Below are positions 1 through 46,146 of a stretch of DNA of 46,146 nucleotides, piece after piece (within the stretch, counting starts at the first letter, position 1; every line of letters begins with the position of its first letter). Source of the stretch: Candidatus Omnitrophota bacterium (GTDB lineage Bacteria; Omnitrophota; Gorgyraeia; Zapsychrales; Zapsychraceae); the NCBI GenBank assembly GCA_018812705.1, contig JAHJCZ010000052.1, positions 1-46,146 on the forward strand. Reading direction: 5' to 3'. The notes below the pieces were generated by a model. The model saw nothing but the letters and a program-made list of their open reading frames with translations. It made no database searches and was not told the DNA's origin. The translations under genes and the position numbers were made by a program.

Positions 1-1174
1 CATCAATATATATTTCACCTTTTTGCGGATCAATAAATCTGATCAACAGATTCATAATAGTGGTTTTGCCAGCTCCACTTGGGCCTACTATTCCTATATT
101 TTCTCCTTCTTTAACAGAAAAATTAATATCTTTAAGAACACGCTTACATTGAGAATAGCAAAAAGACACGTTCCTAAATTCTACTTGTCCTTTTATTGAC
201 ACAGGAACTAAAGGTGATTGCGATTCCTCAACCTCATCCCCACATGCCATGATCTCATTAATACGGCAAAGTGCTGCCGCTGCTTCCTGATAAGAGCTGT
301 TAATAACAACCATCCGAATAAGAGGAGTGAACAGCATTCCTAAATAAGAATAAAATGCAATTAATTCTCCAGGCGTCATCCGTTTATAAATAACATCTAA
401 TCCTCCTATCCATAAAACACCGATAACGCCCACTGTTGTAAAAAAATCTATTGCCGTCCACAAGCTTAGATTTAAGGAATGATTTTTTTTTGCTATATTC
501 ATTATTTCATTCTGTCGTGCAGTAAATTTGTTTTTTTCGTGATCTTCCGCTGTAAAGATTCGAACAATCGCCATACCGCTCAGAACCTCGTTAACTCTTG
601 ATGCAAGTTTCGCATTAACATCACGTAAACTCTTATACCCCGATTTAAGGCGCGGCAATATCCTGAAATACATAATAGAGAATATCGGTAAAGTTAATAA
701 AGCAACCAGCGTTAATCTGGGGTTTATCCATAAAAGAATGATCGTTATGAATCCCAAACTTAAAATTGCATAAATAAAGTCTATAGCATCGCTAAAAATA
801 AAACGGCGAACACTTTCAACATCTCCTGTAATACGGGTAAGTATCTGTGAGGGTGTAATTTTTTTAATACTTATTAAAGGCATCTTTTGAGCATGCCAGT
901 AAATTTTCTCTCTTAAATCGCAGACGATTTTCTCGCCTATCATATTACTTATCATTTTCCGCAAGAAATTAAAACCTAATTGTAAAATAAGAATTCCAAC
1001 TAACGCAAATATAATAATATTCAGCAGCTGGACATTTTTATTTATAAGAACATCATCAATGATTATTTTAATACTCCATGGAAGAGCAAGGGATAAGAGA
1101 TTTGCTATAAGTATAAAAAAAAGAGCAAGCGCAATTCTTTTTCGGTATGGTTTTATAAAGGAATAAAATGTCAT
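1..1174 (-). CDS. ABC exporter, fused membrane and ATPase domains (3' end beyond window)
   Basis: The reading frame opens at an ATG that shares ATGA with the stop of the radical SAM gene, and stays open to the window edge (391 codons). Residues 1-320 look like the six-helix membrane domain of an MsbA/peptide-exporter type ABC protein; the start has the usual pattern of basic residues, a hydrophobic helix, then PWSIKIIIDDVL. The nucleotide-binding domain begins late, with Walker A GPSGAGKT at about residues 364-371; the Q-loop, signature and Walker B lie outside the window. No N-terminal C39 peptidase domain is present, so leader removal would need another protease or a C-terminal part not seen here. 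Translational coupling to the maturase and the nearby precursor peptide suggest it exports the modified peptide. A lipid-flippase role cannot be excluded from sequence alone. Confidence 0.9.
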   Translation of the reverse strand, partial: MTFYSFIKPYRKRIALALFFILIANLLSLALPWSIKIIIDDVLINKNVQLLNIIIFALVGILILQLGFNFLRKMISNMIGEKIVCDLREKIYWHAQKMPLISIKKITPSQILTRITGDVESVRRFIFSDAIDFIYAILSLGFITIILLWINPRLTLVALLTLPIFSIMYFRILPRLKSGYKSLRDVNAKLASRVNEVLSGMAIVRIFTAEDHEKNKFTARQNEIMNIAKKNHSLNLSLWTAIDFFTTVGVIGVLWIGGLDVIYKRMTPGELIAFYSYLGMLFTPLIRMVVINSSYQEAAAALCRINEIMACGDEVEESQSPLVPVSIKGQVEFRNVSFCYSQCKRVLKDINFSVKEGENIGIVGPSGAGKTTIMNLLIRFIDPQKGEIYID

Positions 1175-2523
1175 TTGTCTTTGGGAATCAATGCTTCATA
1201 TTCTCTTTTTATAAAAACAGGCGCCATTTCATCTAAATAGCGCTTTTTGCATGTTGGTTTATGAAAATTTTTGTTTTCTAAAAAAGCCATGAAGCGGCAT
1301 CCCCCGCTGCACATTGGAAGATAAGGACAATCCTGAGGACAGCTCTGCCAGGGTGAAAGATTTAAGAATTTCTGGTGTTGAAAATTATACTCATCGCTGA
1401 AAACATCCCCAACCGAAAACTCCTTATATCCCAACATGGAATTGCATTTATAAATATTTCCCCTCTGGTCAATGGTTACGCCTCCATTTTCCATCGTCAA
1501 CGGACATGCCGTGATCGTCATACCATTCTTTATGGGCAATCCTTTATGTTCCATTAATTGATGAATTTTCCCGGCAGCACTGATAATTACATCATCATCA
1601 TAATTGCACATACACGACATCTGTCGGAATAATTCAGGATGGCTCTTAGAACCAAAAGAAGGATGTATCGGAGAAAAGATGAAATCTCCCAATTTATGCA
1701 AAATTTCCAGGTCATCAAGATAATCAAGAAGGTCTTCAATATGTTTAATATCATCTTTATCATAACTTACAGAGAGGCCAATCTTTACTTTATCAAGACA
1801 TTCGACAATGTTATCCATGATCGTATAAAATGTTCCCCCACCGCCTTTTAAAGGGCGATTCTTATCATGAATATGAGCCAGGCCGTCAACCGAGATCCTC
1901 ACGCTGGATAATCCTAATTTTAAAAGTTTATCTATGTACTCAGGCGTAATTAGATAACCGTTGGTTTGCAGCATAAACCTAAAACGCACTTTTCTTTCAT
2001 CGCACCAATTTTTCATTTCAGAAGCTAAATATTCCAGAGCAGGCTTGTTAACTAATGGTTCTCCTCCGTAAAATGTTATATATAATTCTTCGTAACCTAG
2101 ACGTTCAACTTTATTTTTCATCCAATCCATAGCATGATTACAAGTTGGCTCTTCCATATTTATATTTTCTCTTGCCCCTTTCTCAAAACAATATACGCAG
2201 TCAAAATTACAGGCATCAGTTGTAAGAAGCGTTACATGCATAAAAGACCTATTAACACCATATTTTAATTGGCGGAAGAATGACCTTAATTTTTCCCGAT
2301 CCTGATCCTCATTCTCGACTAGAATACCCATCTTAAAAAGCTGATCCAACTCATTACAATATTTAGTTTTTAATGAAAATTTCTGCGGGTTGTAATAATC
2401 AGCAATTATTTCTTTGAGCCCCTGCTCGATCTTAACCATTGCCTGCGTTCGTGTGTTAAAAAGAAGATATTCCCCTTCTTTTGGATAATTTTCAACAGTA
2501 ATTGTATAATCGGATAGTTTCAT
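1171..2523 (-). CDS. SPASM-type radical SAM peptide maturase
   Basis: This 450-residue enzyme has the radical SAM cluster motif CNFDCVYC (Cys105, Cys109, Cys112) and a GGEP motif at 153-156. The C-terminal SPASM region carries Cys340, Cys360, Cys395, Cys399, Cys405, Cys409 and Cys425, enough to hold auxiliary iron-sulfur clusters. The N-terminal 95 residues resemble the RiPP-recognition-like leader domain of peptide maturases; the opening MKLSDYTITVEN and LLFNTRT recall the geopeptide and SbtM-like maturase groups, a family placement made from memory. It probably modifies the peptide encoded immediately upstream at 2596-2700, for instance by a thioether or other cysteine-centred or C-C crosslink. 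The specific reaction is not readable from sequence. The stop overlaps the ABC exporter start, so the two are translationally coupled. Confidence 0.93.
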   Translation of the reverse strand: MKLSDYTITVENYPKEGEYLLFNTRTQAMVKIEQGLKEIIADYYNPQKFSLKTKYCNELDQLFKMGILVENEDQDREKLRSFFRQLKYGVNRSFMHVTLLTTDACNFDCVYCFEKGARENINMEEPTCNHAMDWMKNKVERLGYEELYITFYGGEPLVNKPALEYLASEMKNWCDERKVRFRFMLQTNGYLITPEYIDKLLKLGLSSVRISVDGLAHIHDKNRPLKGGGGTFYTIMDNIVECLDKVKIGLSVSYDKDDIKHIEDLLDYLDDLEILHKLGDFIFSPIHPSFGSKSHPELFRQMSCMCNYDDDVIISAAGKIHQLMEHKGLPIKNGMTITACPLTMENGGVTIDQRGNIYKCNSMLGYKEFSVGDVFSDEYNFQHQKFLNLSPWQSCPQDCPYLPMCSGGCRFMAFLENKNFHKPTCKKRYLDEMAPVFIKREYEALIPKDK

Positions 2524-2541
2524 AAATATTTTCTTCAGAAA

Positions 2542-2582
2542 TTTATAGGGATGCTTGTATTAAATCCAAGCATCCCTATAAA
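2542..2582 (-). promoter_or_regulatory. Strong hairpin between precursor peptide and maturase genes
   Basis: A perfect inverted repeat pairs 2542-2557 with 2567-2582 (16 bp, with a 14-bp core from TATAGGGATGCTTG) around a 9-nt loop. On the transcribed minus strand it starts about 13 nt after the precursor stop and ends about 19 nt before the maturase ATG. It is not followed by a U-run on that strand, so it is more likely a partial attenuator or an mRNA-stabilising 3' end than a full terminator. Such a hairpin would give more precursor than enzyme, as is usual in RiPP operons. That function is an inference. Confidence 0.75.
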
Positions 2583-2595
2583 AAACAACCTAATT

Positions 2596-2700
2596 CTATT
2601 CTGGTTCAGGCGAAGTATTACTTCTTGTTCCGGGCGGCCAACAGCAGGATAAAACAGCCATCTCCAATACATCTTCTGTTCCCAATTTAATAATTTCCAT
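2596..2700 (-). CDS. Putative RiPP precursor peptide with CCWPP core
   Basis: This 34-codon frame has an ATG at 2700 and TAG at 2596-2598. An excellent ribosome site, AAAGGAGGT, lies 6 nt upstream (2707-2715). The first 18 residues form an acidic amphipathic leader-like segment (MEIIKLGTEDVLEMAVLS). The rest is a short core beginning CCWPPGTRSN and ending in Ser/Thr/Pro/Glu residues. The only two cysteines are adjacent and followed by Trp-Pro-Pro. It sits directly upstream of a SPASM radical SAM maturase and an ABC exporter, the classic layout of a radical-SAM RiPP. I do not recognise a named precursor family with this core. The leader/core boundary is a guess from the residue change near position 18. 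Confidence 0.85.
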   Translation of the reverse strand: MEIIKLGTEDVLEMAVLSCCWPPGTRSNTSPEPE

Positions 2701-2761
2701 TTACCTACCTCCTTTCGATAAATAATTTTTTAATGCAGAGGTTATGTTAGAAATTGAAAAA

Positions 2762-4369
2762 TCAATCGCTTGAAATATACCAATTCTTTATTGTATATAC
2801 CTGCATATACATACTGAAATAATCATCTATATTTTTAAATTTAGACGAAACCGCATGATAACTAACCGGAAAGAATAAAAAGCAAGCAGGTTGATCTTCA
2901 TATACTATTTTATGAATCTCTCTATAAATTTCTGCTTTTTTATTTTTATTAACAGAAACCCTCCCTAATTCAAAAAGTCTATCAACATCTTCATTTATAT
3001 AATCCCATATTCTCCCAAACTCGCTTGACAACGAATACCAGCTACCAATTGCACCATAAATATTCTCTTCATATCCCCCATAAAATCTCAACCATGCCTG
3101 CGGCCTTTTTTCATCTAAAAATTCCTTTGTTAACTCTTCTTCATCTTTGTACAACTGTACTACAATTTTTATACCAACCTCTGCTAACTGCTGCCTGATA
3201 ATTACCGCCATTTTTTTATAAAGATCGCTTCTTTCATCCACAAGCATCCTTATTTCAAGCTCCCTGCCGTCTTTTTCCAGAATCCCGTCATTATCCGCAT
3301 CTATCCACCCTCTATGCATAAGGTCTATTTTGGCTTTCATAGGATCATATTGTAAAGGCTTAACCTCTTTATTAAATCCTTCTGATTCCGGATGAAAAGG
3401 CCCTAAACTTTCAATACCACCCGGAAATGTAGCTTTTATTATTTCTTTTCTGTTTATACTTTGAGCTATGGCCTTCCTTACTTCTTTATCACCCAAAATA
3501 GGATCTTCCAAGTTATAAGCTATTGCACAATATTTATCCCATGGAATTTTATATCCCCTTAGATCAGGATCTTTTTCTACAACCTTATAGTCCTCATGAT
3601 TTATATACATAATAAAATCAACTTCTTCGCGCATAAATGCCGGCCAAAGTCCATAAACTTCCGGATATATTTTGACAATGATCTTATCCAGATAAGGCCT
3701 GCCTTCGAAATAATCTTCATTGGCAGCAAGTTCGATTTGATCAGTATCTCTATCCCAACTGCTGAATTTAAAAGGCCCTGTCCCTATAGGACTATAATTA
3801 AAAGAGGTATTTCTTAGATCTTGTCCTTCTAAGATATGTTTGGGAATAATCTCTCTATATGCTAGTTTTGTTAAAAAGACAGGAAAAGGACCAGATAAAA
3901 CGAATTTAACTGTATATTTATCAATTATTTCTATTTTCTCTATCAATTCAAAATGTGACCTATAAGGAGACTCATTTTTAGGATCAATTATCTGTTCATA
4001 TGTGAATTTAACATCATCAGCTGTAAATTCAACACCATCATGGAACCTAATTCCTTTTTTTAAACTAAAAACATAGGTAAGGCCATCTTCTGATATTTTC
4101 CAATTCTCAGCTAAGCCTGGTTCAATTTTGCCCTTTGGGCTCATCCTAATCAAATGATCAAAAATAAGATTCATTAAATCCAAAGACACAGTATGCGTTG
4201 TAAAGATTGGATTAATGATTGTCGGGACTTCTCTTGCCCCCATAACAAGCGTTCCGCCGTAAGGATAGTTACGGGATTCCTTTTTAGCTTCTATTACTGA
4301 AGGAAATGCAATTACCAAACTCATTATCAATATGAAAAGTATTGCTCTTTTTCTAACTTTTACTGACAT
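2762..4369 (-). CDS. Family 5 extracellular solute (oligopeptide)-binding lipoprotein-like protein
   Basis: This is a 535-residue DppA/OppA/NikA-type binding protein. Residues 1-28 are a signal peptide (basic start, hydrophobic ILFILIMSLVIAF, then EAKK). The family signature is clear: YGGTLVMG, LAENWKISEDGLTYVFSLKKGIRFHDG, and later NRKEIIKATFPGG. No lipobox cysteine is present, so the mature protein should be soluble in the periplasm. There is no permease gene beside it in the window, which is unusual for this family. It lies 61 nt upstream of the precursor peptide and downstream of a TonB receptor. That places it as a candidate binder of the mature or processed peptide, or of a peptide-metal complex; this role is an inference from context. 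Confidence 0.92.
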   Translation of the reverse strand: MSVKVRKRAILFILIMSLVIAFPSVIEAKKESRNYPYGGTLVMGAREVPTIINPIFTTHTVSLDLMNLIFDHLIRMSPKGKIEPGLAENWKISEDGLTYVFSLKKGIRFHDGVEFTADDVKFTYEQIIDPKNESPYRSHFELIEKIEIIDKYTVKFVLSGPFPVFLTKLAYREIIPKHILEGQDLRNTSFNYSPIGTGPFKFSSWDRDTDQIELAANEDYFEGRPYLDKIIVKIYPEVYGLWPAFMREEVDFIMYINHEDYKVVEKDPDLRGYKIPWDKYCAIAYNLEDPILGDKEVRKAIAQSINRKEIIKATFPGGIESLGPFHPESEGFNKEVKPLQYDPMKAKIDLMHRGWIDADNDGILEKDGRELEIRMLVDERSDLYKKMAVIIRQQLAEVGIKIVVQLYKDEEELTKEFLDEKRPQAWLRFYGGYEENIYGAIGSWYSLSSEFGRIWDYINEDVDRLFELGRVSVNKNKKAEIYREIHKIVYEDQPACFLFFPVSYHAVSSKFKNIDDYFSMYMQVYTIKNWYISSD

Positions 4370-4496
4370 TATTCTACGTCCAAGTTTAAAAACATGTTTA
4401 TTATATTACATTAGATATATATTTTAAGAATAGGATAACAACCCTTTTAACTGACTTTTTTCGACTTTTCAGAAAAAAGCTTTAAAAACTTAGTAA

Positions 4497-6401
4497 TTAA
4501 AATTTCAGGGTAAATCCTCCTTCAAAATATCTTTTTGGCAATGGATAGGTAGGATCTGACCAATATTTACTATTGGTAAGATTATAGACATTAAAGAAAA
4601 ACTCAAGGTCGATATTCTCTTTCACATCTTTAAATTCCTGCTTGAACTTAGCATCAAATATAAATTTACAATCATTAGCCTGATCAGGATCGGAACTCCA
4701 TCGGTTATAATATCCATAAAGATCAACGCCGAAACCTTTATCATTTTCATATTTTCCGCCCAAGTTAAAACTCTGTCTTGCTATGCCGGAATCACGAACG
4801 GTCTGTTTCGTTTCTCTATTTTCAACATCATTAAATGCCCCGCTCCCATAAAAGCTTAAATCATCATTTACCTTATAATTTAAAGAAAGCTCTGCCCCCT
4901 GGCGCCTTAATTTCCTGAAATTATCCATCATAAATTCCGAATTATTATAGGCAATAGCGTCTTTTACATCGGAGCGATATAGATCCAATTTCATTTTCGT
5001 TGAGGAAAATAACTTTGTCTCAAAGCCAATTTCATAAACGATCGCCCGTTCGGCTTTTAGATCCAGATTAGGGTTAACATATGGAGGCAAATTATTGTAT
5101 ATCCACATTAGCGGCGGAGCATTAAAAGCACGCGAAATTTTGGCCCGGACTAACGATCTATTAGGATCCTTAAAATGATAAATTATTCCAAAGCTCGGAC
5201 TTGTCTGTGAACCAAATTGCTGATTATTATCAAACCTTACTCCAGGAATAAAATCCCAATTATTTAGTTTCAATGTGTAATTTGCGTACGGAGACTGCAT
5301 GCTGATACTTTTTCCTGTATCTAGATAATTTGATGATTTAAATCTATGCCAATCAAAATCCGAACCAAAAACAAAAAGGTCTTCTTCTCTTAATTTTAAA
5401 CTTCCATTTAAACTAATTCCCTGATAAACATTGTTATTTACAGTTGAGCTGTTTTGAACACCCGTTAAAGCATCGTAATTATCGCTGATAACATCCTGAT
5501 CATTGTATTTATATGCAATACTGAAATTTAAATCATCTTTATTAAAATCCAGTTTAACTTTTCCGTAACGTGCAATGTATGGCATTGAATCCCATGTACC
5601 ATCAGAATTTACCCCATCATGAACATTAGCTCCGGTATATCCGAACGAGCTTATTATCTTTAAAGCATCATTTATAGAAGCCGAAACCTTGCCGAAAATC
5701 TTTTTCTCCTGAGCATCTGATCGGGACTTGATTCCATCTGTCTCCAAATAACTCCCTGAGACAAAATATCCCACATCAGAAATTTTTCCTGCTAACTCAA
5801 GACTATTCTTTGTTGTACTGAATCCAGCAAATGTGGTTTTAAATTTACCTTTAGGAACTACAGAATCCCCTACATCTTTGGTAATAACATTGATTACGCC
5901 ACCTAAGCTGGAACCCCAGACACTTGATGAGGCCCCTTTAAGAATCTCTATACGTTCAATATTTTCAACCGGTATTATCGCAGGATCTGCCTGGCCTGAA
6001 AGCTGAGTATTAAAAGGGATCCCATCGATCATTAATAAAACCTGGCGGGAATTTGACCCGTGAATAGATAAAGACGTTGCTTGACCAAACTGATTTGTAA
6101 CAGATACATCAACACCCGGTATATATTTCAATACCTCTCCTAAATTGTTTGCGGATGTTCTCTCAATCTCTTTTTTTGTATATACTGTTACATTTTCAGC
6201 AGTATCTTCTCCTTCTGAGCCAACACGCTTAGCTGATATCAAAACAGTACCCAGCATTACGGGATTGGAGAATAACACTTCCGAAGATTCGTCAGCTGAA
6301 ATACTTGTGATAGAAAGAAGAATAAAAACAAGAAAAGCTATAAAGATACTTATAGTGTACTTGAACCCAATTAAGCTGTTATTTTGGCATGAAATTTTCA
6401 C
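4497..6401 (-). CDS. TonB-dependent outer membrane receptor (BtuB/siderophore type)
   Basis: The 634-residue protein has a long hydrophobic signal sequence (about residues 12-36) and a short Ser/Glu-rich stretch before the plug. The plug domain (about 60-180) has typical motifs: NLGEVLKYIPGVDV, LMIDGIPFN, and IERIEILKGASSSVWGSSLGGVINVITK. A 22-strand barrel with alternating aromatic pattern follows and ends in a C-terminal Phe (GGFTLKF), the BAM recognition signal. Such receptors import cobalamin, iron chelates or other metal complexes using TonB. The start is a GTG with only a weak ribosome site; there is no upstream in-frame ATG. It stands 127 nt before the peptide-binding protein gene on the same strand, suggesting one transcript with the RiPP genes. 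The ligand is unknown. Confidence 0.92.
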   Translation of the reverse strand: MKISCQNNSLIGFKYTISIFIAFLVFILLSITSISADESSEVLFSNPVMLGTVLISAKRVGSEGEDTAENVTVYTKKEIERTSANNLGEVLKYIPGVDVSVTNQFGQATSLSIHGSNSRQVLLMIDGIPFNTQLSGQADPAIIPVENIERIEILKGASSSVWGSSLGGVINVITKDVGDSVVPKGKFKTTFAGFSTTKNSLELAGKISDVGYFVSGSYLETDGIKSRSDAQEKKIFGKVSASINDALKIISSFGYTGANVHDGVNSDGTWDSMPYIARYGKVKLDFNKDDLNFSIAYKYNDQDVISDNYDALTGVQNSSTVNNNVYQGISLNGSLKLREEDLFVFGSDFDWHRFKSSNYLDTGKSISMQSPYANYTLKLNNWDFIPGVRFDNNQQFGSQTSPSFGIIYHFKDPNRSLVRAKISRAFNAPPLMWIYNNLPPYVNPNLDLKAERAIVYEIGFETKLFSSTKMKLDLYRSDVKDAIAYNNSEFMMDNFRKLRRQGAELSLNYKVNDDLSFYGSGAFNDVENRETKQTVRDSGIARQSFNLGGKYENDKGFGVDLYGYYNRWSSDPDQANDCKFIFDAKFKQEFKDVKENIDLEFFFNVYNLTNSKYWSDPTYPLPKRYFEGGFTLKF

Positions 6402-6504
6402 AAGCTAGAAGCAACCTTCAATAAACAAAATTCTTCCTTTTTGAAGTTAATAAGAAGAGCACTATTGCGCAGATTAAAATAGAATAGTATAAATTTATTA
6501 TAAT

Positions 6505-7482
6505 TCAAGGCTCAATAACTACTTTCAAAGACTCCTTTGCCTCAGCAACCAATCTGAATCCTTCCTGAATGTCTTTCAAAGGTAATTTGTGCGTAATAAG
6601 GATATTAATATTTATCCTCTTATTATAAATAATATCTAACGACTCAGCGAGGTCTACTGACGCAGCCCCATATGATGAGACAATACTTAATTCATTGCGC
6701 CAAAAATCGACTGTAGGGATCTCAATATTAACACTTGGTATTGCAAAAAGAAGAATTGTTCCTTTTTTGTCAATGCACTCAAAAGCCTGCTCTACAGCTT
6801 TTTTCGCTCCGGTGCAAATGATCACCTTGTCAGCCTTACGATCTATTTTTTGACTTGCATGAACAACTTCGTCTGCCCCAAACTCCTTAGCCTTTTGTAA
6901 TCTATACTCATCAATATCTGTTGCGATCACATGGGCACCACTTAATTTAGCAAGCTGAATGTTCATTAAGCCTGAAACGCCACTTCCAAGTATCAATACT
7001 GTCTGACCCTTGCCAACACCAATTATTCTCTGGCCACGAACAACACAAGCAAGCGGCTCGATCATTGTCCCCTCAACATATGAAACATTTTCAGGAAGAA
7101 CATAAACACCCTTTTGGACATTTAACGTTGGCACACGAACATATTCAGAGTATCCGCCAGGGTCATAATTTCCGCCATGAAGGGTATCGCAAGCAGTATG
7201 GTTTCCGGCTAGGCAATATTTACATTCATCACAAGGAACGTGATGACTAACAAAAACCCTGTCTCCAATTTTGTATTTATCCGTCTTAGATTCAACGATA
7301 TCCCCTGCAATTTCATGTCCAAGTATACGTGGCGCCTTCTTAATGCGATACCATTCCATAACATCCGTGCCACAAATACCACTGGCTACCACCTTGACCA
7401 AGATCTCGCCTTCACCGATCACAGGCCTTGGCATCTCTTCAATACGGACATCATCATTTTTATAATATTTTGCAACTAACAT
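6505..7482 (-). CDS. Zinc-dependent MDR alcohol/polyol dehydrogenase
   Basis: The 325-residue protein is a medium-chain dehydrogenase of the threonine/sorbitol dehydrogenase type. Catalytic zinc ligands are visible as Cys37 (GICGTD), His56-Glu57 (GHEIAG) and Glu142. The structural zinc loop holds Cys84, Cys87, Cys90 and Cys98. The Rossmann motif GSGVSG is at about 166-171, followed by an acidic residue (TDID), which favours NAD over NADP. It oxidises a secondary alcohol or sugar alcohol, substrate unknown. It lies 51 nt downstream of an LsrF-like aldolase, so the two may act in one sugar-derivative pathway. The TonB receptor gene follows about 100 nt further on. Confidence 0.9.
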   Translation of the reverse strand: MLVAKYYKNDDVRIEEMPRPVIGEGEILVKVVASGICGTDVMEWYRIKKAPRILGHEIAGDIVESKTDKYKIGDRVFVSHHVPCDECKYCLAGNHTACDTLHGGNYDPGGYSEYVRVPTLNVQKGVYVLPENVSYVEGTMIEPLACVVRGQRIIGVGKGQTVLILGSGVSGLMNIQLAKLSGAHVIATDIDEYRLQKAKEFGADEVVHASQKIDRKADKVIICTGAKKAVEQAFECIDKKGTILLFAIPSVNIEIPTVDFWRNELSIVSSYGAASVDLAESLDIIYNKRININILITHKLPLKDIQEGFRLVAEAKESLKVVIEP

Positions 7483-7533
7483 ACATTTTTGTCTCTTGTT
7501 TTTTTCTGCCGGAATTTTTGTTCATGAAAGAGA

Positions 7534-8328
7534 TTAACTTTTCAAGCTAATCTCTTCTTTAAAGATCTCGTGAGCTTGCCTAACACTAACATTATCATGA
7601 ATTATTGCCTTTAACGCTTTTGCTATCGCAACCGGGTGAGGGCTCTGCCAAACATTTCTGCCTAAATTTATCCCAACCGCACCCTTTTGCATCCCGTCGT
7701 GCACAAATTCTAAAACCTCCAATTCGGTTTCACATTTTGGGCCACCGGCCATAATAACCGGAACAGGACATCCCTGAACAACTTTATCAAAATCTTTTTC
7801 ACACCAATAAGTCTTAACAACGCGAGCCCCCAACTCTGCAGCTATACGGCAGCACAATGCAAGATAACGCGCTTCTCTTTTTTTCATCTCTTTACCCACA
7901 GCTGTTACAGCCATAACAGGTATTCCATAATCTTCACACTCATTGACCATTTGAGTTAAATTGCTAAGAGTCTGCCTTTCATAATCACTGCCAATAAATA
8001 CTGACACGCCAACAGCTGATGCATTAACACGGATTATTTCTTCTATCGACGTAGTGAGCTCCTCGTTGGCAAGGTCCCCTCCAACCATACTTGTACAGCC
8101 CGACACTCTAAGAACGATAGGCTTTGCGTCCTTTGTATCAATACATGCCCTTAAAGTCCCCCTTGTACAGAAAATTGAATCGACATACGGCAACAATGGA
8201 GCAATTGTTTCAGCCGGATTTTCCAAACCCCTAGTCGGCCCCTGAAAATATCCATGATCTATCGGCATAAAAAAGCATTTACCGTTTGGCATTAATCTAT
8301 CTAACCTGTTTTTCATTCCCCAGTCCAT
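7534..8328 (-). CDS. LsrF-like class I aldolase/thiolase (DeoC/LsrF family)
   Basis: The start is set at the ATG at 8328, not the in-frame TTG at 8340, because GGAGGT lies just upstream of the ATG; this gives 264 residues. It closely resembles LsrF, the 3-hydroxy-5-phosphonooxypentane-2,4-dione thiolase, from DWGMKNRLDRL through DHGYFQGPTRGLENP, CTRGTLRA and GINLGRN. The Schiff-base lysine is expected in VVKTYW. Related enzymes are archaeal-type fructose-bisphosphate aldolases and the hept-6-ulosonate synthase of aromatic biosynthesis. No other lsr genes are near, so autoinducer-2 breakdown is unlikely; a sugar-phosphate aldolase acting with the neighbouring dehydrogenase is more plausible. 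Confidence 0.88.
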   Translation of the reverse strand: MDWGMKNRLDRLMPNGKCFFMPIDHGYFQGPTRGLENPAETIAPLLPYVDSIFCTRGTLRACIDTKDAKPIVLRVSGCTSMVGGDLANEELTTSIEEIIRVNASAVGVSVFIGSDYERQTLSNLTQMVNECEDYGIPVMAVTAVGKEMKKREARYLALCCRIAAELGARVVKTYWCEKDFDKVVQGCPVPVIMAGGPKCETELEVLEFVHDGMQKGAVGINLGRNVWQSPHPVAIAKALKAIIHDNVSVRQAHEIFKEEISLKS

Positions 8329-8451
8329 AATTACCTCCAATTATTATCTTTCATATTTTGGTTTTTAAATATCCTTTTAAATTGATAGATAATAATCTAA
8401 ATTACTTATTAAAATTGTCAAGGGAAAAAGGCATCCGACTTTGTATCAAAT

Positions 8452-8498
8452 AAAAGGGACACAATACTTATTACTGATTTAAGCATTGTGTCCCTTTT
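8452..8498. repeat. Imperfect palindrome around GGGACACAAT, possible terminator
   Basis: AAAAGGGACACAAT (8452-8465) is mirrored by ATTGTGTCCCTTTT (8485-8498). After one mismatch the stem continues with CTTA/TAAG (8467-8470 and 8480-8483). On the minus strand the stem ends in TTTTATTT, so it may terminate the PLDc_N/lipoprotein/MscS transcript. Its vocabulary (GGGACA, CACAAT) resembles the palindrome at 31721-31787 and the element ends near 28730, so it may be one member of a dispersed family. Confidence 0.7.
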
Positions 8499-8531
8499 AC
8501 TTTTTATTAATTTCTTTTCTATTCAACAAAC

Positions 8532-8699
8532 CTACTGCTTTTTACCTACTAAATAATATGCGATTAAACCAACAAGAGGTAAAACCAAAATTACAATGAT
8601 CCAGAGAGCTTTTTTTCCTCCAGTTTTGTTGCTTTTAACACAATCTAAAATAGCAATAACATCTAATACTAGAATTATCAAACCAATTAATTTTCCCAT
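8532..8699 (-). CDS. PLDc_N-domain small membrane protein
   Basis: A 55-residue frame with AGGAGAAG before its ATG. The protein has two hydrophobic helices, about residues 3-18 and 32-52, joined by LDCVKSNKTGGKKALW, and ends in VGKKQ. This is the compact pattern of the phospholipase D-nuclease N-terminal domain (PLDc_N), which occurs alone as a small inner-membrane protein. There is no catalytic HKD motif, so it is not a phospholipase. It follows the lipoprotein and MscS genes on the same strand with a 22-nt gap, suggesting an envelope or osmotic-stress operon. Its function is unknown. Confidence 0.9.
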   Translation of the reverse strand: MGKLIGLIILVLDVIAILDCVKSNKTGGKKALWIIVILVLPLVGLIAYYLVGKKQ

Positions 8700-8721
8700 A
8701 TTCTTCTCCTATCTTGTTTGA

Positions 8722-9084
8722 TTATCGGCCTAAACTTTCCATCTTTTTCTTTAATGCTGCTTTTGCTTCTTCAGCTTTTTTCTCAGCCAGGGCTTTGATC
8801 TCTGCCTGAGCTTTTTCGATTATGCTTTTTGCTTCTGCAGAATTACTATCTAATTGAGACAATACATGTTTTGCAATTTTGATAGCTTCGTCAAATTTTT
8901 CACTGCTGATGTATGCATTAGCTTCACTAACAAGGTACTTTACTTGCGCTTCAACATCCTTTAATTTTTGAGCCTGTTGAATAGCATCACCTGAATTTGC
9001 TGATTTAGGTTGTTGCGAGCAGCCTGCCCATCCTGCTACAAAAACTAAGCAGATAAACAATGCTACAAACTTATTGCTTTTCAT
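8722..9084 (-). CDS. Small lipoprotein with helical TPR-like region
   Basis: The start at 9084 (120 residues) is chosen because AAGGAAGAG precedes this ATG and the signal peptide begins there; an upstream in-frame start would bury the signal. The signal peptide ends in a lipobox, AGWAGC, so the mature protein is lipid-anchored. The rest is charged and helical: YLVSEANAYISSEKFDEAIKIAKHVL reads like a single TPR helix pair, then an Ala/Lys/Glu-rich coiled coil to the C terminus. It sits between the small MscS channel (75 nt upstream) and the PLDc_N miniprotein. I do not recognise a named family. Confidence 0.85.
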   Translation of the reverse strand: MKSNKFVALFICLVFVAGWAGCSQQPKSANSGDAIQQAQKLKDVEAQVKYLVSEANAYISSEKFDEAIKIAKHVLSQLDSNSAEAKSIIEKAQAEIKALAEKKAEEAKAALKKKMESLGR

Positions 9085-9159
9085 TTTCTCTTCCTTGTTA
9101 ATTTTCAAATTCTCTAACTGACACAATCCTAGTATCATTCTGTATCTTTGTCAACAATT

Positions 9160-9987
9160 TTATTTTTTTCCTGTTTTCTCCTCATACACATGAATATCTC
9201 TTTGAGGAAAAGGAATGGTAATTCCCCCATTTTCTAAAGCCTCTTTTCCTTTTTCTAAAACATCAAAATAAACAGCCCAATAATCTCCCGGCAATACCCA
9301 CGGACGGCAAACAAGGTTAACGCTACTATCTCCCAATTCAGAAACAGCGATAACCGGAGCTGGATCTTTCAATATCCTAGAATCGCTTTTTACTACTTCT
9401 AAAAGAATTTCCTTAGCTTTTTTCATACTATCCCCATAAGAGATGCCAAAAACCAAATCAATTCTTCTGTTCTTGATAGCACTAAAATTAGTAATACTGC
9501 TTCCCGTGACCTGTGCATTAGGAACGATTACCCGTCTGTTATCTGGAGCATTTAGGACAGTATTAAAAATTTGCACTTCATCAACTGTACCCATAACACC
9601 GCCAGCCTGAATAAAATCCCCGACCTTAAATGGCTTAAAAATAATAAGCAAAACTCCCGCTGCAAAATTTGATAAAGATCCCTGCAATGCCAAACCAATA
9701 GCTAAACCAGCGGCACCTATAATTGCAATAAAAGAAGCCGTCTGAATTCCTAGTTTATTAAGGGCTGCGATTACCACAACAACCATTAACCCAAAGTAAA
9801 CAATATGACTTACAAAACTTGCTAATGTTTTTTCTACCTTTGACTTAGCCATCAACTTTTCAACAAAACGAGAAACAACCCTTGCAACCCACTTACCAAT
9901 TATAAAAATCAATATTGCAGCCATAAGACTTATCCCGTAGGTTATGGCAAATTCATAAATCTTATCTAAGATCTCCTGCTTTTGCAT
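9160..9987 (-). CDS. mscS: Small-conductance mechanosensitive channel (MscS family)
   Basis: This 275-residue protein has the standard small MscS layout. Three membrane helices occupy about residues 15-125; the pore helix is rich in Gly/Ala (IGAAGLAIGLALQGSLSNFAAG) and is followed by the beta domain start FKPFKVGDFIQAGGVMGTVDEV. The conserved VPNAQV and the C-terminal mixed domain ending IPFPQRDIHVYEE are present. It opens under membrane tension to release solutes during osmotic downshock. A good ribosome site (AGGAG) precedes the ATG. A second, much larger family member is encoded at 26629-28692. Confidence 0.95.
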   Translation of the reverse strand: MQKQEILDKIYEFAITYGISLMAAILIFIIGKWVARVVSRFVEKLMAKSKVEKTLASFVSHIVYFGLMVVVVIAALNKLGIQTASFIAIIGAAGLAIGLALQGSLSNFAAGVLLIIFKPFKVGDFIQAGGVMGTVDEVQIFNTVLNAPDNRRVIVPNAQVTGSSITNFSAIKNRRIDLVFGISYGDSMKKAKEILLEVVKSDSRILKDPAPVIAVSELGDSSVNLVCRPWVLPGDYWAVYFDVLEKGKEALENGGITIPFPQRDIHVYEEKTGKK

Positions 9988-10148
9988 TTTGCTTCTCCTG
10001 CTTGGTTATAATTATTGTTTGAATTCTTGAAGTATTTATAATTGAACTGAGGATTATTTTAATCCCGAAGTTAAGCTATAACAAGAAAATTTTACCAGGC
10101 CCTTTTAGTATCCTATTATCTGGAAAATAAGGAACTCCTCTGGTCTGC

Positions 10149-10529
10149 TTATTCCTCCTGCGGCAGTTCATATTTTTCTATTCTTTCCTCATAATCTAAC
10201 ATTTGCTTCTTGTAATCTTCAACCAGCTTGTTGTGCTCTTCAAGCTTCCTATTATATTCTTCCGACTGCCGGCTGTATTCTGCCATTTGCCTGTTGTAAT
10301 CTTCTGACTGTTTTTTATAATTCTCGATAGCACTGTTATATGCTTCCTGCTGCTCCTTATAGACCTTCTGCTGCTCTTGATAGTTTTTCTGTTGCGCCTC
10401 CCAAGTGACCATGATCTTCTCTAATCTAGTTTGCTGCTCTTCGGTTTTTTTTATTACCTTTTCAATTCTGTCAATATCTACACACCCTGTTAGCCCTAAA
10501 CACAATAAAATAGCTAGAACAAACTTCAT
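10149..10529 (-). CDS. Lipoprotein with eleven tyrosine-heptad repeats (coiled coil)
   Basis: The start at 10529 (126 residues) places the signal peptide MKFVLAILLCLGLTGC at the N terminus with a clean lipobox (LTGC) and a GGGGGA ribosome site. After about residue 50 the protein is a run of 7-residue units such as NYKKQSE, DYNRQMA, EYSRQSE, EYNRKLE, DYKKQML and DYEERIE. Tyr sits at the second place in nearly every unit (one His). This should form a long, very polar coiled coil in the periplasm. The length and lipid anchor recall Braun's lipoprotein, but there is no C-terminal Lys-Arg anchor; it ends in PQEE. Function unknown; a structural spacer in the envelope is one idea. Confidence 0.85.
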   Translation of the reverse strand: MKFVLAILLCLGLTGCVDIDRIEKVIKKTEEQQTRLEKIMVTWEAQQKNYQEQQKVYKEQQEAYNSAIENYKKQSEDYNRQMAEYSRQSEEYNRKLEEHNKLVEDYKKQMLDYEERIEKYELPQEE

Positions 10530-10596
10530 TTGGCTTTCCCCCTTTTCCTTTGGTTGCAATAAGTTATATGGCTTGCATCTCAAATAAGAACAATCC

Positions 10597-11373
10597 TTAT
10601 TTTATATACCAACGTTTTAGATCTTTTAATACTGTTTCAGCAGCAGTTTTCTGTAAATATTCCGCCTTTGTTTTTCCTAAATTAAGATGATCGCCAATAC
10701 CTTCCGGGCTTTCTTGAAAAATTGCAGCATAAATAACGCAAGCGGCTAAATAGGAGCCCATTAAATTAGGATGACTATTATCCGAATTCCAAAAATCAAG
10801 CAATGGAGCACCCCTCTTGGCATTTTGCCATGCATCCCCCACCGGAGCTACGGCTGCTTTCAAAGTCTTCGCCACTCTTAAGTAACAAACAGATAATTCA
10901 TTTTGCATGCTATTAAAATCTTTAAATCCATTTTCTTTCAAACCATTACGCCTTCCCCAGGTCATGAACAAAATAGGGGTTGCCCCCTTGTTATTAATTG
11001 CACTTATTAATTTGCGCGCTGCCGGCAACATACGATTTCCACATTGATCTTTCATGACAGGAATCATACTTTGCTCCTGCAAAATAACATAATCCCACCG
11101 CTTACTATTTATTTTTGATAAAGTTTCTAAAGAATTGGCATGCTTGGCAAGCGACCATCCCGGTCCAGTAACCATTGCCGTTTCAACGGCGTATCCCTTG
11201 TATCTGGCAATATCAGTAAATATTCTCGGAAGATCGTTCATATATACATAGCTGTTTCCTACAAAAAGTATCTTTATAGTCTTTTCACCAAAAGCCATAT
11301 TTTGACCGTTAGCAACAAATAACAATCCAAAACTCAATAAAGATATTTGAAATATTTTTTTATTAAAACTCAT
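10597..11373 (-). CDS. Secreted SGNH/GDSL-like hydrolase
   Basis: The 258-residue protein starts with a signal peptide (KKIFQISLLSFGLLFVANGQ). Block I is FVGNSYVYMNDLP, where GNS carries the putative catalytic Ser. The C-terminal block SDNSHPNLMGSYLAA supplies the Asp/His pair. The middle contains DYVILQEQS and ILFMTWGRRNG. The pattern matches SGNH hydrolases of the DUF4886-like type, which act on ester or acetyl groups in carbohydrates or lipids. The substrate is unknown. The tyrosine-heptad lipoprotein gene follows 67 nt downstream. Confidence 0.85.
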   Translation of the reverse strand: MSFNKKIFQISLLSFGLLFVANGQNMAFGEKTIKILFVGNSYVYMNDLPRIFTDIARYKGYAVETAMVTGPGWSLAKHANSLETLSKINSKRWDYVILQEQSMIPVMKDQCGNRMLPAARKLISAINNKGATPILFMTWGRRNGLKENGFKDFNSMQNELSVCYLRVAKTLKAAVAPVGDAWQNAKRGAPLLDFWNSDNSHPNLMGSYLAACVIYAAIFQESPEGIGDHLNLGKTKAEYLQKTAAETVLKDLKRWYIK

Positions 11374-11404
11374 ACAGTTATTTCGCGCTTCTCATGATTG
11401 ACGG

Positions 11405-12106
11405 TCAGTACGCGTAATCTACTAATTTAGTAAAATATTCAGGGACTTTTGCCTCAATCGTAAGCCGTTCTTTAGTTACTGGGTGATTAAACGCTATCGA
11501 CCGCGAATGCAGCGCCATGCCTCCGTACTTAGTCCCGCTATTACCATATTTTACATCACCCACGATAGGATGCCCCAGGTCTGCAAAGTGCACCCTTATT
11601 TGATTTTTCTTGCCGGTCAAAAGATCAATTTTTATCAAACTGAACTTGCTCGTTTCTTTAAGCACCTCATAATCTGTTAAAGCCAACTTCCCTTTCTTGG
11701 TATCATCTGTCGAATGCATTACATACTCATCATCTTCAATTAAATAGCTCGATATTGTTCCAGCTCTTTGAGCAAGCCGTCCATGCACAATAGCATAATA
11801 AGTCTTTTTTGTGGCCTTCCAATTATCTTTCAAAAAGCTTTGCGCCTGTTTCGTTTTCGCAAAAATAAGCACACCTGACGTGTCCTGATCTAACCGATGT
11901 ACGACATAAACACATTTTCGCGATCTTGAATTACCTTTACGAACATATTGATTAAGAGCAGAATGCACCGTTTTCTCTCTGTTCCACAGTGCGGCAACAG
12001 TTAAAAATCCCTGAGCTTTATTTCCGACGATAACATATTTATCCTCATACTTGATCTCGAAACCTTTCGGCTGATATTTTTTGGGTATCTTTTTTATCTC
12101 AGGCAT
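11405..12106 (-). CDS. RluA/RluD-family pseudouridine synthase
   Basis: A 233-residue protein with the family active-site motif HRLDQDTSGVLIFAKT, whose Asp is catalytic, and the later blocks TGKKNQIRVHFADLGHPIVGDVKYG and LHSRSIAFNHP. It converts specific uridines of rRNA or tRNA to pseudouridine. No S4 domain is present, as in the shorter RluA/RluC-like members. The exact RNA target cannot be told from sequence. The start has only a weak ribosome site. About 240 bases of unassigned sequence separate it from the two-CW gene upstream. Confidence 0.93.
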   Translation of the reverse strand: MPEIKKIPKKYQPKGFEIKYEDKYVIVGNKAQGFLTVAALWNREKTVHSALNQYVRKGNSRSRKCVYVVHRLDQDTSGVLIFAKTKQAQSFLKDNWKATKKTYYAIVHGRLAQRAGTISSYLIEDDEYVMHSTDDTKKGKLALTDYEVLKETSKFSLIKIDLLTGKKNQIRVHFADLGHPIVGDVKYGNSGTKYGGMALHSRSIAFNHPVTKERLTIEAKVPEYFTKLVDYAY

Positions 12107-12349
12107 AATTATTTTAAAAAATAAAACCGCTCAATAGCATATTAATTTAATGTAATATTCTATATTACCTCCAGATCAAAAGCAAAAGAACTTTGTTGCT
12201 CTGAGAATTAGAAGAATTTTTGTGCTTGATTTTATTTATACTATGAAAGACTTGGGTTGCAGGTTACGAATTTTTGTTTCGCCCTAACAGAAAGGCTGTT
12301 CCCAATAGATTAATTAAAAGAGCTTTTGATCGAGAGGACTTAAATTCTG

Positions 12350-12706
12350 CTAAATATCTTTTTCCTTGTCTTCACTTTCTTCATTATATGAATCTACTTC
12401 CAACTTGTTAATCCCTTCCTTTAAAAATGAAAATTTCTCGCCTTCTTCTTCTTGAACTAACTGGTGAAATTCACATTTATAACAACCTATTATTTTCTTT
12501 GCATAAGTCCCTTGTATTTCACCTTCACAATATGTACCCGCAACGACCCAACAACATCTTCCGCCATTCTTTCCATCATTAAGACCATCTAAACATTTTA
12601 AGACTGAAGCTGGGCAGACTCCGAATTCTTTCACGTTGTCTCCGCCATCCTCCCTGCCACATTTCTTGATTTCCCAACAATTCTTTTTAATTTTATGCTT
12701 TTCCAT
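12350..12706 (-). CDS. Two-CW domain cysteine-rich protein
   Basis: The 118-residue protein has two Cys-Trp centres, NCWEIKKCGRE near the N terminus and GGRCCWVVAGTYC in the middle, followed by GCYKCEFHQLV. This spacing of CW, GVCPA, CCW and CxxCxF fits the two-CW domain, a small cysteine-rich and presumably metal-binding module found alone or at sensory proteins. The last 40 residues are acidic and likely disordered. A kinase C-terminal remnant lies about 30 nt upstream of its start. A role in redox or metal sensing would be an inference. Confidence 0.8.
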   Translation of the reverse strand: MEKHKIKKNCWEIKKCGREDGGDNVKEFGVCPASVLKCLDGLNDGKNGGRCCWVVAGTYCEGEIQGTYAKKIIGCYKCEFHQLVQEEEGEKFSFLKEGINKLEVDSYNEESEDKEKDI

Positions 12707-12736
12707 AGATTTATCCTTTGATAATTTGTTATCCTT

Positions 12737-12912
12737 TTATGCCAAAACTGGTAAAGAAATCATGAACTTTGTTCCTTTGCCAACTTCACTCTCAACTTCA
12801 ATTTTACCACCGTGATCTTCTATGATCCCATATACTATTGACAAGCCAAGGCCAGTTCCTTTTCCACCTATACATGGGACAAGTATAACATAGGATATCT
12901 TCGGTCTTTCAC
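12737..12912 (-). pseudogene. Histidine kinase C-terminal remnant
   Basis: The frame ending at TAA 12737-12739 encodes a clear end of a HATPase domain: [33 protein letters not shown], then FMISLPVLA. Upstream of the glycine box the expected N- and G1-box sequence is missing and replaced by an unrelated stretch ([10 protein letters not shown]). An in-frame TGA closes the frame near 12913, and no start codon or H-box is present. It is therefore a decayed fragment about 58 codons long, probably of a two-CW- or PAS-type kinase. The neighbouring two-CW gene may once have belonged to the same sensor; that is an inference. Confidence 0.8.
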
Positions 12913-12957
12913 TTATAATCTTCTTAATCTAAGGCTGGATAAATTAGCTTTTAATCT

Positions 12958-13155
12958 TTATTTTACATTATTAACAGCTTTTTCTAATCCGCTAATGATC
13001 TTTTGCGCATTTTCCGTTGATAACCTAACTTCAATGTCGCCGCCATTTAATACCGATAAGTAAATTGAGACTTCCTTCTCTGATGCCTTGATGATAAACA
13101 CTCCTTCGCTTTGAGATTTATTATCTGTAAATGTTAGGGTGGTGATCTCTCGCAT
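12958..13155 (-). CDS. Small hypothetical protein (65 aa)
   Basis: The short frame is preceded by a strong ribosome site (AAAAGGAGGG), which supports real translation. The sequence is soluble and looks like one small alpha/beta domain: beta strands around TTLTFTD, GVFIIKA and EVSIYLSV, then a helix ENAQKIISGLEKAVNNVK. There is no signal peptide, metal motif or known family that I recognise. It begins 28 nt after the clpB stop on the same strand and may be cotranscribed with it. Confidence 0.7.
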   Translation of the reverse strand: MREITTLTFTDNKSQSEGVFIIKASEKEVSIYLSVLNGGDIEVRLSTENAQKIISGLEKAVNNVK

Positions 13156-13183
13156 CTTTCCCTCCTTTTACCGCATTACGCGA

Positions 13184-15787
13184 TCATTTATCCTGCGCCT
13201 TGCTACGCCTGGCATTAAATACAAATTCTTTTTTATCAATATCAACACTAATACAATCTTTTTCCCTAAACTCTCCCTCAAGGATCTTAAGTGCGATCGG
13301 GTCTTGTATATATTTCTGTACTATTCTCTTTAATGGCCGCGCTCCATAAGCAAGGTCATATCCAAGCTCACCTAGCAGATCCTTTGCTTGATCTGTTAAA
13401 TCTATATCAAAATTCTTTTCGTTTAATCGATTTTTAAGTATGCCCAATTGAATATCAACGATCTGACGGATATGCTCCTTATCTAATTGATTAAAGACTA
13501 TGATCTCATCAACACGGTTAAGGAACTCAGGACGGAAGTGCCGCTTCATAACTTCCCTGATCTTTATATCAATGTCTTTTTTTTCTTCCATTTCCATGAT
13601 CAGATCTGTCCCGATATTCGAAGTCATTATAATAATGGTGTTTTTAAAATTAACGATCCTACCTTGTCCATCCGTTAACCGCCCATCATCAAGGATCTGA
13701 AGCAAGGCATTAAAAACATCCTTGTGAGCTTTTTCAATTTCATCAAATAAAATAACAGAATACGGCCTGCGGCGAACAGCTTCAGTAAGCTGTCCTCCCT
13801 CTTCATAGCCGACATATCCGGGAGGTGCACCTATTAACTTTGAGACGCTGTGCTGTTCCATGTACTCACTCATGTCGATGCGTATCATGGCAGTTTCATC
13901 ATCAAATAAAAACCAAGCCAAGGATTTCGCCAGCTCCGTCTTCCCAACGCCTGTCGGACCGACAAAAATAAAAGATCCGACCGGACGATGCGGATCACTT
14001 AATCCAATGCGTGAGCGTCTAATAGCATTTGCAATTAAGTCGATCGCCTGGTCCTGTCCGACTATTCGGGTCTTTAGACTTTTTTCAATGTTTATCAGTT
14101 TCTCTGTTTCCCCCTCTATTAATTTTGAAATAGGTATCCGTGTCCATTTAGAGACAACTTCTGCTATATCCTGATCATCAACTTCTTCTTTGAGCATTGA
14201 GCCATGTTTTTGCAGGTTAACAAGTTCCTTGTTTTGGACCTCTAGGTCCTTCTGCAAATTAACCAGGATCCCATATTTTATTTCAGCTGCCTTATTCAGA
14301 TCAGCATTTCTTTCAGCCTTGCTTTCCTCCAGTTTCTGATGCTCTATCTCCGACTTTATTTTTCGTATCTTATCAATTAAACTTTTCTCTCCCTGCCATT
14401 GCAAACGAAGCTTCTTGTTCTCTTCTTTAAGGTTCTCTAATTCTTTTTCTAATTTTTGCAGACGTTCTTTTGATGCTTCATCTTTTTCTTTTTTTAAAGC
14501 CTGTTTTTCAATTTCTAATTGACGAATGCGTCGCTCATTGATATCCAATTCCTGCGGCATGCTGTCAATTTCAATTCTCAGCTTTGAAGCTGCTTCATCT
14601 ATAAGATCAATAGCTTTATCCGGCAGAAATCTTTCTGTAATATATCTATCAGATAGTGTCGAAGCGGCAATAATAGCTGAATCCTGTATTCGCACACCGT
14701 GGTGAACCTCATATTTTTCCTTTAATCCTCTTAATATTGCAATGGTATCTTCAACCGATGGCTGATTGACCATAACCTGCTGAAATCGTCTCTCTAGCGC
14801 AGCATCTTTTTAAACATATTTTCTATACTCATCCAAAGTCGTTGCGCCAATACAACGTAATGTCCCTCTAGATAAAGCCGGTTTTAGCATGTTCCCTGCA
14901 TCCATGGACCCTTCCGTCTTTCCTGCTCCGACAATTGTATGCAGTTCATCAATAAAAAGTATCACTTGCCCTTGTGCAGATTCTATTTCCTTTAACACAG
15001 CTTTCAACCGGTCTTCAAATTCTCCCCTGAATTTTGTGCCGGCGATCAATGCTCCCATATCCAAGGCAACAACTTTTTTGTTTTTCAATCCTTCCGGAAT
15101 ATCCCCTTCATAAATTCTTTGTGCCAACCCTTCAACAATAGCCGTCTTTCCAACTCCGGGCTCACCGATCAAAACAGGGTTATTTTTTGTTCTGCGTGAC
15201 AAAACTTGAACAACACGCCTTATTTCTTCATCTCGTCCAATAACAGGGTCTATCTTGCCTTGTTGCGCAAGGGCTGTTAAATCGCGTCCATATTTTTCCA
15301 ATGCCTGATATTTATCTTCTGGATTCATATCTGTTACCTTTTGCCCTCCCCTTATTTGTTTAAGAATGTTAAGGATATCCTCCTCTTTAACTCCATGACT
15401 TTTTAATTTTTTGCTTATGACCGTATTTTCATCTTGAGATAAAGCTAAAAATATATGCTCTAAAGCAACGAATTCATCTTTCATCCCAGATGCGATCCTT
15501 TGCGCTTCATTTAATATATTATTTAAAGTGTTGGATAAAAATGGCTGAGTGCCGCCCTGTACCACAGGCTTTTTATCAAGAACGGATTCCAGATCATTTA
15601 AAATCTCCGCGACTGGTATATTAAGCTTTTCCAGAAAAGAAATGATGAGGCTGCCTTCAATTTTTAGAAGAGAATATGTTAAATGTTCCGACTCAATTTG
15701 CTGATGCCCAAGCTGCATCGCAAGCTCTACTGCTTTTTGAATGGATTCCTGGCTCTTATGCGTAAATTTTTCAAAATTAACTGCCAT
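13184..15787 (-). pseudogene. clpB: ClpB disaggregase gene interrupted by an in-frame TAA
   Basis: Reading through one TAA at 14810-14812 (codon 326) gives an 867-residue ClpB of normal length. Part one (15787-14810) has the Clp N domain and the first AAA module with Walker A GEPGVGKT and [10 protein letters not shown], ending [12 protein letters not shown]. Part two continues in the same frame with [11 protein letters not shown], the middle coiled coil, the second AAA module ([31 protein letters not shown]) and the C-terminal Clp domain. Family members usually have Glu at the stop position, so GAA to TAA is the simplest change. No frameshift or other damage is seen. It may be a sequencing error, a recent nonsense mutation or a readthrough site. 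ClpB rescues aggregated proteins with DnaK. Confidence 0.93.
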
Positions 15788-15924
15788 CAGCTATTACCCT
15801 CCCCAACAACTTGCCCAATTGAATTTCAAATAAATATATATTAATCCATATACAAAAAAACTCAACTTAAATTAAAGCACAGGAGATTTAATCTAAAAAC
15901 GGTTAATAATATTTCAATTAAGGG

Positions 15925-17481
15925 TTACCAGTCGATTGGGTGATAATCTTTTAAAAATTTTCCACACCAGTGTTTCCCTGTCAAAATGCCGTCGAAGAAA
16001 GGGTCGCAGACACGCGCAGCACCATCAACAATATCCAAAGGTGGCTGGAAATCATGTTTCTCTTGTTTATACGTTGCTAAGGCGACAGGATCCTCATCAG
16101 TTACCCAACCCGTATCAACCGCATTCATAAAAATGCCATATTTTACCAAGTCACTGGATGAGGTGTGCGTCAACATATTAAGCGCAGCTTTTGCCATATT
16201 GGTATGCGGATGACGATCAGCTTTTTTAAAACGCAGGAATTTTCCTTCCATTGCCGAGACATTGACAATATGTTTTTGTCCAGTATTGTCACGCTTCATC
16301 ATCGTGCTTAAACGATTACACAATACGAACGGCGCAATAGCATTGACCAGTTGGATCTCAAACATTTCTGACGTAGGAACTTCACCTAATCGCAATCGCC
16401 AGCTATTGGTCTCTCTTAGGTCTACTTGCTGAAGATCGGCATCAAGCTTGCCTTTTGGGAAGACTTTTTCAACTGCCAGATTATGATCATAAGAATAGGG
16501 TATTTGCGATAATTGCGCTGGGGCTCGCAACCCAATGCCTTGCATTTTACCATCCCATGCTATCGGCAATGATGCTTCACAAGAGAGGTCTTTTTTTGCA
16601 TAAGACATCAATTTGTTTTTACATTCTTCATAATGACCTAGAAGCCATTGAGCTTCTTGAGGCAATTCATCTATGTGTTTTGTTTCATTATCCATTAAAT
16701 GTGCGTAAAAACCCGGGGGCCGGCGCACTGTTTGAGCCGCGTTGTTGATCAATAGATCAAGCCGGTCATAAGTCTGCTCCACAAAATTACAAAATATCTC
16801 AACGCTCGGAGTATGGCGCAGATCCAATCCGTAAATGTGTAACCGATTTCGCCACTGATCAAAATCAGATTCTTTTGAAAAACGCAAAGCTGAATCAACA
16901 GGAAAACGCGTGGTCGAGATCACGGTCGCTCCTGCTCGCAGCATCATTAAAGAAGCTTGATACCCGATCTTTAGACGCGATCCGGTTATTAAAGCAGTCT
17001 TTCCTTTTAAAGACGCTGTTTGAAATCGCTTTTTATAATTAAGATCCGCGCAGGAAGAGCACATTGCGTCATAAAAGAAATGAAGCTTTGTATATTCTTC
17101 TTTGCATACATAACAATTACGGGGGCGCTCAAGATCTACTTCATCTTGCTTTCGATCACAAGACATCTGAGGTATTTCCAGCGGTGCTCTAAACACTTGT
17201 GCTGCCCTAGCACGTCGGATACCTGTTGCTTGACGCGCATTTTTTTCTTCTTTTACAACACGTTGCTTTTTTTTATATTTAATATCATGTATCCGTTTGC
17301 GGACTTCTATTTTATCCGGGCGTGAAAGCTTGCCTGCAGCAGTTAAAAGTGCCACACGCTGCTCATGAGAAAGAGATGCCAGGTGCTCACTGTTACCAAC
17401 AAATTCATTAAGAAGTAAAATAGCTTTCTGTATTTCTTCATCAGAATATTTTACTCCATCTTTTTGATCATTTTGACTCAT
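15925..17481 (-). CDS. Atypical SDR oxidoreductase with N-terminal zinc ribbon
   Basis: This 518-residue protein is about twice the usual SDR length. Residues 1-120 are a charged helical region. Cys123, Cys126, Cys141 and Cys144 (CYVC and CSSC) form a probable zinc ribbon. The Rossmann domain starts at [13 protein letters not shown] (161-173), with NNAAQ at 246-250. The active-site Ser is kept (NVSAMEG, Ser409), but the position four before Lys431, normally Tyr, is Thr427 ([10 protein letters not shown]). A long insertion separates the NNAAQ region from the active site. NAD(P)-dependent chemistry is likely, but the missing Tyr makes the mechanism uncertain. It follows the SulP gene by 16 nt, so the two share a transcript. 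Confidence 0.82.
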
Positions 17482-17497
17482 TATTCACACCATTTTT

Positions 17498-19144
17498 TCA
17501 TATAATATCCCGGGCCCTGCTTAAAGCTACATCAATATTGCTGACCACATTATCCTCACCAATTAAAGAATACAACCCGGATTTTTCTAATGAAAACAGC
17601 GGCTGGGCCCTTACTCCTGATAAAATCAGAACGATTCCATTGCGCTTTGATTTTTCATAAACCGTCCTTAAAGCGTTCATAGCTGTTGCATCTATGCTTA
17701 AAACATGGCGCATGCGCAAAATCCGCACCTTTGGCTTTTTTTCAATATTATTCATCGTTTCAACAAACGTGTTTACAACGCCAAAAAAGAACGGTCCATT
17801 GATCTCGAAAATTTCAACACCTACAGGAACTATTCTCTTGCTTAAAGCGTTAACATCATCCCTCTCTTCCTCATCAACAAACTCACCTGTGATCATATTT
17901 ATATTTGACGTTAATGCTAAACGTCTCATAAAAAGAAACGCCGCCAAAACCATACCTACCTGAATAGCGACCGATAGGTCTAAGACCACTGTTAAAGCAA
18001 ATGTTACTAAAAGTACGAGCACATCACTTTTCGGAGCTTTCAGGATCATTTTAAAAGATTGCCATTCGCTCATACGATAAGCGACTATAACCAATATTCC
18101 GGCTAATGTCGCCATAGGTATCAATTTTGCCCACTTTCCTAAAAACAGCATAATTAACAAAAGCGTCAAAGCATGAACAATTCCTGCAACAGGTGTCCTT
18201 CCTCCATTATGAACATTAACCGCTGTCCGCGCAATTGCTCCTGTCGCCGGAATTCCCCCGAATAAAGGAGAAACCATATTAGCCACTCCTTGAGCAATTA
18301 ATTCCATATTGGAACGGTGCCTGCCTCCGATCATCCCATCAGCAACAACAGCGGATAACAGGGATTCAATTGCGGCTAAAATCGCTATCGTAAACGCAGG
18401 CTGAACAAGCTCAGAGAGCATGTGCCATTGGATCTTTGGTAACATCGGATACGGAAGGCCTTGAGGGATATCTCCAAAACGCGCACCTATTGTCTCAACC
18501 GGCAGCTTTAGCCAAAACACTAAACCTGTCGTCACAATAAGAGCAATAATGGAACCAGGGATCTTTTTTGATATTTTTCCCCACGATAAAACAATGAACA
18601 CAGTCAAACAAGCAATTGCCAAGGCATGATAATTGGTGGAATAAATATTCTCCTTATACATCACACATTTTTCAAAAAAATCTGCGGGTAACGCCCCTAT
18701 GTGTAAACCTAAAAAATCTTTTATCTGTGAAATAAAAATTATCACTGCAATCCCGCTGGTAAAACCAACTGTTACAGGATAAGGAATAAATTTGATCACA
18801 GCGCCAAATCCCGCTAACCCCATAATGATCAGCATTACTCCAGCCATGAACGTAGAGACCATTAGACCGTCAATACCATACTTTTGAATTATGCTATAAA
18901 CGATCACGACAAAAGCGCCGGTTGGCCCCCCTATCTGAACACGGCTACCGCCTAAAGCAGAGATCAAAAACCCGGCAATAACAGCGGTGATAATACCTTT
19001 ATCCGGAGAAACCCCCGAGGCAACCGCAAAAGCAATTGCTAAAGGCAAAGCCACAATGCCAACAATAATGCCGGAAGTAAAATCAGCCTGAAATTGCTGA
19101 AAAGAATAATTTTTAAGCGTAGTGAATATTTTTGGTTTTAACAT
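17498..19144 (-). CDS. SulP-family anion transporter with STAS domain
   Basis: The 548-residue protein has the SulP signature near the start ([23 protein letters not shown], then [14 protein letters not shown]), about 11-14 membrane segments up to residue 415, and a cytoplasmic STAS domain at about 435-545 ([30 protein letters not shown]). SulP proteins carry sulfate, bicarbonate, dicarboxylates or similar anions by symport or exchange. The substrate cannot be told here; bicarbonate or sulfate are the common choices. AGGAAG stands 4 nt before the ATG. It is followed closely by the zinc-ribbon SDR gene. Confidence 0.93.
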
Positions 19145-19472
19145 CTATCTTCCTTTTTTAGATAAGACAATTGTCCTAAAGATGGGATATCTTCCAACTC
19201 AATAGATACTATCAAACTATTTTAAAGTAGAGAAGATTTTAAACATAATACTTTGCAGGTAAAACTTTCCCAAAAAGCAGCTTACTTCTTTGAAATACAA
19301 CTACTGGCGGGGAGATCCCTCGCGATCATTTAGAGGCTACTCAATACAAACCCCATCAATGGACCTTGGAAGGCTTAATATTCGTCTAATAAAAGCGGGA
19401 AATGCTTCCTCCATGCATGCATACTTAGAGGAATAATTTTTTTGCATTCAATTGCGCTAAACCAAAAATATA
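19145..19472. other. Gene-free stretch between SulP gene and the PG-binding cluster
   Basis: No convincing reading frame, RNA gene or strong hairpin was found. The section near 19300-19420 is less AT-rich than its flanks, but frames on both strands are broken by stops within 20 codons. It may be decayed coding sequence; I cannot identify the source. Confidence 0.4.
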
Positions 19473-19685
19473 TTATTTTTTCTTTGCTAATGCGCTTGCT
19501 AATCTCTGGTATCTTTGCAACATTGCGGGATCATTAAATAATGCTTTATTCTGAGCCAAGAACTTTTGTGCCCTAAGAATATTCTCAGCGTTAAAATTGA
19601 TCTTTTTTTCTTGAGCAAAAGATTGATTGCATAAAAATAATGCTAAAATATTTAATCCGATCACTAATTTAAATTTCTTGTTCAT
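19473..19685 (-). CDS. Small secreted protein (70 aa)
   Basis: The protein has a signal peptide of about 24 residues (KKFKLVIGLNILALFLCNQSFAQ) and a mature part of about 45 residues. That part is helical and basic (ENILRAQKFLAQNKALFNDPAMLQRYQRLASALAKKK). AGGAGA lies upstream of the ATG. It is the last gene of the cluster with the two PG_binding_1 proteins (55 nt downstream of the lipoprotein gene). No known family recognised; a small periplasmic partner of the cluster is a guess. Confidence 0.75.
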   Translation of the reverse strand: MNKKFKLVIGLNILALFLCNQSFAQEKKINFNAENILRAQKFLAQNKALFNDPAMLQRYQRLASALAKKK

Positions 19686-19739
19686 TTTGATAATCTCCTA
19701 ACATTTACGTGCTTCACTACTTGACTAACTTCCCTGCTT

Positions 19740-20219
19740 TCATAAATAGTTCTTTAACTTGACCCAAGTTCCCCTTCCTACTACACCATCGGCTGATAAA
19801 TTATTTGCTTTTTGAAATGCCTTGATACCCTCCTTTGTCTTAGTTCCGATCTTTCCATCAACTGGGCCTTGATAAAAGCCTGCATTTTTTAATGCTAACT
19901 GAACTTGATTTGCAGATACATCATCTACCCTAACAATGTCTCCGAACGCATCATTATTTATCTTAGAGATGGAGATTGTTTCATCATTCTTTCTTTTCGA
20001 GTATATTTCAGCAGAATCATTTTTCTTCACACAATCCTGTTTTAATTGTCTCAGTTCGCTTCTAATGCTTCCAATTTCTAGGTCTTTTGCACTCATTTCA
20101 TCTTCCAGAAAAACAATACGGCCCTGCATGCCCTGCAAGTCAGTATTTGCAGATCTTTGAGTCGTTGCACATCCAGATAAGACCAAACAACAAACAATTA
20201 AGCTAAGCCTTTTACCCAT
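19740..20219 (-). CDS. Lipoprotein with C-terminal PG_binding_1 domain
   Basis: Two ATG codons stand side by side; the second (20219) has the better distance from AGGAGG, giving 159 residues. The signal peptide ends in the lipobox LVLSGC. A short coiled coil follows (GRIVFLEDEMSAKDLEIGSI). The last 60 residues are a peptidoglycan-binding-like domain: VQLALKNAGFYQGPVDGKIG, TKTKEGIKAFQKANNLSADG, VVGRGTWVKLK. It should tie the outer or inner membrane to the cell wall. It follows the membrane-anchored double-domain protein by 14 nt. Confidence 0.9.
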   Translation of the reverse strand: MGKRLSLIVCCLVLSGCATTQRSANTDLQGMQGRIVFLEDEMSAKDLEIGSIRSELRQLKQDCVKKNDSAEIYSKRKNDETISISKINNDAFGDIVRVDDVSANQVQLALKNAGFYQGPVDGKIGTKTKEGIKAFQKANNLSADGVVGRGTWVKLKNYL

Positions 20220-20233
20220 CATTCCTCCTGATA

Positions 20234-20911
20234 TTATTGTTTATTTAATAAATTTCTCTTAAGCTCATCCCAAGTCTTAGGGCCAACTACTCCATCGGCT
20301 TTAAGATTTTTAGAAAGTTGAAATTCTTTAACTGCCCTTTTGGTCTGTATTCCTAGCTTGCCGTCAACATTGTTTTTATAGTATCCCAGTTTTTTTAAAG
20401 CCAATTGAATCTCCTGAACTCTTTCCTTTGAATTTACTCGCGAATTCACTATCTTATCCTGAATTTTTGTTTTATCTAGCAAATCATCCTTATTGATAGA
20501 CTTCTTGCTAGCTTTAGATAATTGTTTCGACTCTTTGGAAAGTTGGGAAACAGTTTTTTCCTTTTTGGTTTTCTGAATTGAAGATTCCTTTATATTTAAG
20601 GCAGAAAGGGTTTTAGAATCAACTATTCCTGTAATAGTGAGGCCTCTGTCATCCTGAAATTTTCGTATTGCAAGCCTCGTTTTTTCATTCATTTTCCCTT
20701 CAATAGATCCAGCATAATGATGTAACTCCTGTAGGGTTTTCTGTATATCCTTCACCCTTGGATTCGTCATATCAACGCTCCCAATGACTTCTTTCTCTTG
20801 TCTTAGTAGCTGCTTATTAAAAACAGCTTTTTTGATAAAATGACGCACAGGCAACACAAAAATAAACAGCAGAACCCCTATTACCAGTATTCTTAATGCA
20901 CCTCTGACCAT
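20234..20911 (-). CDS. Membrane-anchored protein with two PG_binding_1 domains
   Basis: The ATG at 20911 follows GAGGAGGGG and is preferred over an upstream in-frame TTG (225 residues). One N-terminal membrane helix (about 5-22) is followed by a periplasmic part. The first PG_binding_1 repeat (about 50-100) has IQKTLQELHHYAGSIEGKMN and the second (about 165-220) has IQLALKKLGYYKNNVDGKLG. They are joined by a Lys/Ser-rich linker. The second repeat closely matches that of the downstream lipoprotein, suggesting duplication within the cluster. Its job is probably to link the inner membrane to peptidoglycan. Confidence 0.9.
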   Translation of the reverse strand: MVRGALRILVIGVLLFIFVLPVRHFIKKAVFNKQLLRQEKEVIGSVDMTNPRVKDIQKTLQELHHYAGSIEGKMNEKTRLAIRKFQDDRGLTITGIVDSKTLSALNIKESSIQKTKKEKTVSQLSKESKQLSKASKKSINKDDLLDKTKIQDKIVNSRVNSKERVQEIQLALKKLGYYKNNVDGKLGIQTKRAVKEFQLSKNLKADGVVGPKTWDELKRNLLNKQ

Positions 20912-20940
20912 GACTTTCCCCTCCTCTTTCAAATGTAATT

Positions 20941-21984
20941 TTATTCAACCGGTATAATAATTTTCCGACCCACTTTTAGTTTATTAGGGTCGCTTATTGC
21001 ATCTTTGTTTAATTCATAAAGATATTTCCATCGATGGCCGCCACCAAGTTCCCTTTGTGCTATTTTTGACAAACTATCACCCTTTTGAATAACATAATCA
21101 CGTGTTGATACTTTTGCAGATGTCTCTACCTTCTCTTTTATTTCTATAATATATTTTCCCACTTCAATCTCTTTTGCATCTTTTATATTTGCCCGCTCCA
21201 TTTCGGGGATCATTATCTCTTCAACCTCCGCGACCATAAATTGGGCATTTCTATCCTTTTGCATACCTGCCAAATCGCTTACCGGAGCTATTGCATCAAG
21301 TTTTCCACGGCTTACAATAAGAATTCGATCTTCAAGTATACCTTTTTCAAGCATATATTCTTTAACATTTTCTCCCCTTGCCTTGCCAAGCTTCAGATTG
21401 TATTCATCCGAGCCCCTTTTATCACAATTTCCTGTTATCAAGATACTCGCCTCTTGATTTCGCCTCAAACTTTTAACAGATTGATCTAAAATAGCATAAT
21501 GGTCCTCACGCAGTTGAGCCTTGTTATAATCAAAATAAATCTTTACGTTCTTAATTATTTTCTTAATGAGTAAAGATGGTTTTAATTCCGGAACAACTAC
21601 AACAGGTTCTATTTTAGGAGCCTCAACTATTGTCTCAATTTTAGGAGACTCAACTTTTTGCTTTACTTCTACCTGTGCCTCTTCCTCTGCTTTATAATCA
21701 TAAATTATTTTATAAACGTAAACATAGCCGCGATTACCCCAAGGTCGAACCTCTCCAGGCTCCTTCGGCCACCACCAATATCCACCGCGGTCAGAATCTT
21801 GAACCATACCCGGCTTTGCATCTGAAGGCCACCATTGAAACTTATTCTGAAGAAATTCCTTTTCCTTTTTTCTTTTTTCTTCTTTTTTCTCTTTTAATTT
21901 CAATGGCCTTTCTGCAAATGCAGGATTAACCCAAAAACAAAGAACAATAATAAGCATCAAATATCCAGATTTTTTTATGAGCAT
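20941..21984 (-). CDS. OmpA/Pal-like protein with C-terminal LysM domain
   Basis: ATG at 21984 is chosen; an in-frame TTG sits just before it. The signal peptide ends NPAFAERP. Residues about 45-95 hold an odd tryptophan-rich section with WWPSDAKPG and WWWPKEPGE. A Val/Pro/Glu linker follows. The OmpA domain (about 150-250) has IYFDYNKAQL and the Pal-like GNCDKRGSDEYNLKLGKARG, with the Asp and Arg that bind diaminopimelate. The last 50 residues are a LysM module (YVIQKGDSLSKIAQRELG). Two wall-binding domains in one protein suggest tight attachment to peptidoglycan. It heads a run of cell-wall-binding genes and follows a receiver gene by about 30 nt. Confidence 0.92.
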   Translation of the reverse strand: MLIKKSGYLMLIIVLCFWVNPAFAERPLKLKEKKEEKRKKEKEFLQNKFQWWPSDAKPGMVQDSDRGGYWWWPKEPGEVRPWGNRGYVYVYKIIYDYKAEEEAQVEVKQKVESPKIETIVEAPKIEPVVVVPELKPSLLIKKIIKNVKIYFDYNKAQLREDHYAILDQSVKSLRRNQEASILITGNCDKRGSDEYNLKLGKARGENVKEYMLEKGILEDRILIVSRGKLDAIAPVSDLAGMQKDRNAQFMVAEVEEIMIPEMERANIKDAKEIEVGKYIIEIKEKVETSAKVSTRDYVIQKGDSLSKIAQRELGGGHRWKYLYELNKDAISDPNKLKVGRKIIIPVE

Positions 21985-22017
21985 CAATATACTTACCTTT
22001 CTTGTGCCAACAATTAT

Positions 22018-22404
22018 TTAAGAAGAAGCTCTGATCGTTTCTGACTTTTTGTTGCCTAAAAGTCTTGAAACTTTATCCAAAAGGATCTCAACAGATTGCG
22101 ACTTATCAAAATAATCTGTTGCAAAAGGCAAGTATCTCTTTTGCTCTTCAATGTTTCTTACGCTGAATATTAGAACCTTTAACTGATCATTATATTCTTG
22201 AATGACATCCCACATATAAACTCCATCAACTTCCGGCATATTAATATCCAACATGATCAAATCAACATCTTTGGCCTTTATCATAGCCATTGTGCCTTCT
22301 GATGCATTTTTTGCTGTTAGAACAGAATAGCCTTCTGATTCTAATAACTTCTTGTAATAGCGAATAACTCCGATCTCATCGTCGATAATCAATATCCTGT
22401 TCAT
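22018..22404 (-). CDS. Stand-alone response regulator receiver
   Basis: A 128-residue protein made only of a receiver domain: the acidic pair in IIDDEIG, phospho-acceptor Asp in LIMLDINMPEVDG, a Ser in place of the usual Thr/Ser after the fourth strand (LIFSVRN), and a YFDKSQS segment where the conserved Lys stands. There is no output domain, so it works through protein contact. It lies between a two-component pair and the cell-wall gene cluster, on the same strand. A good ribosome site (AAGGAG) precedes the start. Confidence 0.9.
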   Translation of the reverse strand: MNRILIIDDEIGVIRYYKKLLESEGYSVLTAKNASEGTMAMIKAKDVDLIMLDINMPEVDGVYMWDVIQEYNDQLKVLIFSVRNIEEQKRYLPFATDYFDKSQSVEILLDKVSRLLGNKKSETIRASS

Positions 22405-22494
22405 CTGGTCTCCTTGTTTTTAATAAATCACATAATGAATATATCAAAAATATATTAAGCAGGTATTAGAAGAATATTAGATTATTTTAATAAT

Positions 22495-24027
22495 TTATGA
22501 GGTCGTGTATATTGCTTCTTGGGACTTGGGGGGAGAAGAAAGTATTGGAAGAATTACAGTAAAGGTGGTTCCTTTATCAACAATGCTTTGCACTTTTACC
22601 TTGCCGCTGTGAACCTTGGCCAAAGATTGTGCAATGCTTAATCCTAATCCAATGCCTCTAGTATGCGAATCAGTAGGAACTTTTTGATAGAATTGATCAA
22701 AGATTTTATTTATATCTTCAGAAGAAATGCCAATACCCGTGTCTGAAATTTCCACAATAAGATTGTTTTGATCAGCCTTAACAGTCAAATTGATCACCCC
22801 GCCCTTGCTGGTAAATTTGATCGCATTGTTTATAATATTTAAGAAAAGTCTTCTTAAGTGCAGAGCATCTCCTTTAAGCGTTCTTATTTTGGTAAGCACT
22901 TTTAATTTTATATCGATTTCTTTTTCTAAAGCTATTTTTCTCTCCTTTCCGCATATTTCTTCAAAGAATTCGTTTAGGTCGAATTCTTCAAAAACAAAAT
23001 TCTCAGGAACATAATCTGCTTTAGCCAAAAGAAGAAGATCTTCGGTAATTTTTAGCATCTTTTTAGATTCTTCAAATACTGCTTTTAATGTTTCCTTATA
23101 CTCATTATTTGACTGTTCTTTTCTTAGCGCCACTTCACATTCGCCATTGATAATGGCAATTGGAGTCTTTAATTCATGCGCAACATGCGAGTTGAACTCT
23201 GCAATATGACCAAACGCCTTTTGAAGCCGGTCGATCATCTTGTTAAACGCCGCAACCATTATCTTGATCTCTTCATCATTGTAACGGGTTTTAATTCTTT
23301 GACTTAGGTCTTTGTGCGTGACTTGTTCAGCGACACTAGCAACTTCAACAATTGGCTTAACCAGCCGATCAGAGAAATACTTGCTAATTAAGATCGCAAG
23401 AACGAGCACAAAAGGAATGCTAAAAAAGAGAATGTCCCTTCGTTCTTTCAGGACCATTACTAGTGTTTTCTGAGAAGTAGCAATTAATATTATAAATTTC
23501 AATTTGCCATTAAAGTAAACTGGCTCTTGGATCAGGCGAAAATATTCATTGTTGAGCCGAATGTTTTTTAATATTCTCTGCATTGAGTTGTTTTTATCAA
23601 CGGTGTTCAAAAATACTGCTTTAATTTCACCATTAACATTTTTTGTAAATGCAGGAACGTTGCTATCTACGTTCAGGAAATAAATATAATCTTCGCTCAA
23701 GTCCAAATGATCAAAGCTCTTGAGCCAATCATTGTTCGTAGCCTTCAATGTTAATTCTCTAGACCTATATTCATCTAAATTAATGGTCATATCAATAGCA
23801 TCATCAAAATTTTTATCTATATTTTCTCCAGGCTGAAATGTTTGCCTATTAAATTCCTCGATAAAATACTTTATCTGTTTGGTCTTGGTTTTCAGCTCAA
23901 TATCAAGGTCTTCCCCTAAACCTCTTGATAATGTCAGATACAAATATGATGAATACGCGACCAGCAAAGTTCCTAATGCGATCGTGTACAAAATAGTTAT
24001 TTTAAATTTAATTGATTGTATTCTCAT
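22495..24027 (-). CDS. Membrane sensor histidine kinase (HAMP, HisKA, HATPase)
   Basis: The 510-residue protein has membrane helices at about 10-32 and 199-216, enclosing a periplasmic sensor domain of about 165 residues of no obvious type. A HAMP domain follows (218-270). The phosphorylated His is His284 in HVAHELKTPI. The ATP domain has NIINNAIKFT, DTGIGIS and GIGLGLSIAQSLA. It is of the CusS/QseC-like class that pairs with OmpR-type regulators. Its start overlaps the stop of the regulator gene upstream (ATGA), so the two are translationally coupled. The signal is unknown; the downstream cell-wall genes make an envelope signal plausible. Confidence 0.94.
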   Translation of the reverse strand: MRIQSIKFKITILYTIALGTLLVAYSSYLYLTLSRGLGEDLDIELKTKTKQIKYFIEEFNRQTFQPGENIDKNFDDAIDMTINLDEYRSRELTLKATNNDWLKSFDHLDLSEDYIYFLNVDSNVPAFTKNVNGEIKAVFLNTVDKNNSMQRILKNIRLNNEYFRLIQEPVYFNGKLKFIILIATSQKTLVMVLKERRDILFFSIPFVLVLAILISKYFSDRLVKPIVEVASVAEQVTHKDLSQRIKTRYNDEEIKIMVAAFNKMIDRLQKAFGHIAEFNSHVAHELKTPIAIINGECEVALRKEQSNNEYKETLKAVFEESKKMLKITEDLLLLAKADYVPENFVFEEFDLNEFFEEICGKERKIALEKEIDIKLKVLTKIRTLKGDALHLRRLFLNIINNAIKFTSKGGVINLTVKADQNNLIVEISDTGIGISSEDINKIFDQFYQKVPTDSHTRGIGLGLSIAQSLAKVHSGKVKVQSIVDKGTTFTVILPILSSPPKSQEAIYTTS

Positions 24028-24701
24028 GGGGCTATTTCGCTCAGCATATATCCGGTTCCGTACATCGTATGCAAAAGAGGCTTGTCAAAATCTTTGTCTA
24101 TCTTGTTTCGTAAATAATTTATATACACTTCAATACTGTTGCTGAAAGAGTCAAAATTCCTGTCCCAAACATGCTCTGTAAGCATTACTCGGGTAACAAC
24201 ACGATTAACATTCAACATAAAATATTCCAACAAGGCATACTCTTTAGATGTTAAAGATATTTTTTTTTCTTTTCTTTTTACTTCATGAGAAAGTTGGTCT
24301 AATTCAAGATCAGCAATTTTGAGGGTCGTTTGTTTAGCTTGGCCATTTCTTCTGATCAGCGCCCTTATTCGGGCCAGAAATTCTTCAAAACAGAACGGCT
24401 TTGTTATATAATCATCCGCACCGCTGTCCAGGCCCTGGACTTTGTCAGAAACGCTATCTCTCGCTGTAAGCATAAGGATCGGCGTATTTATGCCATTTTT
24501 TCTTAATTCTCTGCATATATAAATACCATCTTTGCCAGGCAGCATGATATCCAAAATAACTAGATCATATTCATTCGCATCTGCCAGATGCAATCCTTCG
24601 TCTCCGTTATATGCCACATCAACGATATATTTTTCGGCCTTTAATCCTTTTTGTATAAAATTAGCTATTTTCTTTTCGTCTTCAACTATTAGGATACGCA
24701 T
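24024..24701 (-). CDS. OmpR/PhoB-family response regulator
   Basis: The 225-residue protein has a receiver domain (VEDEKK, phosphorylated Asp in LVILDIMLPGKDG, Thr in MLTARDS, Lys in ITKPF) and a winged-helix DNA-binding domain (about 128-222) with LTSKEYALLEYFMLN and VEVYINYLR-like segment SIEVYINYLRNKID ending GTGYML. It is most like the heavy-metal or envelope regulators of the CusR/CopR group. It is coupled to the sensor kinase gene that overlaps its end. A TATAAT box and a 12-bp palindrome lie in the 180 bases upstream. Confidence 0.94.
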   Translation of the reverse strand: MRILIVEDEKKIANFIQKGLKAEKYIVDVAYNGDEGLHLADANEYDLVILDIMLPGKDGIYICRELRKNGINTPILMLTARDSVSDKVQGLDSGADDYITKPFCFEEFLARIRALIRRNGQAKQTTLKIADLELDQLSHEVKRKEKKISLTSKEYALLEYFMLNVNRVVTRVMLTEHVWDRNFDSFSNSIEVYINYLRNKIDKDFDKPLLHTMYGTGYMLSEIAP

Positions 24702-24773
24702 GGCTTTATTTTTAATGAGTTTGTTTTAATTAAGATTCTTCAATTAATCTAAAATACTATTATCAATAAGGAC

Positions 24774-24806
24774 ATTATAGCAAATTAAAAAAAATAGAAT
24801 ATTCTA
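24774..24806 (-). promoter_or_regulatory. Candidate promoter and operator for the two-component genes
   Basis: On the minus strand a perfect TATAAT lies at 24774-24779. The -35 area has no good TTGACA but is covered by the 12-bp palindrome TAGAATATTCTA (24795-24806). A weak -35 overlapped by a palindrome suggests an activator site, perhaps for autoregulation by the regulator encoded downstream. This is inference from position. Confidence 0.5.
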
Positions 24807-24882
24807 ATGTTTTATTTCAAATCTAACCACTAATGCAGATAAGGAGGGTTCAGTTAATGCCTATCTAGATGCAGGAACTTTT

Positions 24883-26298
24883 TTATTTGGTTTGAATATC
24901 TTCTTCTCGTAAAAGCTGAATGAATATATCGGAAACTTTAGGGTCAAACTGCTTACCCTTACCCTTTTCCAGCTCGACCAAAGCTTCTTTTTTGTTTAAT
25001 CCTTTCCGATAAGCCCGATCAGATGTCATGGCGTCATATGCATCAGCAACAGAAATAATAGAAGCAAGCCTATTAATCTCATCACCTTTTAATTTATCAG
25101 GATACCCGGTTCCATCATAACGCTCATGATGATAGCGCACTACAGCCAGCATTTGTTTGTCGAAAACTACTGGTTTTAGAATTTCTTCCCCAAGGACCGG
25201 ATGTTCCCTAATAACATTCCATTCCTCATCTGTAAGCCTGTCTTTTTTGTTCAAAATTGTTTTCTGTATCCCCAATTTTCCAATATCATGAAGCCGGGAG
25301 GAATCTTTGATCAAATCCACTTCCGCTTCTGGTAATTCCATTTTCAAAGCAATCTTTTCAGCATATTCAGCAACACGGTCAGAATGCCCCGCAGTATAAG
25401 CATCCTTGGCTTCCAGAACCCTGATCAATGACTGCATAGCACGATAAAAATATTTATGCGTCTTCTTGTTGGAAAGAAATAGACTTTTGGCCATGATATT
25501 AAAATCATGCGCGAGCTCGCTGATCTCATCTCTGCCTCCTACCCTAACCTGATGCTTAAAATCACCTTCCCGAATACGTTGCGTGCCTTCGGCCAATTTC
25601 TTAATACGTTGCATGATCGTATTAGAAAACAACGTGCCTACGATCAAAGAAAGAATGATCCCTAAAATGAGAATAACGATCTCTCTTTGGTGAAATCCTT
25701 TTTGTACTGCATAGACATCATCGGCATTGATATCCACTCCAATTATGGCTACCGCTTTTCCCTTTGAGTCATAAATAGGGGCATACCCCGAAAGAAGCAC
25801 CCCCCACTCGTCTGTCCCCATCTTTTTGTCTGCCGCAGGACCATCAAAAGCCTTCATCATCTCAGAAAAACGCGATGCATCGTATTTATCTCCAGGGAAT
25901 GAAACGATCTCTCCATCTTTCGATTCATCCATGTCCGTATCGGCATCAACGATGAACTGCAAAACTCCCGGCTTATCCGTTTGGGTCATAGTATAAACAT
26001 ACTTGAGGATCGGATCTACTTTTTTGATCTTCTGCAATTTTTTAAGAATTATTTTAAAAGCCTCACTATTTACTCCCTGACGATTGAGCGGGATCTTCAT
26101 GAGCAAATCACCATCAATTGACAAAGTTGCGGTTTGAGCAATTATCATAAGTTTTTCCCGCAGCTGATTAAACTGTGAATCAAGGGCATATTTGTAGAGG
26201 AGTAAATTGCAGAGACCAGCAGAAAGGATCATAGCCAATATTAAAAGCAGGGTGACCTTCATTTTGAAACTATTTAAAATTTTTCGTTTTCTCTTCAT
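24883..26298 (-). CDS. Membrane HD-GYP cyclic-di-GMP phosphodiesterase with sensor and HAMP domains
   Basis: The 471-residue protein has helices at about 13-32 and 205-225 around a periplasmic Cache-like sensor (AIIGVDINADDVY near its end). A HAMP domain (about 228-280) leads to an HD-GYP domain (about 290-460): HDIGKLGIQKTIL, REHPVLGEEIL, RYHHERYDGTGYPDKLKGDEI, SVADAYDAMTSDRAYRKG. All metal-ligand motifs and the GYP signature are kept, so it should degrade c-di-GMP. It is transcribed away from the two-component genes with a 180-nt gap. No clear ribosome site is seen before the ATG. Confidence 0.94.
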   Translation of the reverse strand: MKRKRKILNSFKMKVTLLLILAMILSAGLCNLLLYKYALDSQFNQLREKLMIIAQTATLSIDGDLLMKIPLNRQGVNSEAFKIILKKLQKIKKVDPILKYVYTMTQTDKPGVLQFIVDADTDMDESKDGEIVSFPGDKYDASRFSEMMKAFDGPAADKKMGTDEWGVLLSGYAPIYDSKGKAVAIIGVDINADDVYAVQKGFHQREIVILILGIILSLIVGTLFSNTIMQRIKKLAEGTQRIREGDFKHQVRVGGRDEISELAHDFNIMAKSLFLSNKKTHKYFYRAMQSLIRVLEAKDAYTAGHSDRVAEYAEKIALKMELPEAEVDLIKDSSRLHDIGKLGIQKTILNKKDRLTDEEWNVIREHPVLGEEILKPVVFDKQMLAVVRYHHERYDGTGYPDKLKGDEINRLASIISVADAYDAMTSDRAYRKGLNKKEALVELEKGKGKQFDPKVSDIFIQLLREEDIQTK

Positions 26299-26404
26299 TT
26301 AAAATCACAGCAGATAGAAAACATTTCTGATTTTTCCTGTAACTACTACAGGATTCCACTAGGCTAATTTTTATCTTATCCCAAAGAGAAACCTTTCGCA
26401 ATAT

Positions 26405-26444
26405 GAATAAATAGGAATAAATAGGAATAAATAGGAATAAATAG
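26405..26444. repeat. Four tandem copies of the decamer GAATAAATAG
   Basis: The 10-bp unit is repeated four times without change and runs into the left end of the 151-bp element at 26440. Related AATAAATAG words also stand next to the second element near 28722-28755. It may be slippage at an insertion target or part of the element's outer end. Confidence 0.9.
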
Positions 26445-26590
26445 TGTCGTTTCTCACAACTTCATATGCAGCTAAACTTTATAACTAAATTCCAGCTTTC
26501 CTTTAAATTCGGAAATTCTAAAAAATGTCCAAGGCTTTATTTATTGCACAAATCATTAACATACATATATTTATGAGAAACGACACTATT
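26440..26590. mobile_element. 151-bp element, copy 1, with 17-bp terminal inverted repeats
   Basis: The left end AATAGTGTCGTTTCTCA (26440-26456) is exactly inverted at the right end (26574-26590). An extra copy of the right end follows at 26595-26611. The inside has no reading frame. Copy 2 at 28753-28903 has the same length and differs at 5 of 151 bases by my count, in the same orientation. This is the form of a miniature inverted-repeat element (MITE) or a REP-like unit. No transposase gene is present in the window. Confidence 0.9.
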
Positions 26591-26594
26591 AATA

Positions 26595-26611
26595 TGAGAA
26601 ACGACACTATT
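26595..26611. repeat. Extra right-end copy of the element terminal repeat
   Basis: TGAGAAACGACACTATT is repeated 21 bp after the right end of copy 1. It ends 17 bases before the stop codon of the large MscS gene. The same extra end occurs beside copy 2. Confidence 0.9.
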
Positions 26612-26628
26612 AATACTATTAATAAATA

Positions 26629-28692
26629 TTATTTATCTTTAACTTCAAAAACAACATCAGAAGTTTTAAGGTGAATGTCCCTTTGTGGAAAGGCGATGAC
26701 AATGCCTCGTTCCCGGAAAAGTTTATTAATCGCAAAATGAATATTGCTTATCAACTCAAATCGGTTATGCGCTTCATTGATCCAGACATAAAGCTTGAAT
26801 ATAAGAGCGTTATCGCCAAACTCCGTGAAATAAACAACCGGTTTCGGGTAGCTTAGGATCCCTTTACCATGCGCGGCTACTTCCAGCAAGCTTGTCTTGA
26901 CCAACTCCACGTCTGATCCGTATATAACTCCAACAGGAATGCAGCAGCGGATAACCTTATCGTTATAGCTCCAATTGGTCACCTTCTTTGTAATGAAATC
27001 TGAATTCGGCACGACAACGGAAATATTGTCAAACGTCGTTATAACCGTACCTCGCGCCTTGACAGCTTCCACGCGTCCGGGTAATCCTTCAAGATCGATC
27101 CAGTCACCAACCTTGATCGGCCGCTCAACAAGAAGAATGATCCCACTAATAAAGTTTTTGGTGATCTCCTGAAGGCCAATACCTATCCCAATACCGATGG
27201 TCCCAGCCAGTACGTTGAACGTGCTCATCTCTACCCCTAAGATCCTCAAGCCAATAACAATCCCGATAAATACAAGCGTATACTTGATGAACACAGAAAT
27301 CGAGTATTGCATGCCTTCATCCAAACGGGTTTGGGGATAAACATTCTTATCTAGGAACTTGTTGAAGATATGTGAAAAGAAATTCAGCGCCCAAATAATC
27401 GAGCCTATCTTGATCACCAGCAACAAGGAAAAATCAATCTTTCCGACTTTAAAGAAAGAAAACCGCGCAATATCCATAAAAACGAACCATTGGTCATACT
27501 GGTATCCCCAAACATTAAGGATAACCGATGCTGCCGAAGCGGCTAAGATTACCCAAACAAGACCATTGACAGCGGCGTACACCGGGTTCTCGCTACGCAG
27601 ATCGCTCTCGATACTTTTTTGGCCCCGACATAAGAGAAAAACAACAACACGGTTAAGAACCCTGCGCAGAAGATAGAAAACATAAAGCGCTATGACGGAC
27701 AAAAGGACGCGAACCCCCATGAACCGGACCAGGTCATGAAAACCAAGAAAAGAAAACCCGTAATAGGCCATGTACGAGATCCAGGCCGTGATCACAGTAA
27801 AATTACCGACCCGCTTACATGCATTCGCAAATCGTCTAGCCTTATCCTTGATCGTACATATTCTCCGTTGGATGATGGAAAATGCCAGAAGGCAAACTAG
27901 CAATAAAAGACCTCCTGCGATATCCCGGGGTGTAAAATAGTGCGGTGTGTTCACCATTAATTTCTTTCGGAGACGTTCCATCCTTTTATTCTTCATGATA
28001 GAGATGTAGTCACCCACAATGGAGAGCTGGATGTCAATCAAGCTGATTTGCTTGTTCAATTGCTCAATCTCAGTTTTTGACAACTGCAATCTCTCCTCCT
28101 GGGCCGCAATGGATACATCGAAATACGAATCTGCCGTCTTCAGATTCGTCAATGTATTCTTCACCGCTATATCCTGTTCAAGCAGGCCAATCTCCTGTTC
28201 GACGCTTAAGACCCTGTCCAGCAATAATTTCCGCTCAGCATTCAAATCACGAAGGTCCGCCCACGTCTTTGAAATCTCGATATTCAGGTCCCGGACACGC
28301 ATGTCTGGATTTTTAACAATAAGCAGTTTCTGCTCTACCAAACTAATGATCTTTTTATATGCCTCTTCTTTTTTTCTGTCCAGACTCTCTCGAATGGAAA
28401 TAACCTGCTCCTGCTTTTTGACTGTTTCCAGTTTCTCAAGAATCACCTTCTTCTTTTCTTCGCTCTCAGCAGTAAATTGATTCTCGGTGACAGTTAATGT
28501 CTTTTCCAAAAGATTCTTCTGCTTTTCTATTTTGCTCTTGTTTAAATCAAACTCACCCGAGTAAGGCGCTATGACGTTTTCTGCATCCTGCAGCATACCT
28601 TTTATAGTCTCCTGCGCAAAAACAGCCCCGCTCGCAACAAAAACAAAAAGAAAGGCTAACAAGAATATTCTCTTTTCTATTAATGGTTTCAT
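26629..28692 (-). CDS. Large MscS-family channel with periplasmic coiled-coil domain (KefA/MscK-like)
   Basis: The start is placed at ATG 28692 (687 residues) because AAAGGA precedes it and a signal peptide begins there (RIFLLAFLFVFVASGAVFAQ); the open frame extends upstream only into repeat sequence. Residues about 30-245 form a long periplasmic coiled coil. Several membrane helices follow (about 262-500). The C-terminal MscS part has IGIGIGIGLQEITKNFISG, RPIKVGDWIDLEGLPGRV and VPNSDFITKKVTNWS. It gates on membrane tension. Two 60-base samples of the gene are 45-47% G+C, clearly above neighbouring genes, and nearly identical elements stand on both sides. Both facts suggest acquisition as a unit. 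Confidence 0.93.
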   Translation of the reverse strand: MKPLIEKRIFLLAFLFVFVASGAVFAQETIKGMLQDAENVIAPYSGEFDLNKSKIEKQKNLLEKTLTVTENQFTAESEEKKKVILEKLETVKKQEQVISIRESLDRKKEEAYKKIISLVEQKLLIVKNPDMRVRDLNIEISKTWADLRDLNAERKLLLDRVLSVEQEIGLLEQDIAVKNTLTNLKTADSYFDVSIAAQEERLQLSKTEIEQLNKQISLIDIQLSIVGDYISIMKNKRMERLRKKLMVNTPHYFTPRDIAGGLLLLVCLLAFSIIQRRICTIKDKARRFANACKRVGNFTVITAWISYMAYYGFSFLGFHDLVRFMGVRVLLSVIALYVFYLLRRVLNRVVVFLLCRGQKSIESDLRSENPVYAAVNGLVWVILAASAASVILNVWGYQYDQWFVFMDIARFSFFKVGKIDFSLLLVIKIGSIIWALNFFSHIFNKFLDKNVYPQTRLDEGMQYSISVFIKYTLVFIGIVIGLRILGVEMSTFNVLAGTIGIGIGIGLQEITKNFISGIILLVERPIKVGDWIDLEGLPGRVEAVKARGTVITTFDNISVVVPNSDFITKKVTNWSYNDKVIRCCIPVGVIYGSDVELVKTSLLEVAAHGKGILSYPKPVVYFTEFGDNALIFKLYVWINEAHNRFELISNIHFAINKLFRERGIVIAFPQRDIHLKTSDVVFEVKDK

Positions 28693-28752
28693 AAGCCATC
28701 CTTTAATAAAGAATAAATAAAAATAAATAGTGTCCAATAAATAGAATAAATA

Positions 28753-28903
28753 AATAGTGTCGTTTCTCACAACATCATGTGCAGCTAAACTTTATAACTA
28801 TATTCCAGCTTTCCTTTAAATTCGGAAATTTTAAAAAATGTCCAATGCTTTATTTATTGCACAAATCATTAACATACATATATTTATGAGAAACGACACT
28901 ATT
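28753..28903. mobile_element. 151-bp element, copy 2, with 17-bp terminal inverted repeats
   Basis: It has the same ends (28753-28769 and 28887-28903) and orientation as copy 1, with 5 differences in 151 bases. An extra right-end copy follows at 28915-28931, and a partial left end (AATAGTGTCC) stands at 28727-28736. The left end lies about 60 bases upstream of the MscS gene start, inside its likely promoter region, so the element may affect expression of that gene. Confidence 0.9.
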
Positions 28904-28914
28904 TATTATATTTA

Positions 28915-28931
28915 TGAGAAACGACACTATT
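28915..28931. repeat. Extra right-end copy beside element copy 2
   Basis: TGAGAAACGACACTATT is repeated 28 bp after the right end of copy 2, mirroring the arrangement at 26595-26611 but with a different spacing. Confidence 0.9.
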
Positions 28932-29039
28932 TATTCTATTTATTTATTTAAGCCTTCGACTTCTTCATAAATTAAATTCTTCTTGTTCGCCATGTCTTTG
29001 ATAAAGTGGCATCACCACTTTCCTTAATATAGGAATATT

Positions 29040-29234
29040 CTATAACCACATCCACCACGGAACTTTTTTGGCAAGATTAATTGCGACACCTAACAACTTG
29101 AATGGCACTGCTATTAAAAACCCAAGACCACTAGCCGCTCCACCTGCAAGTGGACCTAATGTTGCACATCCAGACAAAAAAACAACTGCCATTAAGAAAA
29201 ATACAAATAAACATTTTTGTCTGTTTCTGTACAT
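29040..29234 (-). CDS. Small lipoprotein (64 aa)
   Basis: The start is set at ATG 29234; a GTG directly before it is also possible. The signal peptide (KCLFVFFLMAVVFLSGC) carries a good lipobox. The mature part is short and mostly hydrophobic and Gly-rich (GPLAGGAASGLGFLIAVPFKLLGVAI), ending in the aromatic PWWMWL, so it may insert in a membrane. No family recognised. It stands alone downstream of element copy 2. Confidence 0.7.
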   Translation of the reverse strand: MYRNRQKCLFVFFLMAVVFLSGCATLGPLAGGAASGLGFLIAVPFKLLGVAINLAKKVPWWMWL

Positions 29235-29559
29235 CACTTAATATATCACTTTGAGCCTTATCTGTTAATCTTTTTAAATATATAATTCCAAAATTCTCAC
29301 TATTATAATTCAATAATAAACTATTGTTGGGTCAAAAATTATAAGTAATATGCATATATGGAAGGATACCCGCGGTCTTGGATGATAAATTATTAGGAGG
29401 ATTATTTATAATGGTACTTAAACTAAATAATGGGGTCGCTTTATACGAGAGTTTAGAACTATTTTAATAGGTGAATCAGTACTTTTCCCCTCATTTGAGA
29501 ATTAAAAAAGGCACCTCAAATAAATGAGATGCCTTTTGAAAAATACTTTTTTAAATCGC
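29235..29559. other. Mostly gene-free stretch with one tiny plus-strand frame
   Basis: This stretch holds the terminator at 29506-29537 and an 18-codon plus-strand frame (29411-29467). That frame has a strong AGGAGG ribosome site 10 nt before its ATG, but no homology that I recognise. Nothing else is supported. Confidence 0.4.
29506..29537 (-). terminator. Rho-independent terminator after the PEP-CTERM gene
   Basis: A 13-bp stem (29506-29518 with 29525-29537, one G-U pair on the minus strand) with a 6-nt loop is followed by TTTTTT on the minus strand. It begins 22 bases after the PEP-CTERM stop codon. Confidence 0.9.
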
Positions 29560-30135
29560 TTAAGCTTTGCACCTTCTTCTAATAAAAGCTCCGACCAATC
29601 CACTTCCCAATAATAACATTGTTGCTGGTTCTGGGACTGCAGCAGAACTTGTCCAAGATGTTTCACCTAATTCGTATCTAACATATCCCCAATCGAAAGG
29701 TAGTTTTCGTGCAGAAACGTAAATGTCTGAGATTACTATGCAATTATTTGCAGACCCACAGCCTCCTCCACCAAGTGCATCAGTCAAATAAATAGACCAG
29801 TCATTGATGTTTCCTGTAGCGTCCGTTCCAATTTGAAAAAAATTTTCATAAATTCCTGGAGTATCAAAAGTTAATATTTGATGCCCATCTGTGAAAGAAT
29901 AATCAACGAGGGAAGAGCTAACGTTGCCGAGTGCCAAATTTGCTGCAAAAGGATTGGCGACAGTAAAAAATCCTGTAACTTTATCTGAGGTTGTGTAGAC
30001 TCCATTAACATCATCAAAGGTTGGGCTTTCAAAAGAGTAAGTCACCAGTGCATGTGAAGTGCTAATATTTAGAATTAGTATGCTTAAGAAAAAAGCAAGT
30101 GTTAATAACAGTTTAATGCTCTTTTTACTTTTCAT
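29560..30135 (-). CDS. PEP-CTERM sorted extracellular protein
   Basis: ATG 30135 is chosen because AAGGAG precedes it and the signal peptide starts there (191 residues). The N terminus is a signal peptide (KLLLTLAFFLSILILNISTSHA). The mature domain is beta-rich, with Cys in GGGCGSANNC. The C terminus is the classic sorting signal: VPEPATM, a hydrophobic helix LLLGSGLVGAF and a basic tail IRRRCKA. Such proteins are cut and anchored or released by an exosortase and often belong to exopolysaccharide surfaces. The exosortase is not in this window. A consensus promoter and a terminator bracket the gene, so it is a single-gene transcript. Confidence 0.93.
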   Translation of the reverse strand: MKSKKSIKLLLTLAFFLSILILNISTSHALVTYSFESPTFDDVNGVYTTSDKVTGFFTVANPFAANLALGNVSSSLVDYSFTDGHQILTFDTPGIYENFFQIGTDATGNINDWSIYLTDALGGGGCGSANNCIVISDIYVSARKLPFDWGYVRYELGETSWTSSAAVPEPATMLLLGSGLVGAFIRRRCKA

Positions 30136-30172
30136 TTTTTTCTCCTTGAACATGTGGAAGTTTTTATTTTTC

Positions 30173-30201
30173 AAAGTATCATTAATTGATATTTACGTCA
30201 A
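30173..30201 (-). promoter_or_regulatory. Sigma-70-type promoter of the PEP-CTERM gene
   Basis: Minus strand TTGACG (30196-30201), 17-nt spacer and TACTTT (30173-30178) stand about 40 nt upstream of the ATG. Confidence 0.7.
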
Positions 30202-30340
30202 TATGACTTTGTGGGACTTACCAGGACAGGCTGAAATTAGGGAAAATTGAATCAATTAAAATGTTATTAGAGGGAAAGCCTAAAGCACTACCCTCAAATA
30301 AAGCGAAACAAAACTATGCTTTATTTCTAGACAAAGAAAA

Positions 30341-30383
30341 ACCCTCCGCAACTTATTAAGATACTAATTAAGTTACGAAGGGT
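30341..30383 (-). terminator. Terminator downstream of tRNA-His
   Basis: ACCCTCCGCAACTTA (30341-30355) pairs with 30369-30383 over 15 bp with two wobble or mismatched positions. The minus strand continues with TTTTT. It lies about 90 nt after the tRNA-His 3' end. A 9-bp hairpin AAATAAAGC/GCTTTATTT (30296-30326) follows further on. Confidence 0.8.
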
Positions 30384-30471
30384 AATTTAAAATAAAAGTT
30401 CGAAAGTATGCGTACCGTCCAATAAGCGTTATTTTTGTTACAACTCAAATGACATCAGTCACTTGCAAAAA

Positions 30472-30550
30472 TGGGGTGGCTGAGGGGATTTGAACCCCCG
30501 GCATCTTGAACCACAATCAAGTGCTCTAACCGGACTGAGCTACAGCCACC
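30472..30550 (-). tRNA. tRNA-His (GTG)
   Basis: A full cloverleaf with anticodon loop TTGTGGT (anticodon GTG). The extra 5' G at position -1 faces C73, the identity feature of tRNA-His. The 3' CCA is encoded. Confidence 0.96.
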
Positions 30551-30622
30551 ATAAATCTTCTTGAAATTGTTGGGTATTTTACCACAAATCCTTTTCTGAG
30601 CAAGCATTAAAAAAACAAGCCG

Positions 30623-31609
30623 TTACTTCTCGCCTATCCCGATCTTACCAGTAAGTGCAATATTATTAACCCGAATATCATCCATTTTTGTTTTAAATGA
30701 ATAGTGCGCCCCTACCTCAACCCCCATGGACAACAAAGCACCAAACACCTGATCAGCTACACTGTTCATAGATGAGTTATTTTTATTAACTCCTAAAGAA
30801 AATTTATCAACATTTATATCACCCTGAACTAACATATCATTATTTTTTGAAACAAAATTTGCTGTCAGTCCAGCGCGACCATCAGATTCGAATAATTCCA
30901 ACATTGCTTCCATATCCTTATTAACAATATCGACCCAGCCCTTTCCTTTAGCTTTACTTCCTGAAAGCGGACCATTGGCTTTGGTCACATTTGCTTGAAA
31001 ATCAAAAGATATCTGTGACGCTCTAAACGGAAAATATAAGTTGCCTGATTTTAAGTAAAAATCATTAAGTGTAAAAAAGATATTCTTATCCGAAACGTTA
31101 TCATTATATTCAACCACACCATTTCTAACATACATCTTCTCTATATAAATCTCTATTGGCTTCAGATCTTCTGCCTCTTTAGCAGTACTCACAACTTTTT
31201 CCTGCTTTAATAGAACTTCAACGTCCTTTTTCTTATCAGTTGATCTATCAGCGCCAACTAGTTTCATATTCTTTTCAATAAAAATATGCGGATTGATCAA
31301 GATTATTTCATTAACCTTGATCTGTTTGTTAAAAAGTCCCAATAACTCAAGCTGAACATTGATCTTTTTTACTTCTAGAATATTTTTACTTTTGGGTGTT
31401 TTGGAACCTGAAATTATAAAGTCTTGAATGCTTACACCCAACGGAAAATGTATAGACATATACCCCACATTAACATCCCTATTAAGCGAGATCTTTAAAG
31501 TATCTTCAAGAAGATATTTGCCGTGATATTGTAGATAAAAAGAGATACTGATTAAAGAGAAGACAATAAAAAGAAGGACTATTACAACTGTAACTTTCAG
31601 CAATTTCAT
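30623..31609 (-). CDS. AsmA/DUF748-like membrane-anchored protein
   Basis: The 328-residue protein has one N-terminal membrane helix (VTVVIVLLFIVFSLISISFYL) and a long beta-rich periplasmic region. The early part, LEDTLKISLNRDVNVGYMSIHFPLGVSIQDFIISG and LEVKKINVQLELLGL, is typical of AsmA/DUF748-type proteins, thought to help lipid or envelope biogenesis. It is short for this group. tRNA-Arg lies just upstream on the same strand (20 nt), so they may share a transcript. There is no clear ribosome site. Confidence 0.75.
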   Translation of the reverse strand: MKLLKVTVVIVLLFIVFSLISISFYLQYHGKYLLEDTLKISLNRDVNVGYMSIHFPLGVSIQDFIISGSKTPKSKNILEVKKINVQLELLGLFNKQIKVNEIILINPHIFIEKNMKLVGADRSTDKKKDVEVLLKQEKVVSTAKEAEDLKPIEIYIEKMYVRNGVVEYNDNVSDKNIFFTLNDFYLKSGNLYFPFRASQISFDFQANVTKANGPLSGSKAKGKGWVDIVNKDMEAMLELFESDGRAGLTANFVSKNNDMLVQGDINVDKFSLGVNKNNSSMNSVADQVFGALLSMGVEVGAHYSFKTKMDDIRVNNIALTGKIGIGEK

Positions 31610-31629
31610 AGTTTAATTAAGGAATAGAA

Positions 31630-31703
31630 CGCGCCCAGCACGATTCGAACGTGCGACCCTCGCCTTAGAAGGGCGATGCTCTATCCATCTGAGCTATGGG
31701 CGC
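31630..31703 (-). tRNA. tRNA-Arg (TCT)
   Basis: The cloverleaf has an acceptor stem GCGCCCA/TGGGCGC and anticodon loop CTTCTAA (anticodon TCT). The 3' CCA is not encoded, unlike in the His, Pro and Leu tRNAs here. Confidence 0.96.
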
Positions 31704-31720
31704 AAAATCTATAAAAAATT

Positions 31721-31787
31721 TAAATAGGGACCAACACTATTTAATGCCATGCTTAAAACTTAAAATAATAGTATCTATCCCTATTTA
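31721..31787. repeat. Imperfect 67-bp palindrome with TAAATAGGGA ends
   Basis: TAAATAGGGA (31721-31730) is inverted at 31778-31787, and an inner ACTATT/AATAGT pair also matches. The right arm supplies the TAG stop of the 77-residue frame at 31781. It resembles the 8452-8498 palindrome in its GGGA-based outer arm. Confidence 0.75.
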
Positions 31788-32014
31788 GAAAATCTTTTTT
31801 GATTGTATATTTCAAATGCATCTGCTAAACGAACAGCAGAATGCTCTAAAATCCCGTATTTTGAACTTCTAAATTTACTTTCCTGAAAAGAACCAGATAT
31901 GTAAACTATCAAAAATCCTATCGAAACAGAAAACAGAAATATTACAGAATTCAAAAATGTAAAACTCTTTTTTATTTTAGTCTTAATTTTTCTGTTTCTT
32001 TTTTTTCTAGGCAT
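31781..32014 (-). CDS. Small basic membrane protein (77 aa), hypothetical
   Basis: The N terminus is very basic (MPRKKRNRKIKTKIKKS), followed by one membrane helix (FLNSVIFLFSVSIGFLIVYI) and a short outer tail. The stop codon lies inside the 31721-31787 palindrome, so the C-terminal end may have been set by that repeat. The ribosome site is weak. It may be a real single-pass protein or a truncated one. Confidence 0.5.
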   Translation of the reverse strand: MPRKKRNRKIKTKIKKSFTFLNSVIFLFSVSIGFLIVYISGSFQESKFRSSKYGILEHSAVRLADAFEIYNQKRFSK

Positions 32015-32146
32015 ATAGCGGACGCTATTGTTTATATATTGTTATAGTGTCGAGGACTCAACTTGCCAACAAATTTACTATAACACAGTAAAACATAAAG
32101 AAAAAGAATAAATGAAAACTTCTAGGTATAGACCGAAGCGCTCTGA

Positions 32147-32731
32147 TTAATCTGCTTTTCTTGGCTGATAAACCGCACATTTATCTTTCAAACATGAAAA
32201 AGTAAATCTGGCAACTGCCAATGATTCCTTCTTGCTAAAATCAAATCCTTCAATTTCAGATCTAGAAAAACCTTTTTTTTCTACTAAAGTCAACACGACT
32301 TTAACATCAATGATCTCATCAATTAAAAATCTTCTTTCAAATTCAGGGATATATCCAAGAAGGCCTGAATGATAAGCCATTGCAAGCTCTTCAAACGAAA
32401 CCAAAAAACTAAAGCTCTGTTTTTCATGTTCCAACAAAACATCATTCTCTAATTCAATGATCTTTAGCTGAACATATCCTATTGATTCTAATACAATTTT
32501 CAATTTATATTTATCGGACGATTGCCCGAAAATCTCGACTGCAATACCCAAATTATCATCGATCTGAGAAAGCTGGACACTATTAATCTCTAATATTTCT
32601 GATTTCAGCTTCTGAAGAGCTTTTTGTTTTTCAAGGTCACGCTTGAGCTTGAACTTTACAACAATAGCTGAAGCTAGAAATCCAAAAACAATAACACCGA
32701 TGATCCATCTTATCAATAATTTCTTTTTCAT
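32147..32731 (-). CDS. Single-pass membrane protein, hypothetical (194 aa)
   Basis: A basic start and membrane helix (WIIGVIVFGFLASAIVV) precede a coiled-coil and alpha/beta periplasmic part with no signature that I recognise. One pair of cysteines occurs at the C terminus (SCLKDKC). GGAAG precedes the ATG. It sits between tRNA-Pro upstream and the small basic membrane protein downstream. Confidence 0.75.
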   Translation of the reverse strand: MKKKLLIRWIIGVIVFGFLASAIVVKFKLKRDLEKQKALQKLKSEILEINSVQLSQIDDNLGIAVEIFGQSSDKYKLKIVLESIGYVQLKIIELENDVLLEHEKQSFSFLVSFEELAMAYHSGLLGYIPEFERRFLIDEIIDVKVVLTLVEKKGFSRSEIEGFDFSKKESLAVARFTFSCLKDKCAVYQPRKAD

Positions 32732-32749
32732 TTATCTTCCAATAAAAAA

Positions 32750-32812
32750 GCTGTATTTATCGACTGACATGTTCATACTTAAAACAACATCTTGCCAATT
32801 TCCAAATACAGC
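32750..32812 (-). terminator. Possible terminator of tRNA-Pro with a large structured loop
   Basis: GCTGTATTT (32750-32758) pairs with 32804-32812, and the minus strand continues with TTTTTT. The 45-nt loop has a smaller ATGTT/AACAT pair inside. The loop is long for a simple terminator, so this is tentative. Confidence 0.4.
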
Positions 32813-32834
32813 CAGCAAAAACTATTAGTTTCAT

Positions 32835-32911
32835 TGGTCGGGGAGCCGGGATTCGAACCCGGGACCCCATGCTCCCAAAGCATGTGCGCTAGCCAGCTGC
32901 GCTACTCCCCG
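32835..32911 (-). tRNA. tRNA-Pro (TGG)
   Basis: A cloverleaf with acceptor stem CGGGGAG/CTCCCCG, anticodon loop TTTGGGA (anticodon TGG) and encoded CCA. Confidence 0.96.
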
Positions 32912-32924
32912 AAAAAAGTGTTTT

Positions 32925-32953
32925 AATATATCACAGAGATTAAAAGAATGCAA
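32925..32953 (-). promoter_or_regulatory. Promoter of tRNA-Pro
   Basis: Minus strand TTGCAT (32948-32953), 17-nt spacer, TATATT (32925-32930). The -10 box is 13 nt before the tRNA 5' end. Confidence 0.8.
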
Positions 32954-32966
32954 CGGTTTTAAAAAT

Positions 32967-32995
32967 TTGACAATAACTTTTGTCAATGCTATATT
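32967..32995 (+). promoter_or_regulatory. Consensus plus-strand promoter overlapped by a palindrome
   Basis: TTGACA (32967-32972), 17-nt spacer and TATATT (32990-32995) form an almost perfect sigma-70 promoter. A TTGACAA/TTGTCAA inverted repeat (32967-32973, 32980-32986) overlaps the -35 box. It points to tRNA-Ala, whose 5' end is 108 nt further on. A weaker TTGTTA/TAATTT pair lies closer (about 33071-33096). Confidence 0.6.
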
Positions 32996-33103
32996 TAATG
33001 GCATTTGCAGAGCTGATTCATTTCTTTTAAAACAAATCTGACAAATGATATTTTGATAATATCGCAAAGTTGTTATTTTTCTAAACGCTACTAATTTGTT
33101 TTA

Positions 33104-33176
<73 letters not shown>

Positions 33177-33209
33177 CAACTATGCTTCTTTTCAAGTTTG
33201 AATTTTTTT

Positions 33210-33296
33210 GCTGAAGTGGTGGAACTGGTATACACGCCGGTCTCAAAAACCGGTGGCTTCGCGGCCATAAGGGTTCGACTCCCTTCTTCAGCACCA
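33210..33296 (+). tRNA. tRNA-Leu (CAA)
   Basis: An 87-nt class II tRNA with a long variable arm (GGTGGCTTCGCGGCC), anticodon loop CTCAAAA (anticodon CAA) and encoded CCA. It lies 33 nt after tRNA-Ala, probably in one transcript. Confidence 0.96.
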
Positions 33297-33386
33297 GTTT
33301 TCTTTATTCTCTCTCAACTCAAGACAGTAAATCATTTCTGTTTTTATGCTAAGTAAACATACAAATATAAATAATTCCTTGTTCTA

Positions 33387-33415
33387 TTGACCCTTGATGA
33401 AATATGCAATACACT
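33387..33415 (+). promoter_or_regulatory. Promoter of the secreted STI1-like gene
   Basis: TTGACC (33387-33392), 17-nt spacer and TACACT (33410-33415), followed by the ribosome site TGGAGGG and the ATG at 33440. Confidence 0.7.
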
Positions 33416-33439
33416 TAAGTAAATGGAGGGTATAAAATC

Positions 33440-33970
33440 ATGAAAAAACACACAGTTCTTACAGTTTTTTTAGCTTGTCTGCTTTTTACAAGTATCGTTC
33501 ATGCGCAAACTTCACAAAAAATCATCACATTGAAAGATGGATCTATTATAAAGGGGACCGTTGTATCTGTTGAAAATCAAAAATACATCATAGACACCAA
33601 CAACCTTGGCAAAATTGAAGTTGCAGATACTGATATAGTCAGCATTGTATCGCCTGGTACAGGACAAGTGCCTGCAAATCAGAATGCCTTGGGGAACCTT
33701 GGTGGTCTGGGGAATTTAGGAATGTCGGGACAAATGCAGCAAATGCAAAACAGCCTAATGTCCGATCCTAATATGATGGCAGAAATGCAAGCAATGCTTC
33801 AAGATGAAGAAATAATGGCACTCATTTCTGATCCTAACATTATGAAAGACCTTATGAGTAATGATCCTAGCGTAATTCAGAATAATCCCAAAATAATGCA
33901 ACTTATGAACAATCCTCAAATGCAAGCTTTAGTACAGATGATGATGAACAAAGGTATAGGGCAAAAATAG
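33440..33970 (+). CDS. Secreted protein with STI1-like Met/Gln repeats
   Basis: This is the only clear plus-strand protein gene. The 176-residue product has a signal peptide (TVFLACLLFTSIVHAQ). Residues 27-72 form a small beta domain (KIITLKDGSIIKGTVVSVENQ) like those of short surface-type barrels. A Gly/Asn linker follows. The rest repeats the pattern SDPNMMAEMQAMLQDEE, SDPNIMKDLMSNDPS, NNPKIMQLMNNPQMQALVQ. These match the DP/NP-containing helices of STI1 (Hop/ubiquilin) domains, which bind hydrophobic segments of client proteins. A chaperone-like role outside the cytoplasm is possible. It has its own promoter and a strong ribosome site. Confidence 0.85.
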   Translation: MKKHTVLTVFLACLLFTSIVHAQTSQKIITLKDGSIIKGTVVSVENQKYIIDTNNLGKIEVADTDIVSIVSPGTGQVPANQNALGNLGGLGNLGMSGQMQQMQNSLMSDPNMMAEMQAMLQDEEIMALISDPNIMKDLMSNDPSVIQNNPKIMQLMNNPQMQALVQMMMNKGIGQK

Positions 33971-34003
33971 TATACAGTCAATAGATACGCGGCTTATCAA
34001 AGT

Positions 34004-35680
34004 TTATTTATAGCCCCAAAAGACATAAAAAGCTTCCATCAACTTTTCTGCTTCATTATCCCTCTTGTTTGCTCTATACAATGTGAGAGCTCGCCCCAGA
34101 TACATTCTTGCCTCTTTTTCCTTCCCCAGAAAAGCGTATATACCAGCTAAATTATAATAGCTCTCAGCAAAATTAGGATCGATCTCAGTTGCCTTTTCAA
34201 AATTCAGCATGGCTTTTTTAAAATTGTTTACCTCCATATAACTCTCAGCCAATACAAAATGTGCATCAGGATCATTCGGCCTTAGCTTTACGACAATTTC
34301 AAGCTCTTCAATAGCTTTCCAGGCTTCTCCATTCCTGAGGTAAAGAAATCCCAGCTTTCTATGCATAATCGGATGTCGAGGATTAACCCTTGCCTCAGCT
34401 TTATATAAAGAGAAGTCATTCTTTATTTGCTCATTACGCATCAATGTCTGTTTAAAAAAGAATCCTATATAAAATATCAGCGCTAAAATGCTCAAGAATT
34501 TAAAAATATTTTTTGAAAATATGTTTTTATGATTAAACGGAGCTAAGATCATAAGCGACAAGAGCAAGCAAAATGCTAAAGAACCAGGATAAAGATACCT
34601 CTCAGCAAAGTAACATTCGGTCGGAATAAAATTCATTACGGGCAAAAGACTAATGTAAAACCATCCAACGCAGAAAGAGACCACCTTGTTTATTTTATAA
34701 AATTTTATTCCTACAATAATTATTGCCGCAGTAAAAAATAGCGAAAGCATTACTTGAGGATCAAGAATTGACTGCATTAAAACTTCCGTTTTATCAAAAT
34801 AGTGCCAGTTAACTGAGAATATTCCCGGAGATATCTCATGGTTCGATGTCAAAACTATTGGATAGAACAATATCACAACATACTTGGCAAGTGCCTTTAT
34901 AACTACAAGCATTGTCAAATAAAAACTACCAAAAAGGTATATCCCTCTTGCCAGCGACCCGGCAATAGAAAACTTTAAGACTGCATATATAAAAGAAACA
35001 ATAAAGAACGGCAAGGTTTTAAAGAACATACTCCTTTTTTTAGAGCAAGAACCATTAAAACAAAGTTCGTAGAATAAAAGAAATAAAGGTAAAGTGATAA
35101 CAAGTTCATGCGTAAAGATCGCAAGAAGCGCAAACAATACTGCAAGGAAGTAATTCTTATCCCACTTACCTTTTATGCTTCCAACTTTGGTATAAAAATA
35201 GAACGATGCAAAAAACCAAACAACACCCGACGTATCAACGCTGCCAGTCGGTGGTGTTATAGCCTCAACGTGAACCGGATGAATACCAAAGAACAAACCG
35301 CATAAAAAAGCAGCAGGCACATTGGCTGTTAAGCGCAAAGCAATTTTAAAAACAAAAATAGTGCCTATCAAATGTATCAATAACCCGACAACATGATGCC
35401 CAAAGACGTTAAGCCCCCACATATTATAGTTAAAAGCGTGCAAACATGTTTTAAGCGGTGAGTAAACCCCCTCTTCTCCAACAGGCTGATTGTGCGGACC
35501 AAAAAATTCCGGAAAGTTATTCAAATCCTGGATCAAAGGCCAATCAACGATAAAGAGCGAATCATCAACAATGAACTCATTTCCCAAAGAATTACTGAAC
35601 GCGGCTATTGTTGCGATCACGATAATAACAACACAAATTAGCTGATTATTGAATACTGAACTTATATTTAGTTTTGACAT
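34004..35680 (-). CDS. TMTC-like membrane glycosyltransferase with C-terminal TPRs (copy 2)
   Basis: The 558-residue protein has about 10-12 membrane helices up to residue 410. The first outer loop has the acidic pair of GT-C enzymes (IVDDSLFIVDWPLIQ), followed by IHLIGTIFVFKIAL and FFGIHPVHVEAITPPTG, a segment shared with TMTC O-mannosyltransferases. Three TPR units follow (HRKLGFLYLRNGEAWKAIEE, AHFVLAESYMEVNNFKKAML, SYYNLAGIYAFLGKEKEARM). It is a paralog of the protein at 36379-38073. It follows the GT2 gene by 5 nt. It probably moves sugars from a lipid carrier to a periplasmic or surface target. Confidence 0.88.
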   Translation of the reverse strand: MSKLNISSVFNNQLICVVIIVIATIAAFSNSLGNEFIVDDSLFIVDWPLIQDLNNFPEFFGPHNQPVGEEGVYSPLKTCLHAFNYNMWGLNVFGHHVVGLLIHLIGTIFVFKIALRLTANVPAAFLCGLFFGIHPVHVEAITPPTGSVDTSGVVWFFASFYFYTKVGSIKGKWDKNYFLAVLFALLAIFTHELVITLPLFLLFYELCFNGSCSKKRSMFFKTLPFFIVSFIYAVLKFSIAGSLARGIYLFGSFYLTMLVVIKALAKYVVILFYPIVLTSNHEISPGIFSVNWHYFDKTEVLMQSILDPQVMLSLFFTAAIIIVGIKFYKINKVVSFCVGWFYISLLPVMNFIPTECYFAERYLYPGSLAFCLLLSLMILAPFNHKNIFSKNIFKFLSILALIFYIGFFFKQTLMRNEQIKNDFSLYKAEARVNPRHPIMHRKLGFLYLRNGEAWKAIEELEIVVKLRPNDPDAHFVLAESYMEVNNFKKAMLNFEKATEIDPNFAESYYNLAGIYAFLGKEKEARMYLGRALTLYRANKRDNEAEKLMEAFYVFWGYK

Positions 35681-35685
35681 GAACT

Positions 35686-36372
35686 TTACAATCTATTGAA
35701 CTTTAATTTTAATGTATCTATAAAAGTTGGCATTCCATGCTTTATTATACCAAAACTTCCCCTTTGCCAGCCTCTTGCCTCAAAAGGTATTTCTTTTATT
35801 GAAAAGCCTTTTTCTAAAGCTTTCTTAAAGATCTCTATATGAAAAACAAATCCCTCTCCAGCTAAATTAATCTCATCTAAGACGTTTTTTCTAAAAGCAA
35901 CAGATCCAGAACCAATGTCACTAACTCTGATCTTAAAGAGCAACCTACAAAGAAAATAATAGGCTCTGCTGGTGGTCTTACGGATAAGACCGACTTGATT
36001 CTTTTTTCCCATATATCTAGAAGCGACGATAATATCGCTGTTTTGCAGCTCTTTTAATAGAACCTTAATAACTTTTTCTCCGAAAGGCAGATCGCAATCA
36101 CAATAAACAACATTATCCCCCTTTGCATCTTCAAACAATCTTTTCAACGTAAAGCCAAGGCCCCTGTTTGTTCCATTTTCAAAATACCGGACCTTTTCAA
36201 ATCCTTGTGATAACATTTTTAATATCTCACAAGATCCATCCGTGCTCCCATCATCTCTTAACAATATTTCATAATCAACACAAAGAGACTCCATATACCT
36301 CACAATTGAACGAATCGCTTTTTCCACCAAGTTCTTTGAGTTATATATTGGAATAACTATTGATACTTCCAT
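35686..36372 (-). CDS. Family 2 glycosyltransferase (dolichyl-phosphate-mannose synthase-like)
   Basis: A 228-residue GT-A enzyme: SIVIPIYNSKNLVEKAIRSI at the start, the nucleotide-binding DDGSTDGS, and the DXD-like DCDLP. It lacks the C-terminal membrane helices of larger polyprenyl-phosphate synthases but keeps GSGSVAFRKNVL and FEARGWQRGSFG. It probably makes a polyprenyl-phosphate sugar used by the two flanking TMTC-like proteins. The gene is packed between them with gaps of 5 and 6 nt, so it is certainly in the same operon. Confidence 0.92.
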   Translation of the reverse strand: MEVSIVIPIYNSKNLVEKAIRSIVRYMESLCVDYEILLRDDGSTDGSCEILKMLSQGFEKVRYFENGTNRGLGFTLKRLFEDAKGDNVVYCDCDLPFGEKVIKVLLKELQNSDIIVASRYMGKKNQVGLIRKTTSRAYYFLCRLLFKIRVSDIGSGSVAFRKNVLDEINLAGEGFVFHIEIFKKALEKGFSIKEIPFEARGWQRGSFGIIKHGMPTFIDTLKLKFNRL

Positions 36373-36378
36373 AATTTT

Positions 36379-38073
36379 TTACTTTTCTGTTAGATTAAAA
36401 TAGTCCCTAAAGGCTTTTTCCAGCTCTGCCGCTTGCTCGAGACGACCCTGTTTTCTAAAAAGTCCTAATGCCTTAATTAAGTTCTCTTCTGAAGACGTAG
36501 TCAATCCCAGAAAAGCATAGATGCCTGCTAAATTATAATAAGCATCGGCAAAATCTTTGTCCAAGGCTACTGCTTTGTTAAAATTTTTAATGGCATTTTT
36601 ATACTGACCAACATCTTGATAAGCATTACCTAAAGAAAAGAAGGTCACTGGATCATCGCCTTTCAACTTCACGGATTTTTGAAAACTATTTATTGCATCA
36701 TCAATCCTGCCAGCTTTAGAATAAACCAATCCAAGGTCATGCCTCATCAAAGCACTATCAGGATTTGCCTTTACCGCTGATTCATAAAGAGAAACATCAT
36801 CAAACCATTCCTTATTCCTGATCAAAGATCTCGCGGAAAAAAAAGACACGGCGATCATTACTATCCAAAAGCAAGTTATTGAGCTATTCAGTTTATCTTT
36901 TTTATATATATTTCTCAGAATCAACCCTGACAATAAACAAACCCCGAGAAGCCCGGGATACATATACCTTTCACCAAACAACACTCCACTCGGAATAATA
37001 TTTAACACTGGAAGTAAACTGATAAAGAACCATCCTATACAGAAAGTTATTAACCTATTGTCTTTCCAAGATCTTATAGCTATCCACAAGATCAAGCTCA
37101 ATACTAACAATGATATTACAATTTGAATATCAAATATTGATTGCGATAAAACGGCTGCTTTATCAAAATCACTAAACGCAAAAGAACTTATTCCTTCGGA
37201 TATCTTATGATTGTGTGTTAAAACAACTGGTAAGAAACAAATAAAAACATACTTTGCAAAAGCCTTTATCATAATAAGCAGAGTCAAATAAAAACTGTCA
37301 TAAACATATGCGCCTCTAGTAATTTCATTTAAAACCGAATATTTGGCAAAAACATAGAATAGAACAATAAGAAAAAACGGCAAAAGCTGCAGGATCTTTT
37401 TGCCAAGAGCGATCTTTTTATCACCAAGGCAAATATCATACCATAGCAATAAAACCGGAAGAGAGATCGCAAGTTCGTGCGTAAACACAGCGATAATTGA
37501 CAACAATAATGCAATATAGTATTTTTTGCTACTGAATAAGTTTTGGCCTTTATCATCTCTGGATAATACATAATAATAAACCGCGGAAAAAAGAAATACA
37601 ATTCCTATCATATCAACACTTGCTGTCATATAGGTTATTGCCTCAACTTGAAGCGGGTGAACCCCAAAGAACAATCCAGCAATGAATGCAATAAAATTAT
37701 CTTTCGATAAATGCAGTGATAACTTATAGACAAATAGGATACCTGTAAAATGTATCAATAAAGAAACAACGTGGTAACCATAAGGTGCTAAACCAAACAA
37801 GGAGTAATTTATCGCATGAAAAAATGTCTTTAGTGGAGAATAGATCCCTGCTTGCCTGGGCATCGGGACATAATCCACAAAGAATTTACTAAAATTATCC
37901 CAATTTTGTATCAATGGCCAATTTACTATAAAGTCATGATCATCCATAACAAATTGATTGCCAAAGATATTTATTCTCGACAATAAAACAATAATAAATA
38001 TCGCAACAACAGCAAACATTTTATTATTTACTATTCTATCAATATTATTCATAATTTTTTTACGCATAAGCAC
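36379..38073 (-). CDS. TMTC-like membrane glycosyltransferase with C-terminal TPRs (copy 1)
   Basis: This 564-residue paralog of the 34004-35680 protein has the same layout. The acidic loop is VMDDHDFIVNWPLIQ, the shared core is FFGVHPLQVEAITYMTASVDM, and the C-terminal TPRs include RHDLGLVYSKAGRIDDAINS, FSLGNAYQDVGQYKNAIKN and YYNLAGIYAFLG. The start given is a GTG with GAGG in front; an ATG two codons later (38067) is the other option. The gene begins one nucleotide after the radical SAM stop. GT-C enzymes of this type transfer mannose or other sugars from a polyprenyl-phosphate donor. Confidence 0.88.
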   Translation of the reverse strand: MLMRKKIMNNIDRIVNNKMFAVVAIFIIVLLSRINIFGNQFVMDDHDFIVNWPLIQNWDNFSKFFVDYVPMPRQAGIYSPLKTFFHAINYSLFGLAPYGYHVVSLLIHFTGILFVYKLSLHLSKDNFIAFIAGLFFGVHPLQVEAITYMTASVDMIGIVFLFSAVYYYVLSRDDKGQNLFSSKKYYIALLLSIIAVFTHELAISLPVLLLWYDICLGDKKIALGKKILQLLPFFLIVLFYVFAKYSVLNEITRGAYVYDSFYLTLLIMIKAFAKYVFICFLPVVLTHNHKISEGISSFAFSDFDKAAVLSQSIFDIQIVISLLVLSLILWIAIRSWKDNRLITFCIGWFFISLLPVLNIIPSGVLFGERYMYPGLLGVCLLSGLILRNIYKKDKLNSSITCFWIVMIAVSFFSARSLIRNKEWFDDVSLYESAVKANPDSALMRHDLGLVYSKAGRIDDAINSFQKSVKLKGDDPVTFFSLGNAYQDVGQYKNAIKNFNKAVALDKDFADAYYNLAGIYAFLGLTTSSEENLIKALGLFRKQGRLEQAAELEKAFRDYFNLTEK

Positions 38074-38074
38074 T

Positions 38075-39694
38075 CTATGCCTCAGTTAAAACTTGATTTT
38101 GTTCCTCTTTCAAAATCTGCTTCTCATATTTGGGAGGGTAAAAACCATATTCTATATTATCAAGTATTTTAGTACCACCAGGAACTTTTATCGATAATTT
38201 ATTCATAACAAAACGATACATATGATACAAATAGTATTTTGCATAAGAAGTATGATCTATATCGAATTTAGCTAAACCACAAACAAGGTCAACAATAAAA
38301 GTAAGTGCTCCACAAATACTGGCAGGAAGCTTCTTGATAACCTGAGCATTTAATTTCTTCCTTAAAGATCTAGGCATATTAACCATTAACTTAAAGATCA
38401 ATTCATACGCCTTATATGTTCTTAATTTATCTGGATCAATAAGACGGTTGCTTCTAGTAAAAGTATCAAAATTATGTCCTTCTTCTAATCTATCTATTTC
38501 CTCATCCGTTATGATCCCTTCTTTGTGACATTGAGAAAGCATCTCAGTGCCTGGATATAAATTCACCCAATAAGTTTGCACTCGATAAGGAGGGTACTCA
38601 TCATAGAACTGCTTCGCTTTTTCTTGAGCTTCGATCGGTTCTAAGGGTAGCCCGAACATATGATCAAATTTCGCGCGAATTTTATACTTATCCATAAACT
38701 TTATGGCCTTTTCTACATCGTAAATTGTTTCGCTGCGATTTAAAAATCTCTTTTTGTATTCATCGTCCATGCTTTGAACGCCAATTTGAGCTGATCTACA
38801 TCCAGATCCCGAAAGCCACTTTGCAACATCTTCATCTATACATTTAATATGTGTAAATATCTGATAAGAAACACCTATTTCTTTTTTATATTTATCAGCA
38901 AACTCCTTTAACCACTTTTTATTAAGAGTAAAAACATCATCAAAAAATTCAACTAACTTGAAATTATATCTTTTCTTCGCGATTTTCAATTCGTACAAAA
39001 GATGGTCTACGCTTCTATATCTCACATATCCTGAGCTTGACTCTTGGGGCAAGTTAGCGAAAAAGCTATTAAAACAAAATGTACACCTATAGGGACACCC
39101 TCTTGAACCCATCGTTATATAAGTTTCATTATATTGCATATGATCTTCCCATATTGTCTTGTCAAATATCGGAAGCGAATCCAGGTCCTGAATAAAACCA
39201 TCCTGCTTGCCGGCAATGATATTTCCGTCAGGCAATCTAAATCTAGTATTGATAATAGGATTTCTCTGCCCGCCTTGGTCTATTGCCTTTAATATTTCAA
39301 GAAAAGCAATATCTCCTTCACCAACACAGACATAATCTATTTCGGGATTTGCAATTACGCGATCAGGAACGGCCGTTGAGTGAACTCCACCAAAGACTAT
39401 CTTCACTTTTGGTAGTGAACGCTTTGATTCTTTTGCAACATGTAGCATCCATCTATATGTGCCTGAAATGGGAGAAAAAACAAGGACATCCGGCCTGCGG
39501 CGTTCAATTTCCTTTAATACCGATTGCGTATCATCAAAAGCTGATGAAAGAAAATCATGGGTCAAATGACATCTGTCATTAAATAAAGAAACACTAAAAA
39601 CAAGATCGACCTCATGGCCCTGCTCCTTTGCCAGTGCCGACAGAAGACTCACTCCAAGTTGTTCCCACCCTATTCCTACAAATGTTATATGCAT
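38075..39694 (-). CDS. B12-binding-type radical SAM enzyme
   Basis: The 539-residue protein has an N-terminal cobalamin-binding-like Rossmann domain (1-160): MHITFVGIGWEQLGVSLLSA, VLVFSPISGTYRWML, IVFGGVHSTAVPD and the common VGEGDIAFLEIL. The classical DxHxxG cobalamin motif is not clear, so cofactor binding is uncertain. The radical SAM motif CPYRCTFC is present (about residue 200). Its C-terminal third holds no recognised domain. It leads the glycan operon. Related enzymes methylate or rearrange lipids, sugars or peptides; the substrate here is unknown but may be a lipid or glycan made by the following genes. Confidence 0.88.
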   Translation of the reverse strand: MHITFVGIGWEQLGVSLLSALAKEQGHEVDLVFSVSLFNDRCHLTHDFLSSAFDDTQSVLKEIERRRPDVLVFSPISGTYRWMLHVAKESKRSLPKVKIVFGGVHSTAVPDRVIANPEIDYVCVGEGDIAFLEILKAIDQGGQRNPIINTRFRLPDGNIIAGKQDGFIQDLDSLPIFDKTIWEDHMQYNETYITMGSRGCPYRCTFCFNSFFANLPQESSSGYVRYRSVDHLLYELKIAKKRYNFKLVEFFDDVFTLNKKWLKEFADKYKKEIGVSYQIFTHIKCIDEDVAKWLSGSGCRSAQIGVQSMDDEYKKRFLNRSETIYDVEKAIKFMDKYKIRAKFDHMFGLPLEPIEAQEKAKQFYDEYPPYRVQTYWVNLYPGTEMLSQCHKEGIITDEEIDRLEEGHNFDTFTRSNRLIDPDKLRTYKAYELIFKLMVNMPRSLRKKLNAQVIKKLPASICGALTFIVDLVCGLAKFDIDHTSYAKYYLYHMYRFVMNKLSIKVPGGTKILDNIEYGFYPPKYEKQILKEEQNQVLTEA

Positions 39695-39945
39695 ATTATT
39701 AAATCTTTCTCTTCTGGCTACTGCCTTACTAAGTATGACATTGCTGTCCTATTGGCACAACAGAATTTAGGTTGTATTTTACTTCATTTGGCAGGTTTTG
39801 AAAAGAGTCATCTAATGCAACTTTAACATTATTTTTCTCAGCATTGACGACCTTTTGATTAGTTTAGACAGCTTTATACCATGATGTAAGCATAGCCAGT
39901 TCCCCCTAGACATTTTAAAAAAGAAGAGCAAAGTAATTTCATGTT

Positions 39946-40725
39946 CTATTGAAACAATAAATCCGAAGCATCTAATATTTCTTTTTCATCAATAAATTCA
40001 ACAAACTTATTAATCCCTTCTTTCTCTGAAATTCTCTGAGTGACCTTTGCCCTTTCACCGCTTCTTTCGGTATATAAAATATATTTAACATCTTTAGTTT
40101 TCTCTATTCTCTTTAGTTTTCCGATAGCAACATCCCCGGAAATATCATTAAGGCCAAGGGCGATGACAACTAGATCAGGAACATCCATTATAATTCGCTT
40201 AATAGCTGAGGACGCACTTTGTGCAGTATTCACCATGTATCCTGACTCAAGAAATGCAATGGCGATCTTGTTTAATGTCTTTGAATCATTTTCAACAATA
40301 CAAACTTTTCTGGCCCTTCTTTCATCAGAGCCCCTTTCTCGCTGGACCGACCCAGAGTACTTCTTTATTATAGCCCCTCCTTCTTTGAAGAGCTCATTTA
40401 AGTCAAATGGTTTTGCCATAAAACCATCAACATCTAGATCACGAAAAAGCTGTTCCATATTTGCCCGCGCGGTGAGGACAAGAACCGGATATTTCGGTTT
40501 CTCATTTGCACCTTTTATCTTCTCATAAAATTCCAATCCATTCATCCTAGGCATATTCATATCAAGGATAATGAGATCCGGCTTTACTGTCTCTAATTTT
40601 TCTAATCCGTCAAGCCCATCAACAGCAGTTACCACATTGAACCCTTCAGCTTTAAATTTGTATTCAATAGTGTCTCGCAAATCCTCTTCATCGTCTATAA
40701 TCAACAATGTTTTAGGATTACTCAT
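39946..40725 (-). CDS. Response regulator with two receiver domains
   Basis: The start at ATG 40725 is set by AAAGGAG and overlaps the stop of the kinase gene upstream (259 residues). The first receiver (about 1-125) has IIDDEED, phospho-acceptor Asp in LIILDMNMPRMNG, VLTARA and AKPFD. The second (about 140-255) starts VCIVENDSK but has VVIALGLNDISG in place of the usual Asp-containing strand. It therefore may be unable to accept phosphate at that site and may act as a dimerisation or docking domain. No output domain is present. Confidence 0.9.
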   Translation of the reverse strand: MSNPKTLLIIDDEEDLRDTIEYKFKAEGFNVVTAVDGLDGLEKLETVKPDLIILDMNMPRMNGLEFYEKIKGANEKPKYPVLVLTARANMEQLFRDLDVDGFMAKPFDLNELFKEGGAIIKKYSGSVQRERGSDERRARKVCIVENDSKTLNKIAIAFLESGYMVNTAQSASSAIKRIIMDVPDLVVIALGLNDISGDVAIGKLKRIEKTKDVKYILYTERSGERAKVTQRISEKEGINKFVEFIDEKEILDASDLLFQ

Positions 40726-41891
40726 ATTGACTCCTTTCGTCTTTCTTGAATAGGTAAAAGAAAACAAAAGCTGCTTCCTTTACCCTCTTCGGATTCAACC
40801 CAAATTTTACCTCCATGCCTGTTAACAATTTCTTTGCAAATGGCCAATCCTAAACCAGTGCCTCCTACATGTTTTATAGATTCTCCTATCTGCTGAAACT
40901 TTTGAAACAATTTATCAATATCTTCAACTTTTATACCTGGCCCGGTATCTTTTATACGTATTTCAATACTATTGCTTTCTTCTAAATTATTGCAAGAAAT
41001 AGTGATCCCACCACTTTCTGTAAATTTTATAGCATTGCTTATAAGATTATTCAAAACCTGATGCATTTTATCTACATCAACCGGGACCTTTGGAAGCTCT
41101 TGTGCTATCTCACACTTTAGATACAGCCCCTTCTCTTTTGCTACATAACTTTGTGTTTCAACAACTTCATTAAGGACTATACCCATATCACTAAATATAA
41201 TATTTAATTGTGTCTTTCCGGATTCCATTTTTGTTAGATCTAAGATATCATTTATAAGCCTGTTCAAACGGTCTACATTACTCCTTGTTTTGTTTAAGAA
41301 TTTAGCCTGATCTTCGCTTAGCGGTCCTGGAGCACCACTTAAAACAAGATCAACTGTTGACTTAATAGACGCTAAGGGCGTGCGAAGCTCATGTGAAACC
41401 GTCGAAGAAAAGTCTTTTTGAACTTCATACATACTTTTTAATTTTCTATTTAAGATCTCTAGTTCTTCATTCTTTATTTTTGTTGAATCAAAAAGATTTC
41501 TATTCTCAATAACAAGGTCATAATGTTTAATGGCTTGGCGCACTGCTCCTTTTAGTTCATCGGAATTCCATGGCTTATTTATAAAACGGTATACACCGCC
41601 AAAATTGATAGCATCTTCAGCTGATTGAATATCCGTATGCCCTGTAATAAGTATTCTCATTACGTCAGGATATTTCTCTTTTACCTGCTTTAAAAATTCA
41701 ACTCCGGTAATATCAGGCATGCGCTGATCACTCATCACAAGCTTGATCTTCTCTTTTTCAAGCATTTTCATAGCTTCCTTGTGATCGGTAGTGGTAAAAA
41801 CGCCAAAATCCTCTTTGAAAAATAATCTTTCTAAAGATTCCAATATATTCTGTTCATCGTCTAATACTACAACTTTGATGTCTTTGCTCAT
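40722..41891 (-). CDS. Receiver-kinase hybrid (REC-HisKA-HATPase)
   Basis: The 389-residue soluble protein has an N-terminal receiver of the RpfG-like type (DDEQNILESL, MSDQRMPDITGVEFL, ILITGHTDIQSAEDAIN, NKPWNSDEL). It has a linker and a kinase: HELRTPLASI, ISNAIKFTE, DTGPGI and GGTGLGLAICKEI. The order REC-then-kinase makes it a phosphorelay hub that can be modulated by an upstream kinase, likely the 852-residue sensor. It overlaps the double-receiver gene, and follows the CBS gene by 39 nt. Confidence 0.94.
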   Translation of the reverse strand: MSKDIKVVVLDDEQNILESLERLFFKEDFGVFTTTDHKEAMKMLEKEKIKLVMSDQRMPDITGVEFLKQVKEKYPDVMRILITGHTDIQSAEDAINFGGVYRFINKPWNSDELKGAVRQAIKHYDLVIENRNLFDSTKIKNEELEILNRKLKSMYEVQKDFSSTVSHELRTPLASIKSTVDLVLSGAPGPLSEDQAKFLNKTRSNVDRLNRLINDILDLTKMESGKTQLNIIFSDMGIVLNEVVETQSYVAKEKGLYLKCEIAQELPKVPVDVDKMHQVLNNLISNAIKFTESGGITISCNNLEESNSIEIRIKDTGPGIKVEDIDKLFQKFQQIGESIKHVGGTGLGLAICKEIVNRHGGKIWVESEEGKGSSFCFLLPIQERRKESI

Positions 41892-41930
41892 TTTAAACTC
41901 TCCAAATTCTTCTCATTATAATTTTTTTCT

Positions 41931-42404
41931 TCATCTTTTTGGTGACACCTGATTTTCTTTTGCATAAAAGGCATTTATTACATCACGCCTACCGATAACG
42001 CCAATTATTTCTTTACCTGAAACAACCGGCAATGTGTGTATGTTCTTATCACACATCAACTTTAGAGCTTCAAAAAGCGACGCATCTTTAGAAGCAAAAA
42101 AAACCTTAGTTGTCATAATATCCTTAACAAAGACCTTTTCGCCTACCCGTTGTTCAGATTCATCTTTAATTTTTTCTATTATATTCCTCATTACTTCAAA
42201 TAGATCAGTAGCTGTTACAATACCAATTATCTCTTTATTGCTATTTACCACAGGCACACCGCTTATTTTAAACCTCATTAATAAATGAGCTAGATCAGTA
42301 ACTGACGTTTCTCTTGTTGTCGTTATAGCAAATCTCGACATTATATCTTTAACTTTAATCATATTAAGGGTTGTATTAATTTCTTTTAGGTTCTCAATAT
42401 CCAT
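41931..42404 (-). CDS. CBS-domain pair protein
   Basis: A 157-residue protein with two CBS repeats: VKDIMSRFAITTTRETSVTD with GVPVVNSNKEIIGIVTATDLF, and VKDIMTTKVFFASKDASLFE with HTLPVVSGKEIIGVIGRRDV. CBS pairs bind adenine nucleotides and report energy state. It lies inside the signalling operon, 24 nt after the big sensor kinase, so it may adjust the kinase or transporter. A ribosome site (GAGG) precedes the ATG. Confidence 0.94.
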   Translation of the reverse strand: MDIENLKEINTTLNMIKVKDIMSRFAITTTRETSVTDLAHLLMRFKISGVPVVNSNKEIIGIVTATDLFEVMRNIIEKIKDESEQRVGEKVFVKDIMTTKVFFASKDASLFEALKLMCDKNIHTLPVVSGKEIIGVIGRRDVINAFYAKENQVSPKR

Positions 42405-42428
42405 ATCAAATACCTCACTTGAGTTTAT

Positions 42429-44987
42429 TTATAAAGGCAGCTTTATAGTAAATTTTGTCCCTTTATTGATCTCTGAAAATACCTTCATTTCACCATTAAA
42501 CTTATTTATAATATCATAACTAATACTTAACCCTAATCCTGTGCCCTTTCCGACTTCTTTTGTTGTAAAAAACGGATCAAATATTTTAGTAATATGCTCT
42601 TTTGCAATACCGCTTCCTGTATCTGAAATTTCAATAACTACATTTTTGCTGCTCGTATATGTTTTAATAGTGATCACACCTTTTTCTTTTATTGCTTGTG
42701 CTGCATTAACAAGCAGATTAATGAACACCTGCCCAAGTTTCTGGGCATTACATTTCACCAAAGGAATTTCGCCATATTCTTTTATAAGCTCAGCTTTATA
42801 TTTGATCTCATTCCAAACTATGCTGAGCACACTATCTATGATATCTTCAACATTATTTAATTCTATTTGACCCTCATCTTTCCTTGCAAATGTCCTTAGA
42901 TCTTGAACGATCTTTTTAATCCTATCTGTCCCGTTTTTCGATTGCCGAATTAAATTTTCAATATCACCAGAGATAAAGCTCAAATTGACTTTCTCTTCAA
43001 GTACGTTGATCTCTTCAACCATAGAAACTGCCCTGTCTAGATCTTTAGATACTATCGCCTTTTTCAGCAAATCCATAGCTCTTAAAACTTCTGAATAACT
43101 ATCAATATATTCACCAAGGATAACAATGTTATTATCAATAAATCCTAACGGATTGTTTATCTCATGCGCAATACCCGCCGAAAGCTGTCCTAGAGATGAA
43201 AGTTTTTCGGATTGAACCAATTGCGCCTGAGTGTTTTTTAACTCCTCATTAGTTTTTATCAGGTCAGCCATCATATTATTTAAAGCCTTCTCATTCGCAA
43301 TTAATTCTTGATTAACTTTTGATATAGCTTGCTGGGCCTGAATTACTATTTGTTTTTCCTGTTTTAAATCATTTAGCAATAACTCAGACATTTCTAAAGA
43401 TGTCGCTAGTTCTGCATTGCTAAGCAGCAATTCGCTTTCTGCCTTTTTTAAATCGGTAACATCTTTAGCCAAGAACACTATCCCTTTATTATTCTCGCAA
43501 TGTTTACCACTCTTAGTGTAGTTCTGACAATCTTCTACCGGATACCCTCTTGGACAGTCTATTTCTCTTATTACCGAACTACTTAAGAGCACTGGAACTA
43601 TAATCCCGTTTTTTCCACATATTTGAGCCTCAAAATTTATTAATGAACCCTTTTGGATATATTCTTCTATTTTTACACTATTAAAATATCTGTCTCCTTC
43701 AAAGAACAAAGAGCTTACGTCTCTTCCTATCAAGCTTTCCTTGTTGTATCCTAAATTATCAAAAAATGCCTTGTTAATAGTAGTGATCTTTCCTTCCACA
43801 TTAATTACAATCAAATAATCCGTCATGCTTTGAAAAATATTATCCAAATAGTTTCTAGAAATAACCGTCTCTCTCAAATTCTTTGTCATTTCAACGAAAC
43901 TTGCAGCTAACTCTCCAATCTCATCTTTTGACACAATATCTATCTTAACATTTAAACTACCCCTACCTATTTCAACAGTTACATCCTTTAACTTGTTGAT
44001 AGGCGCAGATATTGAATGCGAAATATAAAGCCCTATGCCCATAATCAAAACGAACCCTATAGTAAATATAAAGAGTAAAGTTGCAGCCTCTTTTTTTGCA
44101 ATTAGCAGAACATCTGTTACATCTAATAAAATAAATAAAACACCAACCTCTTCTCCTTTTACATCTTTAAAATGAAAACCACCCAAATAAAAACTCTTGT
44201 TCCCTATTTCAATTTCCTCAACAACAACTTTTCCTTTCACTAAAATATTGATATTTGCACCAATGTATTTTTTAATTTTTTCTAAGAATATTCCTTCTAT
44301 ATTATTTACCAATACATGCTCACCAAAGTCGTTCCAATTATCTTCCAAACCTTCTATTTTTCTCATTGCACTCCATTTTTCTTTATCCAAGAACCTTTTA
44401 TTAACAATGAGTAAATTTTCACTAATCAAGCTATCTTTTAGATTGTTAAGAAAAATGTTAATTTCTTCTCCAAACTCCACATATCCTATCAGCTCGTTCC
44501 CATTATAATATGGCTTAACCACCCTCAGTGCAAAAGCTGTTTTTCCAAGCTCTACTCCTGATACCATTGTTTTGGTATCTCTAGCCTTTTCGAAAGTAAC
44601 CCTAGTTATTTTATCATTATAAAGATCTTTATCGTGCAACCTCAAGAAGCAATGACCATCTGGCAAAATAAAATAAACATGTGTTATTCCATATTTAGTG
44701 CTGATATCCTCGAATAATATCTTTCCATGTTGATATAACTTCTCCCTGTCTTTTTCTAAATATAGATCCTTAATAGTTTGATCTTGAACAAATACTTCTA
44801 ATGCATAAGATAAAGCCCTCATCTCATTTCTAATAAAAACATCAGAAAGTTTTTCCTTTTCAAGGATCTCCCTAGATATATTGAGATTAAGAAGTTTATC
44901 TTGAAATTTTAGCGCAATTTTAGCAATTAACCCTGTTAAGACTAGAACAGTTAAAAAGCCTAAAATTATTTTTTTCCCTATTTTCAT
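42429..44987 (-). CDS. Large membrane sensor histidine kinase (Cache-HAMP-PAS-HisKA-HATPase)
   Basis: The 852-residue protein has membrane helices at about 7-25 and 300-322 that enclose a double Cache sensor (about 95-170 YFILPDGHCFLRLHDKDLYN). HAMP follows (about 323-375), then PAS (about 380-510), a short coiled coil and HisKA with AGIAHEINNPLG. The HATPase domain is near the end ([30 protein letters not shown]). In the PAS domain a Cys-rich segment (CPRGYPVEDC and GKHC, encoded near 43498-43562) could bind a metal, heme or redox partner; that is a guess. It is 24 nt from the CBS gene and about 50 nt from the YeiH-type gene. Confidence 0.93.
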   Translation of the reverse strand: MKIGKKIILGFLTVLVLTGLIAKIALKFQDKLLNLNISREILEKEKLSDVFIRNEMRALSYALEVFVQDQTIKDLYLEKDREKLYQHGKILFEDISTKYGITHVYFILPDGHCFLRLHDKDLYNDKITRVTFEKARDTKTMVSGVELGKTAFALRVVKPYYNGNELIGYVEFGEEINIFLNNLKDSLISENLLIVNKRFLDKEKWSAMRKIEGLEDNWNDFGEHVLVNNIEGIFLEKIKKYIGANINILVKGKVVVEEIEIGNKSFYLGGFHFKDVKGEEVGVLFILLDVTDVLLIAKKEAATLLFIFTIGFVLIMGIGLYISHSISAPINKLKDVTVEIGRGSLNVKIDIVSKDEIGELAASFVEMTKNLRETVISRNYLDNIFQSMTDYLIVINVEGKITTINKAFFDNLGYNKESLIGRDVSSLFFEGDRYFNSVKIEEYIQKGSLINFEAQICGKNGIIVPVLLSSSVIREIDCPRGYPVEDCQNYTKSGKHCENNKGIVFLAKDVTDLKKAESELLLSNAELATSLEMSELLLNDLKQEKQIVIQAQQAISKVNQELIANEKALNNMMADLIKTNEELKNTQAQLVQSEKLSSLGQLSAGIAHEINNPLGFIDNNIVILGEYIDSYSEVLRAMDLLKKAIVSKDLDRAVSMVEEINVLEEKVNLSFISGDIENLIRQSKNGTDRIKKIVQDLRTFARKDEGQIELNNVEDIIDSVLSIVWNEIKYKAELIKEYGEIPLVKCNAQKLGQVFINLLVNAAQAIKEKGVITIKTYTSSKNVVIEISDTGSGIAKEHITKIFDPFFTTKEVGKGTGLGLSISYDIINKFNGEMKVFSEINKGTKFTIKLPL

Positions 44988-45036
44988 TTATTTATTTCCT
45001 AAATTCGTATTTATTTTTTCCCTCATATTTCCACAA

Positions 45037-46011
45037 TTATAAGCATTTTACACTGACAACATAAGTAATAACAGCAACTATAAACGCAAGAAAACTTACT
45101 GCAAATGCCTTGATCCCAGATTTAGTAAATATTTTTTTTAAATTTGCATTTAGCCCAATGGCTCCCATTGCAATGCTCCATAACACATTTAATATTATTT
45201 TGAATGCTGGTTTCAATACTTTGGCCAAATCGGGCATTAAAGTAAATATTATCCCCGCAGCTAAAAAAGCAAATAAATACCAAGGAATAGTTAGTTTCCC
45301 TTTGGAAAAACTGGCAAACAGTGGTATTAAAAACAATAACCCTACATATCTAACTGCTTTTACAGATAGTGCTACCATTTTTACTTCTTCAGAAAATCCC
45401 GATACAGCTGCCTTAACAAATCCAGTAAATTGCATTACAACACCGGAAAAGATCGCATAATCCAATTCTGAAAGATTAAAAACAGACGCTACAACTGGAA
45501 GGACAATGAATAACCCAATTAAAGCAGACAAAAAGACAACTATTAAACTAACTGAAACATCATCCGAGTCAGCATCAATAGCTTTAGTTGTTATCGCTAT
45601 GGCAGATGCACCACAAATTGCCGAACCGGCAGTAATTAAATAACCAACTTTTTCATTCAGCCTAAACACGCTAGACAAAAAAAGACCGGAGACAATATAA
45701 ACAATAAAAACAATAAACAGCGTGAAAATATAATTCGGATCAACTTGTATAAAACTAGTAAAGTTTAAGCTTACCGCACCGTAAAAGATCACACCAATAG
45801 GAATAAATAACGAAGGGGCTAATTTAAAGCCAGATATAATATCATCATCAAACTTTATAAAAGATCTTAGGGAAATACCTATGACCATAGCTATTACCAG
45901 CGGATCTAAAATCGGCCACTCTGCGAAAGTTTCAATTAATACAGCGGCTAATCCAACCAAAGTAGCTATTAGCACTCCTTTCCAAAACTGAATAAAACTA
46001 TAAGCTTTCAT
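45037..46011 (-). CDS. YeiH-family (UPF0324) putative sulfate/sulfite exporter
   Basis: The 324-residue protein has about 10 membrane helices. Family marks are the early ILDPLVIAMVIGISLR, the conserved GSAICGASAIAITTKAI, and the C-terminal FKIILNVLWSIAMGAIGLNANL. The family is annotated as putative sulfate exporters, and some members are tied to sulfite or sulfur compound efflux. Its place inside a signalling operon is unusual and suggests that the signal sensed, or response, involves an anion. AAGGAG precedes the ATG. Confidence 0.9.
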   Translation of the reverse strand: MKAYSFIQFWKGVLIATLVGLAAVLIETFAEWPILDPLVIAMVIGISLRSFIKFDDDIISGFKLAPSLFIPIGVIFYGAVSLNFTSFIQVDPNYIFTLFIVFIVYIVSGLFLSSVFRLNEKVGYLITAGSAICGASAIAITTKAIDADSDDVSVSLIVVFLSALIGLFIVLPVVASVFNLSELDYAIFSGVVMQFTGFVKAAVSGFSEEVKMVALSVKAVRYVGLLFLIPLFASFSKGKLTIPWYLFAFLAAGIIFTLMPDLAKVLKPAFKIILNVLWSIAMGAIGLNANLKKIFTKSGIKAFAVSFLAFIVAVITYVVSVKCL

Positions 46012-46066
46012 ATTTGTCTTCTCCTTGAAATAATTTATTTATTTTATTTCACAATAAAAATACCTC

Positions 46067-46146
46067 TTAACCGATCAATTTGTCTGCATTCTTTAAAAGA
46101 TCTTCCTTGCTAAAAGGTTTATCCAGGCATATATTTGCCCCTAAGG
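46067..46146 (-). CDS. Response regulator receiver, C-terminal end only
   Basis: The frame runs in from the window end and stops at TAA 46067-46069. It encodes GANICLDKPFSKEDLL and then NADKLIG, the last strand and helix of a receiver domain with the conserved Lys-Pro. The bulk of the gene lies outside the window. It is 55 nt upstream of the YeiH-type gene on the same strand. Confidence 0.8.
   Translation of the reverse strand, partial: LGANICLDKPFSKEDLLKNADKLIG

Follow-up and report, generated by a model that had tools for sequence, protein, structure and literature searches.

A conserved Omnitrophota locus that may make, retrieve and sense a short modified peptide

Why should the genes for making a RiPP, a short and presumably modified peptide, run together with those for an outer-membrane receptor and a periplasmic binding protein? 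The question is raised by a locus from Omnitrophota, a phylum that is almost entirely uncultured. The locus lies at one end of a 46,146-nucleotide stretch of DNA, referred to below as the window, which is the entire contig C175 of a 195-contig MAG (genome G000). A preliminary description of the window proposed a peptide metallophore that is secreted and later retrieved. A conserved sensor kinase and response regulator, which lie outside the window and were hence invisible from it alone, point towards sensing.

The locus and its continuation beyond the window

Five genes lie on the minus strand, all in one direction, exactly as the preliminary description had them. The first gene of the operon encodes a TonB-dependent receptor (TBDR) resembling BtuB and CirA (4497..6401; Pfam PF07715 and PF00593; Plug 3.9e-26, barrel 2.6e-32). 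Its PDB profile matches are likewise CirA and BtuB, the best NCBIfam match is TIGR01779 TonB-B12 at 175 bits, below the cut-off, and TonB-C domain proteins are encoded in all six genomes tested. The next gene encodes a family 5 periplasmic solute-binding protein (SBP; 2762..4369; PF00496, 9.8e-80) with an apparent Sec signal peptide, as read by eye. Its nearest solved relative is the oligopeptide binder AppA (1xoc, 229 bits), nickel binders scoring about 97-116, a relationship which appears to favour a peptide ligand without proving it.

The RiPP precursor (2596..2700), delineated by its open reading frame, ribosome-binding site and a family alignment, is a 34-residue peptide, MEIIKLGTEDVLEMAVLSCCWPPGTRSNTSPEPE, which contains SCCWPPGT, occurs as a single copy in the genome and has a strong Shine-Dalgarno site, GAAAGGAGGTAGGTAA. 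It would consist of the leader MEIIKLGTEDVLEMAVLS and the core CCWPPGTRSNTSPEPE, divided at a putative border. Between the precursor and the maturase lies a hairpin with a 16-bp stem (2542..2582; z = -6.0 against dinucleotide shuffles). The maturase (1171..2523), a radical SAM/SPASM protein (PF04055, 6.4e-20) and a relative of the geopeptide maturases, is followed by an MsbA-type ABC exporter (2..1174, running below position 2; ABC_membrane 2.7e-45), which is truncated by the contig end and in whose truncated reading frame no C39 peptidase domain is seen. The locus has no recognisable outer-membrane duct or leader peptidase, so that release of the peptide through the outer membrane is conjectural. 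A scan of promoters and terminators gave no more matches than in shuffled sequence.

The marks of the SPASM maturases are all present, namely a CxxxCxxC motif with the invariant C105, C109 and C112, a C-terminal set of cysteines and an RRE-like N-terminus, the last of which we infer to be of the RRE type from predicted strands and helices read by eye. The model of the protein (pLDDT 85) has its best fold match in CteB (5why/5wgg), the nearest solved fold; CteB and PapB, maturases of ranthipeptides and sactipeptides, are likewise SPASM radical SAM proteins with an RRE-like N-terminus. Unlike in those systems, however, the Omnitrophota precursor is not Cys-rich, and the linkage here is a prediction.

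The operon appears to continue on a second contig of the same assembly, C121, which was found with a kinase query. Its first 345 bases match positions 1-345 of the window at 94% identity, and C121 is therefore an apparent close strain variant, which suggests that two strains are mixed in this part of the MAG. The second contig carries the remaining C-terminal half of the exporter (L133:3-914), a dCache/HAMP histidine kinase (L133:927-2744) and an AraC-type response regulator (L133:2758-3465). The join is deduced from the overlap, and an identical gene order runs unbroken in other genomes.

Conservation and co-variation across Omnitrophota

The search covered 92 relatives and 384 genomes of the phylum, and loci were fetched from 24 genomes including that of the window. 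Counted over loci whose contig reaches far enough, the Cys-Cys precursor and the SBP are present in 24 of 24 (the SBP partial in three), the TBDR in 21 of 21, and the dCache histidine kinase in 22 of 22 (three of them partial, and that of the window's genome lying on C121), usually with a response regulator. The receptor shows some oddities, lying on the opposite strand beside the kinase in G119, being split over two frames in G076 and represented by its end only in G256. The exporter adjoining the maturase is the least conserved part, found at 16 of 22 loci and absent from G006, G012, G016, G018, G076 and G171. The expectation that all five genes stay together in relatives thus holds for the precursor, SBP and TBDR and, at six loci, fails for the exporter. 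A maturase, precursor and exporter without receptor or SBP had been named as the case that would separate the uptake half from the rest; the opposite was found, with the exporter being the part lost and the uptake genes always present, so that the two halves do form one unit.

Another 23 Omnitrophota genomes keep the gene order and the precursor, far more than chance would give. The distribution of the locus is patchy (19 of 384 genomes at a strict threshold), and it is whole wherever present; its absence from the same-genus genome G001 is apparent only, as the contig there has the receptor, SBP and precursor and then ends. Distances among the maturase, SBP, TBDR and kinase correlate with a Mantel r of 0.78-0.90, compared with 0.34-0.57 against the housekeeping protein LepA, which indicates that the four proteins travelled together beyond the host phylogeny. 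Within the CCWPPG clade alone the correlations are lower (0.40-0.77), and the signal of co-variation therefore arises mainly between clades. Together with the order kept in 24 genomes, the Mantel test rules out the uptake genes as chance neighbours.

At every locus the maturase gene is immediately preceded by the precursor gene, which adjoins the SBP gene except in rearranged cases. The core pattern CC[WFY]PxG is strongly conserved across families, with Cys-Cys and Pro being the sole invariant core residues in the family alignment. The regulator is of the AraC type and follows the kinase in the CCWPPG clade, and the CC[FY]P.G clade has an NtrC-like regulator upstream of the TBDR.

Most of 21 loci have a hairpin in the gap that separates the precursor from the maturase. 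The stem sequences are unrelated; z runs from about -3 to -8.5 for the larger part of the loci, and four score little better than shuffles. In the CC[FY]P.G clade the stem varies and the loop GCGGCCGA is nearly invariant (L135:8223-8234, L136:10051-10062, L138:8503-8514, L139:1290-1301, L140:332-343 and L141:8598-8609); each locus has a single copy of it, and the fetched loci contain no others. The two loci scanned against Rfam matched no family in this interval at the gathering threshold. The hairpin likely serves to keep the output of the precursor higher than that of the maturase.

Relation to the geopeptide loci

The preliminary description took the combination of a radical SAM maturase and a Cys-Cys core to be new, which is partly right, as the NCBI geopeptide family (TIGR04229/TIGR04280) already has Cys-Cys cores and loci with a TBDR. 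TIGR04280 is the best NCBIfam match of the window maturase. Against its cut-off of 400 bits, the Omnitrophota maturases tested score 253-290 (253 for the window, 290 for L136), and a control from Geomesophilobacter (L062) reaches 588. For TIGR04229, with a cut-off of 30 bits, the window precursor gives no match, one relative scores 18.6 and a Geobacteraceae control 35.2. By these curated cut-offs the Omnitrophota proteins fall outside the geopeptide family, to which the maturase is related as judged from its sequence.

A maturase tree of 75 rows groups the geopeptide enzymes from Geobacteraceae and Nitrospirota, with 100/100 support, in a clade that excludes Omnitrophota. The neighbouring group, in which the SBP is of family 5, consists of Omnitrophota, Auribacterota, Brocadiaceae, Spirochaetales and one Ignavibacteriales row, and its join with the geopeptide clade is weakly supported (80/55). 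A contig scan with the single maturase sequence gave no match, and its repeat with an alignment returned 80 loci in named genomes. Nearly all of those in the geopeptide clade have a TBDR and an SBP of the PF04392 type, which is non-homologous to the family 5 SBP, and most have a kinase; genes for an SBP, TBDR or kinase are rare around related maturases outside these groups, which serve as an internal control. The two systems are thus alike in a short Cys-Cys precursor, a homologous maturase and an adjacent TBDR, SBP and, mostly, histidine kinase. They differ in the SBP family, in the CC[WFY]PxG core and usual ABC exporter of the Omnitrophota loci, and in the regulator, which is of the AraC type in the CCWPPG clade and of the NtrC type in geopeptide loci. 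Neither 'geopeptide', looked for in 5.39 million open-access papers, nor 'TIGR04280' gave a text match in the literature; geopeptides have curated family names, and no function for them was found in these papers.

Several related loci were also noted. Nine Acidobacteriota loci (L042, L044-L046, L048, L052, L053, L069 and L076) combine a regulator, a related maturase, a family 5 SBP and a dCache kinase; the TBDR is absent from them, and a search for a Cys-Cys precursor recognised none. Two geopeptide units stand in tandem in Geomesophilobacter sediminis (L062:9956-17539); their cores differ, and neither unit shares its TBDR or PF04392-type SBP with the other. The Nitrospirota precursors (L049:9660-9800, L064:9750-9950 and L065:3950-4070) have long, Lys/Ala-rich leaders resembling histone tails before the Cys-Cys core.

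A possible peptide-sensing circuit and its alternatives

The periplasmic domain of the kinase is predicted with a pLDDT of 88 as a double Cache fold resembling PctA, PctC and Mlp24. Domains of the dCache type often bind small ligands directly. Across loci the sensor domain has a mean identity of 0.43, as high as the 0.44 of the ATPase domain. A single conserved ligand is thereby suggested, as such equal conservation would be unusual if the ligand of the sensor changed. RxW[YF], the motif of amino-acid-type dCache domains, is missing from all 19 kinase sensors, which counts against an amino-acid sensor.

For the binding protein, the preliminary description called for a search for a permease partner, and none is present at any locus tested. 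An OppC-type permease is encoded in 11 of 12 carrier genomes checked, never at this locus. In most carriers there are two family 5 SBPs, of which one is encoded in the locus and the other shares a contig with the Opp permease; G013, G021 and G024, the maturase-free genomes that were checked, have a single one. As the Opp permease elsewhere has its own SBP, these counts rule out the SBP of the locus as a component of an oligopeptide importer.

The conserved block of precursor, maturase, receptor, SBP and sensor therefore suggests that these bacteria make, re-import and sense a short modified peptide, a reading to which we would give about even weight. Export is deduced from the ABC exporter, retrieval from the TBDR, and sensing from an SBP that lacks a permease and a kinase that is always there; the direction of transport, the modification and the ligand are thus all predictions. 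The maturase would bind the leader of about 18 residues via its RRE-like N-terminal domain and form thioether-type links from both Cys residues, and the core would then be cleaved, its export falling to the ABC exporter or to one encoded elsewhere. After returning to the periplasm via the TBDR, the peptide would be bound by the SBP and presented to the dCache domain of the kinase, as LuxP does for LuxQ, upon which the response regulator would switch genes, probably including its own operon. The peptide could act as a signal of the cell's own making, or as a probe that on coming back carries information about the surroundings, such as density, diffusion or something bound.

A published precedent for an SBP working with a two-component sensor is the LuxP-LuxQ system for autoinducer-2 in Vibrio, in which a periplasmic SBP and a membrane histidine kinase likewise serve a self-made extracellular molecule; however, LuxP is of the ribose type, its ligand is a small furanosyl borate diester, and neither a TBDR nor a RiPP is involved, which makes the analogy a functional one only (PMC524169). 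The contact between SBP and kinase is predicted here from adjacency, conservation and co-variation. The kinase in 22 of 22 loci that reach it counts for sensing, as do the Acidobacteriota loci with SBP and kinase and without a TBDR beside related maturases; the PF04392-type sets in the geopeptide loci of Geobacteraceae and Nitrospirota are an independent repeat of the pattern. Against sensing stand the six loci without an exporter, the failure to find a conserved operator motif, and the possibility that the kinase responds to nutrient or metal status and not to the peptide.

As the same design is found with two unrelated SBPs, a more general model would make signals of all geopeptides; in it a RiPP pheromone circuit of diderms, with return via its own TBDR and readout by an SBP and kinase, would occur at least twice. 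We regard this extension as possible, at somewhat less than even chances. The occurrence of TBDR, SBP and kinase beside such peptides in several phyla defines a testable class of peptides that would be made, released and read back.

Metal acquisition, the function first proposed for the locus, is considerably less probable than sensing, and the two are not exclusive. A secreted, modified Cys-Cys peptide would here chelate a metal such as Cu(I) or Zn and return via the TBDR to the SBP, with the kinase reporting metal status and controlling the operon. As an analogy the comparison with methanobactin stands, since its retrieval set also consists of a TBDR and an OppA/AppA-like SBP (MbnT/MbnE) with an unknown inner-membrane step (PMC7558416), and its operon shares an equally short Cys-containing precursor, an exporter and the lack of a known inner-membrane importer (PMC7558416, PMC3621798); the genes of this pair are present in every Omnitrophota locus reaching them, retrieval itself being predicted. 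The invariant Cys pair and an SBP family that takes in metallophore binders are also consistent with a metal ligand. The metal function, however, is not borne out. Upstream of the receptor no Fur, Zur, CueR or sigma-54 sites were found above shuffles (19 upstream regions for the metal boxes), with E. coli/B. subtilis-style consensus sequences that could miss a divergent operator. No metal-handling gene kept at the loci was recognised, and neither was a permease; no His, Met or acidic ligand accompanies the invariant Cys-Cys and Pro, and thioether formation would consume the thiols. The TBDR is closer to BtuB/CirA than to most siderophore receptors, and MbnE (5ICQ) is absent among the 60 PDB matches listed for the SBP. 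Finally, the operon is without MbnB (DUF692) or MbnC, the radical SAM/SPASM protein adjoining the precursor instead, and has a two-component system where methanobactin has MbnI/MbnR; the copper link of methanobactin is not carried over here. Either outcome, signal or metal carrier, would provide a candidate system of peptide communication or metal acquisition for Omnitrophota.

It is improbable that a nutrient from outside is what the TBDR, SBP and kinase respond to and that the peptide, unrelated or cytoplasmic (e.g. a redox cofactor), is in the operon by chance. Secretion is indeed uncertain in view of the six loci without an exporter, and the dCache fold matches amino-acid chemoreceptor domains, but the invariable place of the precursor before the maturase and, save in rearranged cases, beside the SBP gene, the co-variation of the four proteins, the lack of RxW[YF] in the sensors and the recurrence of the pattern with another SBP family in geopeptide loci all argue against it. 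Least probable is an antibacterial RiPP whose TBDR, SBP and kinase sense or clear the producer's own weapon: bacteriocin loci commonly combine an ABC exporter with a radical SAM maturase and are often guarded by a two-component system, but no conserved immunity gene was recognised, the core is strongly conserved where bacteriocins diversify, and a retrieval receptor would be unusual for the producer's own toxin.

Elsewhere in the window, a Clp-type ATPase is encoded by two adjacent frames (13184-14773 and 14810-15787) that split one AAA domain, which would reflect a frameshift, a mistake in the assembly or a genuinely split gene.
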